Assembly (NCBI RefSeq): GCF_027111275.1
Contig: NZ_CP114286.1
Span: 1,922,001 to 1,986,000 of the forward strand
Direction: 5' to 3'
DNA: 64,000 bases
From: Flavobacterium luteolum
Lineage (GTDB): Bacteria; Bacteroidota; Bacteroidia; Flavobacteriales; Flavobacteriaceae
The first letter of the stretch is position 1. Each line of letters opens with the position of its first letter. Below are positions 1 to 64,000 of the stretch, piece by piece. A model generated the notes under the pieces. The model was not told the origin of the DNA and ran no database searches. It saw nothing but the letters and a program-made list of their open reading frames with translations. Both the position numbers and the translations under genes were made by a program.

Positions 1-1116
1 TTCGACATCTTTTTCAAAAGTCATATATCTGGTTTGAACCGTGTACAAAGAAGCAGTTTCTAACAACGAAATAAGTCTGATTTTTTCATCATTTATAAAA
101 GGAGCTTTTTTTCCTTGTCCTAAACAATCAATAAAAAGTGCTTTTTTGTTTTTGTCTTTAACTTTTGTATCGTTATGAAGAAGTTCAATCAACGTTTCAT
201 AACCCATATTATCAGACGCCCCACCGTCAATTACACACAAAATTTTATCCTGATTTTTAATTCCGAATTTGGTTTTAGGAAGAACTCCAGGAAAAGCCGA
301 ACTTGCTGTAATAGCATACGTCAGCGGAAAATCATAACCGTTGTTAATCTGATTTTCGTCAAGCGAAAGCGGTGCTTTATTAGGAGCAAGAGACGAATTG
401 ATTTTCAAAGCCCGAATAATATGTGGCATAAACGGAAATCGTTCTCCGTTGTTATAAGCCGTTCCGTTGGCAACCATTATGGGTAATTGCGGATTTTGCT
501 TGCTGTCTTTCGGAATAAAAAAATCAGACAAAAGCATTTGTGTTCTAAATTTATTCTGATTCTCTGGATTTGTGCTGTCGTATTGCAAAACCTCCAAATC
601 TAATCGCTGCGCCATCGAGATTTTTTCTCCTTTTTCGTTTCGGCTGTTGTTCAAAAGAGAAAAAAGCGAAGCCGATTTACTAACATCAGCTTTGAATGCA
701 TCGGCTTTAGAAAAATAAAATTCGTTGAACGAACAATTATCGTATTGCAATTTGTTTTTAAAAATGGTCAAATAGTATCCCGCAGCGTAACAGCCTCCAG
801 AAACAGTAGAGAAATAATCAATTTCATTCAAGAAATTACGATTCGTGTTTTCTTCCTTAATTTCTTCTAAACCCAAAAGAACACCCATACCAAAAAACTG
901 CGCTCTTGATCCACCACCTGAAATTCCGACACCTAAAGCAATATTTGGATTCTGAAGTCGGCTATCACGATCCTGAACCGATTTATATTCGCTTAAATCA
1001 ACCACAGGGATTGAGTTATAATTGATTTCTGAAAAGAGATTTATTTTGTTTTGGGCGATTCCTTCGTTTATTATAAAAAGGAAAAAGAATCCTAGAGAAA
1101 GACCTTTAATTTTCAT
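1..1116 (-). CDS. Secreted patatin-like phospholipase (C-terminus cut off)
   Basis: Reading left from the ATG at 1116 gives 372 open codons that run off the window, so the C-terminus is missing. The protein begins with a hydrophobic signal peptide ending near IAQ (about residue 22), which implies export. The patatin/cPLA2 fold is suggested by the oxyanion motif SGGGSRAQ (about residues 66-73), the nucleophile motif TVSGGC (Ser106), and the catalytic Asp motif VIDGGASDN near the C-terminal side. The elbow is T-x-S-G-G rather than the usual G-x-S-x-G, closer to cytosolic PLA2-type elbows. It probably hydrolyses acyl esters of phospholipids or lysophospholipids in the periplasm or outside the cell; the substrate is unknown. 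The neighbouring membrane-protein gene at 1139-1705 lies 22 bp upstream on the same strand and may be cotranscribed. Confidence 0.8.
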   Translation of the reverse strand, partial: MKIKGLSLGFFFLFIINEGIAQNKINLFSEINYNSIPVVDLSEYKSVQDRDSRLQNPNIALGVGISGGGSRAQFFGMGVLLGLEEIKEENTNRNFLNEIDYFSTVSGGCYAAGYYLTIFKNKLQYDNCSFNEFYFSKADAFKADVSKSASLFSLLNNSRNEKGEKISMAQRLDLEVLQYDSTNPENQNKFRTQMLLSDFFIPKDSKQNPQLPIMVANGTAYNNGERFPFMPHIIRALKINSSLAPNKAPLSLDENQINNGYDFPLTYAITASSAFPGVLPKTKFGIKNQDKILCVIDGGASDNMGYETLIELLHNDTKVKDKNKKALFIDCLGQGKKAPFINDEKIRLISLLETASLYTVQTRYMTFEKDVE

Positions 1117-1138
1117 CCTAATTCCATTTAATTACTAT

Positions 1139-1705
1139 CTATTCAACATTAAATAATCGCAATATATACGAGAGTTCGTAAACAATAAAAAGCACAGCTA
1201 AAATAGCATGAAACTTTTTATTATTTATTTTTATTGCGATTAAACACAACACAATATGACTTATAACCCGAACAAAATATTCGCTTTGATTATATAAAAA
1301 ATAATCGCCGCCTTTGATTGCCGTGTCGACTATATCGGCTCCAAAACTTAGTGCCAAAACCGAAAAAAACCATTTTTTTCTGGAATAAAAATAATCTTCA
1401 TATCCTGAATAATCTACTAAATCGTCGGGATAAAGAATTGCACATAGCAAATAATAAATCAAGATATAGCATATGATAAAGAAATAATCTGCAAAATACC
1501 ATTCGTGGATTAATTTCAGATTAAACTCCCACCACCAAAAGTGAATAAGCATCAAGAACACATAAAATACCCATAAAGCATGCACAAAATAAAATTTCTT
1601 GCGTCCGGGATGCTGGATAAAAATTACAGAACCTTTTATAAGATGCGTTAAACTCAAACCTAAAATGATTCCGATAATTGATTTAACATGCGTAAGTTCT
1701 TCCAT
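1139..1705 (-). CDS. Hypothetical multi-pass membrane protein
   Basis: This 188-residue protein is not recognised. It has about five hydrophobic segments: roughly residues 8-28, 40-60, 70-92, 110-130 and 145-183. Aromatic residues are dense, including a WWW stretch near residue 57. There is no signal peptide and no catalytic motif that I can see. The ATG at 1705 is the only plausible start. It lies just upstream of the patatin-like gene on the same strand, so a shared transcript is possible. The 227 bp on its upstream side separate it from the oppositely oriented phzF-like gene and contain only AT-rich spacer. Confidence 0.6.
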   Translation of the reverse strand: MEELTHVKSIIGIILGLSLTHLIKGSVIFIQHPGRKKFYFVHALWVFYVFLMLIHFWWWEFNLKLIHEWYFADYFFIICYILIYYLLCAILYPDDLVDYSGYEDYFYSRKKWFFSVLALSFGADIVDTAIKGGDYFLYNQSEYFVRVISHIVLCLIAIKINNKKFHAILAVLFIVYELSYILRLFNVE

Positions 1706-1932
1706 AAAACATTATTTACAACGAAATAAAATTAATTGAATTAATCCAAAATGAAATGTTTACTAATTGATTTTTAACTTTTTCTGATTCTAATTTTTGA
1801 TTTATAAAGCAAATTTTTAATGAAAAAGTAATATTAAAATAACCACGAAAAGCAAAACCGATTCCTGAAATACAAGAATAAACAGTAAATTTATTGCATT
1901 CAAACTCCGTTTAGCAGTAAAAACAGAAAAGT

Positions 1933-2835
1933 ATGAGTCAAAGAAAAGTATTAGAATATTACGTTTTAGACGTATTCTCAAACGAGAGCTATAAAGGGAA
2001 TCCGCTTTCTGTAGTTTTTACAGATGGAAATCTAAAACTAGAAACTTATCAGGATATTTCTAGAGAATTTCGCTATTCTGAAACCTCCTTTGTTTATTAT
2101 TCTACAAAAGAAAAATCGCTTGTAGTACGTTCGTTTACTCCAACAGGAATCGAAATCGATGGTGCAGGACATAATTTATTGGGCGCAGTCTGCGGTGCTT
2201 TGCTAAAAGGACTTCCTATTTTTGATGAGCAAAATGAAAGTGAGCCTTTTGTAATTATGAAACATTCGGCAATTCCAGTAACGGTTAGTTTTGATCTGGA
2301 TAATTTTTCTCCCGTTGTTCAAATGCATCAGAAATCGGCGGTTATCAAGCAAGAAATTCCAACGTACAAAATTGCAGTAGCATTAGGTTTAAAAATTGAA
2401 GATTTGGATGTAAATGCTTTTGTGCCAACAATAGTTAAAACAGAAGTTGCACATACCATGGTTCCTATAAAAAACAGTCAGATCCTTAACAGTTTTGTTC
2501 CCGACAGTCAGCTTTTAATCGAAATTTCGAAAGAATATAATTTTGAAGGATTTTATTGTTTCACCCCAGCTGAAGAAGGTTTAGATCACATAGTTGAAAC
2601 TAGATTTTTTAATCCCATAATCGGTATAAACGAAGATCCTGCAACAGGAACCGCAGCAGGACCTTTAATTGGTTTTTTAACGCAAAAGAAATTCACTAAA
2701 TCGGACAAAGAATATAAAATTCTTCAAGGCGTAAAATTAAAACAGCCCTCAATGATTGAAGTTATGAATCGTGAGGAAGATATTCTGGTAGGCGGTTCGT
2801 CGATTATAACGATGAAAGGAGAACTTTATATATAA
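1933..2835 (+). CDS. PhzF family phenazine biosynthesis-like isomerase
   Basis: The product is 300 residues, the usual PhzF length. The N-terminus has the family pattern Y-x-V-L-D-V-F-S with GNPLSVVF shortly after. RSFTP and the glycine-rich IDGAGHNLLG follow in the middle of the first half. The second half has the characteristic NEDPATGTAAGPL segment (about residues 234-246). PhzF proteins are diaminopimelate-epimerase-fold enzymes that isomerise or epimerise small acids. Bacteroidota carry many of unknown substrate, and no phenazine genes are nearby, so a phenazine role is unlikely. The usual catalytic Glu near residue 45 may correspond to the E of YSETSF. A strong hairpin terminator directly follows the stop codon. 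Confidence 0.88.
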   Translation: MSQRKVLEYYVLDVFSNESYKGNPLSVVFTDGNLKLETYQDISREFRYSETSFVYYSTKEKSLVVRSFTPTGIEIDGAGHNLLGAVCGALLKGLPIFDEQNESEPFVIMKHSAIPVTVSFDLDNFSPVVQMHQKSAVIKQEIPTYKIAVALGLKIEDLDVNAFVPTIVKTEVAHTMVPIKNSQILNSFVPDSQLLIEISKEYNFEGFYCFTPAEEGLDHIVETRFFNPIIGINEDPATGTAAGPLIGFLTQKKFTKSDKEYKILQGVKLKQPSMIEVMNREEDILVGGSSIITMKGELYI

Positions 2836-2868
2836 AAAAAGCTGCATCTAGAAAATGCAGCTTTTTTT
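2834..2868. terminator. Bidirectional terminator between convergent genes
   Basis: An A-run, then gctgcat, a seven-base loop and atgcagc followed by seven T form a perfect stem with A and T tracts on either side. It can end transcription of the phzF-like gene from the left and of the CDGSH gene from the right. Confidence 0.85.
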
Positions 2869-2891
2869 ATATTCAAAACCAAATACAAGAT

Positions 2892-3119
2892 TTAGTTTGT
2901 TTTCATTGGCGGTAAATCGAACGCTTTTGAATCGTGTTCGAAATTATTACGGTGCGCTCCATCGCAAAATGGTTTGTTTGCAGAATGTCCGCAACGGCAA
3001 AGTCCTAATGCTTGTCTTCCTTGTAAACCGTAAAGTGTTCCTTCTGGATCCATGATTTCAAAATCGCCTTCAATTTTGATTGATCCGTTTTTATTGATGA
3101 TTAATTTTGTCTTGCTCAT
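2892..3119 (-). CDS. CDGSH-type iron-sulfur domain protein
   Basis: The 75-residue product carries one CDGSH motif near its centre: C-R-C-G-x3-N-K-P-F-C-D-G-A-H. The three cysteines and the histidine are the ligands of a labile [2Fe-2S] cluster in the mitoNEET/CDGSH family. Single-domain bacterial members are small cytosolic electron-transfer or cluster-handling proteins without a settled role. I place the start at the ATG at 3119. An in-frame TTG at 3143 would add eight residues (HPKKNKF-like) but sits inside the likely -7 region (AATCTTTG on the minus strand), so it is probably not used. No membrane anchor is present. It stands alone between a terminator and a repeat-rich spacer. Confidence 0.9.
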   Translation of the reverse strand: MSKTKLIINKNGSIKIEGDFEIMDPEGTLYGLQGRQALGLCRCGHSANKPFCDGAHRNNFEHDSKAFDLPPMKTN

Positions 3120-3210
3120 AAACTTGTTTTTTTTCGGATGCAAAGATTGCGAAATATATCTTTATTTATAAGCGCGAAACGTAGTTTAAACTGGTTCTAT
3201 TTTATGTTGG

Positions 3211-3368
3211 TTTTGCCACAAAGACGCTAAGCCGCAAAGTTTATTATTTCAAGCTCCCAATAGCTATCGGGATTAAAAGATTTAAGTTGATCAACATAGA
3301 TGACTTTTTTAAGAAACTTCGATTCTTAAGAAAAGAACTTTGTGTCTTCGCGTCTTCGTGGCAAAAAA
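3211..3368. repeat. Imperfect palindromic intergenic repeat
   Basis: The spacer between two minus-strand genes has a left arm ttttgccacaaagacgctaa and an inverted right arm ending tcttcgtggcaaaaa (3334-3368). The two match imperfectly over about 30 bases. Between them, 3256-3271 is a near-perfect palindrome cccaatagctatcggg whose core recurs at 5155-5168. The arms are built from the same CGCAAAG-like words as the elements at 37217-37346 and 40503-40737. No gene is visible here. Confidence 0.6.
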
Positions 3369-3370
3369 AA

Positions 3371-4870
3371 CTAAAGCATCTTGTAAACAAAATTCTTAAA
3401 CTTCACACTTCCCTTTCCAATCGAACAAAGGCCAATTCTTAATCCCAAAAATCCGCTTAAGACATTATGATTATATCCTGAAACTTCTACCGAGTTTTCG
3501 ATTTTTTTCCAGTCTTTTCCGTCTAAACTATAAAACATATCTACGGTATTTTTTATGTTTTTAAGTTTTAAAAATACTTTTCTATTATGTGTATTTTTTT
3601 CTGTTGGAAACTGCCATCCTCTCAAATTTGCCAAAATATTGTTTTGATCGGCTAGTATTCCTGAGTAATATCTATTATCGTAAAAAAGCGTTAATCCACC
3701 TACTGCATTGCCTTCGATTTCCATTTCAACTTCGGCGGAATAAGAATGTCCGCCTGGAACAATTACTAGAGGAGAACTGTTTCCTACTCCGTTGCCTTTT
3801 CCTTCAATAGTCAAAGTGTTATTAGCAACTTTAAATCTTGAAGCTTCTACTCCACTATAAAATTTCCATTGCGGTTTAAGAGCTGAGCCTGAGAAATTAT
3901 CACTTAAAGAAAATTCAGGAAGTGTTTTACCTTCAGGTTTTAAAATTGGTTTATCGGTTTCGATATGATCTGGAACTTTATACCAACCGTCTTTTGTCCA
4001 TTCTACTGGCTGCAATAAAGTTTGACGTCCTAAGTTGTAATAATCCTTTTCGTAACCGTGAAAAATCATCCACCATTTTCCGTTGGCATCTTCAAAAATA
4101 GTGCTGTGTCCTTTTGACCACCAAGTTTCAGAACTGCTGTTGGTTCTCACAATTGGATTATGTGGTGAGTTTTCCCAAGGGCCAAAAGGCGATTTTGATC
4201 GAGCCGAAATCACCATATGACTTGTCGCTGGGCCAGCTGTTCCGCCCTCAGCAACTGTCAGATAATAATATTCTCCTCGCTTGAATAATTTTGGTCCTTC
4301 CATACAAAAACACTCGATGCTCCATTCACGCGGAATTTTCCACCCATCGTAAACATGTTTCAATTCGCTTGTTACCGAAAGTCCGTCTTTTGATAAGGCA
4401 ACGTAACCTCCATTACTGAAATATAAAAATCGATTTCCTTTGTCATCCGTAACATGTCCCGGATCAATATTTCCGATTTTTAAATCTACCGGTTCGCTCC
4501 ACGGACCATTGATAGAATCTGCCGTAACGACAAAATTGGTGTTATTAGCAGGAAAATAGATGTAATATTTATTGTTGTACTTTATTAAATCGGGCGCCCA
4601 AACGGCTCCAACATATTTATGAAGCGCATTGGTTACAGGTTCCCAATTCATCAAATCGGTCGAATGCCAAATTAAAAGTCCAGGATAATAATCGAACGAA
4701 GAATGCGCAACATAATAATCTTTTCCGTCTCTTAACAAACTTGGATCTGGATAATCGCCCGCAAAAATTGGGTTTGAATATTGTCCTTGCTTTAAATTCT
4801 TTTCGGATTGTGATTGAGAATAACCATAATATGTAAACAATACTAAAATGGCTAAATATATTTTATTCAT
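3371..4870 (-). CDS. Secreted GH43 family glycoside hydrolase (xylosidase/arabinosidase-like)
   Basis: The protein has 499 residues from the ATG at 4870; an upstream TTG at 4891 overlaps the likely promoter and is rejected. A signal peptide ends at YGYSQS. The five-bladed propeller starts with GDYPDPSLLRDGKDYYVAHS, holding the Asp that acts as general base. The middle Asp lies near KIGNIDPGHV and the acid Glu in CMEGPKLF. GHSTIFED and WWMIFHG are later blade motifs. From about residue 345 a beta-sandwich domain of the DUF1349/GH43 C2 type follows. GH43 enzymes remove xylose or arabinose from plant polysaccharides. The gene stands alone, with no SusCD pair or regulator, so the substrate cannot be read from context. 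Confidence 0.88.
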   Translation of the reverse strand: MNKIYLAILVLFTYYGYSQSQSEKNLKQGQYSNPIFAGDYPDPSLLRDGKDYYVAHSSFDYYPGLLIWHSTDLMNWEPVTNALHKYVGAVWAPDLIKYNNKYYIYFPANNTNFVVTADSINGPWSEPVDLKIGNIDPGHVTDDKGNRFLYFSNGGYVALSKDGLSVTSELKHVYDGWKIPREWSIECFCMEGPKLFKRGEYYYLTVAEGGTAGPATSHMVISARSKSPFGPWENSPHNPIVRTNSSSETWWSKGHSTIFEDANGKWWMIFHGYEKDYYNLGRQTLLQPVEWTKDGWYKVPDHIETDKPILKPEGKTLPEFSLSDNFSGSALKPQWKFYSGVEASRFKVANNTLTIEGKGNGVGNSSPLVIVPGGHSYSAEVEMEIEGNAVGGLTLFYDNRYYSGILADQNNILANLRGWQFPTEKNTHNRKVFLKLKNIKNTVDMFYSLDGKDWKKIENSVEVSGYNHNVLSGFLGLRIGLCSIGKGSVKFKNFVYKML

Positions 4871-4888
4871 GTTTTTGATATTTTTTTT

Positions 4889-4896
4889 CAAATATA
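4889..4896 (-). promoter_or_regulatory. Putative -7 promoter element for the GH43 gene
   Basis: On the minus strand the bases read TATATTTG, an exact match to the Bacteroidota -7 consensus TAnnTTTG. It lies 19 bases before the chosen ATG. I see no TTG at the usual -33 spacing. Confidence 0.5.
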
Positions 4897-4996
4897 GTCA
4901 AAAAGACCATAAGGTTTTGATAGAGTAAAATTTTGTTAGGTTTTTACACAGCGATACACGAAGAATTTCGCAGAGATTCGCAAAGTTTTTTACTCT

Positions 4997-5106
4997 AGTT
5001 TGTCATTTCGAGGAACGAGAAATCTCCACAAGAAGCTCGACAAAGATTGGCTCTTCTAGGAACGGAGTTACTCGCGGAGATTTCTCGTTCCTCGAAATGA
5101 CAAACT
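4997..5106. repeat. Perfect 31-bp inverted repeat with 48-bp loop
   Basis: The left arm at 4997-5027 begins agtttgtcatttcgaggaac and ends aaatctcc. The right arm at 5076-5106 is its exact reverse complement over all 31 bases. The loop is 48 bp and contains no gene. The words TCATTTCGAGGAACGAGAAATCTCC are, from general knowledge of these genomes, a dispersed repeat in Bacteroidota. It sits between divergent genes, so it is not a shared terminator. Confidence 0.85.
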
Positions 5107-5154
5107 GCTTGGTTAATCCTTAACTTAAAAATAAAAAACTATGCGACTCTACTT

Positions 5155-5168
5155 CCGATAGCTATCGG
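5155..5168. repeat. 14-bp perfect palindrome, second copy of a dispersed word
   Basis: The bases ccgatagctatcgg read the same on both strands and are followed by gatt. The near-identical cccaatagctatcgggatt occurs at 3256-3274, so the word and its flank recur within the window. Confidence 0.6.
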
Positions 5169-5250
5169 GATTGCGAGATTAAAACATCACAATTCTCAGT
5201 AAAAACTCCAGTGAATCTCCACGTAATATTAAAATCTCAATTCTATTGCT

Positions 5251-5258
5251 TATTTTTG
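5251..5258 (+). promoter_or_regulatory. Putative -7 promoter element for metG
   Basis: TATTTTTG matches TAnnTTTG exactly and lies 20 bases before the metG ATG. Immediately after it, actcaa and ttgagt (5260-5265 and 5271-5276) can form a small hairpin that ends two bases before the start codon. Confidence 0.6.
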
Positions 5259-5277
5259 CACTCAATAAAATTGAGTT

Positions 5278-7413
5278 ATGACACAGAATCCAAAGAGATA
5301 TACGATCACGGCGGCATTACCTTACACCAACGGACCTATTCATATTGGTCACTTGGCTGGGGTTTACGTGCCTGCGGATATATATTCGAGATATTTAAGA
5401 TTGCAAGGAAAAGATGTAGCATTTATCTGCGGAAGCGATGAACACGGAGTTGCAATTTCGATGAAAGCCAAAAAAGAAGGAGTTACACCACAAGAAGTTA
5501 TTGATAAATATGATGGAATTATTCGTAAATCGTTTGCTGATTTCGGAATTTCATTCAATAATTATTCTAGAACTTCTGCTAAAATCCATCACGATACCGC
5601 TTCAGAATTCTTTAGGACTTTGTATGATAAAGGCGATTTTATTGAAGAAGTTACTGAGCAATTGTACGATGCAAAAGCAAATCAGTTTTTAGCAGACCGT
5701 TTTGTGGTTGGAACTTGTCCAAAATGTGACAATCCAGAAGCTTACGGAGATCAGTGCGAAAAATGCGGATCTACTTTGAACGCGACTGATTTGATCAATC
5801 CAAAATCGACAATTACAGGAGAAACTCCTATTCTTAAAGAAACAAAACACTGGTTTTTACCTTTAGATAGATATTCTGATTTCTTAACAGAATGGATTTT
5901 AGTCGGACATAAAAACGACTGGAAACCTAACGTTTACGGACAAGTAAAATCTTGGATCGACGGCGGACTTGAGCCTCGTGCTGTAACGCGTGACCTTGAT
6001 TGGGGAATTGATGTTCCTGTTGAAGGTGCTGAAGGAAAAAAACTATATGTTTGGTTTGATGCGCCTATCGGTTACATTTCTTCTACAAAAGAATGGGCAG
6101 CGCGCGAAGGAAAAGATTGGGAACCGTATTGGAAAGATGAAGAAACCAAATTGGTTCACTTTATCGGAAAAGATAATATTGTTTTCCACTGTATCATTTT
6201 CCCAGCGATGCTTAAAGCTGAAGGAAGCTATATTTTACCAGACAACGTTCCGGCAAATGAGTTTTTGAACTTGGAAGGAAACAAACTTTCGACTTCTAAA
6301 AACTGGGCGGTTTGGTTACACGAATATTTAGAAGAGTTTCCAGATAAGCAAGATGTTTTGCGTTATGCGTTAACATCAAATGCGCCTGAAACAAAAGATA
6401 ACGATTTTACTTGGAAAGATTTCCAAGCTAGAAATAACAACGAATTGGTTGCTATTTTTGGAAACTTCGTAAACCGTGTTGTGGTTCTAACTAACAAATA
6501 TTATGACGGAGTTATTCCAACGCCAAACGAATTTACAGAAGTTGACGAACAAACTTTAGCAGAATTAAAAGCGTATCCAGCCGTGATTTCAAGTTCGGTG
6601 GAACGTTACAGATTCCGTGAAGCTTTGGGCGAATTGATGAATGTGGCTCGTTTAGGAAATAAATATCTTGCAGACGAAGAGCCTTGGAAAGTAATGAAAG
6701 ACAATCCAGAACGCGTAAAAACTCAAATGTATGTGGCGTTGCAAATTGCTGCTGCGTTGAGCGTTTTGGCAGAACCATTTTTACCTTTTACAGCTGCTAA
6801 ATTGTCAAGAATATTAAATTTAGGCGATTTGAAAGAACACTTTAAAGGATTCAGCAAATTCTTAAAAGAAAACCATCCTGGAGCTACAGATGTTATTTTA
6901 GACAAAACATTAGGTTGGAATGACATTTCTGAAAACTCAGATTTAATTCCGGCAGGACACAAAATTGGCGAAGCAGAATTACTTTTCGCTAAAATTGAAG
7001 ACGAAGAAATACAAAAACAAATAGACAAATTGGAAGCGACAAAAACTGCAAATATTGCTGAAAACCAAAAAGCAGAACCACAAAAAGATTTAATTCAGTT
7101 TGAGGATTTTGCAAAAATGGATATTCGTATCGGAACTATTTTGGAGGCTGAAAAAATGCCAAAAGCAAACAAACTTTTGGTTCTAAAAGTAGATACAGGA
7201 ATCGATGTTCGTACGATTGTTTCAGGAATTGCTGAAAGTTTTTCGCCAGAAGAAATCATCGGAAAACGTGTTTCTGTATTAGCAAACCTTGCGCCAAGAG
7301 CTTTACGCGGTGTTGAAAGCCAAGGAATGATCTTGATGACAACAAACGCTGAAGGAAAACTGGTTTTTGTAAATCCAGATGCTGATGCGCCAAATGGAGC
7401 TACAGTAAACTAA
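5278..7413 (+). CDS. metG: Methionine--tRNA ligase
   Basis: This class I aminoacyl-tRNA synthetase charges tRNA-Met in the cytosol. The 711-residue product has the HIGH signature exactly (residues 22-25) and a KMSKS equivalent KLSTSKN near residue 335. A zinc knuckle with C147-x2-C150 and C160-x2-C163 lies in the connective domain. An alpha-helical anticodon-binding region follows, then a C-terminal Trbp111-like tRNA-binding OB domain beginning [20 protein letters not shown] (about residues 615-711), which promotes dimerisation in this family. The length and domain set are normal for a Bacteroidota MetG. No terminator is obvious after the stop; the next gene starts 35 bp later, so readthrough into the ATPase gene is possible. 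Confidence 0.97.
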
Positions 7414-7448
7414 TTATAACTATATTTACATCTATAAACTTATAAAAT

Positions 7449-8771
7449 ATGTCAAGTTTTTTCAACAAACTTACAATTGAAAATTTTGGGCCAATTAAAA
7501 AAGCAAGTATTGAAGTTAAAGACATGCTTGTCTTTATTGGTCCTCAGGCTAGTGGAAAGAGTACACTTGCAAAACTTATAACAATTCTAAATGATGTAAA
7601 TTTTAAAAAAAGAAGTACCGCAACCCTAATCAAAGAACTTGAAAAATATAATATTGATTCGTTTTTAAAATCCAATACCCTTATTCAATTCCATACCCCT
7701 TCTTTTACCTTCGAATACAAAAACAATAGTGAATACAAATTTAACATCTATGATATTATTAATAGTCTTCACAAAGCTATAAATATAGGAGACAAAGAAT
7801 TAATAAAACAAACAGCTGATTTAATGATTCTTGGAATTGTTATTGATGAAAAACAAGATATTTTAATACGAGAATTACAAAAACACAAAAACTATGGCTT
7901 AAACAATAATGTTGATAAGCTTTTAGGATCTCTTACAACAGATCGCAAATATGCCGAAAAAATACTTTCAGTCTATAATAAAGACAGCAAAGATACTGAA
8001 GAATTACTAAGACTTTTAGATGTGGTTAAACAAGTGTTTTCTCTAATAACTCCTTTGGATTCCTTATATATACCTGCAGAACGAACTTTTTTTCCAATGA
8101 TAGCACCTAATATTGCTGGACTAGTTAATAACAAAGTTTTAATTCCTCAAAACATACTTACTGCTGTTCAAAAGTTTCAAAATGCTAGTGTCAAAATTAC
8201 TAATCTTAATCTAGATATAATAGGTTCATTAAAATATAAACATGTAGAAGGATTATCCTATATCTACCATAATAAAAACCAAAAAACATTACTTAAAGAC
8301 TCTTCTTCAGGTATTCAAAGTTTTCTTCCAATAACTCTACTTGTCGAAAATTCCCTTAAAGATAATTTTATTAATTTAAATTATGTTGTTGAAGAACCTG
8401 AATTAAATTTATATCCTGAAGCTCAGTACAAATTAATTAAATATCTAGTTAAAAATTGTTTAGAGACAACACGTGATATCAAAACAAAAAATTTAATAAT
8501 TACAACTCATAGTCCATATGTCTTGGCATCAATAAATAATTTATTATTTGCACATAATAAAAGTAAAATAGACAAAGATCAAACGTTAAAAATAATTAGT
8601 GAATGCTCTTGGATTGACACTAATCATTTTAATGCATATGAAGTTAAAAAAGGTACTGTAAAAAGAATTTTTAATAAGAAATCTAAATTAATTGAAGATA
8701 ATATTATTGATGAAGTATCTGAAATTATAATGCAAGATTTTAAATCTTTAGCTATAATCAATGATAAATAA
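7449..8771 (+). CDS. OLD/PtuA-like AAA-type ATPase, probable defence component
   Basis: The 440-residue protein has an ABC/SMC-like ATPase layout. The N-terminal strand KLTIENFGPIKKASIEV precedes a Walker A motif GPQASGKST (residues 31-39). A signature-like SSSGIQ lies at about 285-290, Walker B VVEEPELNLYP at about 313-323, and the switch His in TTHSPYV at residue 354. The middle 200 residues are helical and divergent. This arrangement is shared by OLD-family, PtuA (Septu) and AriA-type ATPases, which work with nuclease partners. No TOPRIM domain follows, unlike OLD itself. The 3' end overlaps the next gene by 11 bp, pointing to translational coupling. By eye the pair is more AT-rich than metG, which hints at acquisition. 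Confidence 0.8.
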   Translation: MSSFFNKLTIENFGPIKKASIEVKDMLVFIGPQASGKSTLAKLITILNDVNFKKRSTATLIKELEKYNIDSFLKSNTLIQFHTPSFTFEYKNNSEYKFNIYDIINSLHKAINIGDKELIKQTADLMILGIVIDEKQDILIRELQKHKNYGLNNNVDKLLGSLTTDRKYAEKILSVYNKDSKDTEELLRLLDVVKQVFSLITPLDSLYIPAERTFFPMIAPNIAGLVNNKVLIPQNILTAVQKFQNASVKITNLNLDIIGSLKYKHVEGLSYIYHNKNQKTLLKDSSSGIQSFLPITLLVENSLKDNFINLNYVVEEPELNLYPEAQYKLIKYLVKNCLETTRDIKTKNLIITTHSPYVLASINNLLFAHNKSKIDKDQTLKIISECSWIDTNHFNAYEVKKGTVKRIFNKKSKLIEDNIIDEVSEIIMQDFKSLAIINDK

Positions 8772-9309
8772 AATTAAAGTTTCATATCCACATTGTGATG
8801 GCTCCGTTTGTCACACACGCGTTAATACTTCTTTTTATTGTAAAGATGACGCGCCTAATAAATGTATCATAGTTAATGATCCCAATATCGCAACTTGCTA
8901 TATCGAAAATAAAAACAATTTAAATATAGATTTTTTATGTATCGATGCTTGTTTGATAAACTCTGACACCACAAAAAAATGTGATTTAGTTTTAATTTCA
9001 GATAATATAATGTGGTTTATTGAATTAAAAGAAGTTATTTTTAATGGTAATATAAAAGCTGATTTAAATAGAAAAAAGAAACATGCCAAAAAAGCTGTTC
9101 AACAATTAGCCACTACTATTAACCATTTTAAAGCCAACGGAGTTGACTTAAGCTCACATTCTGTTTTTTCATTAATTTCATTTCCTCCCTACATTAATGA
9201 ATCTAATCCTATTTCTATTCCGACAACATCAAGTCAATTAAGAATAAGTGAGTACTCAAGTCTATGTGGTTATGTTGATCTTTATGAAGGCAATCATATA
9301 GTTTTTTAG
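8761..9309 (+). CDS. Putative PD-(D/E)xK-type nuclease partner of the ATPase
   Basis: I do not recognise the family of this 182-residue protein, but it has a nuclease-like core: CDLVLIS (Asp75), then a strand carrying FIELKE with E88-x-K90, then a helix with KAVQQL (Gln114, Gln115). Asp, about 12 residues, E-x-K and a following Gln-bearing helix is the usual order of the PD-(D/E)xK fold. Six cysteines lie in the first 75 residues, including CHTRVNTSFYC, and may be structural. It has no signal peptide or membrane segment. Its ATG lies inside the ATPase gene, so the two products are probably made in matched amounts and act together. The fold assignment is inference from the motif order only. 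Confidence 0.6.
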   Translation: MINKIKVSYPHCDGSVCHTRVNTSFYCKDDAPNKCIIVNDPNIATCYIENKNNLNIDFLCIDACLINSDTTKKCDLVLISDNIMWFIELKEVIFNGNIKADLNRKKKHAKKAVQQLATTINHFKANGVDLSSHSVFSLISFPPYINESNPISIPTTSSQLRISEYSSLCGYVDLYEGNHIVF

Positions 9310-9341
9310 CTTTTTTCTTACTTTTTTTAATTTATTTTTTG

Positions 9342-9349
9342 TAAGTTTG
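9342..9349 (+). promoter_or_regulatory. Putative -7 promoter element upstream of the structured leader
   Basis: TAAGTTTG is an exact TAnnTTTG match. A start near 9356 would place the inverted-repeat element at 9409-9496 inside a 5' leader of about 160 nt before the ATG at 9519. Confidence 0.5.
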
Positions 9350-9408
9350 TTCTGCAAAAAATACACTATAGGATTTATTTAGGAACTTTCAAACAAAGTT
9401 AACATAAG

Positions 9409-9496
9409 CGAATCCCTCGTCATGATGTCCCTGCGGAAACAATGGGAAAACCTATCCCTATGGGGTATTTTTTGCACATCTAAAACGAGGGATTCG
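9409..9496 (+). ncRNA. Candidate structured RNA or leader element
   Basis: A 12-bp perfect stem, cgaatccctcgt (9409-9420) with acgagggattcg (9485-9496), encloses 64 bases. Inside it, gatgt (9424-9428) pairs with acatc (9476-9480), separated from the outer stem by a small asymmetric loop. Further GGGA/TCCC pairing is possible near 9443-9458. The shape resembles a cis-regulatory RNA or a small noncoding RNA, and I cannot name a class. It has no T-tract directly after the outer stem, so it is not a simple terminator for the upstream nuclease gene. Confidence 0.45.
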
Positions 9497-9518
9497 TGCG
9501 TTTAATATTTTCAGGTTT

Positions 9519-9797
9519 ATGCAAAAAAGAGAAAATGAAAAACCGACACATCAAGATGTAATGCCATCGATGGCAAAATTCCTTTCAGACTTATGGTTTG
9601 AAGGAGATTTTAGAGAACAGCCCCATTATTTGTCTGAAATTTTCAAGCGAATTCTTGAAACAGAATTGGGAGATGACAAAGAGCTAAGATCAAAAATGAT
9701 GGAATGCATCAAAACTAGTGAAATGCTTGCCGAAACACTCGAACCGTTTTCGGATAAACAAATTCAGAAAGCCTGCAGTAAAATTTTAGCTGCTTAA
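9519..9797 (+). CDS. Hypothetical small cytosolic protein
   Basis: The 92-residue product is charged and apparently helical, with no signal peptide, membrane segment or cysteine pair; a single Cys precedes the TSEML segment and another sits near the C-terminus. I do not recognise the family. The start ATG at 9519 follows a leader of about 160 nt containing the 88-nt inverted-repeat element described above. A strong terminator follows 6 bp after the stop, so this is a single-gene transcript. A structured leader of this size suggests post-transcriptional control, or that the RNA itself is the functional product. Confidence 0.65.
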   Translation: MQKRENEKPTHQDVMPSMAKFLSDLWFEGDFREQPHYLSEIFKRILETELGDDKELRSKMMECIKTSEMLAETLEPFSDKQIQKACSKILAA

Positions 9798-9803
9798 AAC
9801 AAC

Positions 9804-9842
9804 AAAACGCATGAAATTGTATAATCTTCATGCGTTTTTTTA
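9804..9842 (+). terminator. Intrinsic terminator
   Basis: aaaacgcatgaa (9804-9815) pairs perfectly with ttcatgcgtttt (9827-9838) over 12 bp with an 11-base loop, followed by more T. Confidence 0.9.
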
Positions 9843-9941
9843 TGCGCTACAATTCAAAGCTATAGATTTAAAAAAAGTATTTACTTTCAAAAAAAAATAA
9901 GATATTCGCCAACCAAAATAAATCAAAAACAAATCAGATCA

Positions 9942-11378
9942 ATGTTCAAAAAAATAATCTATTTCTGCTTATTTCTAAACACTTTACAATCGTTTTCGCA
10001 AGAAATCGTAAATTCTGTTCCTGTTGAATTAAAGAAAAACCGCTCTATTTTTCAGGTCGTAAATAATGAAAAAAACGATGTTACATTGTTTGTTAGCGAT
10101 AAAATAAAAGTAAAAGCAATTCATCTTGACCAAGAATTAAAAATTGTCGATAGTGTTTCTATCGAAAGACCAAACATTAAAACTTACGATATGATGATTG
10201 GTTACAATATTAGTGACAATAACACGCGTCTATTTTGGTCATCTAATGATTACGAAGAAATTTTTACTCAATTGTATGACATTCCAAATCATAAAGTCGT
10301 AACACAACAGTATACTCTTGCTTTGAAAGATCAAAAGGTTTTACAAAAATTTAGTGAAAACGATAATTTCTACATTTTGTCTTTTGTTAAAAAAAGCAAT
10401 AATTTAAAACTTCATATTTTTGACAAAAATGGAAATTACCGTGAAAGAATAATTTCATTAGCAGGTTTTCACTTTTTAACTCACAACTACGAGAAAACAG
10501 ATCTAGATGGCGTTTTAAGCGAAAACTTACTTCCTTTTGAGTTTCCTTACACTTTAAAATATATAAATCCTGAAGATCCAACTTCTATAACCGAAGGAGC
10601 AAAACAAAGAAAATGCTACTTCAATAAGAAGCAAATTACAATAACACTTGATACGAATGTAGATTATACTCAAATGTTTATTATTGATTTAGCAACATTT
10701 ACTGCTAAAGAAAAAATGGTAAAAAAACATGCAATAACAGGAGACCGTACTTTTTTTAATTCCAACTCTTTCTATTTTGACAATAAATTATATCAGATAA
10801 AAACTTCTTCAACTCTTTTTTATTTTACAGTCAATGACTTAGATGATAATATATTAAAGGAATATTCTGTAAGCGCAGATAAACCTATCGATTTTAAAAA
10901 TTCAGAAATTTATCAGGAAGGTGGCGATTTTGGAGGCAAAAGAATTTTAGAGACGTCTACGCAGTTTATTAGAAAAGTAAACAATCTTCATTCTGGTCTT
11001 TCTTGTTATCATATTGGCCAAAATACCCTAATTACTTTTGGAGGTGTTTCAGCACAAGGGCAATCTGCCGGTCAAACTGCAGCAAATCAGTTTGGATTAA
11101 TTGGAGCTTTGGTTGGAGCTGCATTTTTTAGTCCCACAATGGATAATTTCAATTCGTATGCCAACAGAAAAGTGGTAAAAATCGAAGGTCTTTTTGATAA
11201 TCAAGACAATCACGTACAAGGAGATTTGAAGCCATTAGCTTTTGATAAAATCCGTACTTTTTTTGACGACCATAAGGATGTATCTTCTCAGACATTATTT
11301 AAAATGAATGCTGCTTATTATTTAGGATACTATGATAATAAAACGAAAGAATATACAATTAGAAAATTTGTAGATTAA
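9942..11378 (+). CDS. Secreted protein of unknown function, paralogue 1 of 3
   Basis: The 478-residue protein begins with a signal peptide ending SFSQ. It belongs to the same family as the products at 14003-15397 and 16832-18289. Shared landmarks are an early VNSVP/VLTSY/VLNSLP segment after the signal peptide, a middle F-x-N-S-F-Y/SNSYY motif, and a late stretch (about residues 345-370) of the form T-x-F-x-x-x-L-x-x-L-x-A/S-G. The ends are alike, Y-Y-L-G-Y-Y-D then R-K-F-V-D. Alternating strands suggest an all-beta, possibly propeller-like fold. Uniquely, this copy has a small-residue hydrophobic insert FGLIGALVGAAFF (about residues 385-397). The family is unknown to me and no catalytic motif is visible. 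A terminator follows. Confidence 0.7.
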   Translation: MFKKIIYFCLFLNTLQSFSQEIVNSVPVELKKNRSIFQVVNNEKNDVTLFVSDKIKVKAIHLDQELKIVDSVSIERPNIKTYDMMIGYNISDNNTRLFWSSNDYEEIFTQLYDIPNHKVVTQQYTLALKDQKVLQKFSENDNFYILSFVKKSNNLKLHIFDKNGNYRERIISLAGFHFLTHNYEKTDLDGVLSENLLPFEFPYTLKYINPEDPTSITEGAKQRKCYFNKKQITITLDTNVDYTQMFIIDLATFTAKEKMVKKHAITGDRTFFNSNSFYFDNKLYQIKTSSTLFYFTVNDLDDNILKEYSVSADKPIDFKNSEIYQEGGDFGGKRILETSTQFIRKVNNLHSGLSCYHIGQNTLITFGGVSAQGQSAGQTAANQFGLIGALVGAAFFSPTMDNFNSYANRKVVKIEGLFDNQDNHVQGDLKPLAFDKIRTFFDDHKDVSSQTLFKMNAAYYLGYYDNKTKEYTIRKFVD

Positions 11379-11397
11379 TCTGTAATCAAAAAAATAA

Positions 11398-11443
11398 AAA
11401 AAAGCGTGAATCGATTTATATTTTTAATCAATTCGCGCTTTTT
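11398..11443 (+). terminator. Intrinsic terminator
   Basis: aaaaagcgtgaatcgatt pairs with aatcaattcgcgcttttt across a short AT loop, with two mismatches, and ends in a T-tract. It closes the transcript of the preceding secreted-protein gene. Confidence 0.75.
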
Positions 11444-11469
11444 CCTTTCAAAATATTCGCTTTGTAAGT

Positions 11470-11477
11470 TATCTTTG
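11470..11477 (+). promoter_or_regulatory. Putative -7 promoter element for the EamA transporter
   Basis: TATCTTTG matches TAnnTTTG exactly and lies 30 bases before the ATG, just after the upstream terminator. Confidence 0.5.
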
Positions 11478-11506
11478 AAAAATAATACACGATTAAAATT
11501 CATTCA

Positions 11507-12391
11507 ATGAAACTCACAAAACCAAGATTAGCCCTAATCTGCGGTATACTCTGCATATCTATTTTCCCGATATTGGTAAAATTACGTTTAACACCAGGAT
11601 TGATTTCGGCTTTTTACCGAATGTTTTTTGCTGTGGTGCTGCTTTTGCCTTATGTTATTTTCAGCGGAAACTTTAAACTTCCAAAGCTAAAATTTGCTCT
11701 TTTGGCAATACTTTGCGGTGTTTTATTCTCGTCTGATGTTGCCGTTTGGAATATCGCCATTCAGGAATCAAGCGCGACTCAGGCTTCGTTGCTGACCAAT
11801 TTATCTCCAGTTTGGGTTGGAGTTGGTTCTTTCTTTTTTCTGAAAGCAAAACCTGCCACAAATTTCTGGATCGGAACATTGGTCGCTTTATTCGGAATGG
11901 TAACTTTGGTCGGTTTTGAGTTTTTTATCGATTTAAACTTCGATAAAGCATTTCTATTTGCTGTTCTATCTGGCATTCTGTATTCCATTTATCTTTTGGT
12001 CAGCAAAAATGTACTTTCAGAAGTCGATGTTCTTTCGTTTATGACCATTAGTTTATTTGCTTCAAGTATCTATTTAGGAATTTTATGTTACACATTAGGC
12101 GAACCTTTCACCGGATTTTCAAATACCGGATGGTTTGTTCTCGTGCTTCAAGCGGTTATTTGCCAATTATGCGCTTGGCTTTCGATTAGTTATGCGACTC
12201 AGCACATGCGCGCAACGAGGGTTTCGCTAAGTTTATTGAGTCAAGCTGTAATTACCTCAATTTTAGCTTGGTTGTTTTTGGAAGAACAAATAACTTTACA
12301 GATGGTTTTTGGCGGAATCATTCTGCTTTTCGGAATCCGAATTACATTTTACGATAAAACGATTTCTTTGAAAGGGCTTTTTTCTAAGTAA
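11507..12391 (+). CDS. EamA/DMT family inner-membrane transporter
   Basis: The 294-residue protein has about ten hydrophobic segments arranged as two EamA repeats of five. Family features include SAFYRMFFAVVLLLPY in the first repeat, SSATQASLLTNLSPVWVGV at its end, and SQAVITSILAWLFLEEQIT in the second. DMT-superfamily EamA proteins export metabolites or amino acids or import nucleotide sugars and related compounds; the substrate here cannot be predicted. It is a single gene with its own promoter, and the downstream 243-bp spacer holds only repeat sequence. Confidence 0.88.
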   Translation: MKLTKPRLALICGILCISIFPILVKLRLTPGLISAFYRMFFAVVLLLPYVIFSGNFKLPKLKFALLAILCGVLFSSDVAVWNIAIQESSATQASLLTNLSPVWVGVGSFFFLKAKPATNFWIGTLVALFGMVTLVGFEFFIDLNFDKAFLFAVLSGILYSIYLLVSKNVLSEVDVLSFMTISLFASSIYLGILCYTLGEPFTGFSNTGWFVLVLQAVICQLCAWLSISYATQHMRATRVSLSLLSQAVITSILAWLFLEEQITLQMVFGGIILLFGIRITFYDKTISLKGLFSK

Positions 12392-12393
12392 AG

Positions 12394-12600
12394 AACAGCT
12401 CACAGATTTCCACAGATTTAAAGGATTAACACAGATTATTAATTAATTTTTAAAAAAAAAATCTTTTTAATCCCAATAATCTGTGGCAAAAAAATCTCTC
12501 GCAGATTCTGCAGATCGGACTGATTTATTTTCTATATTAACAGAAGGCATTAGAAAAAAAATTAGTGATAATCCGTGAAATTCGTGGCAAAAAACCTTAA
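12394..12600. repeat. Degenerate dispersed repeat between two plus-strand genes
   Basis: Words such as cacagattt, aacacagatt, aatctgtggcaaaaa, cgcagattctgcagat and attcgtggcaaaaaac recur in both orientations. aatctgtg near 12480 is the inverse of cacagatt near 12430. The endings tggcaaaaaa match the right arm at 3334-3368. I see no reading frame and no terminator with a clean T-tract. Confidence 0.5.
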
Positions 12601-12634
12601 ACAAAGAAAACCTTAAACTTGAAACAAAAACACC

Positions 12635-13342
12635 ATGTTACATAAAACTAAAATACCAAACTTAAAAGTAATCGCATTTGATGCCGATGATACTTTGTTT
12701 GTAAACGAACCTTATTTCCAAGAAACCGAACATAAATTTTGCGCTTTGATGGAAGATTACCTTTCACATCAAGGCATTTCGCAGGAATTATTCAAAATAG
12801 AAATTGCCAATCTGCCTTTGTACGGTTACGGAATTAAAGGTTACATTCTTTCGATGATTGAAGCGGCGATGAATATTTCCAACAATACCATTCCGATGGA
12901 AGTCATTCAAAAGATCATTCAATACGGAAAAGAATTACTAGAAAAACCAATTGAGCTTTTGGACGGAATTGAAGAAACGCTTGCTGCTTTAAAAGGCAAA
13001 TACAAATTGGTTGTTGCCACGAAAGGCGATTTAAAAGATCAGCATAGCAAATTGCATCGCTCTGGTTTGGGGCATTATTTTCATCATATCGAAGTAATGT
13101 CAGACAAACAAGAAATCGATTATCAGAAACTTTTAGGGCGATTAGATATTGAGCCACACGAATTTTTGATGATCGGAAATTCATTAAAATCAGATGTTCT
13201 TCCAGTTTTAGGAATTGGCGGTTATGCTGTTCATATTCCGTTTCACACTACTTGGGAACACGAAAAAATTAATCACACTATAGAACACGAACACTTTAGT
13301 TCATTTGAAACTATTGCAGAAGTGGTTCCGAATTTATTATAA
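12635..13342 (+). CDS. HAD family hydrolase
   Basis: The 235-residue cytosolic protein opens with the HAD motif I, VIAFDADDTLF, with D16-x-D18-x-T20; Asp16 would be the nucleophile. A helical cap follows (about residues 25-105). VVATKGD supplies motif II (Thr), DQHSKLHRSGL supplies the Lys region, and MIGNSLKSDVLP is motif IV with the Mg-binding acid. The layout resembles YjjG-like nucleotidases. The stop codon TAA shares its last base with the ATG of the next gene, so translation of the acetyltransferase-like protein is probably coupled. The phosphorylated substrate is unknown. Confidence 0.88.
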   Translation: MLHKTKIPNLKVIAFDADDTLFVNEPYFQETEHKFCALMEDYLSHQGISQELFKIEIANLPLYGYGIKGYILSMIEAAMNISNNTIPMEVIQKIIQYGKELLEKPIELLDGIEETLAALKGKYKLVVATKGDLKDQHSKLHRSGLGHYFHHIEVMSDKQEIDYQKLLGRLDIEPHEFLMIGNSLKSDVLPVLGIGGYAVHIPFHTTWEHEKINHTIEHEHFSSFETIAEVVPNLL

Positions 13343-13971
13343 TGAAAACACTTTTAGACCTAGAAAATTGGAATAGAAAAGAGCATTTTGCCCATTTTAA
13401 ACAAATTGAAGAACCTTTTTTTGGTGTCACCGTAGAAATCGATTGTACCAAAGCGTATCAAACCGCAAAAAGCATCGGTGCTTCTTTTTTCATTTTCTAT
13501 TTGCATAAAACTTTGGCAGCTGTAAACGCCATTGAAAATTTTAGATACCGAATTTCGGAAGACAAAATATACATTAACGACCAAATAGATGCATCGGCAA
13601 CTATTGGTCGCGAAGATGGCACTTTCGGGTTTTCTTTAATTGAATATCATCCTGATTTTAAAACATTTGAGCAAATTGCCTTAACCGAAATCGAACGCAT
13701 TCAAAATACAACCGGACTTTTCACGAGATCTTTTGATGATGACAATCTGATTCATTTTTCGGCAATTCCGTGGTTGAATTTTAGTTCGATAACCCATGCA
13801 CGCAGTTTTACGTATCCTGACAGCTGTCCAAAAATTTCGTTTGGTAAAATGATGGTTTCCGAAACTGGAAAAAGAACCATGTCGATGGCTGTTTATGTGC
13901 ATCACGGTTTGATGGACGGAATGCATGTTGGCCAGTTTGTAGATCTTTTTCAAGAGCTTATGAATCAATAA
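13342..13971 (+). CDS. Chloramphenicol acetyltransferase-like protein
   Basis: The 209-residue protein has the length and signatures of the trimeric CAT family. W-N-R-K-E-H-F-x-H-F lies near the N-terminus, PKISFGK at about 163-169, and the catalytic HHGLMDG at 187-193 has His188 expected to activate the substrate hydroxyl. CAT-family enzymes transfer acetyl from acetyl-CoA to chloramphenicol or other hydroxylated xenobiotics. Chromosomal copies in flavobacteria may have other acceptors, so resistance is not assured. Overlap of one base with the HAD gene and no gap suggests a two-gene operon. Confidence 0.88.
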   Translation: MKTLLDLENWNRKEHFAHFKQIEEPFFGVTVEIDCTKAYQTAKSIGASFFIFYLHKTLAAVNAIENFRYRISEDKIYINDQIDASATIGREDGTFGFSLIEYHPDFKTFEQIALTEIERIQNTTGLFTRSFDDDNLIHFSAIPWLNFSSITHARSFTYPDSCPKISFGKMMVSETGKRTMSMAVYVHHGLMDGMHVGQFVDLFQELMNQ

Positions 13972-14002
13972 TAAGCGGAATGATTTTTGCGCCCAAAAAC
14001 TT

Positions 14003-15397
14003 ATGAAACGAATTGTCCTTTTTCTGTTTTTAATTTCTAGTACTGTTGTGTTAAGTCAAACAGTGTTGACTTCTTATTCCATAGATTTAAAAAACAAATT
14101 AGGCCAGTCCGAAATCATGACAGGAGAAAATACAACAACTCACGATGTATTTGTTTTTGCCGCAAGCGCAGACAGTCTTTCGATATTAAAATACAATAGC
14201 GCTTTATTCTTAAGAGACAAATTTGTTACTTCTCGCCAATACACTGAAAACAGATCTTTGATGGGATATAGCATTAGCGAAGACGGAAATCCGACTTTAT
14301 ATTGGTTTTCTCAAGAAGAAAAAACAATCATTTTGATTAAATATTATCTGGAAAACAAAACTTCGAGAGCATTAAAATTTCAAATTCCGCTTGAAGACAA
14401 CTATCTCTTAACGCAATATCAAAAAGATAACAATTTCTATTTATTGCTGCAAAGCAAAACAAAACAGGCATTGACTGCTTTTGTTTTTAAAAACGGAATG
14501 GCAGAGGAAAGATTTCTCGACTTCAGTTCATTCAAATTTATAGATCGAAAAACACAACCTAAAACATTCAATCAGATTTTGAACGAAAATCCAATCGAGA
14601 AGATGGATGCTGGCGAGTATAATCCGTTGTATAAAGTTAGCGCTAAAAGTAAACTCTACACGCTTCCAAACCGTTTGATTCTAACTTTGGACCAAGGTTT
14701 CAGAAAGACACAATTGTTTGATATTAATTTAGACAATCAGGAAATAAAAGAGAAAACATTTGTGAAACCAGTTGGAGCTAAAAATCCAAAAACGTCCAAC
14801 TCTTATTACCACGAAAACAAATTATATCAAATCAATGTAAATGCTGACGAACTTTTGTTTGACATAAAAGATTATGAATCTGGCGAATCTATAAAATCAT
14901 TTACAGTCTCAAAACAAGATACTATTCGTTTTAGCAATTCGCCTTTATTGATGCAAATTGAAGATCGAGCGCCCAAACAATTAAAGAATACAGCAAAGTT
15001 TTTAAAAATATTATCTTCTCTTGATGCTGGAATTTCGGTTTATAAAAACCAAAAAAATCTCTTTATCACTTTAGGAGGATCGGGAAGCGATTTAAAATCG
15101 TTTTCAATGAACGGTTTTAATTTTAATGATCCTTTCGGAGATTTTCCCTCAAACAATTATTATAATGTTGAAACCAATTATTCTGCTTTTTTCGAAAGCA
15201 TTTGGACAAAAAAATTGGAGTTAACCAAAGAAACGCATGAACCTTTTGCTGCCGATCAAGTTTATTATTTTTTAAATTCTCATAAAGAAGCCACACTTTT
15301 TAGTACTCTTAAACTAAATAACTACACCATTTTAAGTTATTATGACATGGTTGCTAAACAAATTGTTTTGCGCAAATTTGCCGACGGCTTTAATTAA
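14003..15397 (+). CDS. Secreted protein of unknown function, paralogue 2 of 3
   Basis: The 464-residue protein has a signal peptide ending VVLSQ and is closer to the product at 16832-18289 than to that at 9942-11378. Shared stretches with the third copy include LKYN followed by L-F-L, KNPKTSNSYYHENKLYQI, TAKFLKILSSLDAGISVYKN and the C-terminal YTILSYYDMVAKQIVLRKF. A segment rich in Gly, Asn and Phe (about residues 365-395) interrupts the last third. No enzyme motif is visible. It starts 31 bp after the CAT-like gene and may be read with it. The next gene encodes an OmpA-family protein, so this paralogue pair flanks a cell-envelope gene. Confidence 0.7.
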   Translation: MKRIVLFLFLISSTVVLSQTVLTSYSIDLKNKLGQSEIMTGENTTTHDVFVFAASADSLSILKYNSALFLRDKFVTSRQYTENRSLMGYSISEDGNPTLYWFSQEEKTIILIKYYLENKTSRALKFQIPLEDNYLLTQYQKDNNFYLLLQSKTKQALTAFVFKNGMAEERFLDFSSFKFIDRKTQPKTFNQILNENPIEKMDAGEYNPLYKVSAKSKLYTLPNRLILTLDQGFRKTQLFDINLDNQEIKEKTFVKPVGAKNPKTSNSYYHENKLYQINVNADELLFDIKDYESGESIKSFTVSKQDTIRFSNSPLLMQIEDRAPKQLKNTAKFLKILSSLDAGISVYKNQKNLFITLGGSGSDLKSFSMNGFNFNDPFGDFPSNNYYNVETNYSAFFESIWTKKLELTKETHEPFAADQVYYFLNSHKEATLFSTLKLNNYTILSYYDMVAKQIVLRKFADGFN

Positions 15398-15563
15398 ACA
15401 AATTCGTTATCAACAACTTACTTCAAAAACCCTGCATTTACGGGGCATTCCTTATTCTTTAATTTTTTGCCAATAGTCTTATTTTATTACTTTTTTGACT
15501 TTTAAAGAAAGTTTTTACCTACAATTTAATGTTGTTTTGGGCAAAAATTTAAAATTAAAAACA

Positions 15564-16694
15564 ATGAAAAAAATTGTAATGACTCTTGCATTAGCTTTAG
15601 CGTTAACAGGAGTACGTGCACAAACAGAAAACAATAAAGGGTATAATAAATGGTCTGTAGATTTAGGAGCAGGTTTAAATAAGCCTCAACGGCCATTTAG
15701 CGATGGATATTCTACAAATACTGTAAGCCCATGGACTGGAGATCTAGGAGTTCGTTATATGTTTAACAACAAATTTGGTTTAAAAGCAGATTTTGGATAC
15801 AACAGTTTTACAGCAAAAGGAAACTCTATTGATTTTGACTCAAAATACTACAGAGTAGATTTACAAGCTGTTGCCAATTTAGGACGTATCATGGATTTTG
15901 AAACTTGGACTAATACTTTTGGTTTATTAGGACATGCTGGTTTTGGCTATGCTCAATTAAGAAGTGATAATTTTAAAGGTGCAGATGAAATGGGTAATTT
16001 TATTGCTGGAGTAACCGGACAAATAAGATTATCAAACAGAATCGCATTAACTGGTGATTTCTCAACTATTCTAAACGCATCTCAAGATCGTACTTTTGAG
16101 GGAGCATATGCTGCTGGCAACAGAGGTTTTTCTGGATTGGTTTTTAACGGAACTGTTGGTTTAAATGTTTACTTGGGTAAAAACACAAAACATGCAGACT
16201 GGACAGTAATTTCTAATGAAGATAGTGATATTTCTGCTTTAGAAAGCAAAGTAGCAGATCTTGAATCACAAATCAAAAACAGACCTTCACAAAAAGAAGT
16301 GGTTATTGAAAAACAAGTAAGCGCGCCACAACCAAATGATAATGAATTGATCAGAAAAATGATTAATGACAAGTATTTCAGTGTTTATTTCGATTTTAAT
16401 AAAACAACTCCGATTGAGAACTCAACAGCTGCGATTGATATTGTTTTAAACTACTTAAGAAAAAACCCTTCTGCTACTCTTGACCTTATAGGTTATGCGG
16501 ATCAAGTTGGAAAAACTGAATACAACGAAAAACTATCTAACATTAGAGCAACAAACGTAAAAACAATTTTCGAAAAAGCTGGAATTGCTTCTTCTCGTTT
16601 AAATGTTATTTCAAATGGTGCAGATACCTCAATTCAAAAAGACTCTGAGGAAGCGAGAAGATTAGCTAGAAGAGTTACTTTTATTGTAAAATAA
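15564..16694 (+). CDS. OmpA family outer-membrane protein
   Basis: The start is the ATG at 15564 (376 residues): it begins a textbook signal peptide, MKKIVMTLALALALTGVRAQ, whereas an in-frame TTG at 15495 would add 23 implausible residues. The N-terminal part (about 21-215) is a beta-barrel of alternating strands. A short coiled segment, ALESKVADLESQIKN, follows. The C-terminal OmpA domain (about 265-376) has YFDFNKTTPI, LDLIGYADQVG and the peptidoglycan-binding pattern N-x2-LS-x2-RA-x2-V. Such proteins tether the outer membrane to peptidoglycan and are usually abundant. The 166-bp upstream spacer carries a T-rich likely promoter and a strong terminator follows. Confidence 0.93.
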   Translation: MKKIVMTLALALALTGVRAQTENNKGYNKWSVDLGAGLNKPQRPFSDGYSTNTVSPWTGDLGVRYMFNNKFGLKADFGYNSFTAKGNSIDFDSKYYRVDLQAVANLGRIMDFETWTNTFGLLGHAGFGYAQLRSDNFKGADEMGNFIAGVTGQIRLSNRIALTGDFSTILNASQDRTFEGAYAAGNRGFSGLVFNGTVGLNVYLGKNTKHADWTVISNEDSDISALESKVADLESQIKNRPSQKEVVIEKQVSAPQPNDNELIRKMINDKYFSVYFDFNKTTPIENSTAAIDIVLNYLRKNPSATLDLIGYADQVGKTEYNEKLSNIRATNVKTIFEKAGIASSRLNVISNGADTSIQKDSEEARRLARRVTFIVK

Positions 16695-16713
16695 CTTCTT
16701 TTTAAGAATTGAT

Positions 16714-16750
16714 TAAAAGTCCTTAAGATTTTTTCTTAAGGGCTTTTTTA
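16714..16750 (+). terminator. Intrinsic terminator after ompA-like gene
   Basis: aagtccttaag (16717-16727) pairs with cttaagggctt (16735-16745), one G-U pair, followed by seven T. Confidence 0.88.
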
Positions 16751-16831
16751 TTTTTCACAAATTTAAAATGATGTAAATACGGCATAAAATTTGAACAAAT
16801 TTCTACTCAATATATTTTAAGAAGCACATTT

Positions 16832-18289
16832 ATGAAAAAACGACTACTTTTTTTTCTTTTGTTTTCTAAAACAGTTTCGTTTAGCCAAACAGTATTAAAT
16901 TCTTTACCATTAAATATAAACTTCTTATCAAAAACTCAGATTTTAAATATTGAAGACAAGAAAAACAAAGAAATCTATGCCTTTGCCTGGGACAAACAGA
17001 GCATAAATATTTTAAAATACAATCAATCTTTATTTCTAACGAGTCAGTTTACAGATTTAATTAAAAAAGAAGCAAATCGAAATCTAATTGGCAGCACTAT
17101 TAGTGCCGAACAAAGGCCAACCTTGTACTGGATTTCAGGAAATAATAAAAATATTTTAATTACCACTTACAATCTTGACCGCAAAACATCAGAATCTGTA
17201 AATTTTGATTTTCCAAGAAATCATGATTATATAATAAATTCTTTTCAAGATAATAATGCCTTTTACATTCTTGCCAAAGAGATAGATTTCGAGCATCTTC
17301 TTTTGTATAGATTTGAAAATCAAAAGTGTGAAATTAAAATGCTTGATTTTTCTACTTTCACTTTCAAAAATAAAGAGAAAGTGAACATTTCTTTCAATGC
17401 GCTCATCAAACAATTTCCGATTAAAAAGATGGAATTGGATATTCTTAATCCCATTGATTTTACATCACAAATAAGTAAAATGTATGTGTTCAATGATTAT
17501 CTTATTTTAACATTCGATAATCGTTTAGAACGAACACAAGTTTTTGAGGTTAATTTAAATACTGGCGCTATGAAAGAAAGAACTTTTGATCAGCCTGTTT
17601 CCAAAAATCCATTGCGAACATCAAATTCATTTTACAATGATGGAAAACTATTTCAAGTTTCGGCCAATAAAGAGGAATTATTGTTTCAAATAAAAGATTT
17701 TGATTCAAAAAATACCATTAAAAAATTTTCTTTTTCAAAAAATGATAGCATTCCATTTAAAAACTCACCTTTCTTTGTTCAAATTAATGACAAGAAACCG
17801 CAGCAATTAAAAACTACTGCAAAATTCCTTAAAGATTTAGATGGACTTACTGCTGGCATTTCCGTAGTTAAAAATCAAAAAAACAGTTTTGTCACCTTTA
17901 GTGGTTTTGGAGAATCTATAGATTATTATTTTAAATCTGATTCTCCTGATACTTTTGGAGTGCGTGAATATTATTCATTAAGCAAAGTAGTCTATTTTGA
18001 TGCTGCCTTAAATGAAAATTTAGATTTCGTAGGCAACAAACATTCAGAGCCATTAGCAATTGAAAATTTATTTTACTTTTTAAACAACAACAAAGGCATT
18101 CAATTATACGATACGCTAAGATTAAAGAATTATTACATCTTAAGCTATTACGACAAAGCTTCTCAACAATTTGTCATGCGAAAATTTACGGATGGTTTCA
18201 TGATGGAAGAAAATAGAAACCCAATCATAAACAAATCTATATTTTCAAATCCTGCTGCGTTTGAGAAAATTAATTTTAAGAAGAATTAA
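16832..18289 (+). CDS. Secreted protein of unknown function, paralogue 3 of 3
   Basis: The 485-residue protein has a signal peptide ending VSFSQ and aligns along its length with the product at 14003-15397. Matches include RNLIGSTISAEQRPTLYWIS against RSLMGYSISEDGNPTLYWFS, TAKFLKDLDGLTAGISVVKN, and YYILSYYDKASQQFVMRKFT. It has about 25 extra C-terminal residues, rich in Asn and Lys, after the family end. The fold looks all-beta and no active-site motif is evident. It is a separate transcript, being preceded by the OmpA terminator. Its function is unknown. Confidence 0.7.
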   Translation: MKKRLLFFLLFSKTVSFSQTVLNSLPLNINFLSKTQILNIEDKKNKEIYAFAWDKQSINILKYNQSLFLTSQFTDLIKKEANRNLIGSTISAEQRPTLYWISGNNKNILITTYNLDRKTSESVNFDFPRNHDYIINSFQDNNAFYILAKEIDFEHLLLYRFENQKCEIKMLDFSTFTFKNKEKVNISFNALIKQFPIKKMELDILNPIDFTSQISKMYVFNDYLILTFDNRLERTQVFEVNLNTGAMKERTFDQPVSKNPLRTSNSFYNDGKLFQVSANKEELLFQIKDFDSKNTIKKFSFSKNDSIPFKNSPFFVQINDKKPQQLKTTAKFLKDLDGLTAGISVVKNQKNSFVTFSGFGESIDYYFKSDSPDTFGVREYYSLSKVVYFDAALNENLDFVGNKHSEPLAIENLFYFLNNNKGIQLYDTLRLKNYYILSYYDKASQQFVMRKFTDGFMMEENRNPIINKSIFSNPAAFEKINFKKN

Positions 18290-18368
18290 TCTTAAAGTCT
18301 AATGTTTTCGAGGTTTCTAAAAAGTGTAATGGATAATTTTTCTTAATTTTACAAAAAAGACACTTATT

Positions 18369-18887
18369 ATGTTAGCAAAAAATATCGAATCGGCTTTAAA
18401 CAAGCAAATCCGCATAGAAGCAGAATCTTCGCAAACTTATCTTTCTATGGCTTGTTGGGCTGAAGTACAAGGATTAGAGGGAATCTCTCAATTTATGTAC
18501 ACACAGTCAGATGAAGAGCGCGCACATATGCTTAAACTAGTTAAGTATGTAAACGAACGCGGAGGACACGCTCAGGTAACAGATCTTAAAGCACCAAAAA
18601 CAACTTATACTACTTTCAAAGAGATGTTTGAAGAGCTTTACAATCACGAACTTTTTGTTTCGAAATCTATCAACGAATTGGTTCATATTACTTTTGAAGA
18701 AAGAGATTACGCGACACACAATTTCTTGCAATGGTACGTTTCTGAACAAATTGAAGAAGAAGCTACTGCTAAGTCTATCTTAGATAAAATCAACTTAATT
18801 GGTGATGATAAAGGCGGACTTTATTTGTTTGATCGTGATATTCAGCAATTAACAGTTACGAGTTCAATCGCTATCAATCCTAAATAA
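18369..18887 (+). CDS. ftnA: Non-haem ferritin
   Basis: The 172-residue protein forms the four-helix ferritin fold that assembles as a 24-mer iron-storage shell. Ferroxidase-site residues are recognisable: Glu in RIEAESSQTYLSMA, the E-E-x-x-H of SDEERAHM, Glu in the third helix HITFEERD, and Gln/Glu in YVSEQIEEE. The length is typical of bacterial FtnA. The upstream region has TAATTTTA, one base off the -7 consensus, 23 bases before the ATG. The following small Cys-rich gene has its own promoter about 45 bp after the stop. Confidence 0.95.
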   Translation: MLAKNIESALNKQIRIEAESSQTYLSMACWAEVQGLEGISQFMYTQSDEERAHMLKLVKYVNERGGHAQVTDLKAPKTTYTTFKEMFEELYNHELFVSKSINELVHITFEERDYATHNFLQWYVSEQIEEEATAKSILDKINLIGDDKGGLYLFDRDIQQLTVTSSIAINPK

Positions 18888-18933
18888 AAAAGTTAAAGTT
18901 TATTTAGAATATTTAAAAATAACTTTTTTGGTT

Positions 18934-18941
18934 TATATTTG
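18934..18941 (+). promoter_or_regulatory. Putative -7 promoter element for the small Cys-rich protein
   Basis: TATATTTG is an exact TAnnTTTG match 29 bases before the GTG at 18970. It separates the small gene from ferritin transcriptionally. Confidence 0.5.
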
Positions 18942-18969
18942 TCTCTGTTTTTAAAATTCAGAGGAAAAA

Positions 18970-19155
18970 GTGAGCAAGAAAGAAAAAGACAAGGACAAAA
19001 AAAAGGATAAAAAGAAAAAGAAAAACGCTGCTATCCTTGATAAAATTAAGAAGATTGAAAACTGTAAATCTTCTTGCTGTGAGAAATATAAAAAGAGCGA
19101 AAAGAAACGCTGCTCACGCTGTCCTATGTTTGATTTATTCAAAAAAACTGCTTAA
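18970..19155 (+). CDS. Small Lys-rich, Cys-rich protein
   Basis: This 61-residue product starts at a GTG, preceded by gaggaaaaa, which is purine-rich and unusual among its neighbours. The first third is almost only Lys and Asp, including DKKKDKKKKKN. The second part has five cysteines in the pattern C-x3-C-C-x11-C-x2-C, ending C-S-R-C-P-M-F-D. The Cys layout suggests zinc or another metal. The basic tail could bind nucleic acid or acidic protein. A promoter consensus upstream and a clean terminator 11 bp downstream support a real gene despite its small size. I do not recognise a family. Confidence 0.65.
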   Translation: MSKKEKDKDKKKDKKKKKNAAILDKIKKIENCKSSCCEKYKKSEKKRCSRCPMFDLFKKTA

Positions 19156-19165
19156 CGCGATATAG

Positions 19166-19198
19166 AAAAACCCATCAGATTTCTCTGGTGGGTTTTTT
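19166..19198 (+). terminator. Intrinsic terminator
   Basis: aaaacccatcag and ctggtgggtttt form a 12-bp stem with one wobble and a six-base loop, followed by T residues. Confidence 0.88.
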
Positions 19199-19238
19199 AG
19201 TTTTAAATTGCAGTCACTTTCTACTTTTAAATTCTATT

Positions 19239-19931
19239 ATGGAAAACGCTATTACAATTCCCAAATCTAGTCTCGACTTTTTGGTTGAGCTAAAACAAAA
19301 TAACAACAAACCCTGGTTTGAAGAACATAAACCGCAATATTTAATAGAACTTAATCATATTGAAAATTTTGCAGGCGCACTGCTTAAGGAACTTTCTAAA
19401 ACCGATGTTTTAGAAAACGCTTCGGGTAAAAAAAGTGTGTATAGAATCTATCGTGATATTCGTTTTTCTAAAGATAAAACACCTTTTAAACATTATTGGG
19501 GCGGAAGTTACACACGTGCAACTGCAGCACGACGCGGCGGTTATTACTTTCATTTGGAAAAAGGAAACAGCTTTTTTGCAGGTGGCTTTTGGGGTCCAAA
19601 TGCCTCAGATTTAAAACGAATAAGAACTGAATTTGCACACGATCCAGAAACTTTTCAAGAAATATTAAACTCAGATTCCTTCAAAAACAATTTTGGCACT
19701 TTGCAAGGAGAACAGCTCAAAACAAAGCCAAAAGGTTTTGATGTTGATCATCCAGCTATTGATTTGCTTCGTTTCAAACAATTTTTGGTCATAAAACGTT
19801 TTACTGATGAAGAAGTATTGAGTCCGCAATTTTTAGAACTGGCTTTGGATGCTTTCAAAAACATGAGACCTTTTTTTGACTACATGAGCGAAGTACTTAC
19901 AACTGATGCTAATGGCGTCTCAATTTTATAA
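19239..19931 (+). CDS. DUF2461 family protein
   Basis: The 230-residue protein matches the DUF2461/TIGR02453 family. Landmarks are NNKPWFEEHKPQYL near the N-terminus, SVYRIYRDIRFSKDKTPFKH (about residues 66-85), then YYFHLEKGNSFFAGGFWGP and a late RFKQFLVIKRFTDEEVLS. The conserved RIYRD-x-RFS-x-DKTPYK core is the family hallmark, but no biochemical role is established. The ATG at 19239 is used; a GTG at 19188 would begin inside the preceding terminator and is rejected. The gene converges on ssb across a shared terminator. Confidence 0.88.
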   Translation: MENAITIPKSSLDFLVELKQNNNKPWFEEHKPQYLIELNHIENFAGALLKELSKTDVLENASGKKSVYRIYRDIRFSKDKTPFKHYWGGSYTRATAARRGGYYFHLEKGNSFFAGGFWGPNASDLKRIRTEFAHDPETFQEILNSDSFKNNFGTLQGEQLKTKPKGFDVDHPAIDLLRFKQFLVIKRFTDEEVLSPQFLELALDAFKNMRPFFDYMSEVLTTDANGVSIL

Positions 19932-19952
19932 AAACAATTTTCCGTAAAGTAT

Positions 19953-19986
19953 AAAACCCGACAGATTTTAAAAACCTGTCGGGTTT
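19953..19986. terminator. Bidirectional terminator between DUF2461 and ssb genes
   Basis: aaacccgacag and ctgtcgggttt pair perfectly over 11 bp around an AT-rich loop, with A and T tracts outside. The genes on both sides converge on it. Confidence 0.85.
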
Positions 19987-20010
19987 AACCAACGATATTC
20001 TTTAAAATTA

Positions 20011-20343
20011 TTATTTACTCAGCAGTAAAATTTCATCTATAACAACCTCCGTTATATAGCGCTTTTCGCCGTTTTTGTCATCGTAGCTTCTGTGCGTTAG
20101 TTTTCCTTCAACAGCGATTTCTCTCCCTTTTACAACATACTTTTCAATAATTTCTGCTGTTTTCCCCCAAGCAGTTATGCGATGCCATTCTGTTTGCTCT
20201 ACTTTTTCGCCTTTATCATTTCTATAAATCTCATTTGTTGCGATTGTAAGATGAGCAAGTTTTCTACCGCTTTCTAATGTTTTAATTTCTGGATCATTAC
20301 CAACATTCCCGATTAATTGTACTTTGTTTCTAATTGCACTCAT
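20011..20343 (-). CDS. ssb: Short single-stranded DNA-binding protein
   Basis: The 110-residue product is one OB-fold SSB domain: NKVQLIGNVGNDPEIKTLES at the start, TEWHRITAWGKTAE in the middle and VEGKLTHRSYDDKNGEKRYI near the end, with the conserved Trp and aromatic DNA-stacking residues. It stops at DEILLLSK, so the flexible linker and acidic C-terminal tip (usually ending near DDDIPF) that recruit replication partners are missing. It is therefore probably a secondary SSB and not the housekeeping one. Its promoter side faces the divergent GNAT-nitrilase gene; CATCTTTG, one base from consensus, lies upstream on the minus strand. Confidence 0.92.
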   Translation of the reverse strand: MSAIRNKVQLIGNVGNDPEIKTLESGRKLAHLTIATNEIYRNDKGEKVEQTEWHRITAWGKTAEIIEKYVVKGREIAVEGKLTHRSYDDKNGEKRYITEVVIDEILLLSK

Positions 20344-20473
20344 GGCGTATACTGTTTTAATGTTATTATTAAATTGAATCGTTTATCGAATTCAACACTG
20401 CAAAGATGCCAAACCTCAACATTGACAGTCGGTTATTAACTATTTACTATCGACTGTAACTATTTGTAACCGT

Positions 20474-20504
20474 TTGTAAATGGAATTTGTTTTTTGTATA
20501 TTTG
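20474..20504 (+). promoter_or_regulatory. Complete Bacteroidota promoter for the GNAT-nitrilase gene
   Basis: TTG at 20474-20476 and TATATTTG at 20497-20504 are separated by 20 bases, matching TTG-N17-20-TAnnTTTG. Just upstream, acagtcg (20425-20431) and cgactgt (20451-20457) form an inverted repeat, and tttgtaa occurs twice (20462 and 20473); these could be operator sites. Confidence 0.65.
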
Positions 20505-20520
20505 AGATAAATCTTACGAT

Positions 20521-22050
20521 ATGCAGGCAAAAATTAAAAAAGTAGAGTTAAGAAATCTTGAAATAGAAGACTATAAACAATTAAAGAAATCAATGATCGA
20601 ATCGTATCCAGAAATGGCAGATTCTTATTGGAGATCTGAGGATATAGAAAGACTTCTTTCAATTTTTCCAGAAGGACAGCTGGTGATTTTGGTTGACGGA
20701 AAAGTTGTTGGCTCTGCCCTATCTCTTATTGTTGACGAAAAATTAGTAGAAAAAAGACATAATTATCAGCAGATTAGTGGTGATTATACCTTTTCGACAC
20801 ACAATCCAAATGCTGAAATTTTATACGGAATAGATGTTTTTATTCACCCCAATTATAGAGGCTTGCGTTTAGGGCGCCGATTATATGATGCAAGAAAGGA
20901 ACTTTGTGAACAATTAAACCTCAAGGCGATTGTTTTTGCAGGAAGAATTCCGAACTATAGAGAACATGCCAAAAAAATGTCTCCAAAAACGTATATCGAA
21001 AAAGTGCGTACCAAAGAATTGTACGATCCAGTTCTTTCTTTTCAATTAAGCAACGATTTTCACGTTTTGAGAATCATCAAAAATTATCTGGAAGGCGACG
21101 AAGAATCGAAAGAATTTGCGGTTTTACTCGAATGGAATAATATTTATTATGATGATAGTCCGAAACTGATTAATTTAAAGAAAAACATTATTCGTTTAGG
21201 ATTAATTCAGTGGCAGATGCGTCCGCTGAATAATGTCGAAGCACTTTTTGAACAAGCTGAATTTTTTATTGATGCCGTTTCGGGTTATGGTTCTGATTTT
21301 GCTTTGTTTCCAGAATTGTTTATTGCGCCATTAATGGCCGATTATAATCATCTGTCTGAAGCAGAAGCCATTCGTGAACTTGCTCGTCACTCTGACCCTA
21401 TTAGAAAAAAGTTTCAGGAATTTGCCATTTCATATAACATCAACATTATTACCGGAAGCATGCCTTATTTAGAAGGCGGAAATCTTTGCAATGTTGGTTT
21501 CTTATGCAAAAGAGACGGAACTTCAGAAATGTATACCAAAATTCATATCACGCCAAATGAAGTTATACATTGGGGAATGAAAGGCGGATCGGAATTTAAA
21601 ACCTTTGATACAGATTGTGGTAAAATTGGAATATTAATTTGTTACGATGTCGAATTTCCTGAAATTTCTAGACTTCTGGCTGATGAAGGAATGAACATTT
21701 TGTTTGTACCATTTTTAACCGATACACAAAACGGATATACTCGCGTAAAACATTGTTCGCAAGCTCGCGCCATCGAAAATGAATGTTATGTAGCCATAGC
21801 AGGTTGCGTTGGAAATCTTCCGAAAGTGAACAATATGGATATACAATATGCGCAGTCTTCTGTATTTACGCCATCCGATTTTGCTTTTCCAAGCAACGGA
21901 ATCAAAGCAGAAGCCACTCCAAACACAGAAATGACGCTTATTGTTGATGTTGATTTAAATTTATTGAAAGAGCTTCACGAACATGGAAGCGTAAAAACAT
22001 TAAAAGACCGAAGAACAGATCTTTACGAAATTAAAAAATTGAATTCATGA
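20521..22050 (+). CDS. Bifunctional GNAT acetyltransferase / carbon-nitrogen hydrolase
   Basis: The 509-residue protein fuses two enzymes. Residues about 1-205 are a GNAT N-acetyltransferase with IDVFIHPNYRGLRLGRRLYD, the acetyl-CoA-binding R/Q-x-x-G-x-G/R loop. Residues about 220-509 are a nitrilase-superfamily domain with the triad Glu265 (LFPELF), Lys340 (YTKIHI) and Cys374 (LICYDVEFPE). Such fusions are widespread but their substrate is unsettled; acetylation or deacylation of an amine or amide is plausible. It has a complete promoter. Its TGA overlaps the ATG of a zinc-ribbon gene (ATGA), implying coupled expression. Confidence 0.92.
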   Translation: MQAKIKKVELRNLEIEDYKQLKKSMIESYPEMADSYWRSEDIERLLSIFPEGQLVILVDGKVVGSALSLIVDEKLVEKRHNYQQISGDYTFSTHNPNAEILYGIDVFIHPNYRGLRLGRRLYDARKELCEQLNLKAIVFAGRIPNYREHAKKMSPKTYIEKVRTKELYDPVLSFQLSNDFHVLRIIKNYLEGDEESKEFAVLLEWNNIYYDDSPKLINLKKNIIRLGLIQWQMRPLNNVEALFEQAEFFIDAVSGYGSDFALFPELFIAPLMADYNHLSEAEAIRELARHSDPIRKKFQEFAISYNINIITGSMPYLEGGNLCNVGFLCKRDGTSEMYTKIHITPNEVIHWGMKGGSEFKTFDTDCGKIGILICYDVEFPEISRLLADEGMNILFVPFLTDTQNGYTRVKHCSQARAIENECYVAIAGCVGNLPKVNNMDIQYAQSSVFTPSDFAFPSNGIKAEATPNTEMTLIVDVDLNLLKELHEHGSVKTLKDRRTDLYEIKKLNS

Positions 22051-22394
22051 AAACATGCCTCGAATGTTCTGCTAAAATTTTTGGTCGCGAAGACAAGAAA
22101 TTCTGCTCAGACAGCTGTCGAAATGCCTACAATAACAAAATAAATAAAGATAGCACGAATTTCATGCGAAATATAAACAACAAGTTACGCAAAAATTACC
22201 GTATTTTGGCAGAGTTAAATGTAGACGGAAAATCCAAAGCCTCTAGAGACAAATTGCTTACAAAAGGCTTTGATTTTGAGTTCTTTACAAACATTTTACA
22301 AACCAAAACAGGAAACACATATTATTTCTTGTATGATCAAGGATACCGTTCCTTGGACAATGATTATTTTATGCTTGTTAAAAAAGAAATATAG
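22047..22394 (+). CDS. Small zinc-ribbon protein
   Basis: The 115-residue protein has C4-x2-C7 and C20-x3-C24, the latter in KFCSDSCRNAYNNK, which resembles MYM/DUF2116-type zinc fingers. After the finger come a basic helix and a C-terminal segment, YYFLYDQGYRSLDNDYFMLV, that looks like beta strands. I do not know its role. The four-base ATGA overlap with the GNAT-nitrilase gene argues that it works with it or is at least made with it. The M28 peptidase gene begins 15 bp downstream, so the three may form one operon. Confidence 0.72.
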   Translation: MKTCLECSAKIFGREDKKFCSDSCRNAYNNKINKDSTNFMRNINNKLRKNYRILAELNVDGKSKASRDKLLTKGFDFEFFTNILQTKTGNTYYFLYDQGYRSLDNDYFMLVKKEI

Positions 22395-22409
22395 TTAGTA
22401 TTATTTACC

Positions 22410-24806
22410 ATGAGAAAAAACCAAACCTCAATTCTAGCCATAGTCTGCATTTTAGCGTTACTTGGCATTATATATGCCACGATGATGCCACAAGGAATCT
22501 CTAGGGATGATGAAGCGCTTGCTGAGTTTTCGACCGAAAGAGCTTTTAACCAGGTTGAGATTATAGCGCAGAAACCGCACTATGTCGGATCGACCAATCA
22601 CGAACTGGTTGCTAATTATCTTAAACTAGAATTAAACAGAATTGGGTTAGAAACGAGTGTTCAAGAAGGTTTTACTCTAAATGACAAAGGGCTTTTGGTA
22701 AAGTCAAAAAATATTTTGGCTCGAATTAAAGGAACAAACAATACAAAAGCACTTTTACTTCTTTCTCATTATGATAGCGCACCGCATTCTTTCTCAAAAG
22801 GAGCAAGCGATGATGCTTCTGGAGTTGCAACAATTTTAGAAGGTGTACGTGCCTTTTTATACTCCAAACATCCTCAAAAAAACGATATAATTATATTATT
22901 CTCTGATGCCGAAGAATTAGGATTAAACGGAGCTGCTTTATTTGTAAACCAGCATCCTTGGGCAAAAGACGTTGGTTTGGTTTTAAACTTTGAAGCAAGA
23001 GGAACTTCTGGTCCAAGCTATATGTTAATGGAAACCAACAAAGGAAATCAGGCATTGGTTGAAGAATTTACTAAAGCAAAACCTTCTCATCCTGTTTCTA
23101 ATTCTTTGATGTACAGCATTTACAAAATGCTTCCTAATGATACCGATTTGACTGTTTTTAGAGAACAAGGAAATATTCAAGGATTTAATTTTGCATTTAT
23201 CGATGGTCATTTCAATTATCACACGCAGCAGGATGATATTCAGCATTTAAACAAAACTACCTTAACGCATCAAGGCACCTATATTATGCCTTTGCTAAAA
23301 TATTTTACAAACATCGATTTGAATCAAACAGAGTCTACCGAAGACAATGTTTATTTCAGCGCTCCATTTTCATTTATTAGTTATCCGTTTACTTGGGTAA
23401 TGCCAATGACTATAATTGCTTTCGGATTATTGTTTTTGTTGATTTTTGTCGGAAGAGTAAAAAGAATCATCACTTTCACAGAAATTTTCAAAGGTTTTGT
23501 TCCGCTTTTAGGCTCTCTTATAATTTCAGGATTAGTAACCTTTTTAGGTTGGAAACTTATTCTCGAAATTTATCCGCAATACTCTGATCTTCTAAACGGA
23601 TTTACTTATAATGGACATGCTTATATTGGCGCTTTTGTTACGTTGAGCATCGCTATTTGTTTTGCTTTCTATCATCATTTCTCTGAAGCCAAAACTACCA
23701 TGAACCATTTTGTTGCTCCTTTATTGGTTTGGATTATCATTAATGCATTTTTAGCCAATAGCCTAACGGGAGCTGGTTTCTTAATAATTCCTGTTTATTT
23801 CGGAATATTATTATTCGGAATTTTTGTGTTTACACAGCATTACAGTTTAGGAATGAATTTAATATTCTCTATCCCTGCCTTGGCAATTGTTGCACCTTTT
23901 ATCATAATGTTTCCAATTGGTCTTGGCCTTAAAATCTTATACGGAAGCGCCATTTTAACCGTTTTATTATTCGGATTATTACTTCCAATTTTCGGTGCAT
24001 TTGCTAAGAAAGGTGCTTGGATCGTGGTTTTCTTTATTGCTTCTATTTCATTTTTCGTTTACGCAGGATATCATTCAGGTTACGAATATGGCAAAGCCAA
24101 ATCAAACAGTTTATTATACGTTTACAATGCCGACAACAATTCTGCTGTATGGACCACTTATGACACAAATTTAGACGAATGGACTAAATCGTATTTAGGC
24201 GAGAAAAATCAAAAAGCTGTTGGTTTAAATACCTTGCCTCTTTCAAGCAAATACAACACTACTTTTACTTACAGCGCTATCGCACCTGTTGTCGATGTTC
24301 CGAAACCTACAATTCAATTTTTAAGAGATAGCGTTATTGGAAACAATAGATATTTAAAAATCAGGATTACTCCAAATAGAAAAGTAAACCGTTACGATAT
24401 TTATGCTAATCCAAAAATGACATTTTATAACTTTAAAGCAAATGGAGTGTCAACTTCTGGCGAAAAAGGAAATCGTCTGGAAAGAGAAGACAGCAAAATT
24501 TTGTGCTATTATGTAGTAGGCAACGAACCGCTGGAAATGGATTTCTACATTAACAAATCTTCTGTTTTTGATATGGATTTAATTGAAAGTTCATTCGATT
24601 TGATGACCAATCCGCTTTTAAAAGTTAAGCCTAGAGATAATTGGATGATGCCAACACCATTTGTATTGAATGATGCCGTATTGATTCAGCAGAAAATCAA
24701 AAGATATACACCGCCAATAAAACCACTTGAACCTGTTGTAGTACCAAGTGATAGTTTGGCTGTTCCAAAAGATAGCTTAAAACCTATCGTTAGCAAACCA
24801 GAATAG
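22410..24806 (+). CDS. Membrane-anchored M28 family metallopeptidase
   Basis: The 798-residue protein starts with one membrane anchor (residues about 7-26). A zinc aminopeptidase domain follows: SHYDSAPHS (His120, Asp122), SDDASGVA (bridging Asp), FSDAEELGLNGA (Glu-Glu), NFEARG and a final His in HFNYHTQQDD. From about residue 315 come eight or nine membrane segments, then a soluble beta-rich C-terminal domain (about 570-798) with a Pro-rich tail. The layout resembles eukaryotic ERMP1/Fxna peptidases. The catalytic domain probably faces the periplasm, where it would trim peptides. The substrate is unknown. Confidence 0.92.
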   Translation: MRKNQTSILAIVCILALLGIIYATMMPQGISRDDEALAEFSTERAFNQVEIIAQKPHYVGSTNHELVANYLKLELNRIGLETSVQEGFTLNDKGLLVKSKNILARIKGTNNTKALLLLSHYDSAPHSFSKGASDDASGVATILEGVRAFLYSKHPQKNDIIILFSDAEELGLNGAALFVNQHPWAKDVGLVLNFEARGTSGPSYMLMETNKGNQALVEEFTKAKPSHPVSNSLMYSIYKMLPNDTDLTVFREQGNIQGFNFAFIDGHFNYHTQQDDIQHLNKTTLTHQGTYIMPLLKYFTNIDLNQTESTEDNVYFSAPFSFISYPFTWVMPMTIIAFGLLFLLIFVGRVKRIITFTEIFKGFVPLLGSLIISGLVTFLGWKLILEIYPQYSDLLNGFTYNGHAYIGAFVTLSIAICFAFYHHFSEAKTTMNHFVAPLLVWIIINAFLANSLTGAGFLIIPVYFGILLFGIFVFTQHYSLGMNLIFSIPALAIVAPFIIMFPIGLGLKILYGSAILTVLLFGLLLPIFGAFAKKGAWIVVFFIASISFFVYAGYHSGYEYGKAKSNSLLYVYNADNNSAVWTTYDTNLDEWTKSYLGEKNQKAVGLNTLPLSSKYNTTFTYSAIAPVVDVPKPTIQFLRDSVIGNNRYLKIRITPNRKVNRYDIYANPKMTFYNFKANGVSTSGEKGNRLEREDSKILCYYVVGNEPLEMDFYINKSSVFDMDLIESSFDLMTNPLLKVKPRDNWMMPTPFVLNDAVLIQQKIKRYTPPIKPLEPVVVPSDSLAVPKDSLKPIVSKPE

Positions 24807-24838
24807 TAATAAATTACAATAAACCTTAATCATTTAAA

Positions 24839-25708
24839 ATGAAGAAAAACTTCTTGTTATTTTTGACTTTTAGCAACTTTTTAGCATTGAATGCACAAAC
24901 TGTAGAAGAAAAAATCGCTGCAAAAGCATGTGAGTGTTTAGAGAAAAGTTCAAAAATTACAGAAGATGTTTTCAGAGAATGTTTAACAAACCCAATGGGT
25001 GAGTTAATTTTAACAGACAAAGATCCAAAAGTCAGAGAATCTATAAATACCGTTGATGGAATTCAAAATATGGTTCTGAAAGTTCAAGCTGTAATTTCAA
25101 AGAAATGTCCAAACTTGATGCCTGAATTAATTGAAAACAAAGACAATGTTTTTTATAGCGAATCAAAAAACAAAAATGCACAGAATTCTTATGTCATCGC
25201 AAAAGATTTTATGCGACAGAACAATTACAAAATGGCTATTGAAAGCTTTCAACTGGCTTTAAAAGAAGACCCAAACTTTGTTCTTGCACTTGATGACATA
25301 GCAGTTTCCTACAGACAATTGAACGATTATGATAATGCAATTAAATATTATAAGAAATCGCTTGAAGTTTATCCCGAAGGAAATTTTGCATTAATGAACA
25401 TTGGTGTTGTGTATACTTTTAAATCTGATTATAAAACGGCCATAAGTTATTATGAAAAACTAATTCAATACCATCCCAACAATGCTGAAGGCTATTTTGG
25501 TGCTGGAAAAAACTATTTCATGATGAAAGATGATGAAAAAGCATTGGATAATCTTTTTTTGGCCCATATAATCTACACCAATGAAAATTCAGAATATGCA
25601 AAAGATTCTGAACAGCTTATTGGTGCTCTTTACCAGAAAATGAAATCAGAAAATAAGGAAGCTTTATTCAAAAAAATTGCTGAGAAAAACAACATTAAAA
25701 TAGAATAA
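24839..25708 (+). CDS. Secreted tetratricopeptide-repeat protein
   Basis: The 289-residue protein has a signal peptide ending LNAQ. A Cys-containing N-terminal region, KACECLEKSSKITEDVFREC, recurs in Bacteroidota periplasmic TPR proteins. At least three TPR units follow (about residues 118-235), with patterns such as ALDDIAVSYRQLNDYDNAIK and ALMNIGVVYTFKSDYKTAIS. TPRs mediate protein contacts and I cannot name a partner. It starts 32 bp after the M28 gene on the same strand, and the SRPBCC gene follows closely. Confidence 0.8.
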   Translation: MKKNFLLFLTFSNFLALNAQTVEEKIAAKACECLEKSSKITEDVFRECLTNPMGELILTDKDPKVRESINTVDGIQNMVLKVQAVISKKCPNLMPELIENKDNVFYSESKNKNAQNSYVIAKDFMRQNNYKMAIESFQLALKEDPNFVLALDDIAVSYRQLNDYDNAIKYYKKSLEVYPEGNFALMNIGVVYTFKSDYKTAISYYEKLIQYHPNNAEGYFGAGKNYFMMKDDEKALDNLFLAHIIYTNENSEYAKDSEQLIGALYQKMKSENKEALFKKIAEKNNIKIE

Positions 25709-25736
25709 ATATGGCACAAATATTTCTAAAATCGTT

Positions 25737-26129
25737 TTGAATGCCCCAGTTGAAAAAGTATGGAACGCACTAACACAGCCGGAATTAGTCAAGCAATGGC
25801 AGTATGGAAGTGATTTAATTACAGATTGGAAAATCGGCAATGAAATACGCTTTAGAAATGAATGGGAAGGCCAAGTTTTTGAGCAATGGGGAACTGTTTT
25901 AGAAGTTGTTTCAAATCAAAAAATAAAATATTCTTTGTTTTTCCCAAGACCTGGATTGGAAGATAAACCCGAGAATTATTTCATAATGAATTATGTTTTA
26001 TCTGAAGAAAATCAGAAAACAAAACTCGAAATAATTCAGGAAGATAATCGTCCCGGAGCAGTTCAGGAGAAACCGCAAGGAGAAGAAAATCCAATTCTAC
26101 AGGCCTTAAAAGCCGTAATAGAATCTTAA
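25737..26129 (+). CDS. SRPBCC/AHSA1-like protein with disturbed 5' end
   Basis: The readable frame from the TTG at 25737 encodes 130 residues of an AHSA1/START-like domain: NAPVEKVWNALTQPELVKQW, then a long beta sheet with FRNEWEGQVFEQWGTVLEV and a final helix. Members of this fold bind small hydrophobic ligands or act as HSP90 co-activators. No ATG lies at the expected place in this frame. An ATG at 25711 would read MAQI and then stop after nine codons. Removing two bases near 25720-25724 would give the expected start MAQISKIVLNAPVEKVW. The gene is therefore either started at TTG or ATT without a normal N-terminus, or carries a 2-base insertion or a sequencing error. Confidence 0.6.
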   Translation: MNAPVEKVWNALTQPELVKQWQYGSDLITDWKIGNEIRFRNEWEGQVFEQWGTVLEVVSNQKIKYSLFFPRPGLEDKPENYFIMNYVLSEENQKTKLEIIQEDNRPGAVQEKPQGEENPILQALKAVIES

Positions 26130-26132
26130 ATA

Positions 26133-26162
26133 ATAGAGCAGATTTGTTAATCTGCTCTTTTT
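26133..26162 (+). terminator. Intrinsic terminator
   Basis: agagcagatt (26135-26144) pairs with aatctgctct (26149-26158) over 10 bp with a four-base loop, followed by T residues. Confidence 0.85.
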
Positions 26163-26197
26163 ATTTGATTCATAGTCAAAAAACCTTTCTGACTCTG

Positions 26198-26205
26198 TAA
26201 CTTTG
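26198..26205 (+). promoter_or_regulatory. Putative -7 promoter element
   Basis: TAACTTTG matches TAnnTTTG exactly and lies 21 bases before the ATG at 26226, directly after the preceding terminator. Confidence 0.5.
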
Positions 26206-26225
26206 TTCCTTTGAATCTCAAAAAA

Positions 26226-27041
26226 ATGACAAAAATTAGCATACTTGGCTGCGGCTGGCTGGGATTTCCTTTAGCGAAAGCATTACTAAAAAAAGGAATT
26301 TCAATAAACGGATCAACAACTTCAGAAAACAAACTTTCAATTTTAAAAGATGCAGGAATAAATTCGTTTTTAGTGAGTGTTGAAAGTGACGGAATTTCCG
26401 AAAACATCGATACTTTCTTAGCAGAAAGCGAAATCTTAATTATAGATATTCCACCAAAACTAAGAGCTGCCGATCCAAGTTCTGAGAAGAAAGCATTTGT
26501 AGAAAAAATCAAGAATCTAATTCCTTTTATAGAAAAATCAACGGTTAAAAAAGTACTTTTTGTAAGTTCAACCTCTGTTTATGGTGATGATAATGGTCTT
26601 GTAACCGAAGAAACCAATCCCAATCCGGAGACAGAAAGCGGTAAACAATTGCTTTTAGCCGAAAATCTCCTTCTTGAAAATCAAAACTTTGAAACCTCAA
26701 TTCTACGTTTTGGCGGATTAATTGGCGAAGATCGTCATCCTATTAAGTTTTTAGCTGGAAAAGAAAACATTGAAAATCCAGATGCTCCCGTTAACCTAAT
26801 TCATCAAAGTGATTGCATTGGTATTATTGAAGAAATCATAAACCAATCTAACTGGAATGAGGTTTTTAATGCTGTTGCGCCCTTTCACCCAACGAGAGAG
26901 GAATACTACACTCAAAAAGCGATCGAAATGAATTTGCCAGAACCAATATTTGGTTCCGAAAAATCAAATATTAAAAAGGTTATTTTGAGTAAAAAGGTGG
27001 AAACCTTTTTAAACTATAAATTTAACTTAGAAGAATATTAA
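26226..27041 (+). CDS. NAD(P)-binding SDR/epimerase-like protein
   Basis: The 271-residue cytosolic protein has a Rossmann start, KISILGCGWLGFPLAKALL, with the GxGxxG-type loop G-C-G-W-L-G. KVLFVSSTSVYGDDNGLV carries the Ser of the extended SDR triad and the S-x-x-x-VYG pattern, but the usual Y-x-x-x-K is not obvious. Later it has ILRFGGLIG and NLIHQSDCIGIIEEII. It resembles YeeZ-type atypical SDRs of unknown substrate. The ATG at 26226 is used; the TTG at 26211 would start within the promoter-proximal leader. Confidence 0.82.
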   Translation: MTKISILGCGWLGFPLAKALLKKGISINGSTTSENKLSILKDAGINSFLVSVESDGISENIDTFLAESEILIIDIPPKLRAADPSSEKKAFVEKIKNLIPFIEKSTVKKVLFVSSTSVYGDDNGLVTEETNPNPETESGKQLLLAENLLLENQNFETSILRFGGLIGEDRHPIKFLAGKENIENPDAPVNLIHQSDCIGIIEEIINQSNWNEVFNAVAPFHPTREEYYTQKAIEMNLPEPIFGSEKSNIKKVILSKKVETFLNYKFNLEEY

Positions 27042-27108
27042 AATTTTCGAACCACAGATTTAAATAAAAACACTATTTTTCCTTCATAAAAAATAACTGT
27101 TTTTCCAA

Positions 27109-28989
27109 ATGAAAAAATTCAGGTTTCTGTTTTCACTCAGCATTTTACTGCTTTCATTCTTTCAAAGTTATGCTCAAGACGAAACATTTTCTTCTGTTGA
27201 AAATGAAAATCCCGAAAAAATAAAACAATTTCACACTGATATTGTTGTTAAGGAAAATGGAAATCTAATTGTGACCGAAACTATTAAAGTATATGCTAAA
27301 GGCATAAAAATAGACCACGGTATATTTAGAGAGCTTCCAATGAAGAGTAATTCTCCAAAAGTCTCTAAAAACAATTATTACACTGTCTTAAATGTTACCC
27401 GAAACGGTTTACAAGAACCGTATCATGTAATTGATGGATTTGATAAGTTCGAGATTTATATTGGCGACAAAAAATTTTCTATTGCAGAAGGAAATCACAC
27501 TTATAAATTAACTTATGAAGTAGAAGCCCAAATACACTCTTATAATGACTTTGATGAAGTTTACTGGAACGTTACAGGTAATTATTGGGATTTTGAAATA
27601 GAGAATGTCACTGCAAAAATAACTCTACCCAAATCTGCAAAAGCATTCCAGACAGCTTGCTATACTGGTGTTTTTGGCTCAAAAGCACAAGAATGCAATT
27701 CAAAAATATCAGGAAACTCTATTTTCTTTACTTCTAAAAATCTAAAAAAAGAAGAAGGTTTTACCATTGCCGCTGGTTTTCCTAAAGGAATTGTCGATCA
27801 GCCTTTTTTCAGGCCGCATTATAAAATGGAGGAATTCTTAGAAGCCGACAAAATATTATTTGCAATCGCTGTTGTTCTCGCGTGCTTTGCATTTTATTAT
27901 TTTTCATGGAAGAGATTTGGCAAAGATCCGAAGTTAAAAAGCGAAAGCAGAATTATTGATTTAAAAAACCGCTACTCGCCTACTTCGTTGAATTATATAA
28001 CAGATCAAAGTGTTAATTCTCAAACACTTTTAGTTACTATAATCAATCTTTCATTAAAAGGCGCTCTTGTAATTTCAGATAATGGAAAAGAAACTTGGGC
28101 AGATGATTTTAAATATTCGCTTAAGATTGGAAATAAAATAGAAGGTTTGTCTAAAGAAGAAAATGCAGTTCTAAATACTTTATTTAGCGAAAAAGATTCT
28201 TTCGAATTGGATAAAGAAACGTATAAGATATTCACTAAAGCAAAAGAGGCACTCGAAAAACCTTTAAAACAGCAATATAATTTAAAAGATTATCATTCTA
28301 GCAATTCTAATCAAATCTTATTGGGCTTTGTAATTACAATTGGTGCTTTATTGGGTTATTGCCAATATTCAAAAGGAACTATATATTGGGCCGTAATTTT
28401 CGGATTTACAATGCTCGTGTTTACTTACTTATTACTCAAAGGCGCAGTACAAACATTTATTAAAAAAGATTATAAATCAACTGCTTTTTGTCTTTTCTTA
28501 TCGCTATTTACAGGCATTTTTTCTGTTGGCTGGTATCTTGCAAGTAATGTTGACAAAAGTTATTCAGTCCTAACTTTGCTAGTACTCTTTTTAATAATTA
28601 TCGGATTTAGCATCTATTTAAGTCTAATAGGCGCGTATACAGAACTTGGAGTTGAAACAAAAGCTGAAATCGAAAAGCTAAAAGAGTATCTATTAGAGTA
28701 TAACCCAGAAGAAAGTTCTGCAATTAGCGTTTATGAAGAAAACCTGCCTTATGCCTTTGCATTAGGAATTGAAGATGAATGGAATTTGAAATTTATTGAT
28801 ATTTTAAAAAAATTAAATTATACCAATAATTGGATCAAAACGAATAGTAGCAACTATGTTTCTTCTCCAGCATTTTTCATGAGTTTTAGAACCTCTTACA
28901 CTACTTATTCGACCTCATCCAGCAGCGGAAGTTCTGGTGGAGGAAGCTCTGGTGGAGGAGGCGGAGGCGGAGGCGGCGGTGGCTGGTAA
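27109..28989 (+). CDS. DUF2207 family membrane protein with poly-Gly tail
   Basis: The 626-residue protein has a signal peptide ending SYAQ. An extracytoplasmic DUF2207 beta domain follows (about 35-240), with VVKENGNLIVTETIKVYAKG and HGIFRELP. A membrane segment at about 246-268 and a mostly soluble stretch (about 270-400) come next, then four hydrophobic segments at about 400-520. The C-terminus is Ser-rich and then nearly pure glycine, ending in GGW. DUF2207 proteins are widespread, often end this way, and have no known function. It is probably an inner-membrane protein with its large domain in the periplasm. Confidence 0.88.
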   Translation: MKKFRFLFSLSILLLSFFQSYAQDETFSSVENENPEKIKQFHTDIVVKENGNLIVTETIKVYAKGIKIDHGIFRELPMKSNSPKVSKNNYYTVLNVTRNGLQEPYHVIDGFDKFEIYIGDKKFSIAEGNHTYKLTYEVEAQIHSYNDFDEVYWNVTGNYWDFEIENVTAKITLPKSAKAFQTACYTGVFGSKAQECNSKISGNSIFFTSKNLKKEEGFTIAAGFPKGIVDQPFFRPHYKMEEFLEADKILFAIAVVLACFAFYYFSWKRFGKDPKLKSESRIIDLKNRYSPTSLNYITDQSVNSQTLLVTIINLSLKGALVISDNGKETWADDFKYSLKIGNKIEGLSKEENAVLNTLFSEKDSFELDKETYKIFTKAKEALEKPLKQQYNLKDYHSSNSNQILLGFVITIGALLGYCQYSKGTIYWAVIFGFTMLVFTYLLLKGAVQTFIKKDYKSTAFCLFLSLFTGIFSVGWYLASNVDKSYSVLTLLVLFLIIIGFSIYLSLIGAYTELGVETKAEIEKLKEYLLEYNPEESSAISVYEENLPYAFALGIEDEWNLKFIDILKKLNYTNNWIKTNSSNYVSSPAFFMSFRTSYTTYSTSSSSGSSGGGSSGGGGGGGGGGGW

Positions 28990-29035
28990 AATCCTCGTAT
29001 ATTTAACTTATATAATTTATTGATTAAAAAAAACT

Positions 29036-29076
29036 TTGCGAACTTCGCGATAAACTATTGCCCTTTTGCGGTTAAA
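29036..29076 (+). repeat. Single degenerate arm of the CGCAAAG repeat family
   Basis: ctttgcgaacttcgcg followed by ccttttgcggttaaa echoes the right arms at 37318-37346 and 40698-40737, but no partner arm is present. It lies directly before the ogt start and forms part of its leader. Confidence 0.4.
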
Positions 29077-29080
29077 AATT

Positions 29081-29557
29081 ATGGAAACAGTTTTCATCAA
29101 CTCTCCTTTAGGAATCACCAAAATAATTGGAGATGAAAATGGTATTGCCGTAATTTCTGTTTCTGATGTTGGAACCAATGAAGTTTCTAAAGAAATTCCA
29201 GAAGTATTACAAGAAGTCGTTTCGCAGTTAAATGAATACTTTGAAGGCAAAAGAACTGATTTTGACTTAAAACTGAATCCGCAAGGAACCGAATTTCAGC
29301 AGAAAGTCTGGAAATCGCTTCTTGAAATTCCATACGGAAAAACGGTAAGCTATATGGATCAGACCAAAAAACTCGGAGATATAAAAGCAATTCGCGCTGT
29401 AGCTTCGGCAAATGGCAAAAATCCGCTTTGGATTGTGGTTCCTTGTCATCGCGTTATCGGCACAAACGGATCTTTAACTGGATATGCTGGAGGTTTATCC
29501 CGTAAAAAATGGCTTTTAGAACATGAAAGCCCGTCTTTACAGCAGAGTTTGTTTTAG
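29081..29557 (+). CDS. ogt: Methylated-DNA--protein-cysteine S-methyltransferase
   Basis: This suicide repair protein removes methyl groups from O6-methylguanine. The 158-residue product has a short N-terminal domain and the catalytic domain with FQQKVWKSLLEIPYGKTVSY, the helix-turn-helix around IRAVASANGKNP, and the active-site Cys in IVVPCHRVIG, followed by LTGYAGGLSRKKWLLEHE. The length fits Ogt-type enzymes without the Ada activator domain. The start is the ATG at 29081; an upstream TTG at 29066 lies in repeat sequence. The gene converges on the HxlR gene with only three bases between the stops. Confidence 0.95.
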   Translation: METVFINSPLGITKIIGDENGIAVISVSDVGTNEVSKEIPEVLQEVVSQLNEYFEGKRTDFDLKLNPQGTEFQQKVWKSLLEIPYGKTVSYMDQTKKLGDIKAIRAVASANGKNPLWIVVPCHRVIGTNGSLTGYAGGLSRKKWLLEHESPSLQQSLF

Positions 29558-29560
29558 TTT

Positions 29561-29917
29561 TTATTTTTTAGGAGGAAATTCGATACCCGCTTCTTTCACT
29601 AGTTCGTAACCATAATTCATAATTGTTTCAATAACAGGAATTGCTTTCATTCCCTTTTCAGTAATGGAGTATTCTACCTTTGAAGGCACAACAGGGTATA
29701 CTTTTCTCCCAATCAAGCCTTTCACTTCTAATTCTTTTAACTGGCTTGCAAGCATTTTATCAGTTATGTGTGGAATATCCTTTTTCAACTCTCCATATCT
29801 GAGAACGTTTTTGTGAAGTCTCCACAAAATTGGCATTTTCCATGTTCCTCCAATATGATTTAATGCAAATTCAATTGGAGTATAATATAATTTATTGTCG
29901 TAAAAAAATTCCGGCAT
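29561..29917 (-). CDS. HxlR family transcriptional regulator
   Basis: The 118-residue protein is a winged-helix HxlR-type repressor or activator: FALNHIGGTWKMPILWRLHK, RYGELKKDIPHITDKMLASQ, LKELEVKGLIGRKVYP and VEYSITEKGMKAIPVI are in family order. The redox-sensing N-terminal Cys found in many members is absent; there is no Cys in the protein. It is divergent from the AhpD-like gene, and two copies of a 10-bp word lie between them, so it probably controls that gene and itself. Confidence 0.92.
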   Translation of the reverse strand: MPEFFYDNKLYYTPIEFALNHIGGTWKMPILWRLHKNVLRYGELKKDIPHITDKMLASQLKELEVKGLIGRKVYPVVPSKVEYSITEKGMKAIPVIETIMNYGYELVKEAGIEFPPKK

Positions 29918-29951
29918 GATTCAAAGATTTGATTATGATATACTTTCAAAA

Positions 29952-29980
29952 AAGTGAGTATACTACATAAAAGTGAGTAT
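29952..29980. promoter_or_regulatory. Probable HxlR operator: direct repeats
   Basis: aagtgagtat occurs at 29952-29961 and again at 29971-29980, 19 bases apart from start to start, about two helical turns. A partial inverse, atatacttt, adjoins at 29938-29946. The site lies between the divergent regulator and its likely target. Confidence 0.6.
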
Positions 29981-30004
29981 TAAAATTTAAGGTTTTTTCT
30001 GATG

Positions 30005-30012
30005 TAAATTTG
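30005..30012 (+). promoter_or_regulatory. Putative -7 promoter element for the AhpD-like gene
   Basis: TAAATTTG matches TAnnTTTG exactly, 21 bases before the ATG. The downstream operator repeat ends 25 bases before it and so overlaps the place where the -33 element should be. Confidence 0.55.
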
Positions 30013-30032
30013 CAAAAAAATTAGATCACATT

Positions 30033-30449
30033 ATGGATTACATTAAAATTTCGCAAGAAACAATTGGACATTTATACAAAGCTCACTCAAGTGTTAGAAA
30101 ATCAGAAATAGATATTAAGCTTCTCGCACTTACAGACCTGAGAGTTTCCCAATTAAATGGATGTGCTTATTGTTGCAGTTTCCATTCTAACGAGTTAAGA
30201 CAATTTGGAATTGAACAAAACGTACTTGATAAATTATCGGGATGGAAACTTTCTGATGTTTTTGATGAGAAACAAAAATTGGCTTTGGAATGGGCAGAGG
30301 TAATTACGAAAATGGAAACCGATTTATCTACCTGTAAAAAGAAATTAGAAATAGTCTTTACGGAAAAAGAATTAGTTGATTTAACAGCCAGCATTTCAAT
30401 TATGAATACTTTAAATCGTTTACGAATTACATTAGGGGATAATCATTAA
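30033..30449 (+). CDS. Carboxymuconolactone decarboxylase / AhpD-like protein
   Basis: The 138-residue protein belongs to the AhpD-fold alkylhydroperoxidase-like group. The active-site segment is LNGCAYCCSFHSNELRQFG, with C44-x2-C47, an extra Cys48 and the downstream His. Members reduce peroxides or act on small electrophiles, often under HxlR or MarR-type control. The divergent HxlR gene and shared operator support inducible expression. It begins 53 bp from the operator. The extra adjacent cysteine is unusual and may alter the redox chemistry. Confidence 0.9.
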   Translation: MDYIKISQETIGHLYKAHSSVRKSEIDIKLLALTDLRVSQLNGCAYCCSFHSNELRQFGIEQNVLDKLSGWKLSDVFDEKQKLALEWAEVITKMETDLSTCKKKLEIVFTEKELVDLTASISIMNTLNRLRITLGDNH

Positions 30450-30487
30450 ATATGTAACTTTATACGCACAATAATGTTCGCATAAAT

Positions 30488-31201
30488 ATGATTGAAAAAA
30501 TAAACCTCAATAACATTTTATTTCTCGATATAGAAACCGTTCCCGAAGAAGAAAACTTCAATTCGCTTGACGCGGAAATGCAGTCACTTTGGGATTTGAA
30601 AACGCAATACCAGCGAAAAGACGAGTATTCTCCAGAAGAATTTTACGACCGTGCTGGGATCTGGGCCGAATTCGGAAAGATAATCTGTATTTCTGTTGGC
30701 TTTTTTATCATCAAGGGAGATGTTCGCAATTTTAGAGTGACTTCGTTTTTTGGCGAAGAAAAGAAAATCCTAAAAGACTTTTCGAATCTGATTAACAATC
30801 ATTTTAATCAGCCTCAGCATTTGCTGTGTGGACATAATTCCAAAGAATTTGACATTCCGTTTATTGCCCGAAGAATGATTATCAACCAAATGCCAATTCC
30901 AGATAAACTGAATTTATTTGGTAAAAAGCCTTGGGAAGTTCCGCATTTAGATACTTTAGAATTATGGAAGTTTGGCGATTATAAACATTATACTTCTTTA
31001 AAATTATTGACTAAAATCTTAGGAGTTCCTTCTCCTAAAGGAGACATTGACGGAAGTCAGGTTGCTCATGTCTATTATGTCGAAAAAGATATTGACCGAA
31101 TCATTACCTATTGCGAAAAAGACACAATAGCCGTAGCTCAGATTTTCTTGCGTTTGCGTCGAGAAGATTTGCTAATTGATGATGAAATAATTCATGTATA
31201 A
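30488..31201 (+). CDS. DnaQ-like 3'-5' exonuclease (PolB-like domain)
   Basis: The 237-residue protein fits the predicted PolB-like exonuclease group (DNA_pol_B_exo2 type). Exo I is ILFLDIETVPE (Asp and Glu), Exo II is LLCGHNSKEFDIPFIARRMI (Asp), and Exo III is YVEKDIDRIITYCEKDTIAV with the Y-C-x-x-D ending. These acids bind two metal ions for hydrolytic nuclease action. No polymerase domain is attached. Its cellular role (repair or RNA trimming) is not shown by context. It is followed by a short GC hairpin. Confidence 0.88.
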   Translation: MIEKINLNNILFLDIETVPEEENFNSLDAEMQSLWDLKTQYQRKDEYSPEEFYDRAGIWAEFGKIICISVGFFIIKGDVRNFRVTSFFGEEKKILKDFSNLINNHFNQPQHLLCGHNSKEFDIPFIARRMIINQMPIPDKLNLFGKKPWEVPHLDTLELWKFGDYKHYTSLKLLTKILGVPSPKGDIDGSQVAHVYYVEKDIDRIITYCEKDTIAVAQIFLRLRREDLLIDDEIIHV

Positions 31202-31217
31202 CTTCTTTAGATACTAG

Positions 31218-31234
31218 GGCTCTGAGAGCCTTTT
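31218..31234 (+). terminator. Weak hairpin, possible terminator
   Basis: ggctc and gagcc form a 5-bp stem with a TGA loop, followed by TTTT. The stem is short, so activity is uncertain. Confidence 0.4.
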
Positions 31235-31265
31235 GCATGAACTTATATAACTTATATGGTTTAAA

Positions 31266-32339
31266 ATGATTCATTCCGAAATTTCACATTATCGTATGGC
31301 TTCTCAGAAGCTTTATCAAGAAAATCAATGTTCTCCTCAAGAAATTGTGCAGCATTTTGGTGCTATGCAGGCTCAGGATTATGCTATGGCAAAATGGGCA
31401 ATTGGTTCACGTTGCAATTCCTCGGAAAAAGAAATTGAAGAAGCCGTTAATTCAGGAAAAATAATCAGAACTCATATTCTGCGTCCAACTTGGCATTTTG
31501 TTTCTGCTGATGATATTTATTGGATGCTTGATCTTTCTGCTCCACAGGTACAAAGATTTACTATTTCTGCCGCTAAAAAATTTGATTATGATTTGAAGAA
31601 ATTAGATAAAATCAATAATAAAATTCAAAAGCTGTTATCAGGAAATAATCATTTGACTCGAGATGAAATCATGCTGGAACTTGATATTAAAAGAACTTCT
31701 AAAGAAGATTTTTTAAGCGCTGCCATTATGATGCATGCCGAACTGGATGGTTTGGTATGCAACGGAAGAATGAAAGGCAAACAAATTACGTATGCTTTAC
31801 TTGAAGAGCGCGTAGAAAAGCCTAAAACCAAATTGAGCAAAGAAGAAAGTTTGGCCAAACTCGCTCTACGTTATTTTGAAAGTCATGGTCCGGCAACATT
31901 GCTCGATTTTTCGTGGTGGTCAGGTTTCGCGCCGACTTTTTGCAAAAATGCAATTAACGCAATAGAGTTGCAATTGAATTCTAGCACCATTGATAATCAG
32001 ATATATTGGTTCGGAAAAAAGTATAATCAGGAGAATATCTTTCGCGAAAGCGTACATTTTTTGCCCGCATTTGATGAGATTTTAATTTCATACAAAACGC
32101 GCGAAGCTTCATTTACTGGAGATCATCAATCTAAAACTTTTACCAATAATGGCATTTTTAAACCCATCATTTTAGAAAATGGAAAAGTAATTGGAATCTG
32201 GAAACGAACCATTAAAAAAGATCACGTAAAAATTGAAACGGAATTCTTTAATGAAACTGAAAGTTCGAAAAAAGAGATTTTGTTTGAAGGAATTAAAGCC
32301 TTTGAAACCTATTTGGAAACCAAAATTGTGATTGAATAA
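31266..32339 (+). CDS. Winged-helix DNA-binding protein (AlkZ/YcaQ-like, HTH_42)
   Basis: The 357-residue protein matches the winged helix DNA-binding family that includes the glycosylases AlkZ and YcaQ, which unhook crosslinked bases. Landmarks are QHFGAMQAQDYAMAKWAIGS near the N-terminus, with the Q-x-Q type catalytic motif (QAQD), RTHILRPTWHFVSADDIYWM (about residues 75-95), and a C-terminal DEILISYKTRE region. AlkZ-type enzymes use a QxQ or QxD motif, so MQAQD fits a real glycosylase. The gene is monocistronic as far as can be seen. An in-frame ogt gene 1.7 kb upstream is also an alkylation-repair gene. Confidence 0.85.
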   Translation: MIHSEISHYRMASQKLYQENQCSPQEIVQHFGAMQAQDYAMAKWAIGSRCNSSEKEIEEAVNSGKIIRTHILRPTWHFVSADDIYWMLDLSAPQVQRFTISAAKKFDYDLKKLDKINNKIQKLLSGNNHLTRDEIMLELDIKRTSKEDFLSAAIMMHAELDGLVCNGRMKGKQITYALLEERVEKPKTKLSKEESLAKLALRYFESHGPATLLDFSWWSGFAPTFCKNAINAIELQLNSSTIDNQIYWFGKKYNQENIFRESVHFLPAFDEILISYKTREASFTGDHQSKTFTNNGIFKPIILENGKVIGIWKRTIKKDHVKIETEFFNETESSKKEILFEGIKAFETYLETKIVIE

Positions 32340-32420
32340 TTTTATTTCACTTCATTGGGCTACATCAAAAGCCAAATTCAGTCCTCATTAAACAAAATAT
32401 TTATGCATTTTATTGCTAAA

Positions 32421-32448
32421 TAATTACATTTACAAAAAAATGTAATTA
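32421..32448 (+). promoter_or_regulatory. Perfect hairpin ending at the start codon
   Basis: taattacattt (32421-32431) and aaatgtaatta (32438-32448) pair over 11 bp with a six-base loop. The last paired base is the A of the ATG. It also contains TACATTTA, one base from the -7 consensus, so it may be either DNA operator or RNA structure. Confidence 0.45.
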
Positions 32449-33887
32449 TGGTATTGAGCAGATTTTGGTTAGTTATTTTTATTTCTTCGATTCTTTTTAT
32501 TGTAGTCAGTTTATTTACTGCCAATACTTATACCATTGATTCTGTTTTAAATGGAAAAAAAGACGATCCTGTTTTAGTTTCTGAAAAATACATCGAAGAG
32601 CTTCCTGCTTTCTTAAAAGACAGCATAAAAAAAGCGCCAGATCAGACGATGATTATCAATCGTGATACGCTAAATGCTGACACGACTTATGTTTACAAAA
32701 ACAAAACCGTAAAAATTTATAGCGGACTTCAAAAATCTGATGGTTTATTGCCAACTTGTAAAAGCACTTTAGTCGATTTAATTTTGCCACTTATTGCCTA
32801 TTTAGCTTTTTTCTGCGGATTAATGGAACTTCTAATCGTTTCTGGAGCTTCTGGAAACCTGGCAAAAGCTTTAAGTCCAGTATTTGTAAAGGTATTTCCA
32901 AGTATTCCTAAAAACCATCCTTCGATATCGTACATGACCTTAAACTTCGCTGCCAATTTCTTGGGATTAGATTCTGCTGCAACACCATTCGGATTGAAAG
33001 CCATGGAAAGTTTACAGGAAATAAACCCTGAAAAAGATAAAGCCAGCGATGCACAAATCATGTTTATGTGTCTTCATGCTTCTGGATTAACTTTAATTGC
33101 AACTTCAATTATCGGATATCGCGCTGCTGCAAATGCAAGTAATCCTGCCGACGTAATGCTGCCTTGTATTATCACTTCATTTATTGGAACTATTGCGGCT
33201 TTTTTAATTGTCGGAGTCAAACAGAAAATTAATTTCAAAAGCGCTTCTCTTTTAATTGGTTTAATGGGATTAATTGCAGCAATTGTTGGATTGCTGATGT
33301 ATGTAAATCATTTGGATTTAATTGGAAAAAACTATTTTACCTCTAATCTTTCTGGATTAATTTTACTTGCCATCATAGTATTTACGCTGATTTTTTCTTT
33401 CAGACATGAGAAAAAATTCAGAGAAGCAGACACGACAGTTTTTGACACTTTTGTCGTAGGCGCCAATAACGGAGTGAAAACGGGAGTTACTATTTTTCCT
33501 TACGTTTTAGGGATGCTAGTTGCAATATCATTATTCAGAAACAGTGGTTTATTTGAAATCATCAGTGATGCAATCGGATTTGTTTTCTCAAATCTAGGTG
33601 TAAGCAAAGAAATTACAAATGCACTTCCTGTTGCGATGCTTCGTCCGTTTAGTTCTGCAGGTTCTAGAGGCTTCTTAATTGATTCTATGAATACATTTGG
33701 AGCCGATTCTTTAACCGCTAGATTGAGCAGTATTTTCCAATGCAGTGCCGAAAGCACATTTTATGTTATTGCCGTTTATTTTGGTTCTGTAAACATTAAA
33801 AACACTCGTTACGCGCTAGGCACAATGCTTTTGGTCGATTTGGTCTGCGTTATTACAGCTATTTTTGTGGCAACTTGGTTTTTCTAA
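32448..33887 (+). CDS. Fused SpmA-SpmB nucleoside-recognition membrane protein
   Basis: The 479-residue protein joins two gate-domain halves that are separate SpmA and SpmB proteins in spore formers. After the first membrane segment (residues 6-24) comes an exported loop of about 80 residues. The SpmA half has LIAYLAFFCGLMELLIVSGA, NHPSISYMTLNFAANFLGLD and AATPFGLKAMESLQ. The SpmB half (from about residue 315) has GVKTGVTIFPYVLGMLVAIS, ALPVAMLRPFSSAGSRGFLI and QCSAESTFYVIAVYFGS. The organism type does not sporulate, so the role is something else, perhaps nucleoside or ion movement. The fusion is common in Bacteroidota. Confidence 0.92.
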   Translation: MVLSRFWLVIFISSILFIVVSLFTANTYTIDSVLNGKKDDPVLVSEKYIEELPAFLKDSIKKAPDQTMIINRDTLNADTTYVYKNKTVKIYSGLQKSDGLLPTCKSTLVDLILPLIAYLAFFCGLMELLIVSGASGNLAKALSPVFVKVFPSIPKNHPSISYMTLNFAANFLGLDSAATPFGLKAMESLQEINPEKDKASDAQIMFMCLHASGLTLIATSIIGYRAAANASNPADVMLPCIITSFIGTIAAFLIVGVKQKINFKSASLLIGLMGLIAAIVGLLMYVNHLDLIGKNYFTSNLSGLILLAIIVFTLIFSFRHEKKFREADTTVFDTFVVGANNGVKTGVTIFPYVLGMLVAISLFRNSGLFEIISDAIGFVFSNLGVSKEITNALPVAMLRPFSSAGSRGFLIDSMNTFGADSLTARLSSIFQCSAESTFYVIAVYFGSVNIKNTRYALGTMLLVDLVCVITAIFVATWFF

Positions 33888-33936
33888 AAGAAGCTAAAAA
33901 CAATTAAATTAGTTACTTCTTATTTTTCGTAAATCT

Positions 33937-33977
33937 CTTTAAAACAACAAATAAAGCTTGTTGTTTTAAAGTTTTTA
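33937..33977 (+). terminator. Intrinsic terminator
   Basis: ctttaaaacaacaa (33937-33950) and ttgttgttttaaag (33958-33971) pair perfectly over 14 bp, followed by five T. It ends the spmAB-like transcript. Confidence 0.85.
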
Positions 33978-34103
33978 TATAAGTTACCTGTATGAATTAG
34001 GCGCATTATCCTACATTATTTTTTCATTTTTTATAAAAAACCTCTTATAATTTTATACTTTAGCCTTCTAACATAAATAAAACAATTAAATATTCCCCCA
34101 AAT

Positions 34104-34760
34104 ATGTTTAAATGGTTTTTAAGTAAAAAAAAGGACTCTAAGAGTCCCGAAAAAATCGAATGCGCCAAAGAGCCAAAACCTACAGAAATACCTGTCGCGC
34201 AAAATAAATTCGATACGAACAAAATAGACTGGCTCATTAATGACTCGCTTCTTGCCTTAATGCCTCGCGAATTATTTATGCACTATTCTGATTCCACTAC
34301 AATAAAAGATCCTCAGGATCCTTCTTGGCAAAATCAAGGATTATACTTTTGGAGAGAGAAAGAAGCATTTGAAAACAAATCTCTTCCAGAGTTTTTTGAA
34401 ACTATGGAACAGAAATTGTTTATTATCAATGAAGTGCCAGATTATATTTCGTTAGTTTCAGGAAAAGCTATGCCGTGGTTTGGAATGCCTGGAGGTGGCG
34501 AAAAATTCTTTTTCAGATATGATGAGACCACTCCTGTCACTTTAGAAGAAGCCTACAAACTTAATATAATAAATTATGTTGAAATAGTGGAATTGAATAA
34601 CGACAATCTTAGCGTTTTAAATGATCGCGATAATTATTGCTTTTTGATTGATCCATATGAAGTAAAATACGAAGACCAGCTTTTTTATCTTAACGGAGAA
34701 AAAATCTCATTAGCAGAACTTTATCAAAAAAAGAAACTTTTAGTTCTATCTGTTGAATAA
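34104..34760 (+). CDS. Hypothetical protein with a possible TNT-like domain
   Basis: The 218-residue protein has no signal peptide. Residues about 105-175 resemble the C-terminal half of the TNT (tuberculosis necrotising toxin, NAD glycohydrolase) fold: a strand ending V-S-G-K-A, then PWFGMPGGGEKFFF (124-137), then an acidic segment and LNIINYVEIVEL. Typical TNT domains read PWFGQPGGGTQY, so the glutamines expected there are replaced by Met and Lys. The N-terminal part has no clear TNT Arg motif. It may be an inactive or divergent relative, or the match may be coincidental. A lipoprotein gene follows 21 bp later and could be a partner. Confidence 0.5.
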   Translation: MFKWFLSKKKDSKSPEKIECAKEPKPTEIPVAQNKFDTNKIDWLINDSLLALMPRELFMHYSDSTTIKDPQDPSWQNQGLYFWREKEAFENKSLPEFFETMEQKLFIINEVPDYISLVSGKAMPWFGMPGGGEKFFFRYDETTPVTLEEAYKLNIINYVEIVELNNDNLSVLNDRDNYCFLIDPYEVKYEDQLFYLNGEKISLAELYQKKKLLVLSVE

Positions 34761-34781
34761 AATCATATTTGAATTATAATT

Positions 34782-35522
34782 ATGAAAATCCACACTCTTT
34801 TTTTCCTGCTTGTTTTAATAGGATGCCAAAAAACAAAACCAACAGATACCACATCAGTTGCAGAAATCATTGAGCCTCAAGAAACTTTAGAGGTGACAAA
34901 CGATGAAAAAATCATCAAAACCGACACTGTGTCTATTTACACTGACGGAACAGAATCTTCTACAGATTATGTTTTAGCGCATTTAGTAGATCAGCAGGCA
35001 GATAAGGACAGTATTGTTACTGTAAAATATCGATTGGATTTTTATCAGAATAAAAATAAAACTGCATCTTCAAAAATCGCGATCAAAGGTTTTCAGAAAG
35101 GATCAGAATGGATGGCTTCGTACGGATTGACATCTGAAAGTTCAAAAAATTCTCCATTTATACAAATCTCACTCGGATATCCTGCATGCGGTTATTCTCA
35201 TGACCACTATTTATATTACCTAAAAAACAAGGCATTACAATTAGTGCACCAATGGAGCACAATGACTGATAGCGGCTGGGGAAGCTGGGTAGAAATTGAA
35301 AATCCTTCCACCAATTCTGACCCAAAATCCTTTTATTGCAAGACTGTTGCGTTTGTACCTGCTGACGAAGATGAGAACGTAGACATGGGAATCCTTTCAC
35401 ACTCAGACTCAATATCTTTTGAACTAAAGGACAGCAAGTGGAAAAAAGTTTTACTTTCTGCTAAAGACAAACCTTACTTTGAAAAAAAGATGACGTTTGA
35501 TCAATTCAATAGCGTCGAATAA
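34782..35522 (+). CDS. Hypothetical lipoprotein
   Basis: The 246-residue product has a signal peptide with a lipobox LIGC (Cys15), so it should be lipid-anchored. A Thr/Glu-rich linker of about 35 residues precedes a beta-rich domain (about 60-240). That domain has a PACGYSHDHYLYYL segment, a Trp-rich STMTDSGWGSW and an acidic FVPADEDENVDMG loop. I recognise no family. It is 21 bp after the possible TNT-like gene on the same strand, so the pair is probably cotranscribed. Nothing in the sequence establishes an immunity or toxin role. Confidence 0.65.
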   Translation: MKIHTLFFLLVLIGCQKTKPTDTTSVAEIIEPQETLEVTNDEKIIKTDTVSIYTDGTESSTDYVLAHLVDQQADKDSIVTVKYRLDFYQNKNKTASSKIAIKGFQKGSEWMASYGLTSESSKNSPFIQISLGYPACGYSHDHYLYYLKNKALQLVHQWSTMTDSGWGSWVEIENPSTNSDPKSFYCKTVAFVPADEDENVDMGILSHSDSISFELKDSKWKKVLLSAKDKPYFEKKMTFDQFNSVE

Positions 35523-35579
35523 AATCATGAAACTGTCAAATGAGTCCTTATTCAAATTCTTTCTTAGGTAAATAATTTC

Positions 35580-35587
35580 TAAATTTG
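35580..35587 (+). promoter_or_regulatory. Putative -7 promoter element for fumarase
   Basis: TAAATTTG matches TAnnTTTG exactly, 17 bases before the ATG. Confidence 0.5.
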
Positions 35588-35603
35588 TAAAAAAACAAAA
35601 CTA

Positions 35604-37208
35604 ATGATTGATTTTATATACCAAGATCCTTATCCGATCTTAAAGGACGATACGCAGTACCGCAAAATCACTTCTGATTTTGTGAAAGTTGAAAAATTTG
35701 GAGAACGCGAAGTTTTAACCGTTGACCCAAAAGGTTTGGAGTTATTGGCTGAAGAAGCTTTGACCGATGTTTCGTTTATGTTGAGAACTTCTCATTTGCA
35801 AAAATTGAGAAAAATTCTAGACGATCCAGAAGCAACGGACAATGACCGATTTGTAGCTTACAATTTACTTCAAAACGCATCTGTAGCTGCCGAAGGTCAG
35901 TTACCAAGCTGCCAGGATACTGGAACAGCGATCGTAATGGCAAAAAAAGGTGAAAGTATTTTTACAGGTGTTGATGATGCAGAATGGTTAAGCCGCGGTA
36001 TTTTCAATACTTACCAAAAAAGAAATTTACGTTATTCTCAGATTGTTCCGATTTCGATGTTTGAAGAAAAGAATTCTGGTTCAAATCTTCCGGCACAAAT
36101 TGATATTTATGCTAAAAAAGGAACTTCTTACGACTTTTTGTTTATGGCAAAAGGCGGAGGATCTGCAAACAAAACTTATTTATACCAGCAGACAAAATCT
36201 TTATTGAATGAAAAATCGATGGACGAATTCATTCGTACAAAGATCAAAGATTTAGGAACTTCTGCTTGTCCTCCGTACCATTTAGCTTTGGTAATTGGCG
36301 GAACATCTGCCGAAGCTAACTTAAGTGCTGTTAAAAAAGCTTCTGCTGGATATTACGACAATCTTCCAACTTCAGGAAACATGGCTGGTCAAGCTTTCCG
36401 TGATCTTGAATGGGAAGAAAGAGTTCAGAAAATCTGTCAGGAAAGTGCAATCGGTGCTCAATTTGGAGGAAAATATTTCACTCATGACGTACGTGTTATT
36501 CGTTTGCCACGACACGCGGCTTCTTGCCCAGTTGGATTAGGCGTTTCTTGTTCTGCCGACAGAAACATTAAAGGAAAAATCACTAAAGACGGAATCTTTG
36601 TTGAGCAATTGGAAACAAATCCGAAACAGTTTTTACCAGAAACAGCTCCACACTTGGAAGCTCCTGTAGAAATTGATTTAGATCAGCCAATGGCAGATAT
36701 TTTGGCTAAATTGTCTCAATATCCTGTTAAAACTCGTTTAAAACTAAACGGAACCGTAATTGTTGCTAGAGATATCGCTCACGCAAAAATCAAAGAATTG
36801 TTAGACGCTGGAAAACCAATGCCTGACTATTTCAAAAATCACCCAGTGTATTATGCTGGCCCAGCAAAAACTCCAGACGGAATGGCTTCTGGAAGTTTCG
36901 GACCAACAACCGCAGGACGTATGGACGTTTATGTGGATGAATTCCAGAAAAATGGCGGAAGTATGATTATGCTTGCAAAAGGAAACCGTACTAAACAAGT
37001 TACTGATGCTTGCAACAAATACGGCGGATTCTATTTAGGTTCAATCGGAGGCCCTGCTGCTATTCTAGCTCAAGACAACATTTTAAAAGTTGAAGTTGTT
37101 GATTTTGAAGAATTAGGAATGGAAGCTGTTCGTAAAATTACAGTTAAAGATTTCCCTGCGTTCATTATTACCGACGATAAAGGAAATGATTTCTTTGCAA
37201 ACTTGTAA
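35604..37208 (+). CDS. fumA: Class I fumarate hydratase (iron-sulfur)
   Basis: The 534-residue enzyme interconverts fumarate and malate in the citric-acid cycle using a [4Fe-4S] cluster. N-terminal cluster-domain motifs include [20 protein letters not shown] with [24 protein letters not shown] and [14 protein letters not shown] bring further cysteines. The C-terminal fumarase domain has [20 protein letters not shown] (about residues 415-434), with GRMD following and [17 protein letters not shown] after it. Length and motifs match the E. coli FumA/FumB type and not the oxygen-stable class II FumC. It has its own promoter and ends at a nested terminator-repeat. Confidence 0.95.
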
Positions 37209-37216
37209 TTTTTCTT

Positions 37217-37346
37217 AACCGCAAAGAGCGCAAGGATTTACGCAAAGTTCGCAAAGAATTATATAAAAACAAAAACCGCCTTTTTTGGCGGTTTTTGTTT
37301 TTAATCTATAGCGTGCCTTGCGTAAATCCTTGCGCTCTTTGCGGTT
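37217..37346. repeat. Nested palindrome: 29-bp inverted arms around a terminator
   Basis: The left arm at 37217-37245 begins aaccgcaaagagcgcaagga. The right arm at 37318-37346 is its exact reverse complement over 29 bases. The centre of the element is the perfect terminator hairpin at 37265-37302. The flanking genes, fumarase and the PAS protein, converge on it. The same plan, with an extra layer, occurs at 40503-40737. Confidence 0.88.
37265..37302. terminator. Bidirectional terminator inside the repeat
   Basis: aaaaacaaaaaccgcc (37265-37280) pairs perfectly over 16 bp with ggcggtttttgttttt (37287-37302), with a six-T loop. Confidence 0.9.
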
Positions 37347-37354
37347 TAAATTCA

Positions 37355-37855
37355 TCACGCACTTAAATCCTGTTTTTCAAAAGCTATAAAATGAGATATT
37401 TCGCCTTTCAAGTTATAAACTGGCGAAGCATCTATTTTACATTTATAAGTCTGTCCGTTTTTTCTATAATTTTCGAGTGTTTTTGCAAACGGAATCTGCT
37501 TTTTTACCGCTTCTCTAATATCTTTTAAGTCTTTTTGCGAGGTTGCTGGCCCTTGAAACATTTTTGGAGTTTTCCCTAAGATTTCTTCTTCTTTGTAACC
37601 TGTCATTCTTTTTATTCCGCTTGACGCGAAAACTATTCTTAGATCCAAATCTGTTACTAAAACTACTTCATTTTTGATTCTTTCCTGGATATTCAGCTTT
37701 TTTTCATCCCAGATAAATTCATCTGAAATTTTGCTCATTCTTTTCAAATCAGCGCTTAGCCCTTTTAACTCATTTAGATACTCGTAATGAAAATCCCAAG
37801 ATAGGATTGGGACTGAATTTCGCTGCAGTGAATCATCAGAATTTTTATTTTTCAT
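37355..37855 (-). CDS. Single PAS (LOV-like) domain protein
   Basis: The 166-residue cytosolic protein has an N-terminal helix-rich region (about 1-55) and one PAS domain: VVLVTDLDLRIVFASSGIKR, then GYKEEEILGKTPKMFQGP, a helix DLKDIREAVKKQ, and YRKNGQTYKCKIDASPVYNL. The order and the F-Q-G-P segment resemble LOV photosensors. However, the flavin-adduct Cys of N-C-R-F-L-Q is replaced (T-P-K-M-F-Q), so light sensing by that chemistry is not expected. No output domain is attached, so it probably works through protein contacts. It lies downstream of dinB on the same strand, 103 bp away. Confidence 0.82.
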   Translation of the reverse strand: MKNKNSDDSLQRNSVPILSWDFHYEYLNELKGLSADLKRMSKISDEFIWDEKKLNIQERIKNEVVLVTDLDLRIVFASSGIKRMTGYKEEEILGKTPKMFQGPATSQKDLKDIREAVKKQIPFAKTLENYRKNGQTYKCKIDASPVYNLKGEISHFIAFEKQDLSA

Positions 37856-37958
37856 ATCAAAATTAATTCAGGATGTTGATGGATCTTTTTTCTCAAAGAT
37901 ACAAGAAAAATCTTGTTATTAAAAGACCTAAATCTTAATATAGCATTAAAAAGCATTA

Positions 37959-39041
37959 TCAAAATGTAAATTTTAATTGGACTACAACTGCTTTCTTCAC
38001 TTCTGTATTCAAGTTACTCAATGAAATTCCAAGCAATCTTACCGAATCTTTCATTTTTTCCTGATACAATAATTCTTCGACATTTTCCATAATCAAACTT
38101 TTATCAGAAATAAAATAAGGCAGGGTTTTACTTCTTGTCTGTTGCGAAAAATCGCTGTATTTAATCTTGAGTGTAATTGTTTTTCCAGAAACATTATGTC
38201 TTTTTAAACGTTTTTCTAACGAACCTGCAATCCGTTCTAATTGCTCCATCATAAAAATTTCGGAAGACAAGTTCACATCAAAAGTATGTTCTGCAGCTAC
38301 AGATTTAGCAATTCGAGAAGATTTCACTTCACTATTGTGAATACCTCTCACGACATGGTAATAAAATGCTCCTGATTTTCCGAAATGTTTCTCTAAAAAC
38401 TCTAAAGATTTGCTTTTCAAATCGGTTCCTGTAAAAATCCCGAGCTGATACATTTTTTCTGTCGTAACTTTCCCTACTCCATAAAATTTGCGAATGGGCA
38501 AATCTTCCAAAAAAGCTTCTACTTCATCAGGGTTAACCGTTTTTTGCCCGTTTGGTTTATTATAATCACTCGCAATTTTGGCAACAAATTTATTGACTGA
38601 AATACCTGCAGATGCGGTTAGTCCCACTTCATTAAAAATTCTTGCTCTAATTTCCTGTGCGAGAAGACTTGCACTTGGATTTCCTTTTTTGTTTTTAGTG
38701 ACATCCAAATAAGCTTCGTCTAGCGAAAGAGGCTCAACCAAATCGGTATATTCATGGAAAATTTTATGGATTTTTGATGAAATCTCTTTGTAGCGGTCAA
38801 ATCTTGGTCGAACAAAGATAATTTCTGGACAGTATTTTTTGGCTAAAGCGCCGCTAAGAGCACTTCTTACACCAAATTTTCTAGCTTCATAACTTGCTGC
38901 CGAAACCACACCGCGATTCTCTGAACCGCCAACTGCAACGGGTTTTCCTCTTAATTCGGGATTGTCCATCTGCTCTACCGATGCATAAAAAGCATCCATA
39001 TCAATATGAATTATTTTACGATATGTTGGTGTTTCAGACAT
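37959..39041 (-). CDS. dinB: DNA polymerase IV
   Basis: This Y-family translesion polymerase has 360 residues. The palm motif HIDMDAFYASVEQ supplies the first catalytic Asp and SLDEAYLDVT the second Asp-Glu pair. RFDRYKEIS lies between them. Helix-hairpin-helix DNA-binding segments, RKFYGVGKVTTEKMYQLGI, follow, then the little-finger domain. The C-terminus ends in QLKFTF, which fits a beta-clamp binding motif. The ATG at 39041 is confirmed by the motif distance. The divergent phosphatase gene starts 140 bp away. I see no obvious LexA-type palindrome in the spacer. Confidence 0.95.
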   Translation of the reverse strand: MSETPTYRKIIHIDMDAFYASVEQMDNPELRGKPVAVGGSENRGVVSAASYEARKFGVRSALSGALAKKYCPEIIFVRPRFDRYKEISSKIHKIFHEYTDLVEPLSLDEAYLDVTKNKKGNPSASLLAQEIRARIFNEVGLTASAGISVNKFVAKIASDYNKPNGQKTVNPDEVEAFLEDLPIRKFYGVGKVTTEKMYQLGIFTGTDLKSKSLEFLEKHFGKSGAFYYHVVRGIHNSEVKSSRIAKSVAAEHTFDVNLSSEIFMMEQLERIAGSLEKRLKRHNVSGKTITLKIKYSDFSQQTRSKTLPYFISDKSLIMENVEELLYQEKMKDSVRLLGISLSNLNTEVKKAVVVQLKFTF

Positions 39042-39148
39042 GCTACAAATTTAAAAAGGAAAGCAATAAAAAAGCGCTTCAAATAGTTATAAATAATACC
39101 AATCTTTAAAGAATATAAATTCGTTGAGTGCAAACCAATTATTCTTTC

Positions 39149-39156
39149 TATTTTTG
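39149..39156 (+). promoter_or_regulatory. Putative -7 promoter element for the phosphatase
   Basis: TATTTTTG matches TAnnTTTG exactly, 24 bases before the ATG. A TTG lies at 39124-39126, 22 bases upstream, slightly farther than usual. Confidence 0.5.
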
Positions 39157-39180
39157 TTCTTCTACTCGAAAAATTAAATA

Positions 39181-39915
39181 ATGCGAACATTTGTTATAGG
39201 TGACATTCATGGCGGATTACTTGCACTAGAACAAGTATTACAAAGAGCCGAAGTTACTACTGAAGATACTCTAATTTTTTTGGGCGATTATGTTGACGGC
39301 TGGAGTCAGTCTGTTGAAGTAATCGACTATTTGATTGATTTAAAAAGCAAACAAAATATCATCTGCATAAGAGGAAACCATGACCAGCTTGCATTAGACT
39401 GGTTGGAAGAAAGACACGATGATTTTGACGAAGAAATGTGGTACAAACATGGCGGAAAAGCTACTGTTGAAGGCTACGCTAAAATTTCTGAAGAGAAAAA
39501 GAAAACCCATATCGAATTTCTTGAAAATCTTCAGGATTATTATCTTGACGATCAAAATCGATTATTTGTTCATGCTGGATTCACCAATTTAAATGGCGTA
39601 AAATGGGAATATTTTTCAAAGCTATTTTATTGGGACAGAACTCTTTGGGAAACAGCTTTGTCATTAGACCCAAAATTAAACGTAGACGACATACACTATC
39701 CTAAAAGATTTACCGTTTATAAGGAAGTTTATATTGGTCATACCCCAGTTACCCGAATCGGCGAAACGGTTCCTGTAAATAGAGCTTGTGTTTGGAATGT
39801 AGATACAGGTGCAGCATTTAGAGGTCCGCTTACGATTTTAGATGTCGATACTAAGGAATACTGGCAAAGTGAACCGTTGAACGAACTCTATTTTAACGAA
39901 AAAGGTAGGAATTAA
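39181..39915 (+). CDS. PPP-type serine/threonine metallophosphatase
   Basis: The 244-residue enzyme has the calcineurin-like metal site in order: FVIGDIHGG (Asp, His), LIFLGDYVDGW (Asp), CIRGNHDQLA (Asn, His), LFVHAGF (His) and IGHTPVTR (His). This is the bacterial PPP/PrpA-like arrangement that removes phosphate from proteins or small molecules using Mn or Fe. It has no signal peptide or membrane segment, so it acts in the cytosol. It has its own promoter and is followed 48 bp later by an outer-membrane protein gene with a separate promoter. Confidence 0.92.
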   Translation: MRTFVIGDIHGGLLALEQVLQRAEVTTEDTLIFLGDYVDGWSQSVEVIDYLIDLKSKQNIICIRGNHDQLALDWLEERHDDFDEEMWYKHGGKATVEGYAKISEEKKKTHIEFLENLQDYYLDDQNRLFVHAGFTNLNGVKWEYFSKLFYWDRTLWETALSLDPKLNVDDIHYPKRFTVYKEVYIGHTPVTRIGETVPVNRACVWNVDTGAAFRGPLTILDVDTKEYWQSEPLNELYFNEKGRN

Positions 39916-39928
39916 TTTATTTAAAAAT

Positions 39929-39936
39929 TACATTTG
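39929..39936 (+). promoter_or_regulatory. Putative -7 promoter element for the outer-membrane protein
   Basis: TACATTTG matches TAnnTTTG exactly, 28 bases before the ATG. Confidence 0.5.
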
Positions 39937-39963
39937 CGCCACAATAATTAATATTAAATTTTT

Positions 39964-40491
39964 ATGAAAAAGGTTATTACACTTTTGTTTTTAGTGACAT
40001 TCGGATTTGTTAATGCTCAAGAAGCTTTCAAAGGAAAGGGAGATATTAAAGTAAACGTAGGAGCTAATTTACAAGATGGTGGTTCTGGAATTCAAGGTTC
40101 TGTTGATTTTGGTTTAGGAGAAAATTTCTCTTTTGGTTTTGTTGCTAACTATATCCTAGGATTTGATAATTTTAATGGTTTCTACCACGGTAGTTCAAGT
40201 GCTTATTATGATGCTGAACCAGATTTCTCAGATCGTTTTGATGCAAAAGCAAGAATCAATGCTAACTTATCTAGTGTAATTGGCATAAAAGAATTAGACG
40301 TTTACCCTGGATTAAGTCTAGGTTTACATAATTTTGGTGGTCATGTTGGAGGTCGTTATTTCTTCACAGACGGATTTGGTGTTTTCACAGAAATCGGATT
40401 CCCAATTGCAAAATATGGTTCAAACAATGATCCTTTCTATCATTTGAATAATCAAACTACTTTTAGTTTAGGAGCTTCATTTAATTTATAA
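39964..40491 (+). CDS. Small outer-membrane beta-barrel protein
   Basis: The 175-residue protein has a signal peptide ending VNAQ. The mature part alternates Gly- and aromatic-rich strands such as GSVDFGLGENFSFGFVANY, LYPGLSLGLHNFGGHVGGRY-like strands and a final TTFSLGASFNL ending in a hydrophobic residue, as expected for an eight-stranded barrel. I infer outer-membrane location. Its function is not known to me. It ends 11 bp before a large nested palindrome that includes its terminator. Confidence 0.75.
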   Translation: MKKVITLLFLVTFGFVNAQEAFKGKGDIKVNVGANLQDGGSGIQGSVDFGLGENFSFGFVANYILGFDNFNGFYHGSSSAYYDAEPDFSDRFDAKARINANLSSVIGIKELDVYPGLSLGLHNFGGHVGGRYFFTDGFGVFTEIGFPIAKYGSNNDPFYHLNNQTTFSLGASFNL

Positions 40492-40502
40492 TACTTAGGA
40501 AA

Positions 40503-40737
40503 TTAACCGCAAAGTGCGCTAAGATTTACGCAAGGCACGCAAGGTTTTTTCTAATCTCGCAAAGGCGCAGAGGCGCAAAGTATAAAAAACAAAAAACCGC
40601 TCAAATGAGCGGTTTTTTGTTTTTTTTCTATAAAGATTTTATAAAATTATCTTTGCGCCTCTGCGCCTTTGCGAGATTAAAACATTTCATAATACTTTTG
40701 CGTGCCTTGCGTAAATCTTAGCGCACTTTGCGGTTAA
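40503..40737. repeat. 235-bp triple-nested perfect palindrome
   Basis: Three perfect inverted repeats share one centre. The outer arms at 40503-40542 and 40698-40737 match over 40 bases and begin ttaaccgcaaagtgcgct. The middle arms at 40552-40580 and 40651-40679 match over 29 bases and contain ctcgcaaaggcgcagagg. The innermost pair is the 19-bp terminator hairpin. The spacers between layers are not complementary. It fills the whole gap between two convergent genes, and no coding frame is present. Confidence 0.92.
40584..40625. terminator. Bidirectional terminator at the core of the nested palindrome
   Basis: aaaaaacaaaaaaccgctc (40584-40602) pairs perfectly over 19 bp with gagcggttttttgtttttt (40607-40625), with an aaat loop. 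It serves the outer-membrane gene on the left and scoB on the right. Confidence 0.92.
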
Positions 40738-40740
40738 AAT

Positions 40741-41397
40741 CTAAATCGACATCTCAGGAATTTCACCTTCAATAATCAAATCGGCTTCGGTTGAAGCGAT
40801 GATGTGCTCGACTGATACGCCTGGCGCTCGTTCTAAGAGCTTAAAACCTTTTTCAGTCACTTCGAGAACCGCAAGCTCAGTTACAACCTTTTTAACGCAT
40901 CCTACGCCCGTTAATGGCAAAGTGCATCTTTTTAAGATTTTGGACTCTCCTGCTTTATTTACGTGCATCATGGCAACGATGATATTTTCAGCGGAAGCTA
41001 CCAAATCCATTGCGCCTCCCATTCCTTTTACCATTTTACCTGGAATCTTCCAATTGGCAATATCTCCGTTTTCAGAAACTTCCATTGCTCCAAGAATCGT
41101 CAAATCTACTTTCTGGCTTCTGATCATTCCAAAACTGAAAGCCGAATCAAAAAAACTTGCTCCAGGAAGCGTTGTAATGGTTTGTTTTCCTGCATTGATA
41201 ATATCGGCATCTTCCTCTCCTTCAAACGGAAAAGGTCCCATTCCGAGAACTCCATTTTCACTTTGAAATTCTACCGCAATATCTTCTCGAACATAATTCG
41301 CTACTAATGTCGGAATTCCAATTCCTAAATTAACGAAGTATCGGTCTTTTACTTCTTTAGCAATTCGTTTTGCTATATCTTCTTTACTAAGTGCCAT
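40741..41397 (-). CDS. scoB: 3-oxoacid CoA-transferase subunit B
   Basis: The 218-residue beta subunit of the two-subunit CoA-transferase moves CoA between succinyl-CoA (or acetyl-CoA) and a 3-oxoacid such as acetoacetate. Family motifs are YFVNLGIGIPTLVANYV at the N-terminus, then FQSENGVLGMGPFP with the catalytic Glu of S-E-N-G, and GKMVKGMGGAMDLVASA. The matching alpha subunit is encoded at 42463-43164 on the same strand. In most genomes the two genes are adjacent, but here a beta-lactamase gene and two similar spacers lie between them. Confidence 0.95.
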   Translation of the reverse strand: MALSKEDIAKRIAKEVKDRYFVNLGIGIPTLVANYVREDIAVEFQSENGVLGMGPFPFEGEEDADIINAGKQTITTLPGASFFDSAFSFGMIRSQKVDLTILGAMEVSENGDIANWKIPGKMVKGMGGAMDLVASAENIIVAMMHVNKAGESKILKRCTLPLTGVGCVKKVVTELAVLEVTEKGFKLLERAPGVSVEHIIASTEADLIIEGEIPEMSI

Positions 41398-41398
41398 A

Positions 41399-41490
41399 AT
41401 TTTTTAATGTGTCAATTTGTGAATTTGCCAATTAGATAATGCTATCTGCATTTTAAATTAATTATCTAATTGGCACATTGTCTAATTATC
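41399..41490. repeat. About 90-bp spacer repeat, copy 1 (scoB side of bla)
   Basis: It begins with attttttaatgtgtca (41399-41414) next to the scoB start and later has aattaattatctaattg (41456-41472) followed by tctaattatct. Both blocks recur in the same order and orientation at 42373-42462, on the other side of the bla gene. The middle 40 bases are diverged. Confidence 0.7.
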
Positions 41491-42372
41491 TCAATTATTA
41501 AAATAATTCCAAACTGCTTTTGCGATGTCTGCAATTATTTTTTCTGTGTCCTCTCTTTTCTCTGTAATATCTTTTAAATAAACTGACAGAATGAAATGTT
41601 TTCCGTTTGGAAGCTTTACAATTCCAATGTCATTCATTGCTACTCTCAGGTTATTATCATTAGTTCCAGAAATTCCAGTTCTGTGTGCCAGTTCAGTTCC
41701 CTCAGGAAGTCCAGCTTTCATCCAAGTAAGACCTCGTGAAGTTTCAACCATTATTTGATACAAATACTTTGTTGTTTCTTCTTTTAAAACTTCGCCTTTA
41801 AAAAACTTCTCAAGCAATTCTGTTGTTGCTATCGGAGTTGTGGTATTTACATAAAGATTTTTCCATGTCTTCATTTGGTCTTCGTTCATCTTAATAACGA
41901 AGTCCTTGATACCTTGCTCATTTATAAACTTTTGAATGTACTTTGTACATCCGACTAAATTGATCAAAATATCGCATCCGTTATTATCACTATGCGAAAC
42001 CGTGTAGCGAAGTATTTTATCTAAAGTCAAATTCACATTTCCCTCTGGATAATCTACTTTCATCGGACTCCATGTATCTTCTTTTAAATCTTTCTTTTTT
42101 ATAAAGATTTCCTGAGCAAGATTAAGTTTTCCTTCATCAACTTTATGCAAAACCGCCAAAGCAATATGAAATTTAAACACACTCATCATCGGCATTTTTA
42201 AATGTCCGTTAATGCTTAAAGTGTCGTTATCTTCAATACTTTTAATAGAAATTCCAACTGTTGCATTCTTATTTCCAATAATTTGATTTAGTTCTTTTCG
42301 AAGATCAGACGTTGTCTGAGAAAAAGCTTGAAAAGTTAAAAACGAAATTAGCAGTATAGAAAGTTTTGCCAT
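41491..42372 (-). CDS. bla: Class A (subclass A2-like) beta-lactamase
   Basis: The 293-residue protein has a signal peptide ending AFSQ and the serine beta-lactamase motifs: S64-V-F-K67 (Ambler 70/73), SDN at 128-130, Glu164 in NEDQM (Ambler 166) and RTG at 231-233. NEDQM and AHRTG resemble the CfxA/PER/CME group found in Bacteroidota. At Ambler 234, Arg replaces the usual Lys, which in other class A enzymes is tied to carbenicillin hydrolysis. It would hydrolyse beta-lactams in the periplasm. No LysR-type or BlaI regulator adjoins it. It sits between the CoA-transferase subunit genes, with similar spacers of about 90 bp on each side. Confidence 0.93.
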   Translation of the reverse strand: MAKLSILLISFLTFQAFSQTTSDLRKELNQIIGNKNATVGISIKSIEDNDTLSINGHLKMPMMSVFKFHIALAVLHKVDEGKLNLAQEIFIKKKDLKEDTWSPMKVDYPEGNVNLTLDKILRYTVSHSDNNGCDILINLVGCTKYIQKFINEQGIKDFVIKMNEDQMKTWKNLYVNTTTPIATTELLEKFFKGEVLKEETTKYLYQIMVETSRGLTWMKAGLPEGTELAHRTGISGTNDNNLRVAMNDIGIVKLPNGKHFILSVYLKDITEKREDTEKIIADIAKAVWNYFNN

Positions 42373-42462
42373 ATTTTTTAATGTGTCATTAGTCTATTTG
42401 ATAATAAGATAATTCCATACACAGCCTGAATTAATTATCTAATTGCCTCATTTTCTAATTAT
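42373..42462. repeat. About 90-bp spacer repeat, copy 2 (scoA side of bla)
   Basis: attttttaatgtgtca at 42373-42388 and aattaattatctaattg at 42429-42445 match copy 1 exactly. The following cctcattttctaattatct matches it loosely. Each copy starts right at a start codon (scoB or bla) and ends at a stop codon (bla or scoA). Confidence 0.7.
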
Positions 42463-43164
42463 CTAATTTCTAGCTCTTACAGTTCGTTGTTCGATTCGTT
42501 TCTCAAATTTTTCTCCCTGAAAGATACGCTGTACCATGATTCCCGGAATATGAATCTGATTTGGATCTAAAGTTCCAACTGGAACCAATTCTTCTACTTC
42601 TACAATTGTAATTTTTCCAGCTCCAGCCATACAAGCATTGAAGTTTCTGGCTGTTCCTTTGAAAATCAGATTTCCTGCTTCATCACCTTTCCATGCTTTC
42701 ACGATGGCAAAATCGGCTTTGAAAGCTTCTTCCATAATATGCATTTTTCCGTTGAATTCACGAGCTTCTTTTCCTTCTGCTACTTCCGTTCCGTAGCCTG
42801 CTGGAGTATAGAAGGCAGGTATTCCTGCCTGAGCTGCACGACAGCGTTCTGCAAGAGTTCCTTGTGGAGTTAATTCAACTTCTAATTCTCCCGAAAGCAT
42901 CTGACGTTCGAATTCTGCATTTTCTCCCACATAAGAAGAAATCATTTTTTTGATTTGCTTTTTCTGCAGCAATAATCCTAAACCAAAATCATCAACTCCC
43001 GCATTATTTGAAATACAGGTTAAATCTGAAATTGTTGTGTTTACCAACGCTGCAATTGTATTTTCAGGAATACCGCATAATCCGAAACCACCAAACATGA
43101 TGGTCATGCCGTTTTTAATTCCTTCAATAGCTTCCTGAACACTATTTACTTTTTTTGTTATCAT
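42463..43164 (-). CDS. scoA: 3-oxoacid CoA-transferase subunit A
   Basis: The 233-residue alpha subunit has the CoA-binding signature [19 protein letters not shown] near its N-terminus, then [54 protein letters not shown] and a C-terminal [19 protein letters not shown]. With ScoB it forms the active heterotetramer of ketone-body or acetoacetate degradation. It would be transcribed first in a scoA-bla-scoB order. The spacer upstream has TATTTTTA on the minus strand, one base from the -7 consensus. Confidence 0.95.
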
Positions 43165-43249
43165 AACAAACTATCTTTATTGCTGAATATTTTTGATAAA
43201 AATAAGATTTTTAGATTAAATTATAACGATTTCGTAAAAATAAAACCAA

Positions 43250-43297
43250 AATAAAAATCCCTTTACTCATCTTCTAAAAGAGTCGTAAAGGGATTGA
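43250..43297 (-). terminator. Intrinsic terminator of the ricT-gldH-PBP1A operon
   Basis: aatccctttac (43256-43266) pairs perfectly with gtaaagggatt (43285-43295). On the minus strand the stem is followed by a T-rich tract, so it ends transcription from 43330. Confidence 0.82.
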
Positions 43298-43329
43298 GAT
43301 ATAATCAGATAAGCTTTATTGCAACATTG

Positions 43330-45636
43330 TTACAATTCAAACTCGTCAGTATTTTGTTCAGTCTGTGTGGTATCTTTTACAACAGCAGGTCTTTGATAGC
43401 AATCTACTTTAATAGAAAGATTTGCCGGACGTTCAAATTCAGCTTTTGAAATCTGAAGATCTTTATCCGCATAACACTTTTTCATATAATAACCCCAAAC
43501 TGGTAAAGCTGCTGTTGCTCCTTGTCCGTAAGTTAAACTTTTGAAACGTGCTGAACGATCTTCGCATCCAACCCAAACTCCAGTAACTAAGTTCGGAACC
43601 ATTCCCATAAACCAGCCATCAGACTGATTCTGTGTTGTTCCTGTTTTACCTGCAATTGGGTTTGTAAACATATATGGATATCCTGTCCAACGGTTATCTC
43701 CGCTTCCACCGCCTTGCGTACGTAAACGCACACCAGAACCGCTTTCGGTAACACCTTGAAGCAATTTGATTACTGCAAAAGCGATATCTTTATTTAAAAC
43801 GTCGTGAGACTCTGGAATTGGTTCATAAATAACCTCACCGCTTTTGTTCTCAATTCTGCTTAAAAACTGTGGCTTTACATAAACTCCCTGGTTTGCAAAT
43901 GTGCTATACGCCGCAACCATATCTTCAACGGTGATATCTACAGCTCCTAAAGCAATAGATGGCTGTACGGGAATTTCTGTTTTAACTCCTAATTTCTTCG
44001 TCAATTCTACAACTGCTTCTGGGCTTGTTCTGTCAATTAATTTAGCCGAAACTGTATTAATAGAAGCCGCCAAAGCTTGCTTTAAAGTCACCATTCCGCG
44101 GTATTTGTAATCAGAGTTTCTTGGCTCCCAATCTTCTGTTACGTGGTGACGCCCTTTATGAATCATAAACGGTCCGTCAAGAATTGAATCGCAAGGCGAC
44201 ATATTAAGTTCTTCAATTGCCGTTGCATAAACGAAAGGTTTAAAAGTAGAACCAACCTGTCTTGCTCCTTGCCCAACGTGATCGTATTGGAAATATTTAT
44301 AATTGATACCTCCAACCCAAGCTTTAATTGCTCCCGTTTGAGGTTCCATCGACATTAAACCAGATTGTAAAAAGTGCTTGTAGTAACGAATAGAATCTAA
44401 TGGCGTCATTACTGTATCTTTTTCTCCTTTCCAAGTAAAGACACGCATTTTTGTTTTTACTTTGAATGAAGCAATAATATCATCTTCGCTTTTATCCATT
44501 TCTTTCATTTGCGCCCAGCGTACAGAATTTTTCATCGCCTGCATCATGATTCTATCTGTCTCAGCTTGAGTAATATTTACGAAAGGAGCATTTTTATTGT
44601 TTTTTTGATCAATAAAAAACTGCTGTTGAAGGTTTTGCATGTGTGCTGCAACAGCTTCTTCTGCATAAGTTTGCATTCTAGAATCTATCGTAGTATATAT
44701 TTTAAGTCCGTCTTTGTAAATATCGTAATCCGATCCGTCTGGTTTTTTATTTTCTGCAACCCATTTCTTCATGTAATCACGAAGATATTCTCTAAAATAA
44801 GTCGCTATACCTTCACGGTGGCTTTCTAGTTTAAATTTCAAAGTAATTGGCAAAGCTTGAAGCCTTTCTTTTTCGGCTTCTGAAATCATTTTTGCTTTTG
44901 CCATTTGAGATAAAACCACATTACGACGGTTTTTTACTCCTTCTGGATTTCTAACGGGATTGTATAAACCTGAGTTTTTGAACATTCCAACCAAAATAGC
45001 CGATTCGTCAACAGTCAAGTCTTTTGGCTCTTTAGAAAAATAAGTCTGTGCAGCAGAACTTACTCCAACAGAATAATTTCCGAAGTCGTAAACATTGCAA
45101 TACATCGCCAAAATTTCATTCTTGGTATATTGCCTTTCCAAACGAATAGCGATAATCCATTCTTTTATTTTTTGTACAATCCTGAAAGGAAGAAATTTAG
45201 ATCCTTCTCCATGAAACAACTGTTTTGCAAGCTGTTGTGTCAATGTACTTGCACCTCCGTTTGTTCCTAAACTAAAAACGGCTCTTAACGTTCCGCGTCC
45301 GTCAATTCCTGAATGTTCGTAGAAACGTGCATCTTCAGTAGCAACAAGCGCTTCAACCAGATTTTTAGGTAAATCTGAATATTTAAGTTGAGATCTGTTG
45401 GTTTTGAAATATTTACCCAACACTACTCCGTCAGAAGAAATAATCTCTGTTGCAAGGTTTGAATCTGGATTTTCTAAATCTTCAAACGAAGGCATAGAGC
45501 CAAATAAACCCCATGAGGCAAATAAGAAGAAAGCTAAAACTCCTAATAAAGAGTAAGCAAATACCCTCCAGAATTTCTTCTTGTAATAATTAATATCCTT
45601 AGTTTTATTTGATGGATTGTTTTTTTTAGCAGCCAT
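43330..45636 (-). CDS. mrcA: Bifunctional penicillin-binding protein 1A
   Basis: The 768-residue class A PBP builds peptidoglycan in the periplasm. A cytoplasmic Lys-rich start is followed by one membrane anchor (about 25-47). The GT51 transglycosylase domain has VEALVATEDARFYEHSG (catalytic Glu101) and GGASTLTQQLAKQLF. The transpeptidase domain has S463-T-F-K in GSTFKPF, S-I-N in AASINTVSAK, and KTGTTQ near residue 664. The short C-terminal tail is acidic. It is the last gene of the ricT-gldH operon, 10 bp after gldH, a gene order I associate with flavobacteria. Confidence 0.95.
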   Translation of the reverse strand: MAAKKNNPSNKTKDINYYKKKFWRVFAYSLLGVLAFFLFASWGLFGSMPSFEDLENPDSNLATEIISSDGVVLGKYFKTNRSQLKYSDLPKNLVEALVATEDARFYEHSGIDGRGTLRAVFSLGTNGGASTLTQQLAKQLFHGEGSKFLPFRIVQKIKEWIIAIRLERQYTKNEILAMYCNVYDFGNYSVGVSSAAQTYFSKEPKDLTVDESAILVGMFKNSGLYNPVRNPEGVKNRRNVVLSQMAKAKMISEAEKERLQALPITLKFKLESHREGIATYFREYLRDYMKKWVAENKKPDGSDYDIYKDGLKIYTTIDSRMQTYAEEAVAAHMQNLQQQFFIDQKNNKNAPFVNITQAETDRIMMQAMKNSVRWAQMKEMDKSEDDIIASFKVKTKMRVFTWKGEKDTVMTPLDSIRYYKHFLQSGLMSMEPQTGAIKAWVGGINYKYFQYDHVGQGARQVGSTFKPFVYATAIEELNMSPCDSILDGPFMIHKGRHHVTEDWEPRNSDYKYRGMVTLKQALAASINTVSAKLIDRTSPEAVVELTKKLGVKTEIPVQPSIALGAVDITVEDMVAAYSTFANQGVYVKPQFLSRIENKSGEVIYEPIPESHDVLNKDIAFAVIKLLQGVTESGSGVRLRTQGGGSGDNRWTGYPYMFTNPIAGKTGTTQNQSDGWFMGMVPNLVTGVWVGCEDRSARFKSLTYGQGATAALPVWGYYMKKCYADKDLQISKAEFERPANLSIKVDCYQRPAVVKDTTQTEQNTDEFEL

Positions 45637-45646
45637 AACTATTTTT

Positions 45647-46126
45647 CTAATCTTTTTGTTCTATTCTAAAACCAACGTCTGTAATTCCTTGTAAAGCTTC
45701 AACTCCAGGAATTTTACCTGATTGTCTAACAGCTTGTTTGATATGAACTTTATATTTTCCTGTAAATTTTACATCTTCCTTGTAAAAGAGTTTACTTTCT
45801 TTTATATCAGAAAATCCATTTCCTAATAAAGTCCCATCTGGCGCTGCCATTTGATATTCTAACGTATCTACTTTTGTGAAACCGCTTGGGGTTTCTAGAG
45901 CCACAATCAAAAACAAATTATTAAACGGATAATTATTGTTATCTCTTATGTTTACAAAGGCATTGTATTTTTTTGTAGAATCTAAAACCGGCAAATCAAA
46001 GCTTATAATACTGTCTTTATGCCAAGCACTTCCAACAGATTTATACTCATCAAATACTCTTTTTTTATCACAAGAAAAAAGAAGTATTGCTGCCAAGAGA
46101 AGAATTCCGCTATTTTTTATTCTCAT
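45647..46126 (-). CDS. gldH: Gliding motility lipoprotein GldH
   Basis: The 159-residue protein has a lipoprotein signal with Cys19 (LLFSC) and the GldH pattern: DKKRVFDEYKSVGSAWHKDS, NAFVNIRDNNNYPFNNLFLI and a C-terminal GITDVGFRIEQ. GldH is one of the lipoproteins needed for gliding and type IX secretion-linked motility in Flavobacterium johnsoniae, though its precise action is not defined. The start ATG overlaps the end of ricT by 17 bp, indicating coupled translation. PBP1A follows. This gene is strong evidence for the taxonomic placement. Confidence 0.92.
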   Translation of the reverse strand: MRIKNSGILLLAAILLFSCDKKRVFDEYKSVGSAWHKDSIISFDLPVLDSTKKYNAFVNIRDNNNYPFNNLFLIVALETPSGFTKVDTLEYQMAAPDGTLLGNGFSDIKESKLFYKEDVKFTGKYKVHIKQAVRQSGKIPGVEALQGITDVGFRIEQKD

Positions 46127-47513
46127 TTTTAGTATTCGTTATTGGTTTCCTAGGTTCAGCAGGTTTATTTTCATTTGAATTTTGCTTATTCGGATTGTTT
46201 TTATTCGAATTATGCTTTTTCTTATGATTTGGCTTATTTGGATTGTTTGGTTTAGTCCCAGCATTGCCATTATTTGCATTTCCAGCGTTGTTTGGATTAT
46301 TATTTCCTACTGGTTTAGCATTGTTATTCGTATTTTTCTCCTGCTGTGGTTTTACCGGAGTTGCAACACCAGCCGTTTCCGTACTTTGCTTGCGTTTGCG
46401 ATTTGGTTTTTTCTTTCTTTTTGGCTGGTCAAAACGAGTCAAACTCTCTTGTCCCATTGCATTATTGAAATCTTTTTCTGGTTCTGCAACTACCTCAACA
46501 GCAAAATCTTCTAGAGATGAGACTTTGTTTTTCTGTTTATTTTCAGCAATAATTTCTTTTACCTGATCAATTTTTAAAACATGCCAGTTTGCGAAATTAT
46601 TGGTGTAAGCAAACCACATTAAACCTTTAAAAATATCTTGTTTTTGGCAAACAGCGTCTCCTTTTTCTGTTACTAGTTTTGTATCATAATCAGGAAAATC
46701 TTTTAACGCGTCCATGTAAGTGTCTAACTCATAGTTTAAACAGCATTTTAATTTACCGCATTGCCCCGCCAATTTCTGCGGATTCAATGACAATTGCTGA
46801 TAACGAGCTGCCGATGTATTTACACTTCTAAAATCTGTTAACCAAGTAGAACAGCAAAGTTCACGTCCGCAAGAACCAACTCCACCTAAACGAGCCGCTT
46901 CCTGACGGAAACCAACTTGTTTCATCTCTACTCTAGTACTGAATTCTTTCGCAAAATCTTTAATCAGCATTCTAAAATCGACACGATCATTTGCTGTATA
47001 GTAAAAAGTCGCTTTAGAACCGTCTCCTTGAAATTCGATATCCGAAATTTTCATTTCCAATTTATGCTGAATTGCCAATTCGCGAGCACGAACTTTCATT
47101 GGCTCTTCACGATCACGCGCTACAGACCAGATATCAATATCTTTTTGAGATGCTTTTCTATAAATTTTCGGAACATCATTACTTTCGTAATTCACTCCTT
47201 TTTTCTTCATTTGAATCTTTACCAATTCTCCTGTAAGAGTCACAATTCCAATATCATGTCCTGGCGATGCAACAGTTGCTACGATGTCGCCAATACTTAA
47301 AGTTAATCTCTCCGAATTTCTAAAAAATTCCTTGCGTCCGTTTTTAAAACGAACCTCAACACAATCAAAAATCGCCTCTCCATTAGAAGGACTCATGTTC
47401 GAAAGCCAGTCAAAAACCGTCAATTTATTGCAGCTATCGGTGCCGCAAGTCCCATTATTTTTACAACCTTTTGGTGCGCCACCGTCTGAGGTTGAACAAC
47501 TTGTACATGCCAT
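46110..47513 (-). CDS. ricT: RicT (PSP1/YaaT family) protein
   Basis: The 467-residue protein has the PSP1 domain (about 50-330): RELCCSTWLTDF, then LAGQCGKLKCCLNYELDTYM, whose cysteines match the iron-sulfur-binding RicT/YaaT core. The N-terminus has additional Cys, CTSCSTSDGG and CKNNGTCGTDSC. In Bacillus subtilis RicT belongs to the RicAFT complex that steers RNase Y cleavage, but no RicA or RicF partner is seen here. After residue about 370 the tail is low-complexity, rich in Asn, Lys and Pro, and probably disordered. It is the first gene of the operon with gldH and PBP1A. Confidence 0.9.
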   Translation of the reverse strand: MACTSCSTSDGGAPKGCKNNGTCGTDSCNKLTVFDWLSNMSPSNGEAIFDCVEVRFKNGRKEFFRNSERLTLSIGDIVATVASPGHDIGIVTLTGELVKIQMKKKGVNYESNDVPKIYRKASQKDIDIWSVARDREEPMKVRARELAIQHKLEMKISDIEFQGDGSKATFYYTANDRVDFRMLIKDFAKEFSTRVEMKQVGFRQEAARLGGVGSCGRELCCSTWLTDFRSVNTSAARYQQLSLNPQKLAGQCGKLKCCLNYELDTYMDALKDFPDYDTKLVTEKGDAVCQKQDIFKGLMWFAYTNNFANWHVLKIDQVKEIIAENKQKNKVSSLEDFAVEVVAEPEKDFNNAMGQESLTRFDQPKRKKKPNRKRKQSTETAGVATPVKPQQEKNTNNNAKPVGNNNPNNAGNANNGNAGTKPNNPNKPNHKKKHNSNKNNPNKQNSNENKPAEPRKPITNTKNENKK

Positions 47514-47864
47514 AATTATATATGTAGTGCTGCCAGAATGCAGCTTAAGTTCATAAACGTTTGATCGGTAAAGATAGTATTTTTTTTATTTTGCTTTTTA
47601 TGCATAAAAACTAAAGGCCTGTTAAATAAAAAAACGAGTTTTTTTGTACGTAAATTTCTACCAAAACACTCGGCTTCTCTTCTTGTTTTTAAAATATTCT
47701 TCAAAAAAACCTTTATTCTGTAAGTTTTATGACCTAAAATGGTAATTTAACTTTTCATCCTGAAATATATTTGCCATTTTTATGTTTTATCTTACAACAT
47801 GGTTAGAAAAAGCCCAATTTTAGGCACTTTCAAATCTTAATCTTTCATTTTAAAATTCATCACA
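47514..47864. other. 351-bp divergent spacer with a putative promoter, no gene
   Basis: This region separates ricT (leftward) from the ankyrin cluster (rightward). I see no gene. On the minus strand TATCTTTA near 47570-47577 is one base from the -7 consensus for ricT. On the plus strand TATATTTG at 47766-47773 is an exact match for the ankyrin cluster. Confidence 0.6.
47766..47773 (+). promoter_or_regulatory. Putative -7 promoter element for the ankyrin cluster
   Basis: TATATTTG matches TAnnTTTG exactly. The leader to the ATG at 47865 would be about 85 nt, longer than for most genes here. Confidence 0.5.
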
Positions 47865-49046
47865 ATGCAAACACAAAACCAGATTGAAAATTTCCTTTTT
47901 CAGGGAAAATTTGACGAGGCCAGAGAATGCCTAAATAACGGAGAAAAATTTAACGAACAATATCTAAAAAACAATTTTTCGCAGATTGCTGGTAAAATCA
48001 TTGATGCCAAAGAAATTGATTTTATAGAAAAATTAATAAAAGCCGGATTTATTGAAACTGATATTTACGAATTGGACAGTTTTGATCAATCTATTTTCAA
48101 ATCTTTAAGTTTATATTTAAAAGATGATGAAGAGTCAATTGCTTTTTTCAAGGAATTTATGTCGAAAATGGATAACATCAACGATGAAATAAGCGATAAA
48201 ACCCTTCTTGGTTATTTTCTTGAAAAAGGTGTTTCGCCAAAAATAGTTCAAGTTTTAGTTGATGATTTTGGGGCTAACACTCAGTATAAGAACAATGCAG
48301 ACGAAAATTTCATTCATGCTGTTTTGAATGTTTACGGACTAGATCCTGAAAAAGTAAAAGAGTACATAGCCATTTTGACAAATAGCGGAGTTGACATTAA
48401 CGAAAAAAATATCGTTGGAACTACTCCACTTTTATGTGCCGTAAAAAGAAACAGAAAAGAACTAATCCCTTTTTTACTAGAAAACGGAGCAGATCCAAAC
48501 GAAACTGACAACCTCAACAATACTGCTTTTTATTATGCTGTTGCTGAACAGTTTTCATTTGATATGTATGATGCCTTAACTTCAATTTCTTCTCCTAATT
48601 TTAATATTGTAAATAAAGACGGCCGAACTCTATTTACTAGTTTTATCAGTTCTGCTTCGGGTTCTGCAAGTGATATTTCATTCATAGAACGATTATTGTC
48701 TGATGGCGCCGATGTAAATTTCTGCGCTCAATATTACGGACAGCCTAAATCAGGAATTGATTTTATTGTCGAAAAGAAATCGGATATCTTAAAATCTGTT
48801 TTAGAAAATGTTTCTTTAGATATAAATGAACAAGACAATCAAGGAAACACCATTTTGCATAAAGTATGCGCTTATAATGTCAATTACGACGCAGAAATGG
48901 CAAAAGAAACGTATAGAAAAGTAAAACTGTTATTAGATCAAGGTGCAGATATTTCTATTACAAACGACAAAGACGAAACTGCTTTAATGCTTGCTTCTGG
49001 CGATAATCTGAAAATTAAAACAGTCGAACTTTTAATGAAACAATAA
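47865..49046 (+). CDS. Ankyrin repeat protein
   Basis: The 393-residue protein has no signal peptide. The first 100 residues are charged and helical. Ankyrin units are clear at about 145-215 (DENFIHAVLNVYG, GTTPLLCAVKRNRKELIPFL, ENGADPNETDNLNNTAFYYA) and at about 265-393 (LLSDGADVNFC, QGNTILHKVC, LLDQGADISITNDKDETALM). Ankyrin stacks mediate protein binding; no enzymatic domain is attached. The second ankyrin gene begins 29 bp downstream. It is the first gene of a five-gene same-strand cluster. Confidence 0.85.
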   Translation: MQTQNQIENFLFQGKFDEARECLNNGEKFNEQYLKNNFSQIAGKIIDAKEIDFIEKLIKAGFIETDIYELDSFDQSIFKSLSLYLKDDEESIAFFKEFMSKMDNINDEISDKTLLGYFLEKGVSPKIVQVLVDDFGANTQYKNNADENFIHAVLNVYGLDPEKVKEYIAILTNSGVDINEKNIVGTTPLLCAVKRNRKELIPFLLENGADPNETDNLNNTAFYYAVAEQFSFDMYDALTSISSPNFNIVNKDGRTLFTSFISSASGSASDISFIERLLSDGADVNFCAQYYGQPKSGIDFIVEKKSDILKSVLENVSLDINEQDNQGNTILHKVCAYNVNYDAEMAKETYRKVKLLLDQGADISITNDKDETALMLASGDNLKIKTVELLMKQ

Positions 49047-49075
49047 AACGATCATTTACTTAAAATTACTCAAAG

Positions 49076-50422
49076 ATGTCAATGTCATTTATAGTTGCCT
49101 GCGAAAATGGGAACCGAAAAATAGCCGAATTGCTGCTTCAGAACAAAGAAGTAGACGTAAAATATACTGATGAAAAAGGAAGAACTGCAATTCATTATGC
49201 CGCGCACCGCGGTTATCTTGATATTGTAAAAATTCTACACGAAGAAGGTGCCGATATTAACTACGAAGATCATCAGGGAGAAACGCCTTTGTACTTTGCC
49301 TGTCTTCAAAAACAGAAACAAACTGCACTTTATCTTTTAGAAAATGGAGCAGAAATCACAAAGAATGATAAATACGGAAATAGTCTCCTACATTTAGTCG
49401 TTCAAACGGCTCAAATCGAAATCGCAACAAAGTTGCTTCAAGCCGGAACGGATGTTAATCTACTGAATAACAATGGAGAAACCCCTTTAATATTAGCTTC
49501 AACAAAATTAAACAGAGAAATTATCCAACTGCTTTTAGACAATGGAGCCGATATTAACGTAACCGATAAACAGGGAAATACGCCACTTATTTATGCTTGC
49601 TATACCAAATCGATTCCGATGGTGACTTTGCTCTTGGACAATGGCGCTGAGATAAACCACACTAATCATTCTGGCGAAAATGCGCTTTTAATTGCTTGCT
49701 ACGAAACCAACAGAATGTTAGCTAAATTATTGATTGAAAGAGGATCAGATGTATTTACTTCAAGCAATAATGGATATTCTCCTATTTGGTACGCTTGCGC
49801 GAATAATCAAAAGGAGATTGTGGCCTTGTTTTTAGAAAACGGAGTTGATGTGAACTATAGCAAGCCCGTCGCCAGCGATACTTCATCTATGAATGATTAT
49901 TTGGATTGGATTGTAAGCGCAACAAATATTTCAAATGAATCTACTTTTACCCTTAACGATTCTTATACTTATGGAGGTGAAAGCCTGTTGCACGTAGCTA
50001 CCAAAAAAGGAAATTTAAGCATGGTGAAACTGCTTATTGAAGCTGGAGCAAACATTAACATTCAAGACGAATCTGGAAATACGCCTTTGCATTACAGTGC
50101 CGCTAATGGTAAGAAAGATGTTGTAAAATATTTATTAGACAACAAAGCCGATGCTTCAATCGTAAACGTAAAAGAACAAAAAGCGATTGATTACTCGAAT
50201 GTAAAAGGCTTTAATGAAATTACAGAACTAATTCTGAAATACGCTCCGTCTGGAACTGTTGTAACCTCCATAAATGTTCCGCAAGAAGCACCAAAAACTG
50301 AAGCTTCAAATTCGATGGAAGCAAAGAAAAAGGCATTATTAGATTTAAAAGAACTTCTAGATGCTGGAATTTTGACTTCGGAAGAATTTGACGCTGAGAA
50401 AAGTAAAATATTAAAAGGATAA
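49076..50422 (+). CDS. Ankyrin repeat protein with C-terminal SHOCT domain
   Basis: The 448-residue protein consists of about ten regular ankyrin repeats (about residues 3-385), each with a T-P-L-x-x-A core and an ending such as LLDNGADINVTDKQGNTPL. An insert of roughly 35 residues (about 262-297) breaks the array. The last 35 residues, ALLDLKELLDAGILTSEEFD, form a SHOCT domain, a short helix pair usually found at the end of bacterial proteins and thought to mediate oligomerisation. It has two Met options at 49076 and 49082; either is possible. The combination is cytosolic and presumably scaffolding. Confidence 0.88.
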   Translation: MSMSFIVACENGNRKIAELLLQNKEVDVKYTDEKGRTAIHYAAHRGYLDIVKILHEEGADINYEDHQGETPLYFACLQKQKQTALYLLENGAEITKNDKYGNSLLHLVVQTAQIEIATKLLQAGTDVNLLNNNGETPLILASTKLNREIIQLLLDNGADINVTDKQGNTPLIYACYTKSIPMVTLLLDNGAEINHTNHSGENALLIACYETNRMLAKLLIERGSDVFTSSNNGYSPIWYACANNQKEIVALFLENGVDVNYSKPVASDTSSMNDYLDWIVSATNISNESTFTLNDSYTYGGESLLHVATKKGNLSMVKLLIEAGANINIQDESGNTPLHYSAANGKKDVVKYLLDNKADASIVNVKEQKAIDYSNVKGFNEITELILKYAPSGTVVTSINVPQEAPKTEASNSMEAKKKALLDLKELLDAGILTSEEFDAEKSKILKG

Positions 50423-50442
50423 ACAATAAATAAATTTAAAAA

Positions 50443-50985
50443 ATGAAAAAAATCTTAAATGCCACAACTCTATTTTTAGTATTAATTGCCGGAAGCTTAG
50501 TTTCTACATCTTGCACCAACCTCTCTCCAGAAAAAACCTTTGAAATTGCAGCTTTAAATTCGAATTTGTTATCTCGTTTTGGAAGTAAGGAAATTAATGA
50601 AAAGCTTCAATCTGAGCCTCAGGTTTATGACGAAACGCAAAAGAAAATGATTCCGTCTACTTATCAAGATTCTTTTAAATACGATATAACTAATTTAGAA
50701 GCTAGATTAAAAACGATTCAGGACATACCAGAAGATGAAGACAACAAAGAGCTTCTTCAGGCCTCAAAAGATTTGTTTTCTTATGCAATTGCGAAACAAA
50801 AGGAAGGTTATGTACCAATCGCAAAGTTGAAAGACGAAAAAGCTTCTCCAGAACAAATTGAAAAAGCAATTGCTGATTTTGATGCTTCAACTCAAAGCGA
50901 AATAGATGCAAAATTTACTAAATTGATGAATGTGGCACAAACTTATGTTGATAAGCACAATATCAATGCTAAAATTGGAATCTAA
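50443..50985 (+). CDS. Putative lipoprotein, helical
   Basis: The 180-residue product has a signal peptide with a lipobox-like VSTSC (Cys24). The rest is charged and helical, without recognised motifs; EDEDNKELLQASKDLFSYAI and SPEQIEKAIADFDAST look like paired helices. I do not recognise it. It starts 20 bp after the SHOCT-ankyrin gene, so cotranscription is likely, but the export signal means its product is separated from the cytosolic ankyrin proteins. Confidence 0.68.
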   Translation: MKKILNATTLFLVLIAGSLVSTSCTNLSPEKTFEIAALNSNLLSRFGSKEINEKLQSEPQVYDETQKKMIPSTYQDSFKYDITNLEARLKTIQDIPEDEDNKELLQASKDLFSYAIAKQKEGYVPIAKLKDEKASPEQIEKAIADFDASTQSEIDAKFTKLMNVAQTYVDKHNINAKIGI

Positions 50986-51066
50986 ATTTTCTCCTGCTGG
51001 CGCAAATTTTATACTAGCGCCAGCATTAGATTTTAGCAAGAAAATTGTAAAACAAGCTCAAAAAAT

Positions 51067-51822
51067 ATGATAAAAAAATACTCTCTAATTATTGGAACAT
51101 TTGCATTGCTAGCAATTACCAGTAGCTGTAAAGATGATAAAAGCAGTAATAAGAAATCAAATAATGCCGAAATAACAGATTTACAAGAAATCCCAGAAGT
51201 AGATGAAACTACTGTTGTGACCAAAAAGAATCCAACCGACTTTATTCCTAAAAACTTTGTGGCTTTTGACACTATTTACGGCGATTTAAATAAAGACGGA
51301 TTAGACGATTGTATACTAATTATTAAAGGCACCGATAAAAGCAAAGTAATTACAGATGAATATCGTGGTGAATTGGATAGAAACCGAAGAGGTATTATTG
51401 TTCTCCTTAACAAAAAAGGCAGTTACGAATTGTTTACAAAAAATGAAAGCTGTTTTTCTTCCGAAAATGAAGATGGTGGCGCTTATTATGCGCCTGAGTT
51501 AGAAGTAGAAATAACGAAAGAAAAACTATTTATAAGTTACGCGTATGGAAGATACGGTTACTGGCAATATATGTTTAGGCTTCAAGATAATGATTTAGCT
51601 CTTATTGGTTATGATTCTAGCAGTAATAATGGTCCTGTAGTAAATGTCGAAACCAGTATAAACTTCCTTACCAGAAAAAAGATTACCAATGTAAACACAA
51701 ATGATGATGCAGACAGCGGTGAAGAAGTGTTCGAAAAAACCGAAACAAAAATTGCAAGAACTAAGCTTCTGAAATTATCTGGAATTAAAGATTTTGATGA
51801 ACTTCGTTTTTTTGATGAATAG
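51067..51822 (+). CDS. Hypothetical lipoprotein with EF-hand-like loop
   Basis: The 251-residue product has a lipobox ending TSSC (Cys21). After a Ser/Lys-rich linker comes FDTIYGDLNKDGLDDCILII, where D-x-N-x-D-G-x-x-D is a calcium-binding loop of the FG-GAP/VCBS or dockerin style. Beta strands follow, with YGRYGYWQYMFRL. A related D-x-N-x-D-G-x-x-D loop occurs in the next gene, so the two may be distant relatives. The function is unknown. Confidence 0.7.
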   Translation: MIKKYSLIIGTFALLAITSSCKDDKSSNKKSNNAEITDLQEIPEVDETTVVTKKNPTDFIPKNFVAFDTIYGDLNKDGLDDCILIIKGTDKSKVITDEYRGELDRNRRGIIVLLNKKGSYELFTKNESCFSSENEDGGAYYAPELEVEITKEKLFISYAYGRYGYWQYMFRLQDNDLALIGYDSSSNNGPVVNVETSINFLTRKKITNVNTNDDADSGEEVFEKTETKIARTKLLKLSGIKDFDELRFFDE

Positions 51823-51849
51823 TTTCATAAACCTTATCCCGAATAAAGC

Positions 51850-52887
51850 ATGAAAATAAAGCTTCTCCTTTTTCTAATTGCACAGGCGTACATCTCAAAT
51901 GCCCAGAAAGCTTATATGAGTAATGATTTTTTAAAAGGTTATACTTTATATTTTGTGAAACAAACTAAGAATTCAGAAATAAAAGAATATTATAAACTTA
52001 CAGAGAATCAAACCAAGAAAACGGTACTCGAATATGGCGCTAAAGAATTTTCTAATTCAGAACCGCTAAAAACGGCTAAAATCACTTCTTTCAAAAGTAT
52101 TGCTGAATCTAATATTCGAGTTTTAGGAGATGTCAACTTTGATGGACGTACCGACATTATCATTTTTAACAATGAGAAAAATGAAGATGAAGGTTGTTAT
52201 ACACCTCAGGCAACAGCATATATCTTTATTAATTTGGCAAATTCTTTTGTGCTAAGCAATAGTATTAGCAACTTATATTACAATTCCTTTTGTGTAAGAG
52301 GTGGCGCATTTGAAATTGACGCTAAAAACAGACGTCTTATAACCTCGAGTAGCGGTGGCGCAGCCCTTCATGTTTGTTCCTATTATAGCGTTTCTGGTTT
52401 GGAAGCTGAAGAAGAATGCACTTTTGAGGAAGATGGCTATTCTTTTCCTTTTTTAAAAATAACAGGCAAAAAACGAAAAGGTAATGATTTCACACCTTTT
52501 TCGACTTTATCTGTCTATGAACCAAACCTAGACAACGTAGTTTCTTTTGATACTAAAAATGGTAAGGGCCACATAATTCTATTTAAATATAATGCTATTT
52601 TGTACTATGCATTTCGACAAAATGATGAGTATAAGTTTGTTTCGTTTGCTCACCCATCAAGTCCTGAAAAAGCAGACAAAGCAGGATTTAAATTTCGAAA
52701 ACAAAAGACAGTTTATGAATTGGAATTTAATAGTGGCAGCATAAAATATATAATTTATGAAAGCGCTACAGACATTGGAATCAAAATTTATGTAAACGGA
52801 AAACTATCTGATTGGCAAGGAACTTCTAAAAAAGGAAGTTTATCTTTATTATCAAATAGCAGTTTCAAAAATATGGTCAAAGAATAA
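51850..52887 (+). CDS. Exported protein with EF-hand-like loop
   Basis: The 345-residue product has a signal peptide ending ISNAQ. LGDVNFDGRTDIIIFNN (about 94-110) is an EF-hand-like calcium loop followed by a strand, as in the preceding lipoprotein. It is similar in layout to XAC2610-type proteins: metal loop, then Cys-containing strands (EDEGCYTPQA, NSFCVRGGAF, ALHVCSYYSV). The C-terminal third is a beta-rich region of unknown family. It is the last gene of the cluster and is followed by a very strong terminator. Confidence 0.7.
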   Translation: MKIKLLLFLIAQAYISNAQKAYMSNDFLKGYTLYFVKQTKNSEIKEYYKLTENQTKKTVLEYGAKEFSNSEPLKTAKITSFKSIAESNIRVLGDVNFDGRTDIIIFNNEKNEDEGCYTPQATAYIFINLANSFVLSNSISNLYYNSFCVRGGAFEIDAKNRRLITSSSGGAALHVCSYYSVSGLEAEEECTFEEDGYSFPFLKITGKKRKGNDFTPFSTLSVYEPNLDNVVSFDTKNGKGHIILFKYNAILYYAFRQNDEYKFVSFAHPSSPEKADKAGFKFRKQKTVYELEFNSGSIKYIIYESATDIGIKIYVNGKLSDWQGTSKKGSLSLLSNSSFKNMVKE

Positions 52888-52896
52888 ATTTATTGT

Positions 52897-52933
52897 AAAA
52901 AGAAAGAGCTGCGTTTTGCAGCTCTTTCTTTTT
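52897..52933. terminator. Bidirectional terminator between convergent genes
   Basis: aaaaagaaagagctgc (52897-52912) pairs perfectly over 16 bp with gcagctctttcttttt (52918-52933), with a five-base loop. It separates the ankyrin/lipoprotein cluster from the ferredoxin gene. Confidence 0.93.
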
Positions 52934-52939
52934 ATGTTC

Positions 52940-53170
52940 CTAAGTCTCCTTAACCGTAATAATCTTTACTGGACAAGCCTTTGCTGCCAATTCACAGCTT
53001 TCCACAATGGCATGATTCGGAGATTTTAGAGTAAAAAATCCTTTTGCATTCTGCGAATGAATCAAAACCGATTTTCCGTCTTTTTTTGACATTTGAAAAT
53101 GAATCGGATCCATCTCGACACAGTAATTACAGCCAATGCACTTATCTCTTTGTAAAGTTACAATAACCAT
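52940..53170 (-). CDS. 4Fe-4S ferredoxin
   Basis: The 76-residue protein has one cluster motif split between its ends: C-I-G-C-N-Y-C in residues about 11-17, and a later SCELAAKACPVKII supplying the fourth Cys before Pro. This is the single-cluster type with a C-x2-C-x2-C...C-P arrangement. Its ATG shares a base with the trhP stop codon (TAATG), so it is translated with TrhP. TrhP-type proteins are iron-sulfur enzymes, which suggests that this ferredoxin supplies electrons or a cluster to it, though that partnership is inferred. Confidence 0.92.
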   Translation of the reverse strand: MVIVTLQRDKCIGCNYCVEMDPIHFQMSKKDGKSVLIHSQNAKGFFTLKSPNHAIVESCELAAKACPVKIITVKET

Positions 53171-54411
53171 TATGCCTCAACAATTTTATATAATTTGTCC
53201 GACATTCTGATTCTGAATGGCAATTTGAAACTGCAATCATCTCCTTTTGTGGCTTTTTCACCAGCAGCATCATTCACAAACATTTCGTCGATAATCATTT
53301 CCTGTGCACCTGTACTTGGTCCCGTTACTAAAATTTTATCACCAATTTTAATGTCATAAGCTTCAATCTTAAATTGCCCTATTTCTGCTTTCGGGAAATA
53401 ATGTGTTCCTTTTCCAACATAAACCTTTTTCTGAGTCGCTGCAGATCCTGGAATATCACTCCATTCACCTAATTCCTGACCTAGATAATATCCAGACCAG
53501 AATCCGCGATTGTAAACGGTTTCTAAGGCTTTCATCCATTCTGCAGTTTTTTCTTTGGAAAAAGCACCTTCATAGTAAGCATCAATTGCTTCACGATAAG
53601 TTTTAGTTACCGTTGCGACATATTCTGGTGCACGGCCACGTCCTTCGATTTTCAAAACCTTAATTCCAGAATCGATAACCTGATCTAAGAAATCCAATGT
53701 ACATAAATCTTTTGGTGACATCATATATTCGTTATCCAATTCGATTTCAAAACCTGTTTCCTGATCGATAACGGTATATTTTTTTCGGCAGTTTTGTTTG
53801 CATGCGCCACGATTTGCAGATGAATTATGCGAATGCAAGCTCAAATAACATTTTCCTGAAACCGCCATACACAAAGCTCCATGGCCAAAAATTTCGATTT
53901 CGACTAGATTTCCATTCGGTCCTTTTATCTGCTCTTTCTCAATTTGATCTGTGATGTTTTTTACTTGACGCAAACTCAATTCTCGGCTTAAAACCATTGT
54001 ATCTGCAAATAAACTGTAGAATTTAATGCTTTCAATATTCGTCACATTCAGCTGAGTTGAAATATGAACTTCCATTCCAATCGATCTTGCCATAGCTATT
54101 ACAGCTTGGTCAGAAGCTATTACAGCTGTAATATTGGCCTCTTTAGCTTTCGTCAATAATGTTTTTACAACCGATAAATCGTGATCGTAAATAATGGTAT
54201 TTAAAGTCAAATAGCTTCTAACTTTTTTGGCTTCACATCGATTGGCGATTTCTTTTAAATCGTCAATTGTAAAATTTACCGTTGAACGCGCACGCATATT
54301 AAGCTGTTCAACTCCAAAATATACTGAATCACAGCCATTATCTAAAGCAGCCTGAAGCGACTCAAAATCTCCAGCTGGAGCCATGAGTTCAATTGTATTG
54401 TTAATTGTCAT
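53170..54411 (-). CDS. trhP: U32 family protein, probable tRNA 5-hydroxyuridine synthase TrhP
   Basis: The 413-residue protein starts at the ATG at 54411; a TTG at 54429 is rejected. U32 motifs are LMAPAGDFESLQAALDNGCD at the start, VEIEIFGHGALCMAVSGKCY, NRGACKQNCRKKY and LKIEGRGRAPEYVATVTKTY, with cysteines expected to hold an iron-sulfur cluster. E. coli TrhP makes 5-hydroxyuridine at tRNA position 34 using prephenate; the related RlhA acts on 23S rRNA, so the choice between them is not certain. Residues about 328-413 form the U32 C-terminal domain, homologous to the end of TrhO encoded just upstream. The promoter carries an FNR-like palindrome. Confidence 0.85.
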   Translation of the reverse strand: MTINNTIELMAPAGDFESLQAALDNGCDSVYFGVEQLNMRARSTVNFTIDDLKEIANRCEAKKVRSYLTLNTIIYDHDLSVVKTLLTKAKEANITAVIASDQAVIAMARSIGMEVHISTQLNVTNIESIKFYSLFADTMVLSRELSLRQVKNITDQIEKEQIKGPNGNLVEIEIFGHGALCMAVSGKCYLSLHSHNSSANRGACKQNCRKKYTVIDQETGFEIELDNEYMMSPKDLCTLDFLDQVIDSGIKVLKIEGRGRAPEYVATVTKTYREAIDAYYEGAFSKEKTAEWMKALETVYNRGFWSGYYLGQELGEWSDIPGSAATQKKVYVGKGTHYFPKAEIGQFKIEAYDIKIGDKILVTGPSTGAQEMIIDEMFVNDAAGEKATKGDDCSFKLPFRIRMSDKLYKIVEA

Positions 54412-54433
54412 TTTCGATCTATTATTCAAATGA

Positions 54434-54441
54434 CAAAATTA
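54434..54441 (-). promoter_or_regulatory. Putative -7 promoter element for trhP
   Basis: On the minus strand it reads TAATTTTG, an exact TAnnTTTG match, 22 bases before the ATG. No TTG lies at -33. Confidence 0.55.
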
Positions 54442-54462
54442 ATGTGGGTATAGATTAGATTT

Positions 54463-54480
54463 CTATGATATATATCATAG
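54463..54480. promoter_or_regulatory. 18-bp perfect palindrome, FNR/CRP-like operator
   Basis: ctatgatatatatcatag is identical on both strands. Its core TGAT-ATAT-ATCA matches the half-site spacing of FNR (TTGAT-N4-ATCAA). The centre lies about 42 bp upstream of the start site expected from the -7 element at 54434-54441, the classical position for a class II activator. Confidence 0.6.
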
Positions 54481-54513
54481 TCTATATTTTAAAAATTATC
54501 CGCAGTATATTAT

Positions 54514-54546
54514 TAAAAAAGCCCACGATTGAAAACGTGGGCTTTG
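54514..54546 (-). terminator. Intrinsic terminator of trhO
   Basis: aaagcccacg (54518-54527) pairs perfectly with cgtgggcttt (54536-54545). On the minus strand it is followed by a T-run, so it ends trhO and separates it from trhP. Confidence 0.88.
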
Positions 54547-54595
54547 TTCTATATTATCAAAATTTAACTTAAATACCGCAGCACTCCTATTAAAC

Positions 54596-55954
54596 TCAAT
54601 CTAAAATCTTGTATACTTTATCAGACAATCTAATTCTGAAAGGAACCTCAAAAGTAACCCTATCACCAACTTTAGCAGTTTGAGTTTCTGCGCCATTAAC
54701 AATGATTTTGTCTAAAATCAATTCTTGATCTCCAGTTGTTGGGCCAGAAATAAGGATTCTATCACCACTGTTTAATTCGTGATTTTCTACAGTAAATTGT
54801 CCAACTTGAGCTTTTACGTAATAGTGTTCTGCTTTCCCAAGAAGTACTTTTTTTACTTTTATTTTCTGACGGATATCTGCTGGCTTTTGCGCTGTAGCCA
54901 AAGCAGTTTCTGGCAATTCCCCTGAATGTTTGAATTTCAAGTTTTCAGATTTTCCTTTTCTGAATACTTTGTTTCCAACTTGTTTTCCAGTTCTTAAACG
55001 AACTTGATCAACTAAAGGCATGTGTATAATATCCAAGCATTCTGTAGAACAGCAGTTTTCCATTGCCGCTTTACATTCATCACATTGAATAAATAATAAA
55101 TGACAACCATCGTTTTCGCAATTCGTGTGGTTATCGCAAGGTTTACCGCATTGATGGCATTGCGAAATAATATCATCTGTAATTCTTTCACCTAGACGAT
55201 TATCAAATACAAAGTTTTTACCAATGAACTTACTTTCTAAACCTTCTTCTTTCAATTGTTTAGCGTAATTAATAATTCCGCCTTCTAACTGATACACATT
55301 TTTGAAACCTTGATGTTTAAAGTAAGCACTTGCTTTTTCGCAACGAATACCTCCAGTACAATACATTACCAGATTTTTATCTTCTTTATGGTCTTGTAGC
55401 TGTTCGTTAATGATTGGCAAACTCTCTCTAAATGTTTCAACATCTGGGGTGATTGCGTTTTTAAAATGTCCTACTTCACTTTCGTAATGATTTCTAAAAT
55501 CAACCACAATCGTGTTTGGATCGTCAAGGATTTCGTTGAATTCTTTGGCTTTCAAGTGAACGCCTATATTGGTTACATCAAAAGTATCATCGTTTAAACC
55601 GTCGGCAACGATTTTGTGACGAACTTTAATCGTTAATTTTAAAAACGAATGATCATCGTGTTCTACAGCTTCATTCAATCGAATGCCTTTCATGAAGTCA
55701 TATACTTCAAGAGTTGTTCTAAAAGCCTCCAAATTTTCAGCAGGAATACTCATTTGAGCATTTATTCCTTCGCTGGCAACATAAATTCGGCCTAATGCAT
55801 CAAGGGCATTCCAGGCTAGGAATAAGTCGTTACGAAATTTTTGTGGATCTTGAATTTTGGCATACGCATAGAAAGACAACGTTAGTCGTTGTTTACCTGC
55901 ATCATCGATCATGATGGCTCTTTCTTCTGCGCTCAAAGTGTTATACAGTTGCAT
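54596..55954 (-). CDS. trhO: Rhodanese-type tRNA uridine(34) hydroxylase TrhO with extra C-terminal domain
   Basis: The 452-residue protein is longer than E. coli TrhO (about 350). The N-terminal acylphosphatase-like domain ends near residue 100, with VASEGINAQMSIP. The rhodanese domain has VVDFRNHYESEVGHFKNAI and the active-site loop VMYCTGGIRCEKASAYF. A Cys-rich segment, CHQCGKPCDNHTNCENDGC, follows. TrhO makes 5-hydroxyuridine at tRNA position 34 using O2. Residues about 368-452 form an added domain about half identical to the C-terminal domain of the adjacent TrhP. It has its own promoter and terminator. Confidence 0.93.
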   Translation of the reverse strand: MQLYNTLSAEERAIMIDDAGKQRLTLSFYAYAKIQDPQKFRNDLFLAWNALDALGRIYVASEGINAQMSIPAENLEAFRTTLEVYDFMKGIRLNEAVEHDDHSFLKLTIKVRHKIVADGLNDDTFDVTNIGVHLKAKEFNEILDDPNTIVVDFRNHYESEVGHFKNAITPDVETFRESLPIINEQLQDHKEDKNLVMYCTGGIRCEKASAYFKHQGFKNVYQLEGGIINYAKQLKEEGLESKFIGKNFVFDNRLGERITDDIISQCHQCGKPCDNHTNCENDGCHLLFIQCDECKAAMENCCSTECLDIIHMPLVDQVRLRTGKQVGNKVFRKGKSENLKFKHSGELPETALATAQKPADIRQKIKVKKVLLGKAEHYYVKAQVGQFTVENHELNSGDRILISGPTTGDQELILDKIIVNGAETQTAKVGDRVTFEVPFRIRLSDKVYKILD

Positions 55955-56014
55955 GCTATAAACAGTTTTAAGTTAAGAATATATGTATTTTTAGATTTTT
56001 CTTTAAATCTGCGG

Positions 56015-56022
56015 CAAATTTA
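56015..56022 (-). promoter_or_regulatory. Putative -7 promoter element for trhO
   Basis: On the minus strand it reads TAAATTTG, an exact match, 61 bases before the ATG. No FNR-like palindrome lies upstream, in contrast to trhP. Confidence 0.5.
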
Positions 56023-56113
56023 GGGTTTATTTTGAGATTAAAAACGATCCTACCCTAATTATCTGATTATTTTAACATCAAAAAAGAATTCTATCGCCTT
56101 CATCCTTTACTTT

Positions 56114-57790
56114 TTACTTACTATTGTCTTGTATAGCATGTTGCACTAAATCGTCTACAGAAACAGAACGACTGATATGCCCAAACAGAATTTCAAAATT
56201 TTCTGCCCGAAGGCTGTCGCGAACGTCAGAGCGGGCTTCGGCAATTTTTAGAGTAATATTTCTTTTTTGTAAATCGATAAAAAGGCTTTTTAAAAAACGT
56301 GCCCCAGCAATATCAATGCGAGGTGAAGAATTAAGGTCTAATATTACTGTTTTTAGAGCATCCTGTTCGCTATAGATTTTTTCCAAGATTCGTTCTTTAA
56401 TATATTCTGCATTGAAATAAAATATGGAAGATTCGACCCTAACAATCAATATGTTTTCCATTATCTCATTGTCAGGATGTCTTTTCAAATCGGTATAAAT
56501 TCTTGTTCCTGGAATTCTTCCTAAAAAAGCTACATGAGGTTTTGAAGCAGCTTTTAATAAAAGCAACAAGGTTACGAGTGTTGCAAGCAAAACTCCCGCG
56601 AGAATTCCCCAGATTAATACTCCGGCAAGCGCAACCATAACTACAGCAAATTCTTGCTTGTTTATTTTATAAAGATGTCTCATTTCTTTCCAATCAAAAA
56701 GACCTCTAATGGCAACTAAAACTATCGCTGCCAGAATTACAGTTGGCAGATTCTGAAGATATCCCGTCAAAAACAAAAGACAGCATGCAATTGCGGCTGA
56801 AGCAAATAAAAGTGACAACGGTGTTTTGGCGCCTGCAACATCGTTTACAGCAGATTGAGACAAACCGCCTGCAACAGGATAACCGTGTCCGAATGAAACG
56901 GCAGCATTAGCAACTCCAAGTGCCAAAAGTTCCTGACGCGGATCGATAACATATCCATTTTTTTGTGCTAATGTCCGGCCAGCAGAAACGCTTTCGATAT
57001 AAGACAATAAAAAACAAGCCATCGCAAGTGGCAAAACTCCCTCTACATCTCGAATCCGCAGAGAAGGCAGATGAAATTCAGGAAGACCAGTCGGAATAAT
57101 TCCAACTGTATTGAATTCGGCATATTGTAATGATGTAGCCGAAATAAGAATAATAGATAAAATGACAATTACTATTGCAACTGGAAACTGCGGTGCTATT
57201 TTTTCTCCTATAATTAATATAAGAATAGCAATTATTCCAAAAATAAAAACAGCTGTATTCATGTCTGGAATTTGATGAACGAGAATAACAATTCGTTCCA
57301 TGAAATTATCCCCGCCACCTTTAACTCCAAATAATTTCGGCAATTGTGTCAAACCGATAGTGATCGCCGCGCCTGCTTTGAATCCAACCAGAACGGTTTC
57401 ACTAATAAAATTAATAATTCCACTTAACCTCAGCAAATAGGCAACAATGGCCATTCCAGCAAATACTAATGCCGTAAGCGAGGCAATTTCAGACCAACGG
57501 TGTACATCGCCATTTGCCATACCAGCTATAGTTGTACCGACTAATAAAGAAATTGCAGATGTCGGCCCAATTGCAAGCTGTTTGCTGGATCCTAACAAAG
57601 CATAAAATATGCCACCAATGAGGTATCCGTAAATTCCATATTGAGGAGGCAAACCTGCAAGAGTTGCATAGGCAAGAGAAACAGGAATTCCGTAAGCGGC
57701 AAGAGTTACTCCTGCAATGAAATCTCTTTTGAAATTCTGTTTTTCATAATTTTTAATCCAATCTATTGAGGGTAAAAGCTTAGAAATCAT
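56114..57790 (-). CDS. SulP family anion transporter with STAS domain
   Basis: The 558-residue protein has an N-terminal SulP motif, FIAGVTLAAYGIPVSLAYAT, and LPPQYGIYGYLIGGIFYALL, then about 10-12 membrane segments to residue about 410. The C-terminal cytosolic STAS domain (about 440-555) has VRVESSIFYFNAEYIKERIL and LDLNSSPRIDIAGARFLKSL. SulP proteins move sulfate, bicarbonate or other anions. No carbonic anhydrase or sulfate-assimilation gene adjoins it, so the ion cannot be decided. The next gene upstream, PPK2, is 63 bp away on the same strand. Confidence 0.92.
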   Translation of the reverse strand: MISKLLPSIDWIKNYEKQNFKRDFIAGVTLAAYGIPVSLAYATLAGLPPQYGIYGYLIGGIFYALLGSSKQLAIGPTSAISLLVGTTIAGMANGDVHRWSEIASLTALVFAGMAIVAYLLRLSGIINFISETVLVGFKAGAAITIGLTQLPKLFGVKGGGDNFMERIVILVHQIPDMNTAVFIFGIIAILILIIGEKIAPQFPVAIVIVILSIILISATSLQYAEFNTVGIIPTGLPEFHLPSLRIRDVEGVLPLAMACFLLSYIESVSAGRTLAQKNGYVIDPRQELLALGVANAAVSFGHGYPVAGGLSQSAVNDVAGAKTPLSLLFASAAIACCLLFLTGYLQNLPTVILAAIVLVAIRGLFDWKEMRHLYKINKQEFAVVMVALAGVLIWGILAGVLLATLVTLLLLLKAASKPHVAFLGRIPGTRIYTDLKRHPDNEIMENILIVRVESSIFYFNAEYIKERILEKIYSEQDALKTVILDLNSSPRIDIAGARFLKSLFIDLQKRNITLKIAEARSDVRDSLRAENFEILFGHISRSVSVDDLVQHAIQDNSK

Positions 57791-57853
57791 ATTAAAAAAG
57801 ATTAAGATAGTACTAATTCACAATTATAAATGAATGTTTATAGCTGCAAAAGG

Positions 57854-58816
57854 TTACTCTTTCTCTTCTAACAATGCTTTCTTAACCTCATTGAGTTCTG
57901 CAATTTTCTCTGGACTTACTTTAGGATATTCCAAATCCATTTCGTCTAAAGCATGAATAATTGCAGAAGCAATCGCAATTCGAGCATAAGACTTATCATC
58001 GGCAGGAATTACATACCAAGGCGATTTTTTGGTCGATGTGTTTTTAATTAATTCCTCATACGCATGCATATAATCATCCCAATAGCCTCGTTCTTTGGCA
58101 TCGGCTGCACTGAATTTCCAGTTTTTATCAGGATTATCAACTCTTTCAATAAATCTTCTCTTTTGTTCTTCTTTAGAAACATTTAGAAAAAACTTAATGA
58201 CCACTGTTCCGTTTCTGTTCAGATATTTTTCAAAGTTTCGAATGTCTTCAAAACGATTATCCCAAATGTCTTTGGTAATCAATTTCTCAGGAAGTTTTTG
58301 CGCTCTCAATATTTGTTCATGAACACGAACCACCAAGACTTCTTCATAGTAAGAACGATTAAAAATTCCAATTCTTCCTCTTTCTGGAAGGTGTTTTTGA
58401 CAACGCCATAAATAATCATGGTCTAATTCTTCTGAGCTTGGTCCTTTAAAAGAAGAAACCTGACAGCCCTGCGGATTTATTCCTGACATTACATGCTTTA
58501 TAGCACCATCTTTTCCAGCGGCATCCATAGCTTGAAAAATAATAAGAACAGACCACTTATCTTGCGCATACAAAATGTCCTGCATGGCAGCTAGAGCCTT
58601 AACTCCCATTTTTAATGTTTTTCGAACCGAGATATTGTCATTTTCTATAGCATAAGAAGTCGGTTTACCTTTTAATGTGAAGCTCTTATCGTCTCCAACA
58701 CAATATTGCTCAGAAAATTTTTTTGCCCGATGTAATAATTCCTTTTTAGTTAATTTTTTTAAATCATTATCATCTCTTTCCTCTTTTTTGTGTTTTTTCT
58801 TGTTATTTTTTGACAT
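57854..58816 (-). CDS. ppk2: Polyphosphate kinase 2 family protein
   Basis: The 320-residue protein has a Lys-rich start (about 1-28), then the PPK2 kinase core: Walker A in LIIFQAMDAAGKDGAIKHVM (about 92-111), SGINPQGCQVSSFKGPSSEE, Walker B in GRIGIFNRSYYEEVLVVRVH, and a lid with VSKEEQKRRFIERVDNPDKN. One-domain PPK2 enzymes use polyphosphate to phosphorylate nucleotides, ADP or AMP and GDP, or run in reverse. Subclass cannot be fixed by eye, though class I is a fair guess. The ATG at 58816 follows 260 bp of spacer shared with the divergent efflux operon. Confidence 0.93.
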   Translation of the reverse strand: MSKNNKKKHKKEERDDNDLKKLTKKELLHRAKKFSEQYCVGDDKSFTLKGKPTSYAIENDNISVRKTLKMGVKALAAMQDILYAQDKWSVLIIFQAMDAAGKDGAIKHVMSGINPQGCQVSSFKGPSSEELDHDYLWRCQKHLPERGRIGIFNRSYYEEVLVVRVHEQILRAQKLPEKLITKDIWDNRFEDIRNFEKYLNRNGTVVIKFFLNVSKEEQKRRFIERVDNPDKNWKFSAADAKERGYWDDYMHAYEELIKNTSTKKSPWYVIPADDKSYARIAIASAIIHALDEMDLEYPKVSPEKIAELNEVKKALLEEKE

Positions 58817-59076
58817 GATTATAAAAGTTTTTGAATTATTATTACTAGTCTTTTGAATAATTTATTCTTACAAAAATGCAGTTTATCGGCAGTAAATGGC
58901 ATTTCATCCTAATTTGTATTTATCAATTGAAATACAGACAGATAAAATTTTAACTAAAATTAACAAAATTCGCACAATATTTAATCACCTAACCAAAAAA
59001 ACGCTAACTTAGCTATTGCACTTTATTGGTTTTTAGTTAGTTGTATTTAATGAATTTTACCTAAAAGAATTTAACA
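58817..59076. other. Divergent spacer between ppk2 and the RND operon, no gene
   Basis: It contains AT-rich sequence only. TAACTTAG near 59006-59013 is one base from the -7 consensus for the efflux genes. I see no regulator gene and no strong palindrome. Confidence 0.5.
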
Positions 59077-60222
59077 ATGAACAAAATCTATTCCTCCGCA
59101 GTCTTACTATGTCTTTTAATGATTTCTTGCAAAAAAGAAACACCTCCAGCACCCAAACCACTAGAAATTTCAGTCACAACGGTTTTACAGCAAGATGTAA
59201 AATTAGAATCTGAATACACGGGGCAGACTTTTGGTCAATCTGATATACAAATTAACCCGCGAGTTGATGGTATAATTGAAAGTATGAACTTCAAAGAAGG
59301 AAGTTTTGTCAAGAAAGGACAGGTGCTTTATACAATTGACCCTTTACCATATAGAGCGAAACTTAACGAAGCACAGGGAGTTGCCGCAGAATCGCAGGCA
59401 CGATTATCTAAAACCAAATCAGATTTGGATATGATTACTCCGTTGGCAAAAATGAATGCTGTCAGCCAAAGAGAATTGGTTTCGGCAAAAGCGGCATACA
59501 ATGCTTCATTAGCACAGATTAAAGCATCTGACGCTTCGGTTCAAAATGCTAAAATCGAATTGGGTTACTGTCAAATTTTAGCACCAATTTCAGGATTAAT
59601 TGGTTTGTCTAAAGTGAGAGTAGGCGATTATGTACAGCCTGGGCCTTTATCAGTTCTAAATACAATTTCTGATCTTGGCGATGTGAGAGTTCGATTTACA
59701 ATAAGCGAACAGGAATTTTTGCGTCTTTTTAGAGAATTCAACAAACCAAATTCTCCTTTAAAAGGCTCTGGAGCAAGTGTTACCATAAAACTATCTGACG
59801 GTTCCACTTATCCGCATAACGGAAAAGTAAGTTTTGCCGACAGACAAATTGATCCTTCTACAGGAGCTATCACTTTTGAAGCCGCTTTTCCTAATCCAGA
59901 TAAATTATTACGTCCTGGCCAATATGTAAAACTTGCTTTGCTTACTGATATTCGCAAAGAAGCAATCGTAATTCCGCAGCGCGCAGTTATTGAAATTCAA
60001 GGAATTTATCAAGTATATGTTGTAGGTAATGACAATAAAGTGCAAATGCAAATTGTAAAACCAGGCCCTATCGTTAAAAACGGTTATATTATTGAAGATG
60101 GATTAAAACCTGGCGACAAGATAGCCATGGGCGGTACTTCTTTATTGAAGAATGGAAGTGTCATTACCCCGAAAATCGTTCAATGGCAATTGGGCGATCC
60201 AGAAACTATAGTTGCAAAGTAA
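59077..60222 (+). CDS. RND efflux periplasmic adaptor (AcrA/MexA type) lipoprotein
   Basis: The 381-residue protein has a lipobox MISC (Cys18). The barrel-sandwich halves are VDGIIESMNFKEGSFVKKGQ (about 67-86) and LGYCQILAPISGLIGLSKVR. A coiled hairpin lies between them, with repeated Ala and Ser. The beta-barrel and membrane-proximal domains follow, with RPGQYVKLALLTDIRKEAIV and VIPQRAVIEIQGIYQVYVV. It links the inner-membrane pump to the outer-membrane channel. The permease gene starts 18 bp downstream. Confidence 0.95.
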   Translation: MNKIYSSAVLLCLLMISCKKETPPAPKPLEISVTTVLQQDVKLESEYTGQTFGQSDIQINPRVDGIIESMNFKEGSFVKKGQVLYTIDPLPYRAKLNEAQGVAAESQARLSKTKSDLDMITPLAKMNAVSQRELVSAKAAYNASLAQIKASDASVQNAKIELGYCQILAPISGLIGLSKVRVGDYVQPGPLSVLNTISDLGDVRVRFTISEQEFLRLFREFNKPNSPLKGSGASVTIKLSDGSTYPHNGKVSFADRQIDPSTGAITFEAAFPNPDKLLRPGQYVKLALLTDIRKEAIVIPQRAVIEIQGIYQVYVVGNDNKVQMQIVKPGPIVKNGYIIEDGLKPGDKIAMGGTSLLKNGSVITPKIVQWQLGDPETIVAK

Positions 60223-60240
60223 TCTAAATCACATACTATT

Positions 60241-63200
60241 ATGGGAGAATTTTTCGTCCGAAGACCAATTGTTGCCATTGTTATTAGTATTATTATTGTG
60301 ATACTTGGATTACTGGCATTACAAAAAACACCTATCTCGCAATATCCGGATATTAATCCGCCAGTTGTAAAAATTACCACTTCTTTTACTGGAGCAAATG
60401 CGCTGAATGTTGAACAAGCAGTTGCAACTCCAATTGAGCAAAAGGTAAACGGTGTTGAAAACATGTTGTACATGAAATCGATCAACACTTCTGATGGTGC
60501 TTGTACTATCGAGGTAACTTTTGACGTAGGAACCAATCTGGACAACGCTAATATGCTAACGCAAAACAGACAAAACCAGTCTGCTCCCTTTATGCCATCA
60601 AGTGTAAAACAACAGGGTGTTGTGGTAAAAAAATCGCTTTCGTTTCCGATGATGTTATTTACCATTACATCTACCAATCCGAAATACGATGCTAAATTTT
60701 TAAATAACTATGCAAGTATCAATGTTGTTGACCAGCTGGCTCGTATCAAAGGAGTTGGAGAGGTTGCTCTTTTTGGAGGTAGTGATTACTCAATGCGTAT
60801 TTGGCTAAAAGCTGACATGATGAGTAAACTCGGCGTAACAGTTGAAGATGTAAAAAATGCGCTAAACGCACAAAACATGATCAGTCCGGGAGGAAAATTT
60901 GGAGCTGAACCAGCACCTCCTAATACTGAATTTACATATGGTGTAACACTTCAAGACCGCTTGGTAACCGAAAAAGAATTTGGAAACATCGTAGTTCGAA
61001 GCAAAGAAGATGGAGCACAAGTTTTACTTGCCGATATTGCCCGAATCGAATTAGGAACCGAAAATTATAGCTCAACAGCTAGAAGAAACAGTTCTCCAAG
61101 TGCCGTTATTGCTATGTACCAAATGCCAGGAAGTAATGCTCTCGAGGTGGCAGAAATTGCAAAAGCCACCATGAAACAATTGTCTGAAAGATTTCCACAA
61201 GACATCGAATACCAAGAATCTTTAGATACAACACTTGCCATTACTGCAGGGGTTGATGATATTGTTCACACTCTTTTTGAGGCTATTATATTGGTTATTA
61301 TAGTAGTGTTTATATTCCTGCAAAACTGGCGCGCTACTTTAATTCCGTTAATTACCGTTCCTGTTTCTCTTATTGGTACCATTGCCGTTTTCCCAATGTT
61401 AGGATTTTCGATTAATACCCTTTCGCTTTTAGGACTAGTACTGGCAATTGGTATCGTTGTCGATGATGCAATTGTGGTTGTAGAAGCCGTAATACATCAT
61501 ATCGAGCATGGAAAAACTCCTAAAGAGGCAACTGTTCAAGCAATGAAAGAGGTTTCGGGACCAGTAATAGCGATTGCATTAATTCTATGTGCCGTTTTTA
61601 TTCCAGTAGCTATGACACCTGGAATTACGGGACGTTTTTACCAGCAATTTGCCATCACCATTGCCGTCTCGGTCGCCTTTTCTGCATTTAGCGCCTTGTC
61701 TTTAAGTCCCGCGCTTTGTGCCATGCTATTAAAACCTACAAAACCTATTGATCAGCAAAAAGGATGGCTTGCTAAATTCTTTACTTGGTTTAATAAGGTT
61801 TTCGAAAATGTTACAGGAAAATATATTGGTGGAGCAACATTTTTTGCCAAAAAAGCAATGCGTATTGTTGTTTTACTAGCTGTTATTCTTGTTTCAATTG
61901 TGCTTTTAGGCAAAAAGATTCCAGTAGGATTCATTCCAGAAGAAGATCAAGGATATGTTTTAGTAAATATTGCATTGCCTCCTGCATCATCATTACAGCG
62001 TACCGATGAAATATCGAAAAAAGTAGATAGTTTCCTTAAAGAAGAAAAATCTATTCTGTCTTATACCACGATAAACGGATTTAGTATGCTTACAAACTCT
62101 TATCAGCCAAATAACGCTTTTATTTTTATTTCCCTAAAACCTTGGGAAGACAGAGCAGAAACGGCTAAACAGTTTGTAGACCGATTCAATAAAAAACTGG
62201 CCACTCAAATTACAACTGCGACTTGTTTTTCATTTGGACCGCCAGCAATTCAAGGTCTGGGTGCATCAGCCGGATTTAGTTTGATGCTCCAAGACCGAGG
62301 AGGAAATACACCTCAATATTTAGCAGAACAAACACAAAAATTTATTGCTGCCGCACAGCAGCGTCCTGAAATAAAACGAATTTATACCACTTTTAATGCT
62401 GGTACACCACAAATTAAATTGGATATCGACAATGATAAAGCCATGAAATTAGGAATACCAGTTTCTAAAGTTACCGAAGCGCTCGGTGCCTTTTTGGGAG
62501 GAAGTTATGTGAATGATTTTAACCGATTTGGTCGTCAATATAAAGTTTATGTACAGGGAGAAGCTGTCAATCGTGTAAAACCAGAAGATCTAAACCTGAT
62601 TTATGTAAAAAATAATAAAGGAGATATGCTTCCGGTTTCGACATTGGTTACGGCGACTAAAGTATCTGGTCCCGATTTTACGAATCGTTTAAACTTATTT
62701 AGATCTGCAGAAATTGGAGGAAGTCCGAATGATGGTTATAGTAGTTCACAAGCTCTGACTGCATTAGAAGAAGTCGCCAAAGAGACCTTACCTGCAGACA
62801 TGAGTTTCGATTACATCAACTTATCGTATCAGGAAAAGCATTCACCAGGTGGATCTTCTGTATTTATTATGGCCTTGGTTTTTGTATTCTTAATCCTAGC
62901 CGCACAATACGAAAGCTGGAAGCTGCCATTTAGTGTACTTCTTGGAGCGCCTTTTGCCGTATTTGGAGCCTTTTTAGGACTTCTTTTGGCAAGATTTGGA
63001 AGTGATGCTTATGTCAACAACGTTTTTGCACAAATCGGACTCGTTTTACTTATCGGATTAGTGGCAAAAAATGCCATTCTTATTGTTGAGTTTGCCAAAG
63101 AAGAATACGAAAGAGGGAAACCGCTTTACGAATCGGCAATGTATGCAGCAAGACTTCGTTTTCGCCCGATTCTGATGACTGCTTTTGCCTTTATTCTTGG

Positions 63201-63414
63201 AGTTGTGCCGTTATTAACCGCTACAGGTGCTGGTTCTCAAGCTCGTATTGTAATGGGAATGGCCGTATTTAGCGGAATGTTAATCGCTACAGTTCTCGGT
63301 GTATTAATTGTACCAGGTCTATTTGTTATGATTGAAAGAATTGGACATAAGAAAGAGGAAACAATCGTAGAAGGAGAAAACAATGTAGAATCAAATACTA
63401 CAGACCATGAGTAA
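60241..63414 (+). CDS. RND (HAE1 family) multidrug efflux permease
   Basis: The 1057-residue protein is a full-length AcrB-type proton-driven pump. The N-terminus FFVRRPIVAIVISIIIVILG and GLLALQKTPISQYPDINPP are typical. Two porter domains of about 300 residues flank twelve membrane segments. The proton-relay Asp pair is in GIVVDDAIVVVEAV, and the Lys in LIGLVAKNAILIVEFAKEEY. GEVALFGGSDYSMRIWL and GGSYVNDFNRFGR fall in the porter and docking regions. It probably exports drugs, dyes or bile-like compounds. No TetR or MarR regulator is in view. Confidence 0.96.
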   Translation: MGEFFVRRPIVAIVISIIIVILGLLALQKTPISQYPDINPPVVKITTSFTGANALNVEQAVATPIEQKVNGVENMLYMKSINTSDGACTIEVTFDVGTNLDNANMLTQNRQNQSAPFMPSSVKQQGVVVKKSLSFPMMLFTITSTNPKYDAKFLNNYASINVVDQLARIKGVGEVALFGGSDYSMRIWLKADMMSKLGVTVEDVKNALNAQNMISPGGKFGAEPAPPNTEFTYGVTLQDRLVTEKEFGNIVVRSKEDGAQVLLADIARIELGTENYSSTARRNSSPSAVIAMYQMPGSNALEVAEIAKATMKQLSERFPQDIEYQESLDTTLAITAGVDDIVHTLFEAIILVIIVVFIFLQNWRATLIPLITVPVSLIGTIAVFPMLGFSINTLSLLGLVLAIGIVVDDAIVVVEAVIHHIEHGKTPKEATVQAMKEVSGPVIAIALILCAVFIPVAMTPGITGRFYQQFAITIAVSVAFSAFSALSLSPALCAMLLKPTKPIDQQKGWLAKFFTWFNKVFENVTGKYIGGATFFAKKAMRIVVLLAVILVSIVLLGKKIPVGFIPEEDQGYVLVNIALPPASSLQRTDEISKKVDSFLKEEKSILSYTTINGFSMLTNSYQPNNAFIFISLKPWEDRAETAKQFVDRFNKKLATQITTATCFSFGPPAIQGLGASAGFSLMLQDRGGNTPQYLAEQTQKFIAAAQQRPEIKRIYTTFNAGTPQIKLDIDNDKAMKLGIPVSKVTEALGAFLGGSYVNDFNRFGRQYKVYVQGEAVNRVKPEDLNLIYVKNNKGDMLPVSTLVTATKVSGPDFTNRLNLFRSAEIGGSPNDGYSSSQALTALEEVAKETLPADMSFDYINLSYQEKHSPGGSSVFIMALVFVFLILAAQYESWKLPFSVLLGAPFAVFGAFLGLLLARFGSDAYVNNVFAQIGLVLLIGLVAKNAILIVEFAKEEYERGKPLYESAMYAARLRFRPILMTAFAFILGVVPLLTATGAGSQARIVMGMAVFSGMLIATVLGVLIVPGLFVMIERIGHKKEETIVEGENNVESNTTDHE

Positions 63415-64000
63415 GAAATATAAAATAATCGTTATTGTATTGGTTGTTTCCTTACTTCCAGTGGGATGTATGGTCGGACCAAAATATAAAAAACCTGAGC
63501 AGTTAAAATCAGATTCTTATAAAAACGAAAGAAATTTAGACAGTCTCGCTTCGGTAACCAACTTAAAATGGTTTGATTTGTTTAATGATGATGTTTTAAA
63601 AGGTCTTATTCAAAAAGGCCTTGAGAATAATTATGATTTAAAAATTGCGGTTTCGAGAATTGAACAGTTTCGTGCTGAATTAGGTTATTCCAAAGCCGAT
63701 TTATTTCCGGCTTTTCAATATGGAGCTACTATAAACAGCAATAAGAAATACATTACTCCATCGACCGCCGGTGCAAGTATGTCTTGGGAACTAGATTTCT
63801 GGGGAAAATTTCGCCATGAAAACAATGCTGTCAAAGATGAACTTCTCGCTACAGAAGAAGCTCGTAAAGTAATATTGTCTGATATTGTTGCCAATATTGC
63901 AATAGCGTACTTTCAGATGCGAAATTTTGATGATCAGCTGGAAATAACCAAGCATACTCTTGAAACAAGAGAAAAGTACTATCAAATCATAAGTGAGAGA
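63407..64000 (+). CDS. TolC/NodT-family outer-membrane efflux lipoprotein (3' end cut off)
   Basis: The ATG at 63407 overlaps the permease gene by 8 bp. 198 codons are present before the window ends. The signal peptide ends at a lipobox PVGC (Cys21), followed by the NodT-type start MVGPKYKKPEQ. LKWFDLFNDDVLKGLIQKGL and NYDLKIAVSRIEQFRAELGY are family helices, and WELDFWGKFRHENNAVKDEL is the typical conserved centre. It forms the trimeric exit duct of the RND system encoded just upstream. The rest lies outside. Confidence 0.93.
   Translation, partial: MSKKYKIIVIVLVVSLLPVGCMVGPKYKKPEQLKSDSYKNERNLDSLASVTNLKWFDLFNDDVLKGLIQKGLENNYDLKIAVSRIEQFRAELGYSKADLFPAFQYGATINSNKKYITPSTAGASMSWELDFWGKFRHENNAVKDELLATEEARKVILSDIVANIAIAYFQMRNFDDQLEITKHTLETREKYYQIISER

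Follow-up and report, generated by a model that had tools for sequence, protein, structure and literature searches.

Two enzymes have been described that hydroxylate tRNA uridine 34 to ho5U34: TrhO, which depends on O2, and TrhP, which depends on prephenate and in which E162, C170 and C177 are essential, as reported in PMC6599085. That source records trhP for the most part from gamma- and beta-proteobacteria, with some desulfobacteria, and suggests that TrhP may have functional homologues in other U32 subfamilies. TrhO (YceA, UPF0176) is known from E. coli and B. subtilis. TrhP (YegQ) has a U32 domain followed by a C-terminal domain, with the Pfam domain Peptidase_U32_C (PF16325) at residues 359-434, and the C-terminal domain of a U32 peptidase from Geobacillus thermoleovorans has been solved (4he5, 4he6). 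Here, we describe a locus of Flavobacterium luteolum in which a TrhO and a TrhP-like U32 protein are encoded as neighbors and end in the same domain.

The trhO and U32 genes of the window

Within the window, by which we mean the whole 64,000-nucleotide stretch of DNA analyzed, trhO (54596..55954, minus strand) encodes a tRNA uridine(34) hydroxylase (O2-dependent) of 452 aa with a C-terminal extension, assigned by NCBIfam NF001133 (266 bits, above the cut-off of 170) and the Pfam domains UPF0176_N, Rhodanese, and Rhodanese_C. It is identical to E. coli TrhO at 179 of 348 aligned residues and has these Pfam domains and the CTGGIRC loop (CXGGXR; residue 199, or 200 in E. coli) in common with it, but carries an 85-residue tail in addition. 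Just as the initial annotation had it, E. coli TrhO lacks the extension, being 350 aa long and ending at about window residue 360, ahead of the tail. Since the tail is absent both from E. coli TrhO and from the listed tail-less TrhO proteins of the window's family, it is dispensable for catalysis in general.

On the same strand lies the gene for the U32-family, TrhP-like protein (53170..54411, minus strand; 413 aa from the ATG at 54411; Peptidase_U32, 240.5 bits), for which an alternative TTG start at 54429 would add six residues (53170-54429, 419 aa). The start of a gene for a small ferredoxin-like protein of 76 aa (52940..53170, minus strand; Fer4_13, 47.2 bits) overlaps its stop codon. A terminator-like palindrome with a 10-pair stem sits between trhO and the U32 gene (54518..54545), for which the evidence is weak, with two such sites in the region against 1.8 in shuffles; a palindrome was also seen by eye between the two genes in stretch L149, and stretch L151 has an IS200-like Y1 transposase (PF01797; 170-610) between the TrhO end and U32. 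Elsewhere, the window holds two adjoining ankyrin-repeat proteins (47865-50422), the second ending in a SHOCT domain.

The naming of the U32 protein as TrhP in the initial annotation holds up in part. Its residues E173, C181, C188, C204, and C208 align with E162, C170, C177, C193, and C197 of TrhP, so that the essential residues reported in PMC6599085 are kept along with two further cysteines; the first three show no variation across an alignment of 24 U32 proteins from the phylum, the window protein among them, and a profile comparison with E. coli TrhP matches over the full length at E 1.8e-48. What failed is the NCBIfam cut-off for TrhP (NF011996), as the window protein scores 196.9 bits against a threshold of 534 and E. 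coli TrhP itself scores 875; the UbiU model, at 167 bits, likewise stays under its cut-off of 440. Compared with TrhP, the protein is 30% identical (118/390), shorter, and encoded next to a ferredoxin gene. On these sequence comparisons, TrhP is a putative name for a protein whose Bacteroidota family is labelled protease or collagenase in several records. Elsewhere in the same genome is another U32 paralogue, in a longer frame of 639 aa (G000:C1:2952348-2953244), about 36% identical to the U32 core.

The shared tail and its fold

BLASTP of the two window proteins aligns residues 334-418 of the U32 protein (numbered on the 419-aa, TTG-start form) with residues 368-452 of TrhO without a gap, 43 of 85 residues being identical and 67 positive (E 2e-28), which rules out chance or convergence as the source of the likeness. 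The tails are encoded at 54599..54853 (TrhO) and 53173..53430 (the last 86 residues of the U32 protein), both on the minus strand. The figure of about 43 identities given in the initial annotation for the last 85-86 residues is therefore exact, and the tail homology is confirmed: a profile of 24 U32 tails, with no TrhO among them, recovered the TrhO tails from the frames searched at E 8e-25 to 1e-31. No alignment column splits TrhO tails from U32 tails at 90% in each (17 distant U32 rows excluded). The window lies in one 5.36 Mb contig, and its own genome shows the TrhO and U32 copies as the only ones. The closeness to F. nitrogenifigens is high, with 98% identity between the U32 tails.

No Pfam family matches the tail of either window protein above its cut-off. 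A search with the Peptidase_U32_C profile (PF16325; cut-off 28.2 bits), suggested alongside the initial annotation, yielded no match, whether in the window proteins (E up to 1) or in the tails by themselves (E up to 10); this profile matches none of 21 relatives but does match E. coli, B. subtilis, and L. lactis. As the HMM finds no match, the tail is Peptidase_U32_C-like by fold and position instead. It lies directly after the U32 barrel, collinear with the PF16325 region of TrhP, and while hhalign of the tail alone against E. coli TrhP is weak (probability 16%), the full-length U32-TrhP profile alignment continues through the tail, to window residue 397 and TrhP residue 425. In predicted structures, the tail fold matches the solved U32 C-terminal domain, with an rmsd of 1.2 between 4he5 and the tail within the full-length U32 model. 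The Geobacillus domain has the same fold at 20% identity in structural alignment and is borne by a U32 protein, whereas the window tail is found on a rhodanese-type enzyme as well. After U32, the closest folds to the predicted structure are the barrels of EF-Tu, IF2, and other translation factors; the EF-Tu, IF2, eIF5B, and eEF1A barrel domains are about 9-22% identical to the tail and stand in a GTPase context, and a common fold shows no function. A sequence search of PDB chains with E. coli TrhP returned none at E up to 1, and no tRNA-bound structure of the tail domain was found. A known accessory of U32 proteins, the domain occurs here in a new setting; as part of our best explanation, modeling would make it a Bacteroidota-diverged Peptidase_U32_C domain with a translation-factor-type beta-barrel.

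Distribution, gene order, and descent of the tail

Across a sample of 148 genomes of the phylum, the tail was matched in 69, in frames of 374-534 aa except for one of 202 aa (G024) and one of 88 aa, which belongs to a second match in G117. That second match (G117:C4:561011-561229) bears a stop, lies about 2.7 kb from the first match of the genome, and is probably a decayed copy. Among 30 loci read, U32 tails occur phylum-wide and TrhO tails only in Flavobacterium and a second family, probably the Chryseobacterium family, and no third tail architecture was seen. All 118 genomes of that second family carry the tail. The window's own family (249 genomes) has a tail match in 86 genomes and TrhO in 230, with five tail-length TrhO frames among the matches listed, three from Flavobacterium and two from genus g115. 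Every one of 220 Flavobacterium genomes has at least one tail match and a TrhO, and among the matches listed all Flavobacterium TrhO frames are at least 452 aa long.

Presence of the two enzymes is complementary in the family. Taking U32 genomes as those with a tail match minus G021 and G180, where the tail is only on TrhO, 65 genomes have both enzymes, 19 U32 only, 165 TrhO only, and none neither (n = 249; Fisher p 2.4e-10, kinship uncorrected), and all 19 TrhO-less genomes have U32. The tail carrier was a U32 protein in all 18 tail-match genomes checked, 5 of the 19 TrhO-less genomes included, and the genera with a TrhO-less genome (15 of 15) all fall among the 64 of 186 genera that bear the tail (p 3.4e-8). 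For the phylum sample, U32 was counted as the 400-aa type, found in 70 genomes (73 matching genomes minus three with only a 605-639 aa paralogue): 29 genomes have both enzymes, 41 U32 only, 56 TrhO only, and 22 neither (n = 148), the last number becoming 24 if the matches in G005 and G087, the 2 of 70 at only 36% identity, are dropped. A two-row tail profile did not find the tail in 6 of these 70. With neither enzyme in 22 of 148 genomes, strict complementarity is ruled out phylum-wide and the rule is not universal.

Gene order was followed in 101 stretches (the window and 100 fetched stretches of our own, nonrandom choosing, two of them from one genome) and in 80 named loci found with a fusion as query, which favors loci with both genes. 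The stretches comprise 33 with a tailed TrhO and an intact tailed U32 (one also with a U32 remnant), 36 with a tailed TrhO alone, 10 with a tail-less TrhO and U32, 17 with U32 alone, 2 with a tail-less TrhO alone, 2 fusions, and 1 with a tailed TrhO and a U32 frame that stops ahead of the tail. Both proteins are tailed in 63 named loci, 14 have a tail-less TrhO with U32, 1 is a fusion, and 2 lie at contig ends; 13 of these 14 are outside records named Flavobacterium (e.g. Gelidibacter, Winogradskyella, Formosa). In L149 (Flavobacterium UBA8409), TrhO has lost its tail next to an intact U32, whereas L204, a johnsoniae record, encodes a tailed TrhO, a tailed U32 protein, and the ferredoxin one after another. 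A ferredoxin-like gene follows U32 at a distance of up to 150 nt in 61 of 63 U32-bearing stretches and 79 of 79 such named loci. The two exceptions are L131, which is without the gene, and L050, which has it beyond a broken U32; none of the 38 stretches that have TrhO and lack U32 contains such a gene. Intergenic gaps of at most 20 nt separate trhO and u32 in 4/10 and 12/14 stretches of the two samples where TrhO is tail-less and in 18/34 and 19/63 where it is tailed. The U32 frame in L050 (G683, 3528-4768) ends at 331 aa with the tail on a separate 78-aa frame, by sequencing error or a real break, and L039 (G554, 65-760) carries, about 3.4 kb past its intact cluster, what is probably a decayed copy, with remnants of another U32 (80 aa) and of a ferredoxin (66 aa).

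The initial annotation had proposed a module transferred between the enzymes, and this is well supported by a phylum-wide donor family, one recipient clade, one clade of TrhO tails, and the U32-C-terminus and translation-factor fold. In the TrhO core tree (n = 85), 72 tailed or fused proteins are split from 13 tail-less ones by a 100/100 branch. TrhO proteins of the second family are nested with those of Flavobacterium (28 rows, 100/97), indicating that tailed TrhO passed between families; genus g115 is also inside, and a tree that keeps Flavobacterium TrhO monophyletic is rejected (AU p 0.0094). The tail tree (n = 151; 86 columns, weakly resolved; the separate L050 tail frame excluded) unites all 70 TrhO tails in a single clade (95/93, recovered in 96% of the 200 bootstrap trees), drawn beside Flavobacterium U32 tails. 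It draws this clade as branching from inside the Flavobacteriales U32 tails, a placement that is not required, as a tree holding the 63 Flavobacteriales U32 and fusion tails together is not rejected (AU p 0.438). The direction from U32 to TrhO is thus inferred by distribution, the domain being general on U32 and local on TrhO. The TrhO tails of L037 and L038 are 63-66% identical to the window U32 tail versus 49-51% to the window TrhO tail, which had raised the suspicion of two or more grafts or gene conversion; the single clade of 70 rules these out, and we attribute the closeness to slower change in this subclade.

Three reading frames, L033 (770 aa), L034 (776 aa), and L134 (776 aa), join a TrhO core, a U32 core, and one tail, each with an adjoining ferredoxin gene; the first two come from at least 2 of 220 Flavobacterium genomes. 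The pairwise identity of 94-95% (726/770, 727/770, 737/776), together with the sister position of L033 and L034 in the TrhO tree (L134 is outside its sample), makes one fusion event likely. Since the fusions belong to the clade of tailed TrhO proteins by their TrhO part, but to the U32 tails by their tail, TrhO's own tail was lost when the chains were joined. L033 retains both catalytic motifs, as does L034 on inspection by eye. The record holding L134 is titled as a Lentimicrobium MAG and has this Flavobacterium-type gene on its contig, probably through mis-binning. No fusion was found among the 120 best of 7817 entries in a large protein set, and long fusion-like spans in Gelidibacter, Winogradskyella, and others proved to be two adjoining genes with a stop between.

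Candidate roles of the tail and the U32 protein

We consider it probable, on balance, that a barrel belonging originally to U32 RNA hydroxylases was copied a single time onto TrhO, in a Flavobacterium ancestor with trhO and u32 side by side, and would dock tRNA for both U34 hydroxylases, most likely by helping each enzyme to hold it near the anticodon loop. Their unrelated catalytic domains would hydroxylate U34 with O2 in TrhO and without it in the U32 protein, which would probably use prephenate and electrons from the adjoining ferredoxin. This explanation builds on homology, predicted fold, a single clade, gene order, selection, fused reading frames, and complementary family presence, all of which the analysis shows; among these, gene order, complementary presence, and the three fusions, with the conserved TrhP residues, support indirectly the claim that both enzymes make the same modification. 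A docking barrel used by both ho5U34 hydroxylases is the most likely identity of the tail.

Among pairs whose cores have a silent divergence of 0.1-0.55, the TrhO tail shows a median dN/dS of 0.070 (70 pairs), about twice the 0.036 of both the TrhO core (72 pairs) and the U32 tail (19 pairs); in stretches without an intact U32, the value is 0.065 for the TrhO tail and 0.045 for the core (17 pairs). TrhO and U32 tails alike conserve residues K369, R442, D445, and K449, and the median net charge is +1 for TrhO tails and +2 for U32 tails, with acidic cores at -13 and -7.5. The slightly positive charge and the conserved residues fit RNA contact as read from sequence, but do not show it.

The same features bear on a tail that docks a protein instead of tRNA, be it a partner enzyme, the next-step methyltransferase, the ribosome, or a translation factor, a reading that we regard as unlikely. 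The EF-Tu- and IF2-like barrels nearest in fold after U32 speak for it, as does the weak charge, only about +1 on the TrhO tail, and a candidate for the next step is at hand, since a strong PF01596 methyltransferase occurs in the window's own genome and 20 relatives (21/21). The conserved residues, however, suit RNA as well as protein, and the tail stays under constraint (dN/dS 0.065) in stretches lacking both U32 and its ferredoxin, so that neither of these two is the obligatory partner. CmoB exceeds its cut-off in 0 of the same 21 genomes, which rules out a CmoB-type next step. With the PF01596 enzyme in all 21, mo5U34 would be the expected product of the pathway; NCBIfam does not call the methyltransferase of the window's own genome TrmR, which we take to be a member of PF01596.

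Rather improbable, in our judgment, is that the Bacteroidota U32 protein hydroxylates another target, such as 23S rRNA, as RlhA does, or a quinone, as UbiU/UbiV do, with the tail as a general U32 accessory. Its TrhP and UbiU scores are similarly below their cut-offs (197/534 and 167/440 bits) and both genes are kept in 65 of 249 family genomes, but U32 is present in every one of the 19 genomes without TrhO, is fused to TrhO in three records, matches TrhP over its full length, and shares its stretch with TrhO in 46 of 63 U32 stretches (a sample partly picked by TrhO). That the TrhO tail is a neutral passenger of gene adjacency is highly improbable: with trhO and u32 so often close-set, a single rearrangement could join them, and the graft happened only once in the tail tree, but the tail evolves at a dN/dS of 0.07 and accompanies TrhO frames of at least 452 aa, among the matches listed, in a genus where 220 of 220 genomes match it.

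The titles and abstract openings searched in the open-licence PMC literature hold no mention of the shared domain or of a TrhO-U32 fusion. So far as searched, novelty lies in the single graft of a tRNA-docking candidate, in a tail that TrhO retains where U32 is missing, in the fused dual hydroxylase, and in the argument for Bacteroidota U32 as a TrhP equivalent. More tentatively, and perhaps no better than evenly balanced, some Flavobacterium may carry both U34 hydroxylases and a single tRNA-docking barrel on one polypeptide that works with or without O2, and Bacteroidota U32 with its ferredoxin may be the phylum's TrhP system.

In conclusion, TrhO and TrhP serve one modified base by unrelated chemistry, and a domain that has moved between them, together with natural fusions, offers a handle on the role of the U32 C-terminal domain. 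A function is proposed here for the widespread Bacteroidota U32 family, with the ferredoxin tied in as a candidate electron donor, and the shared tail, the adjacency of the genes, and the few fusions point to a common docking part and a common job.
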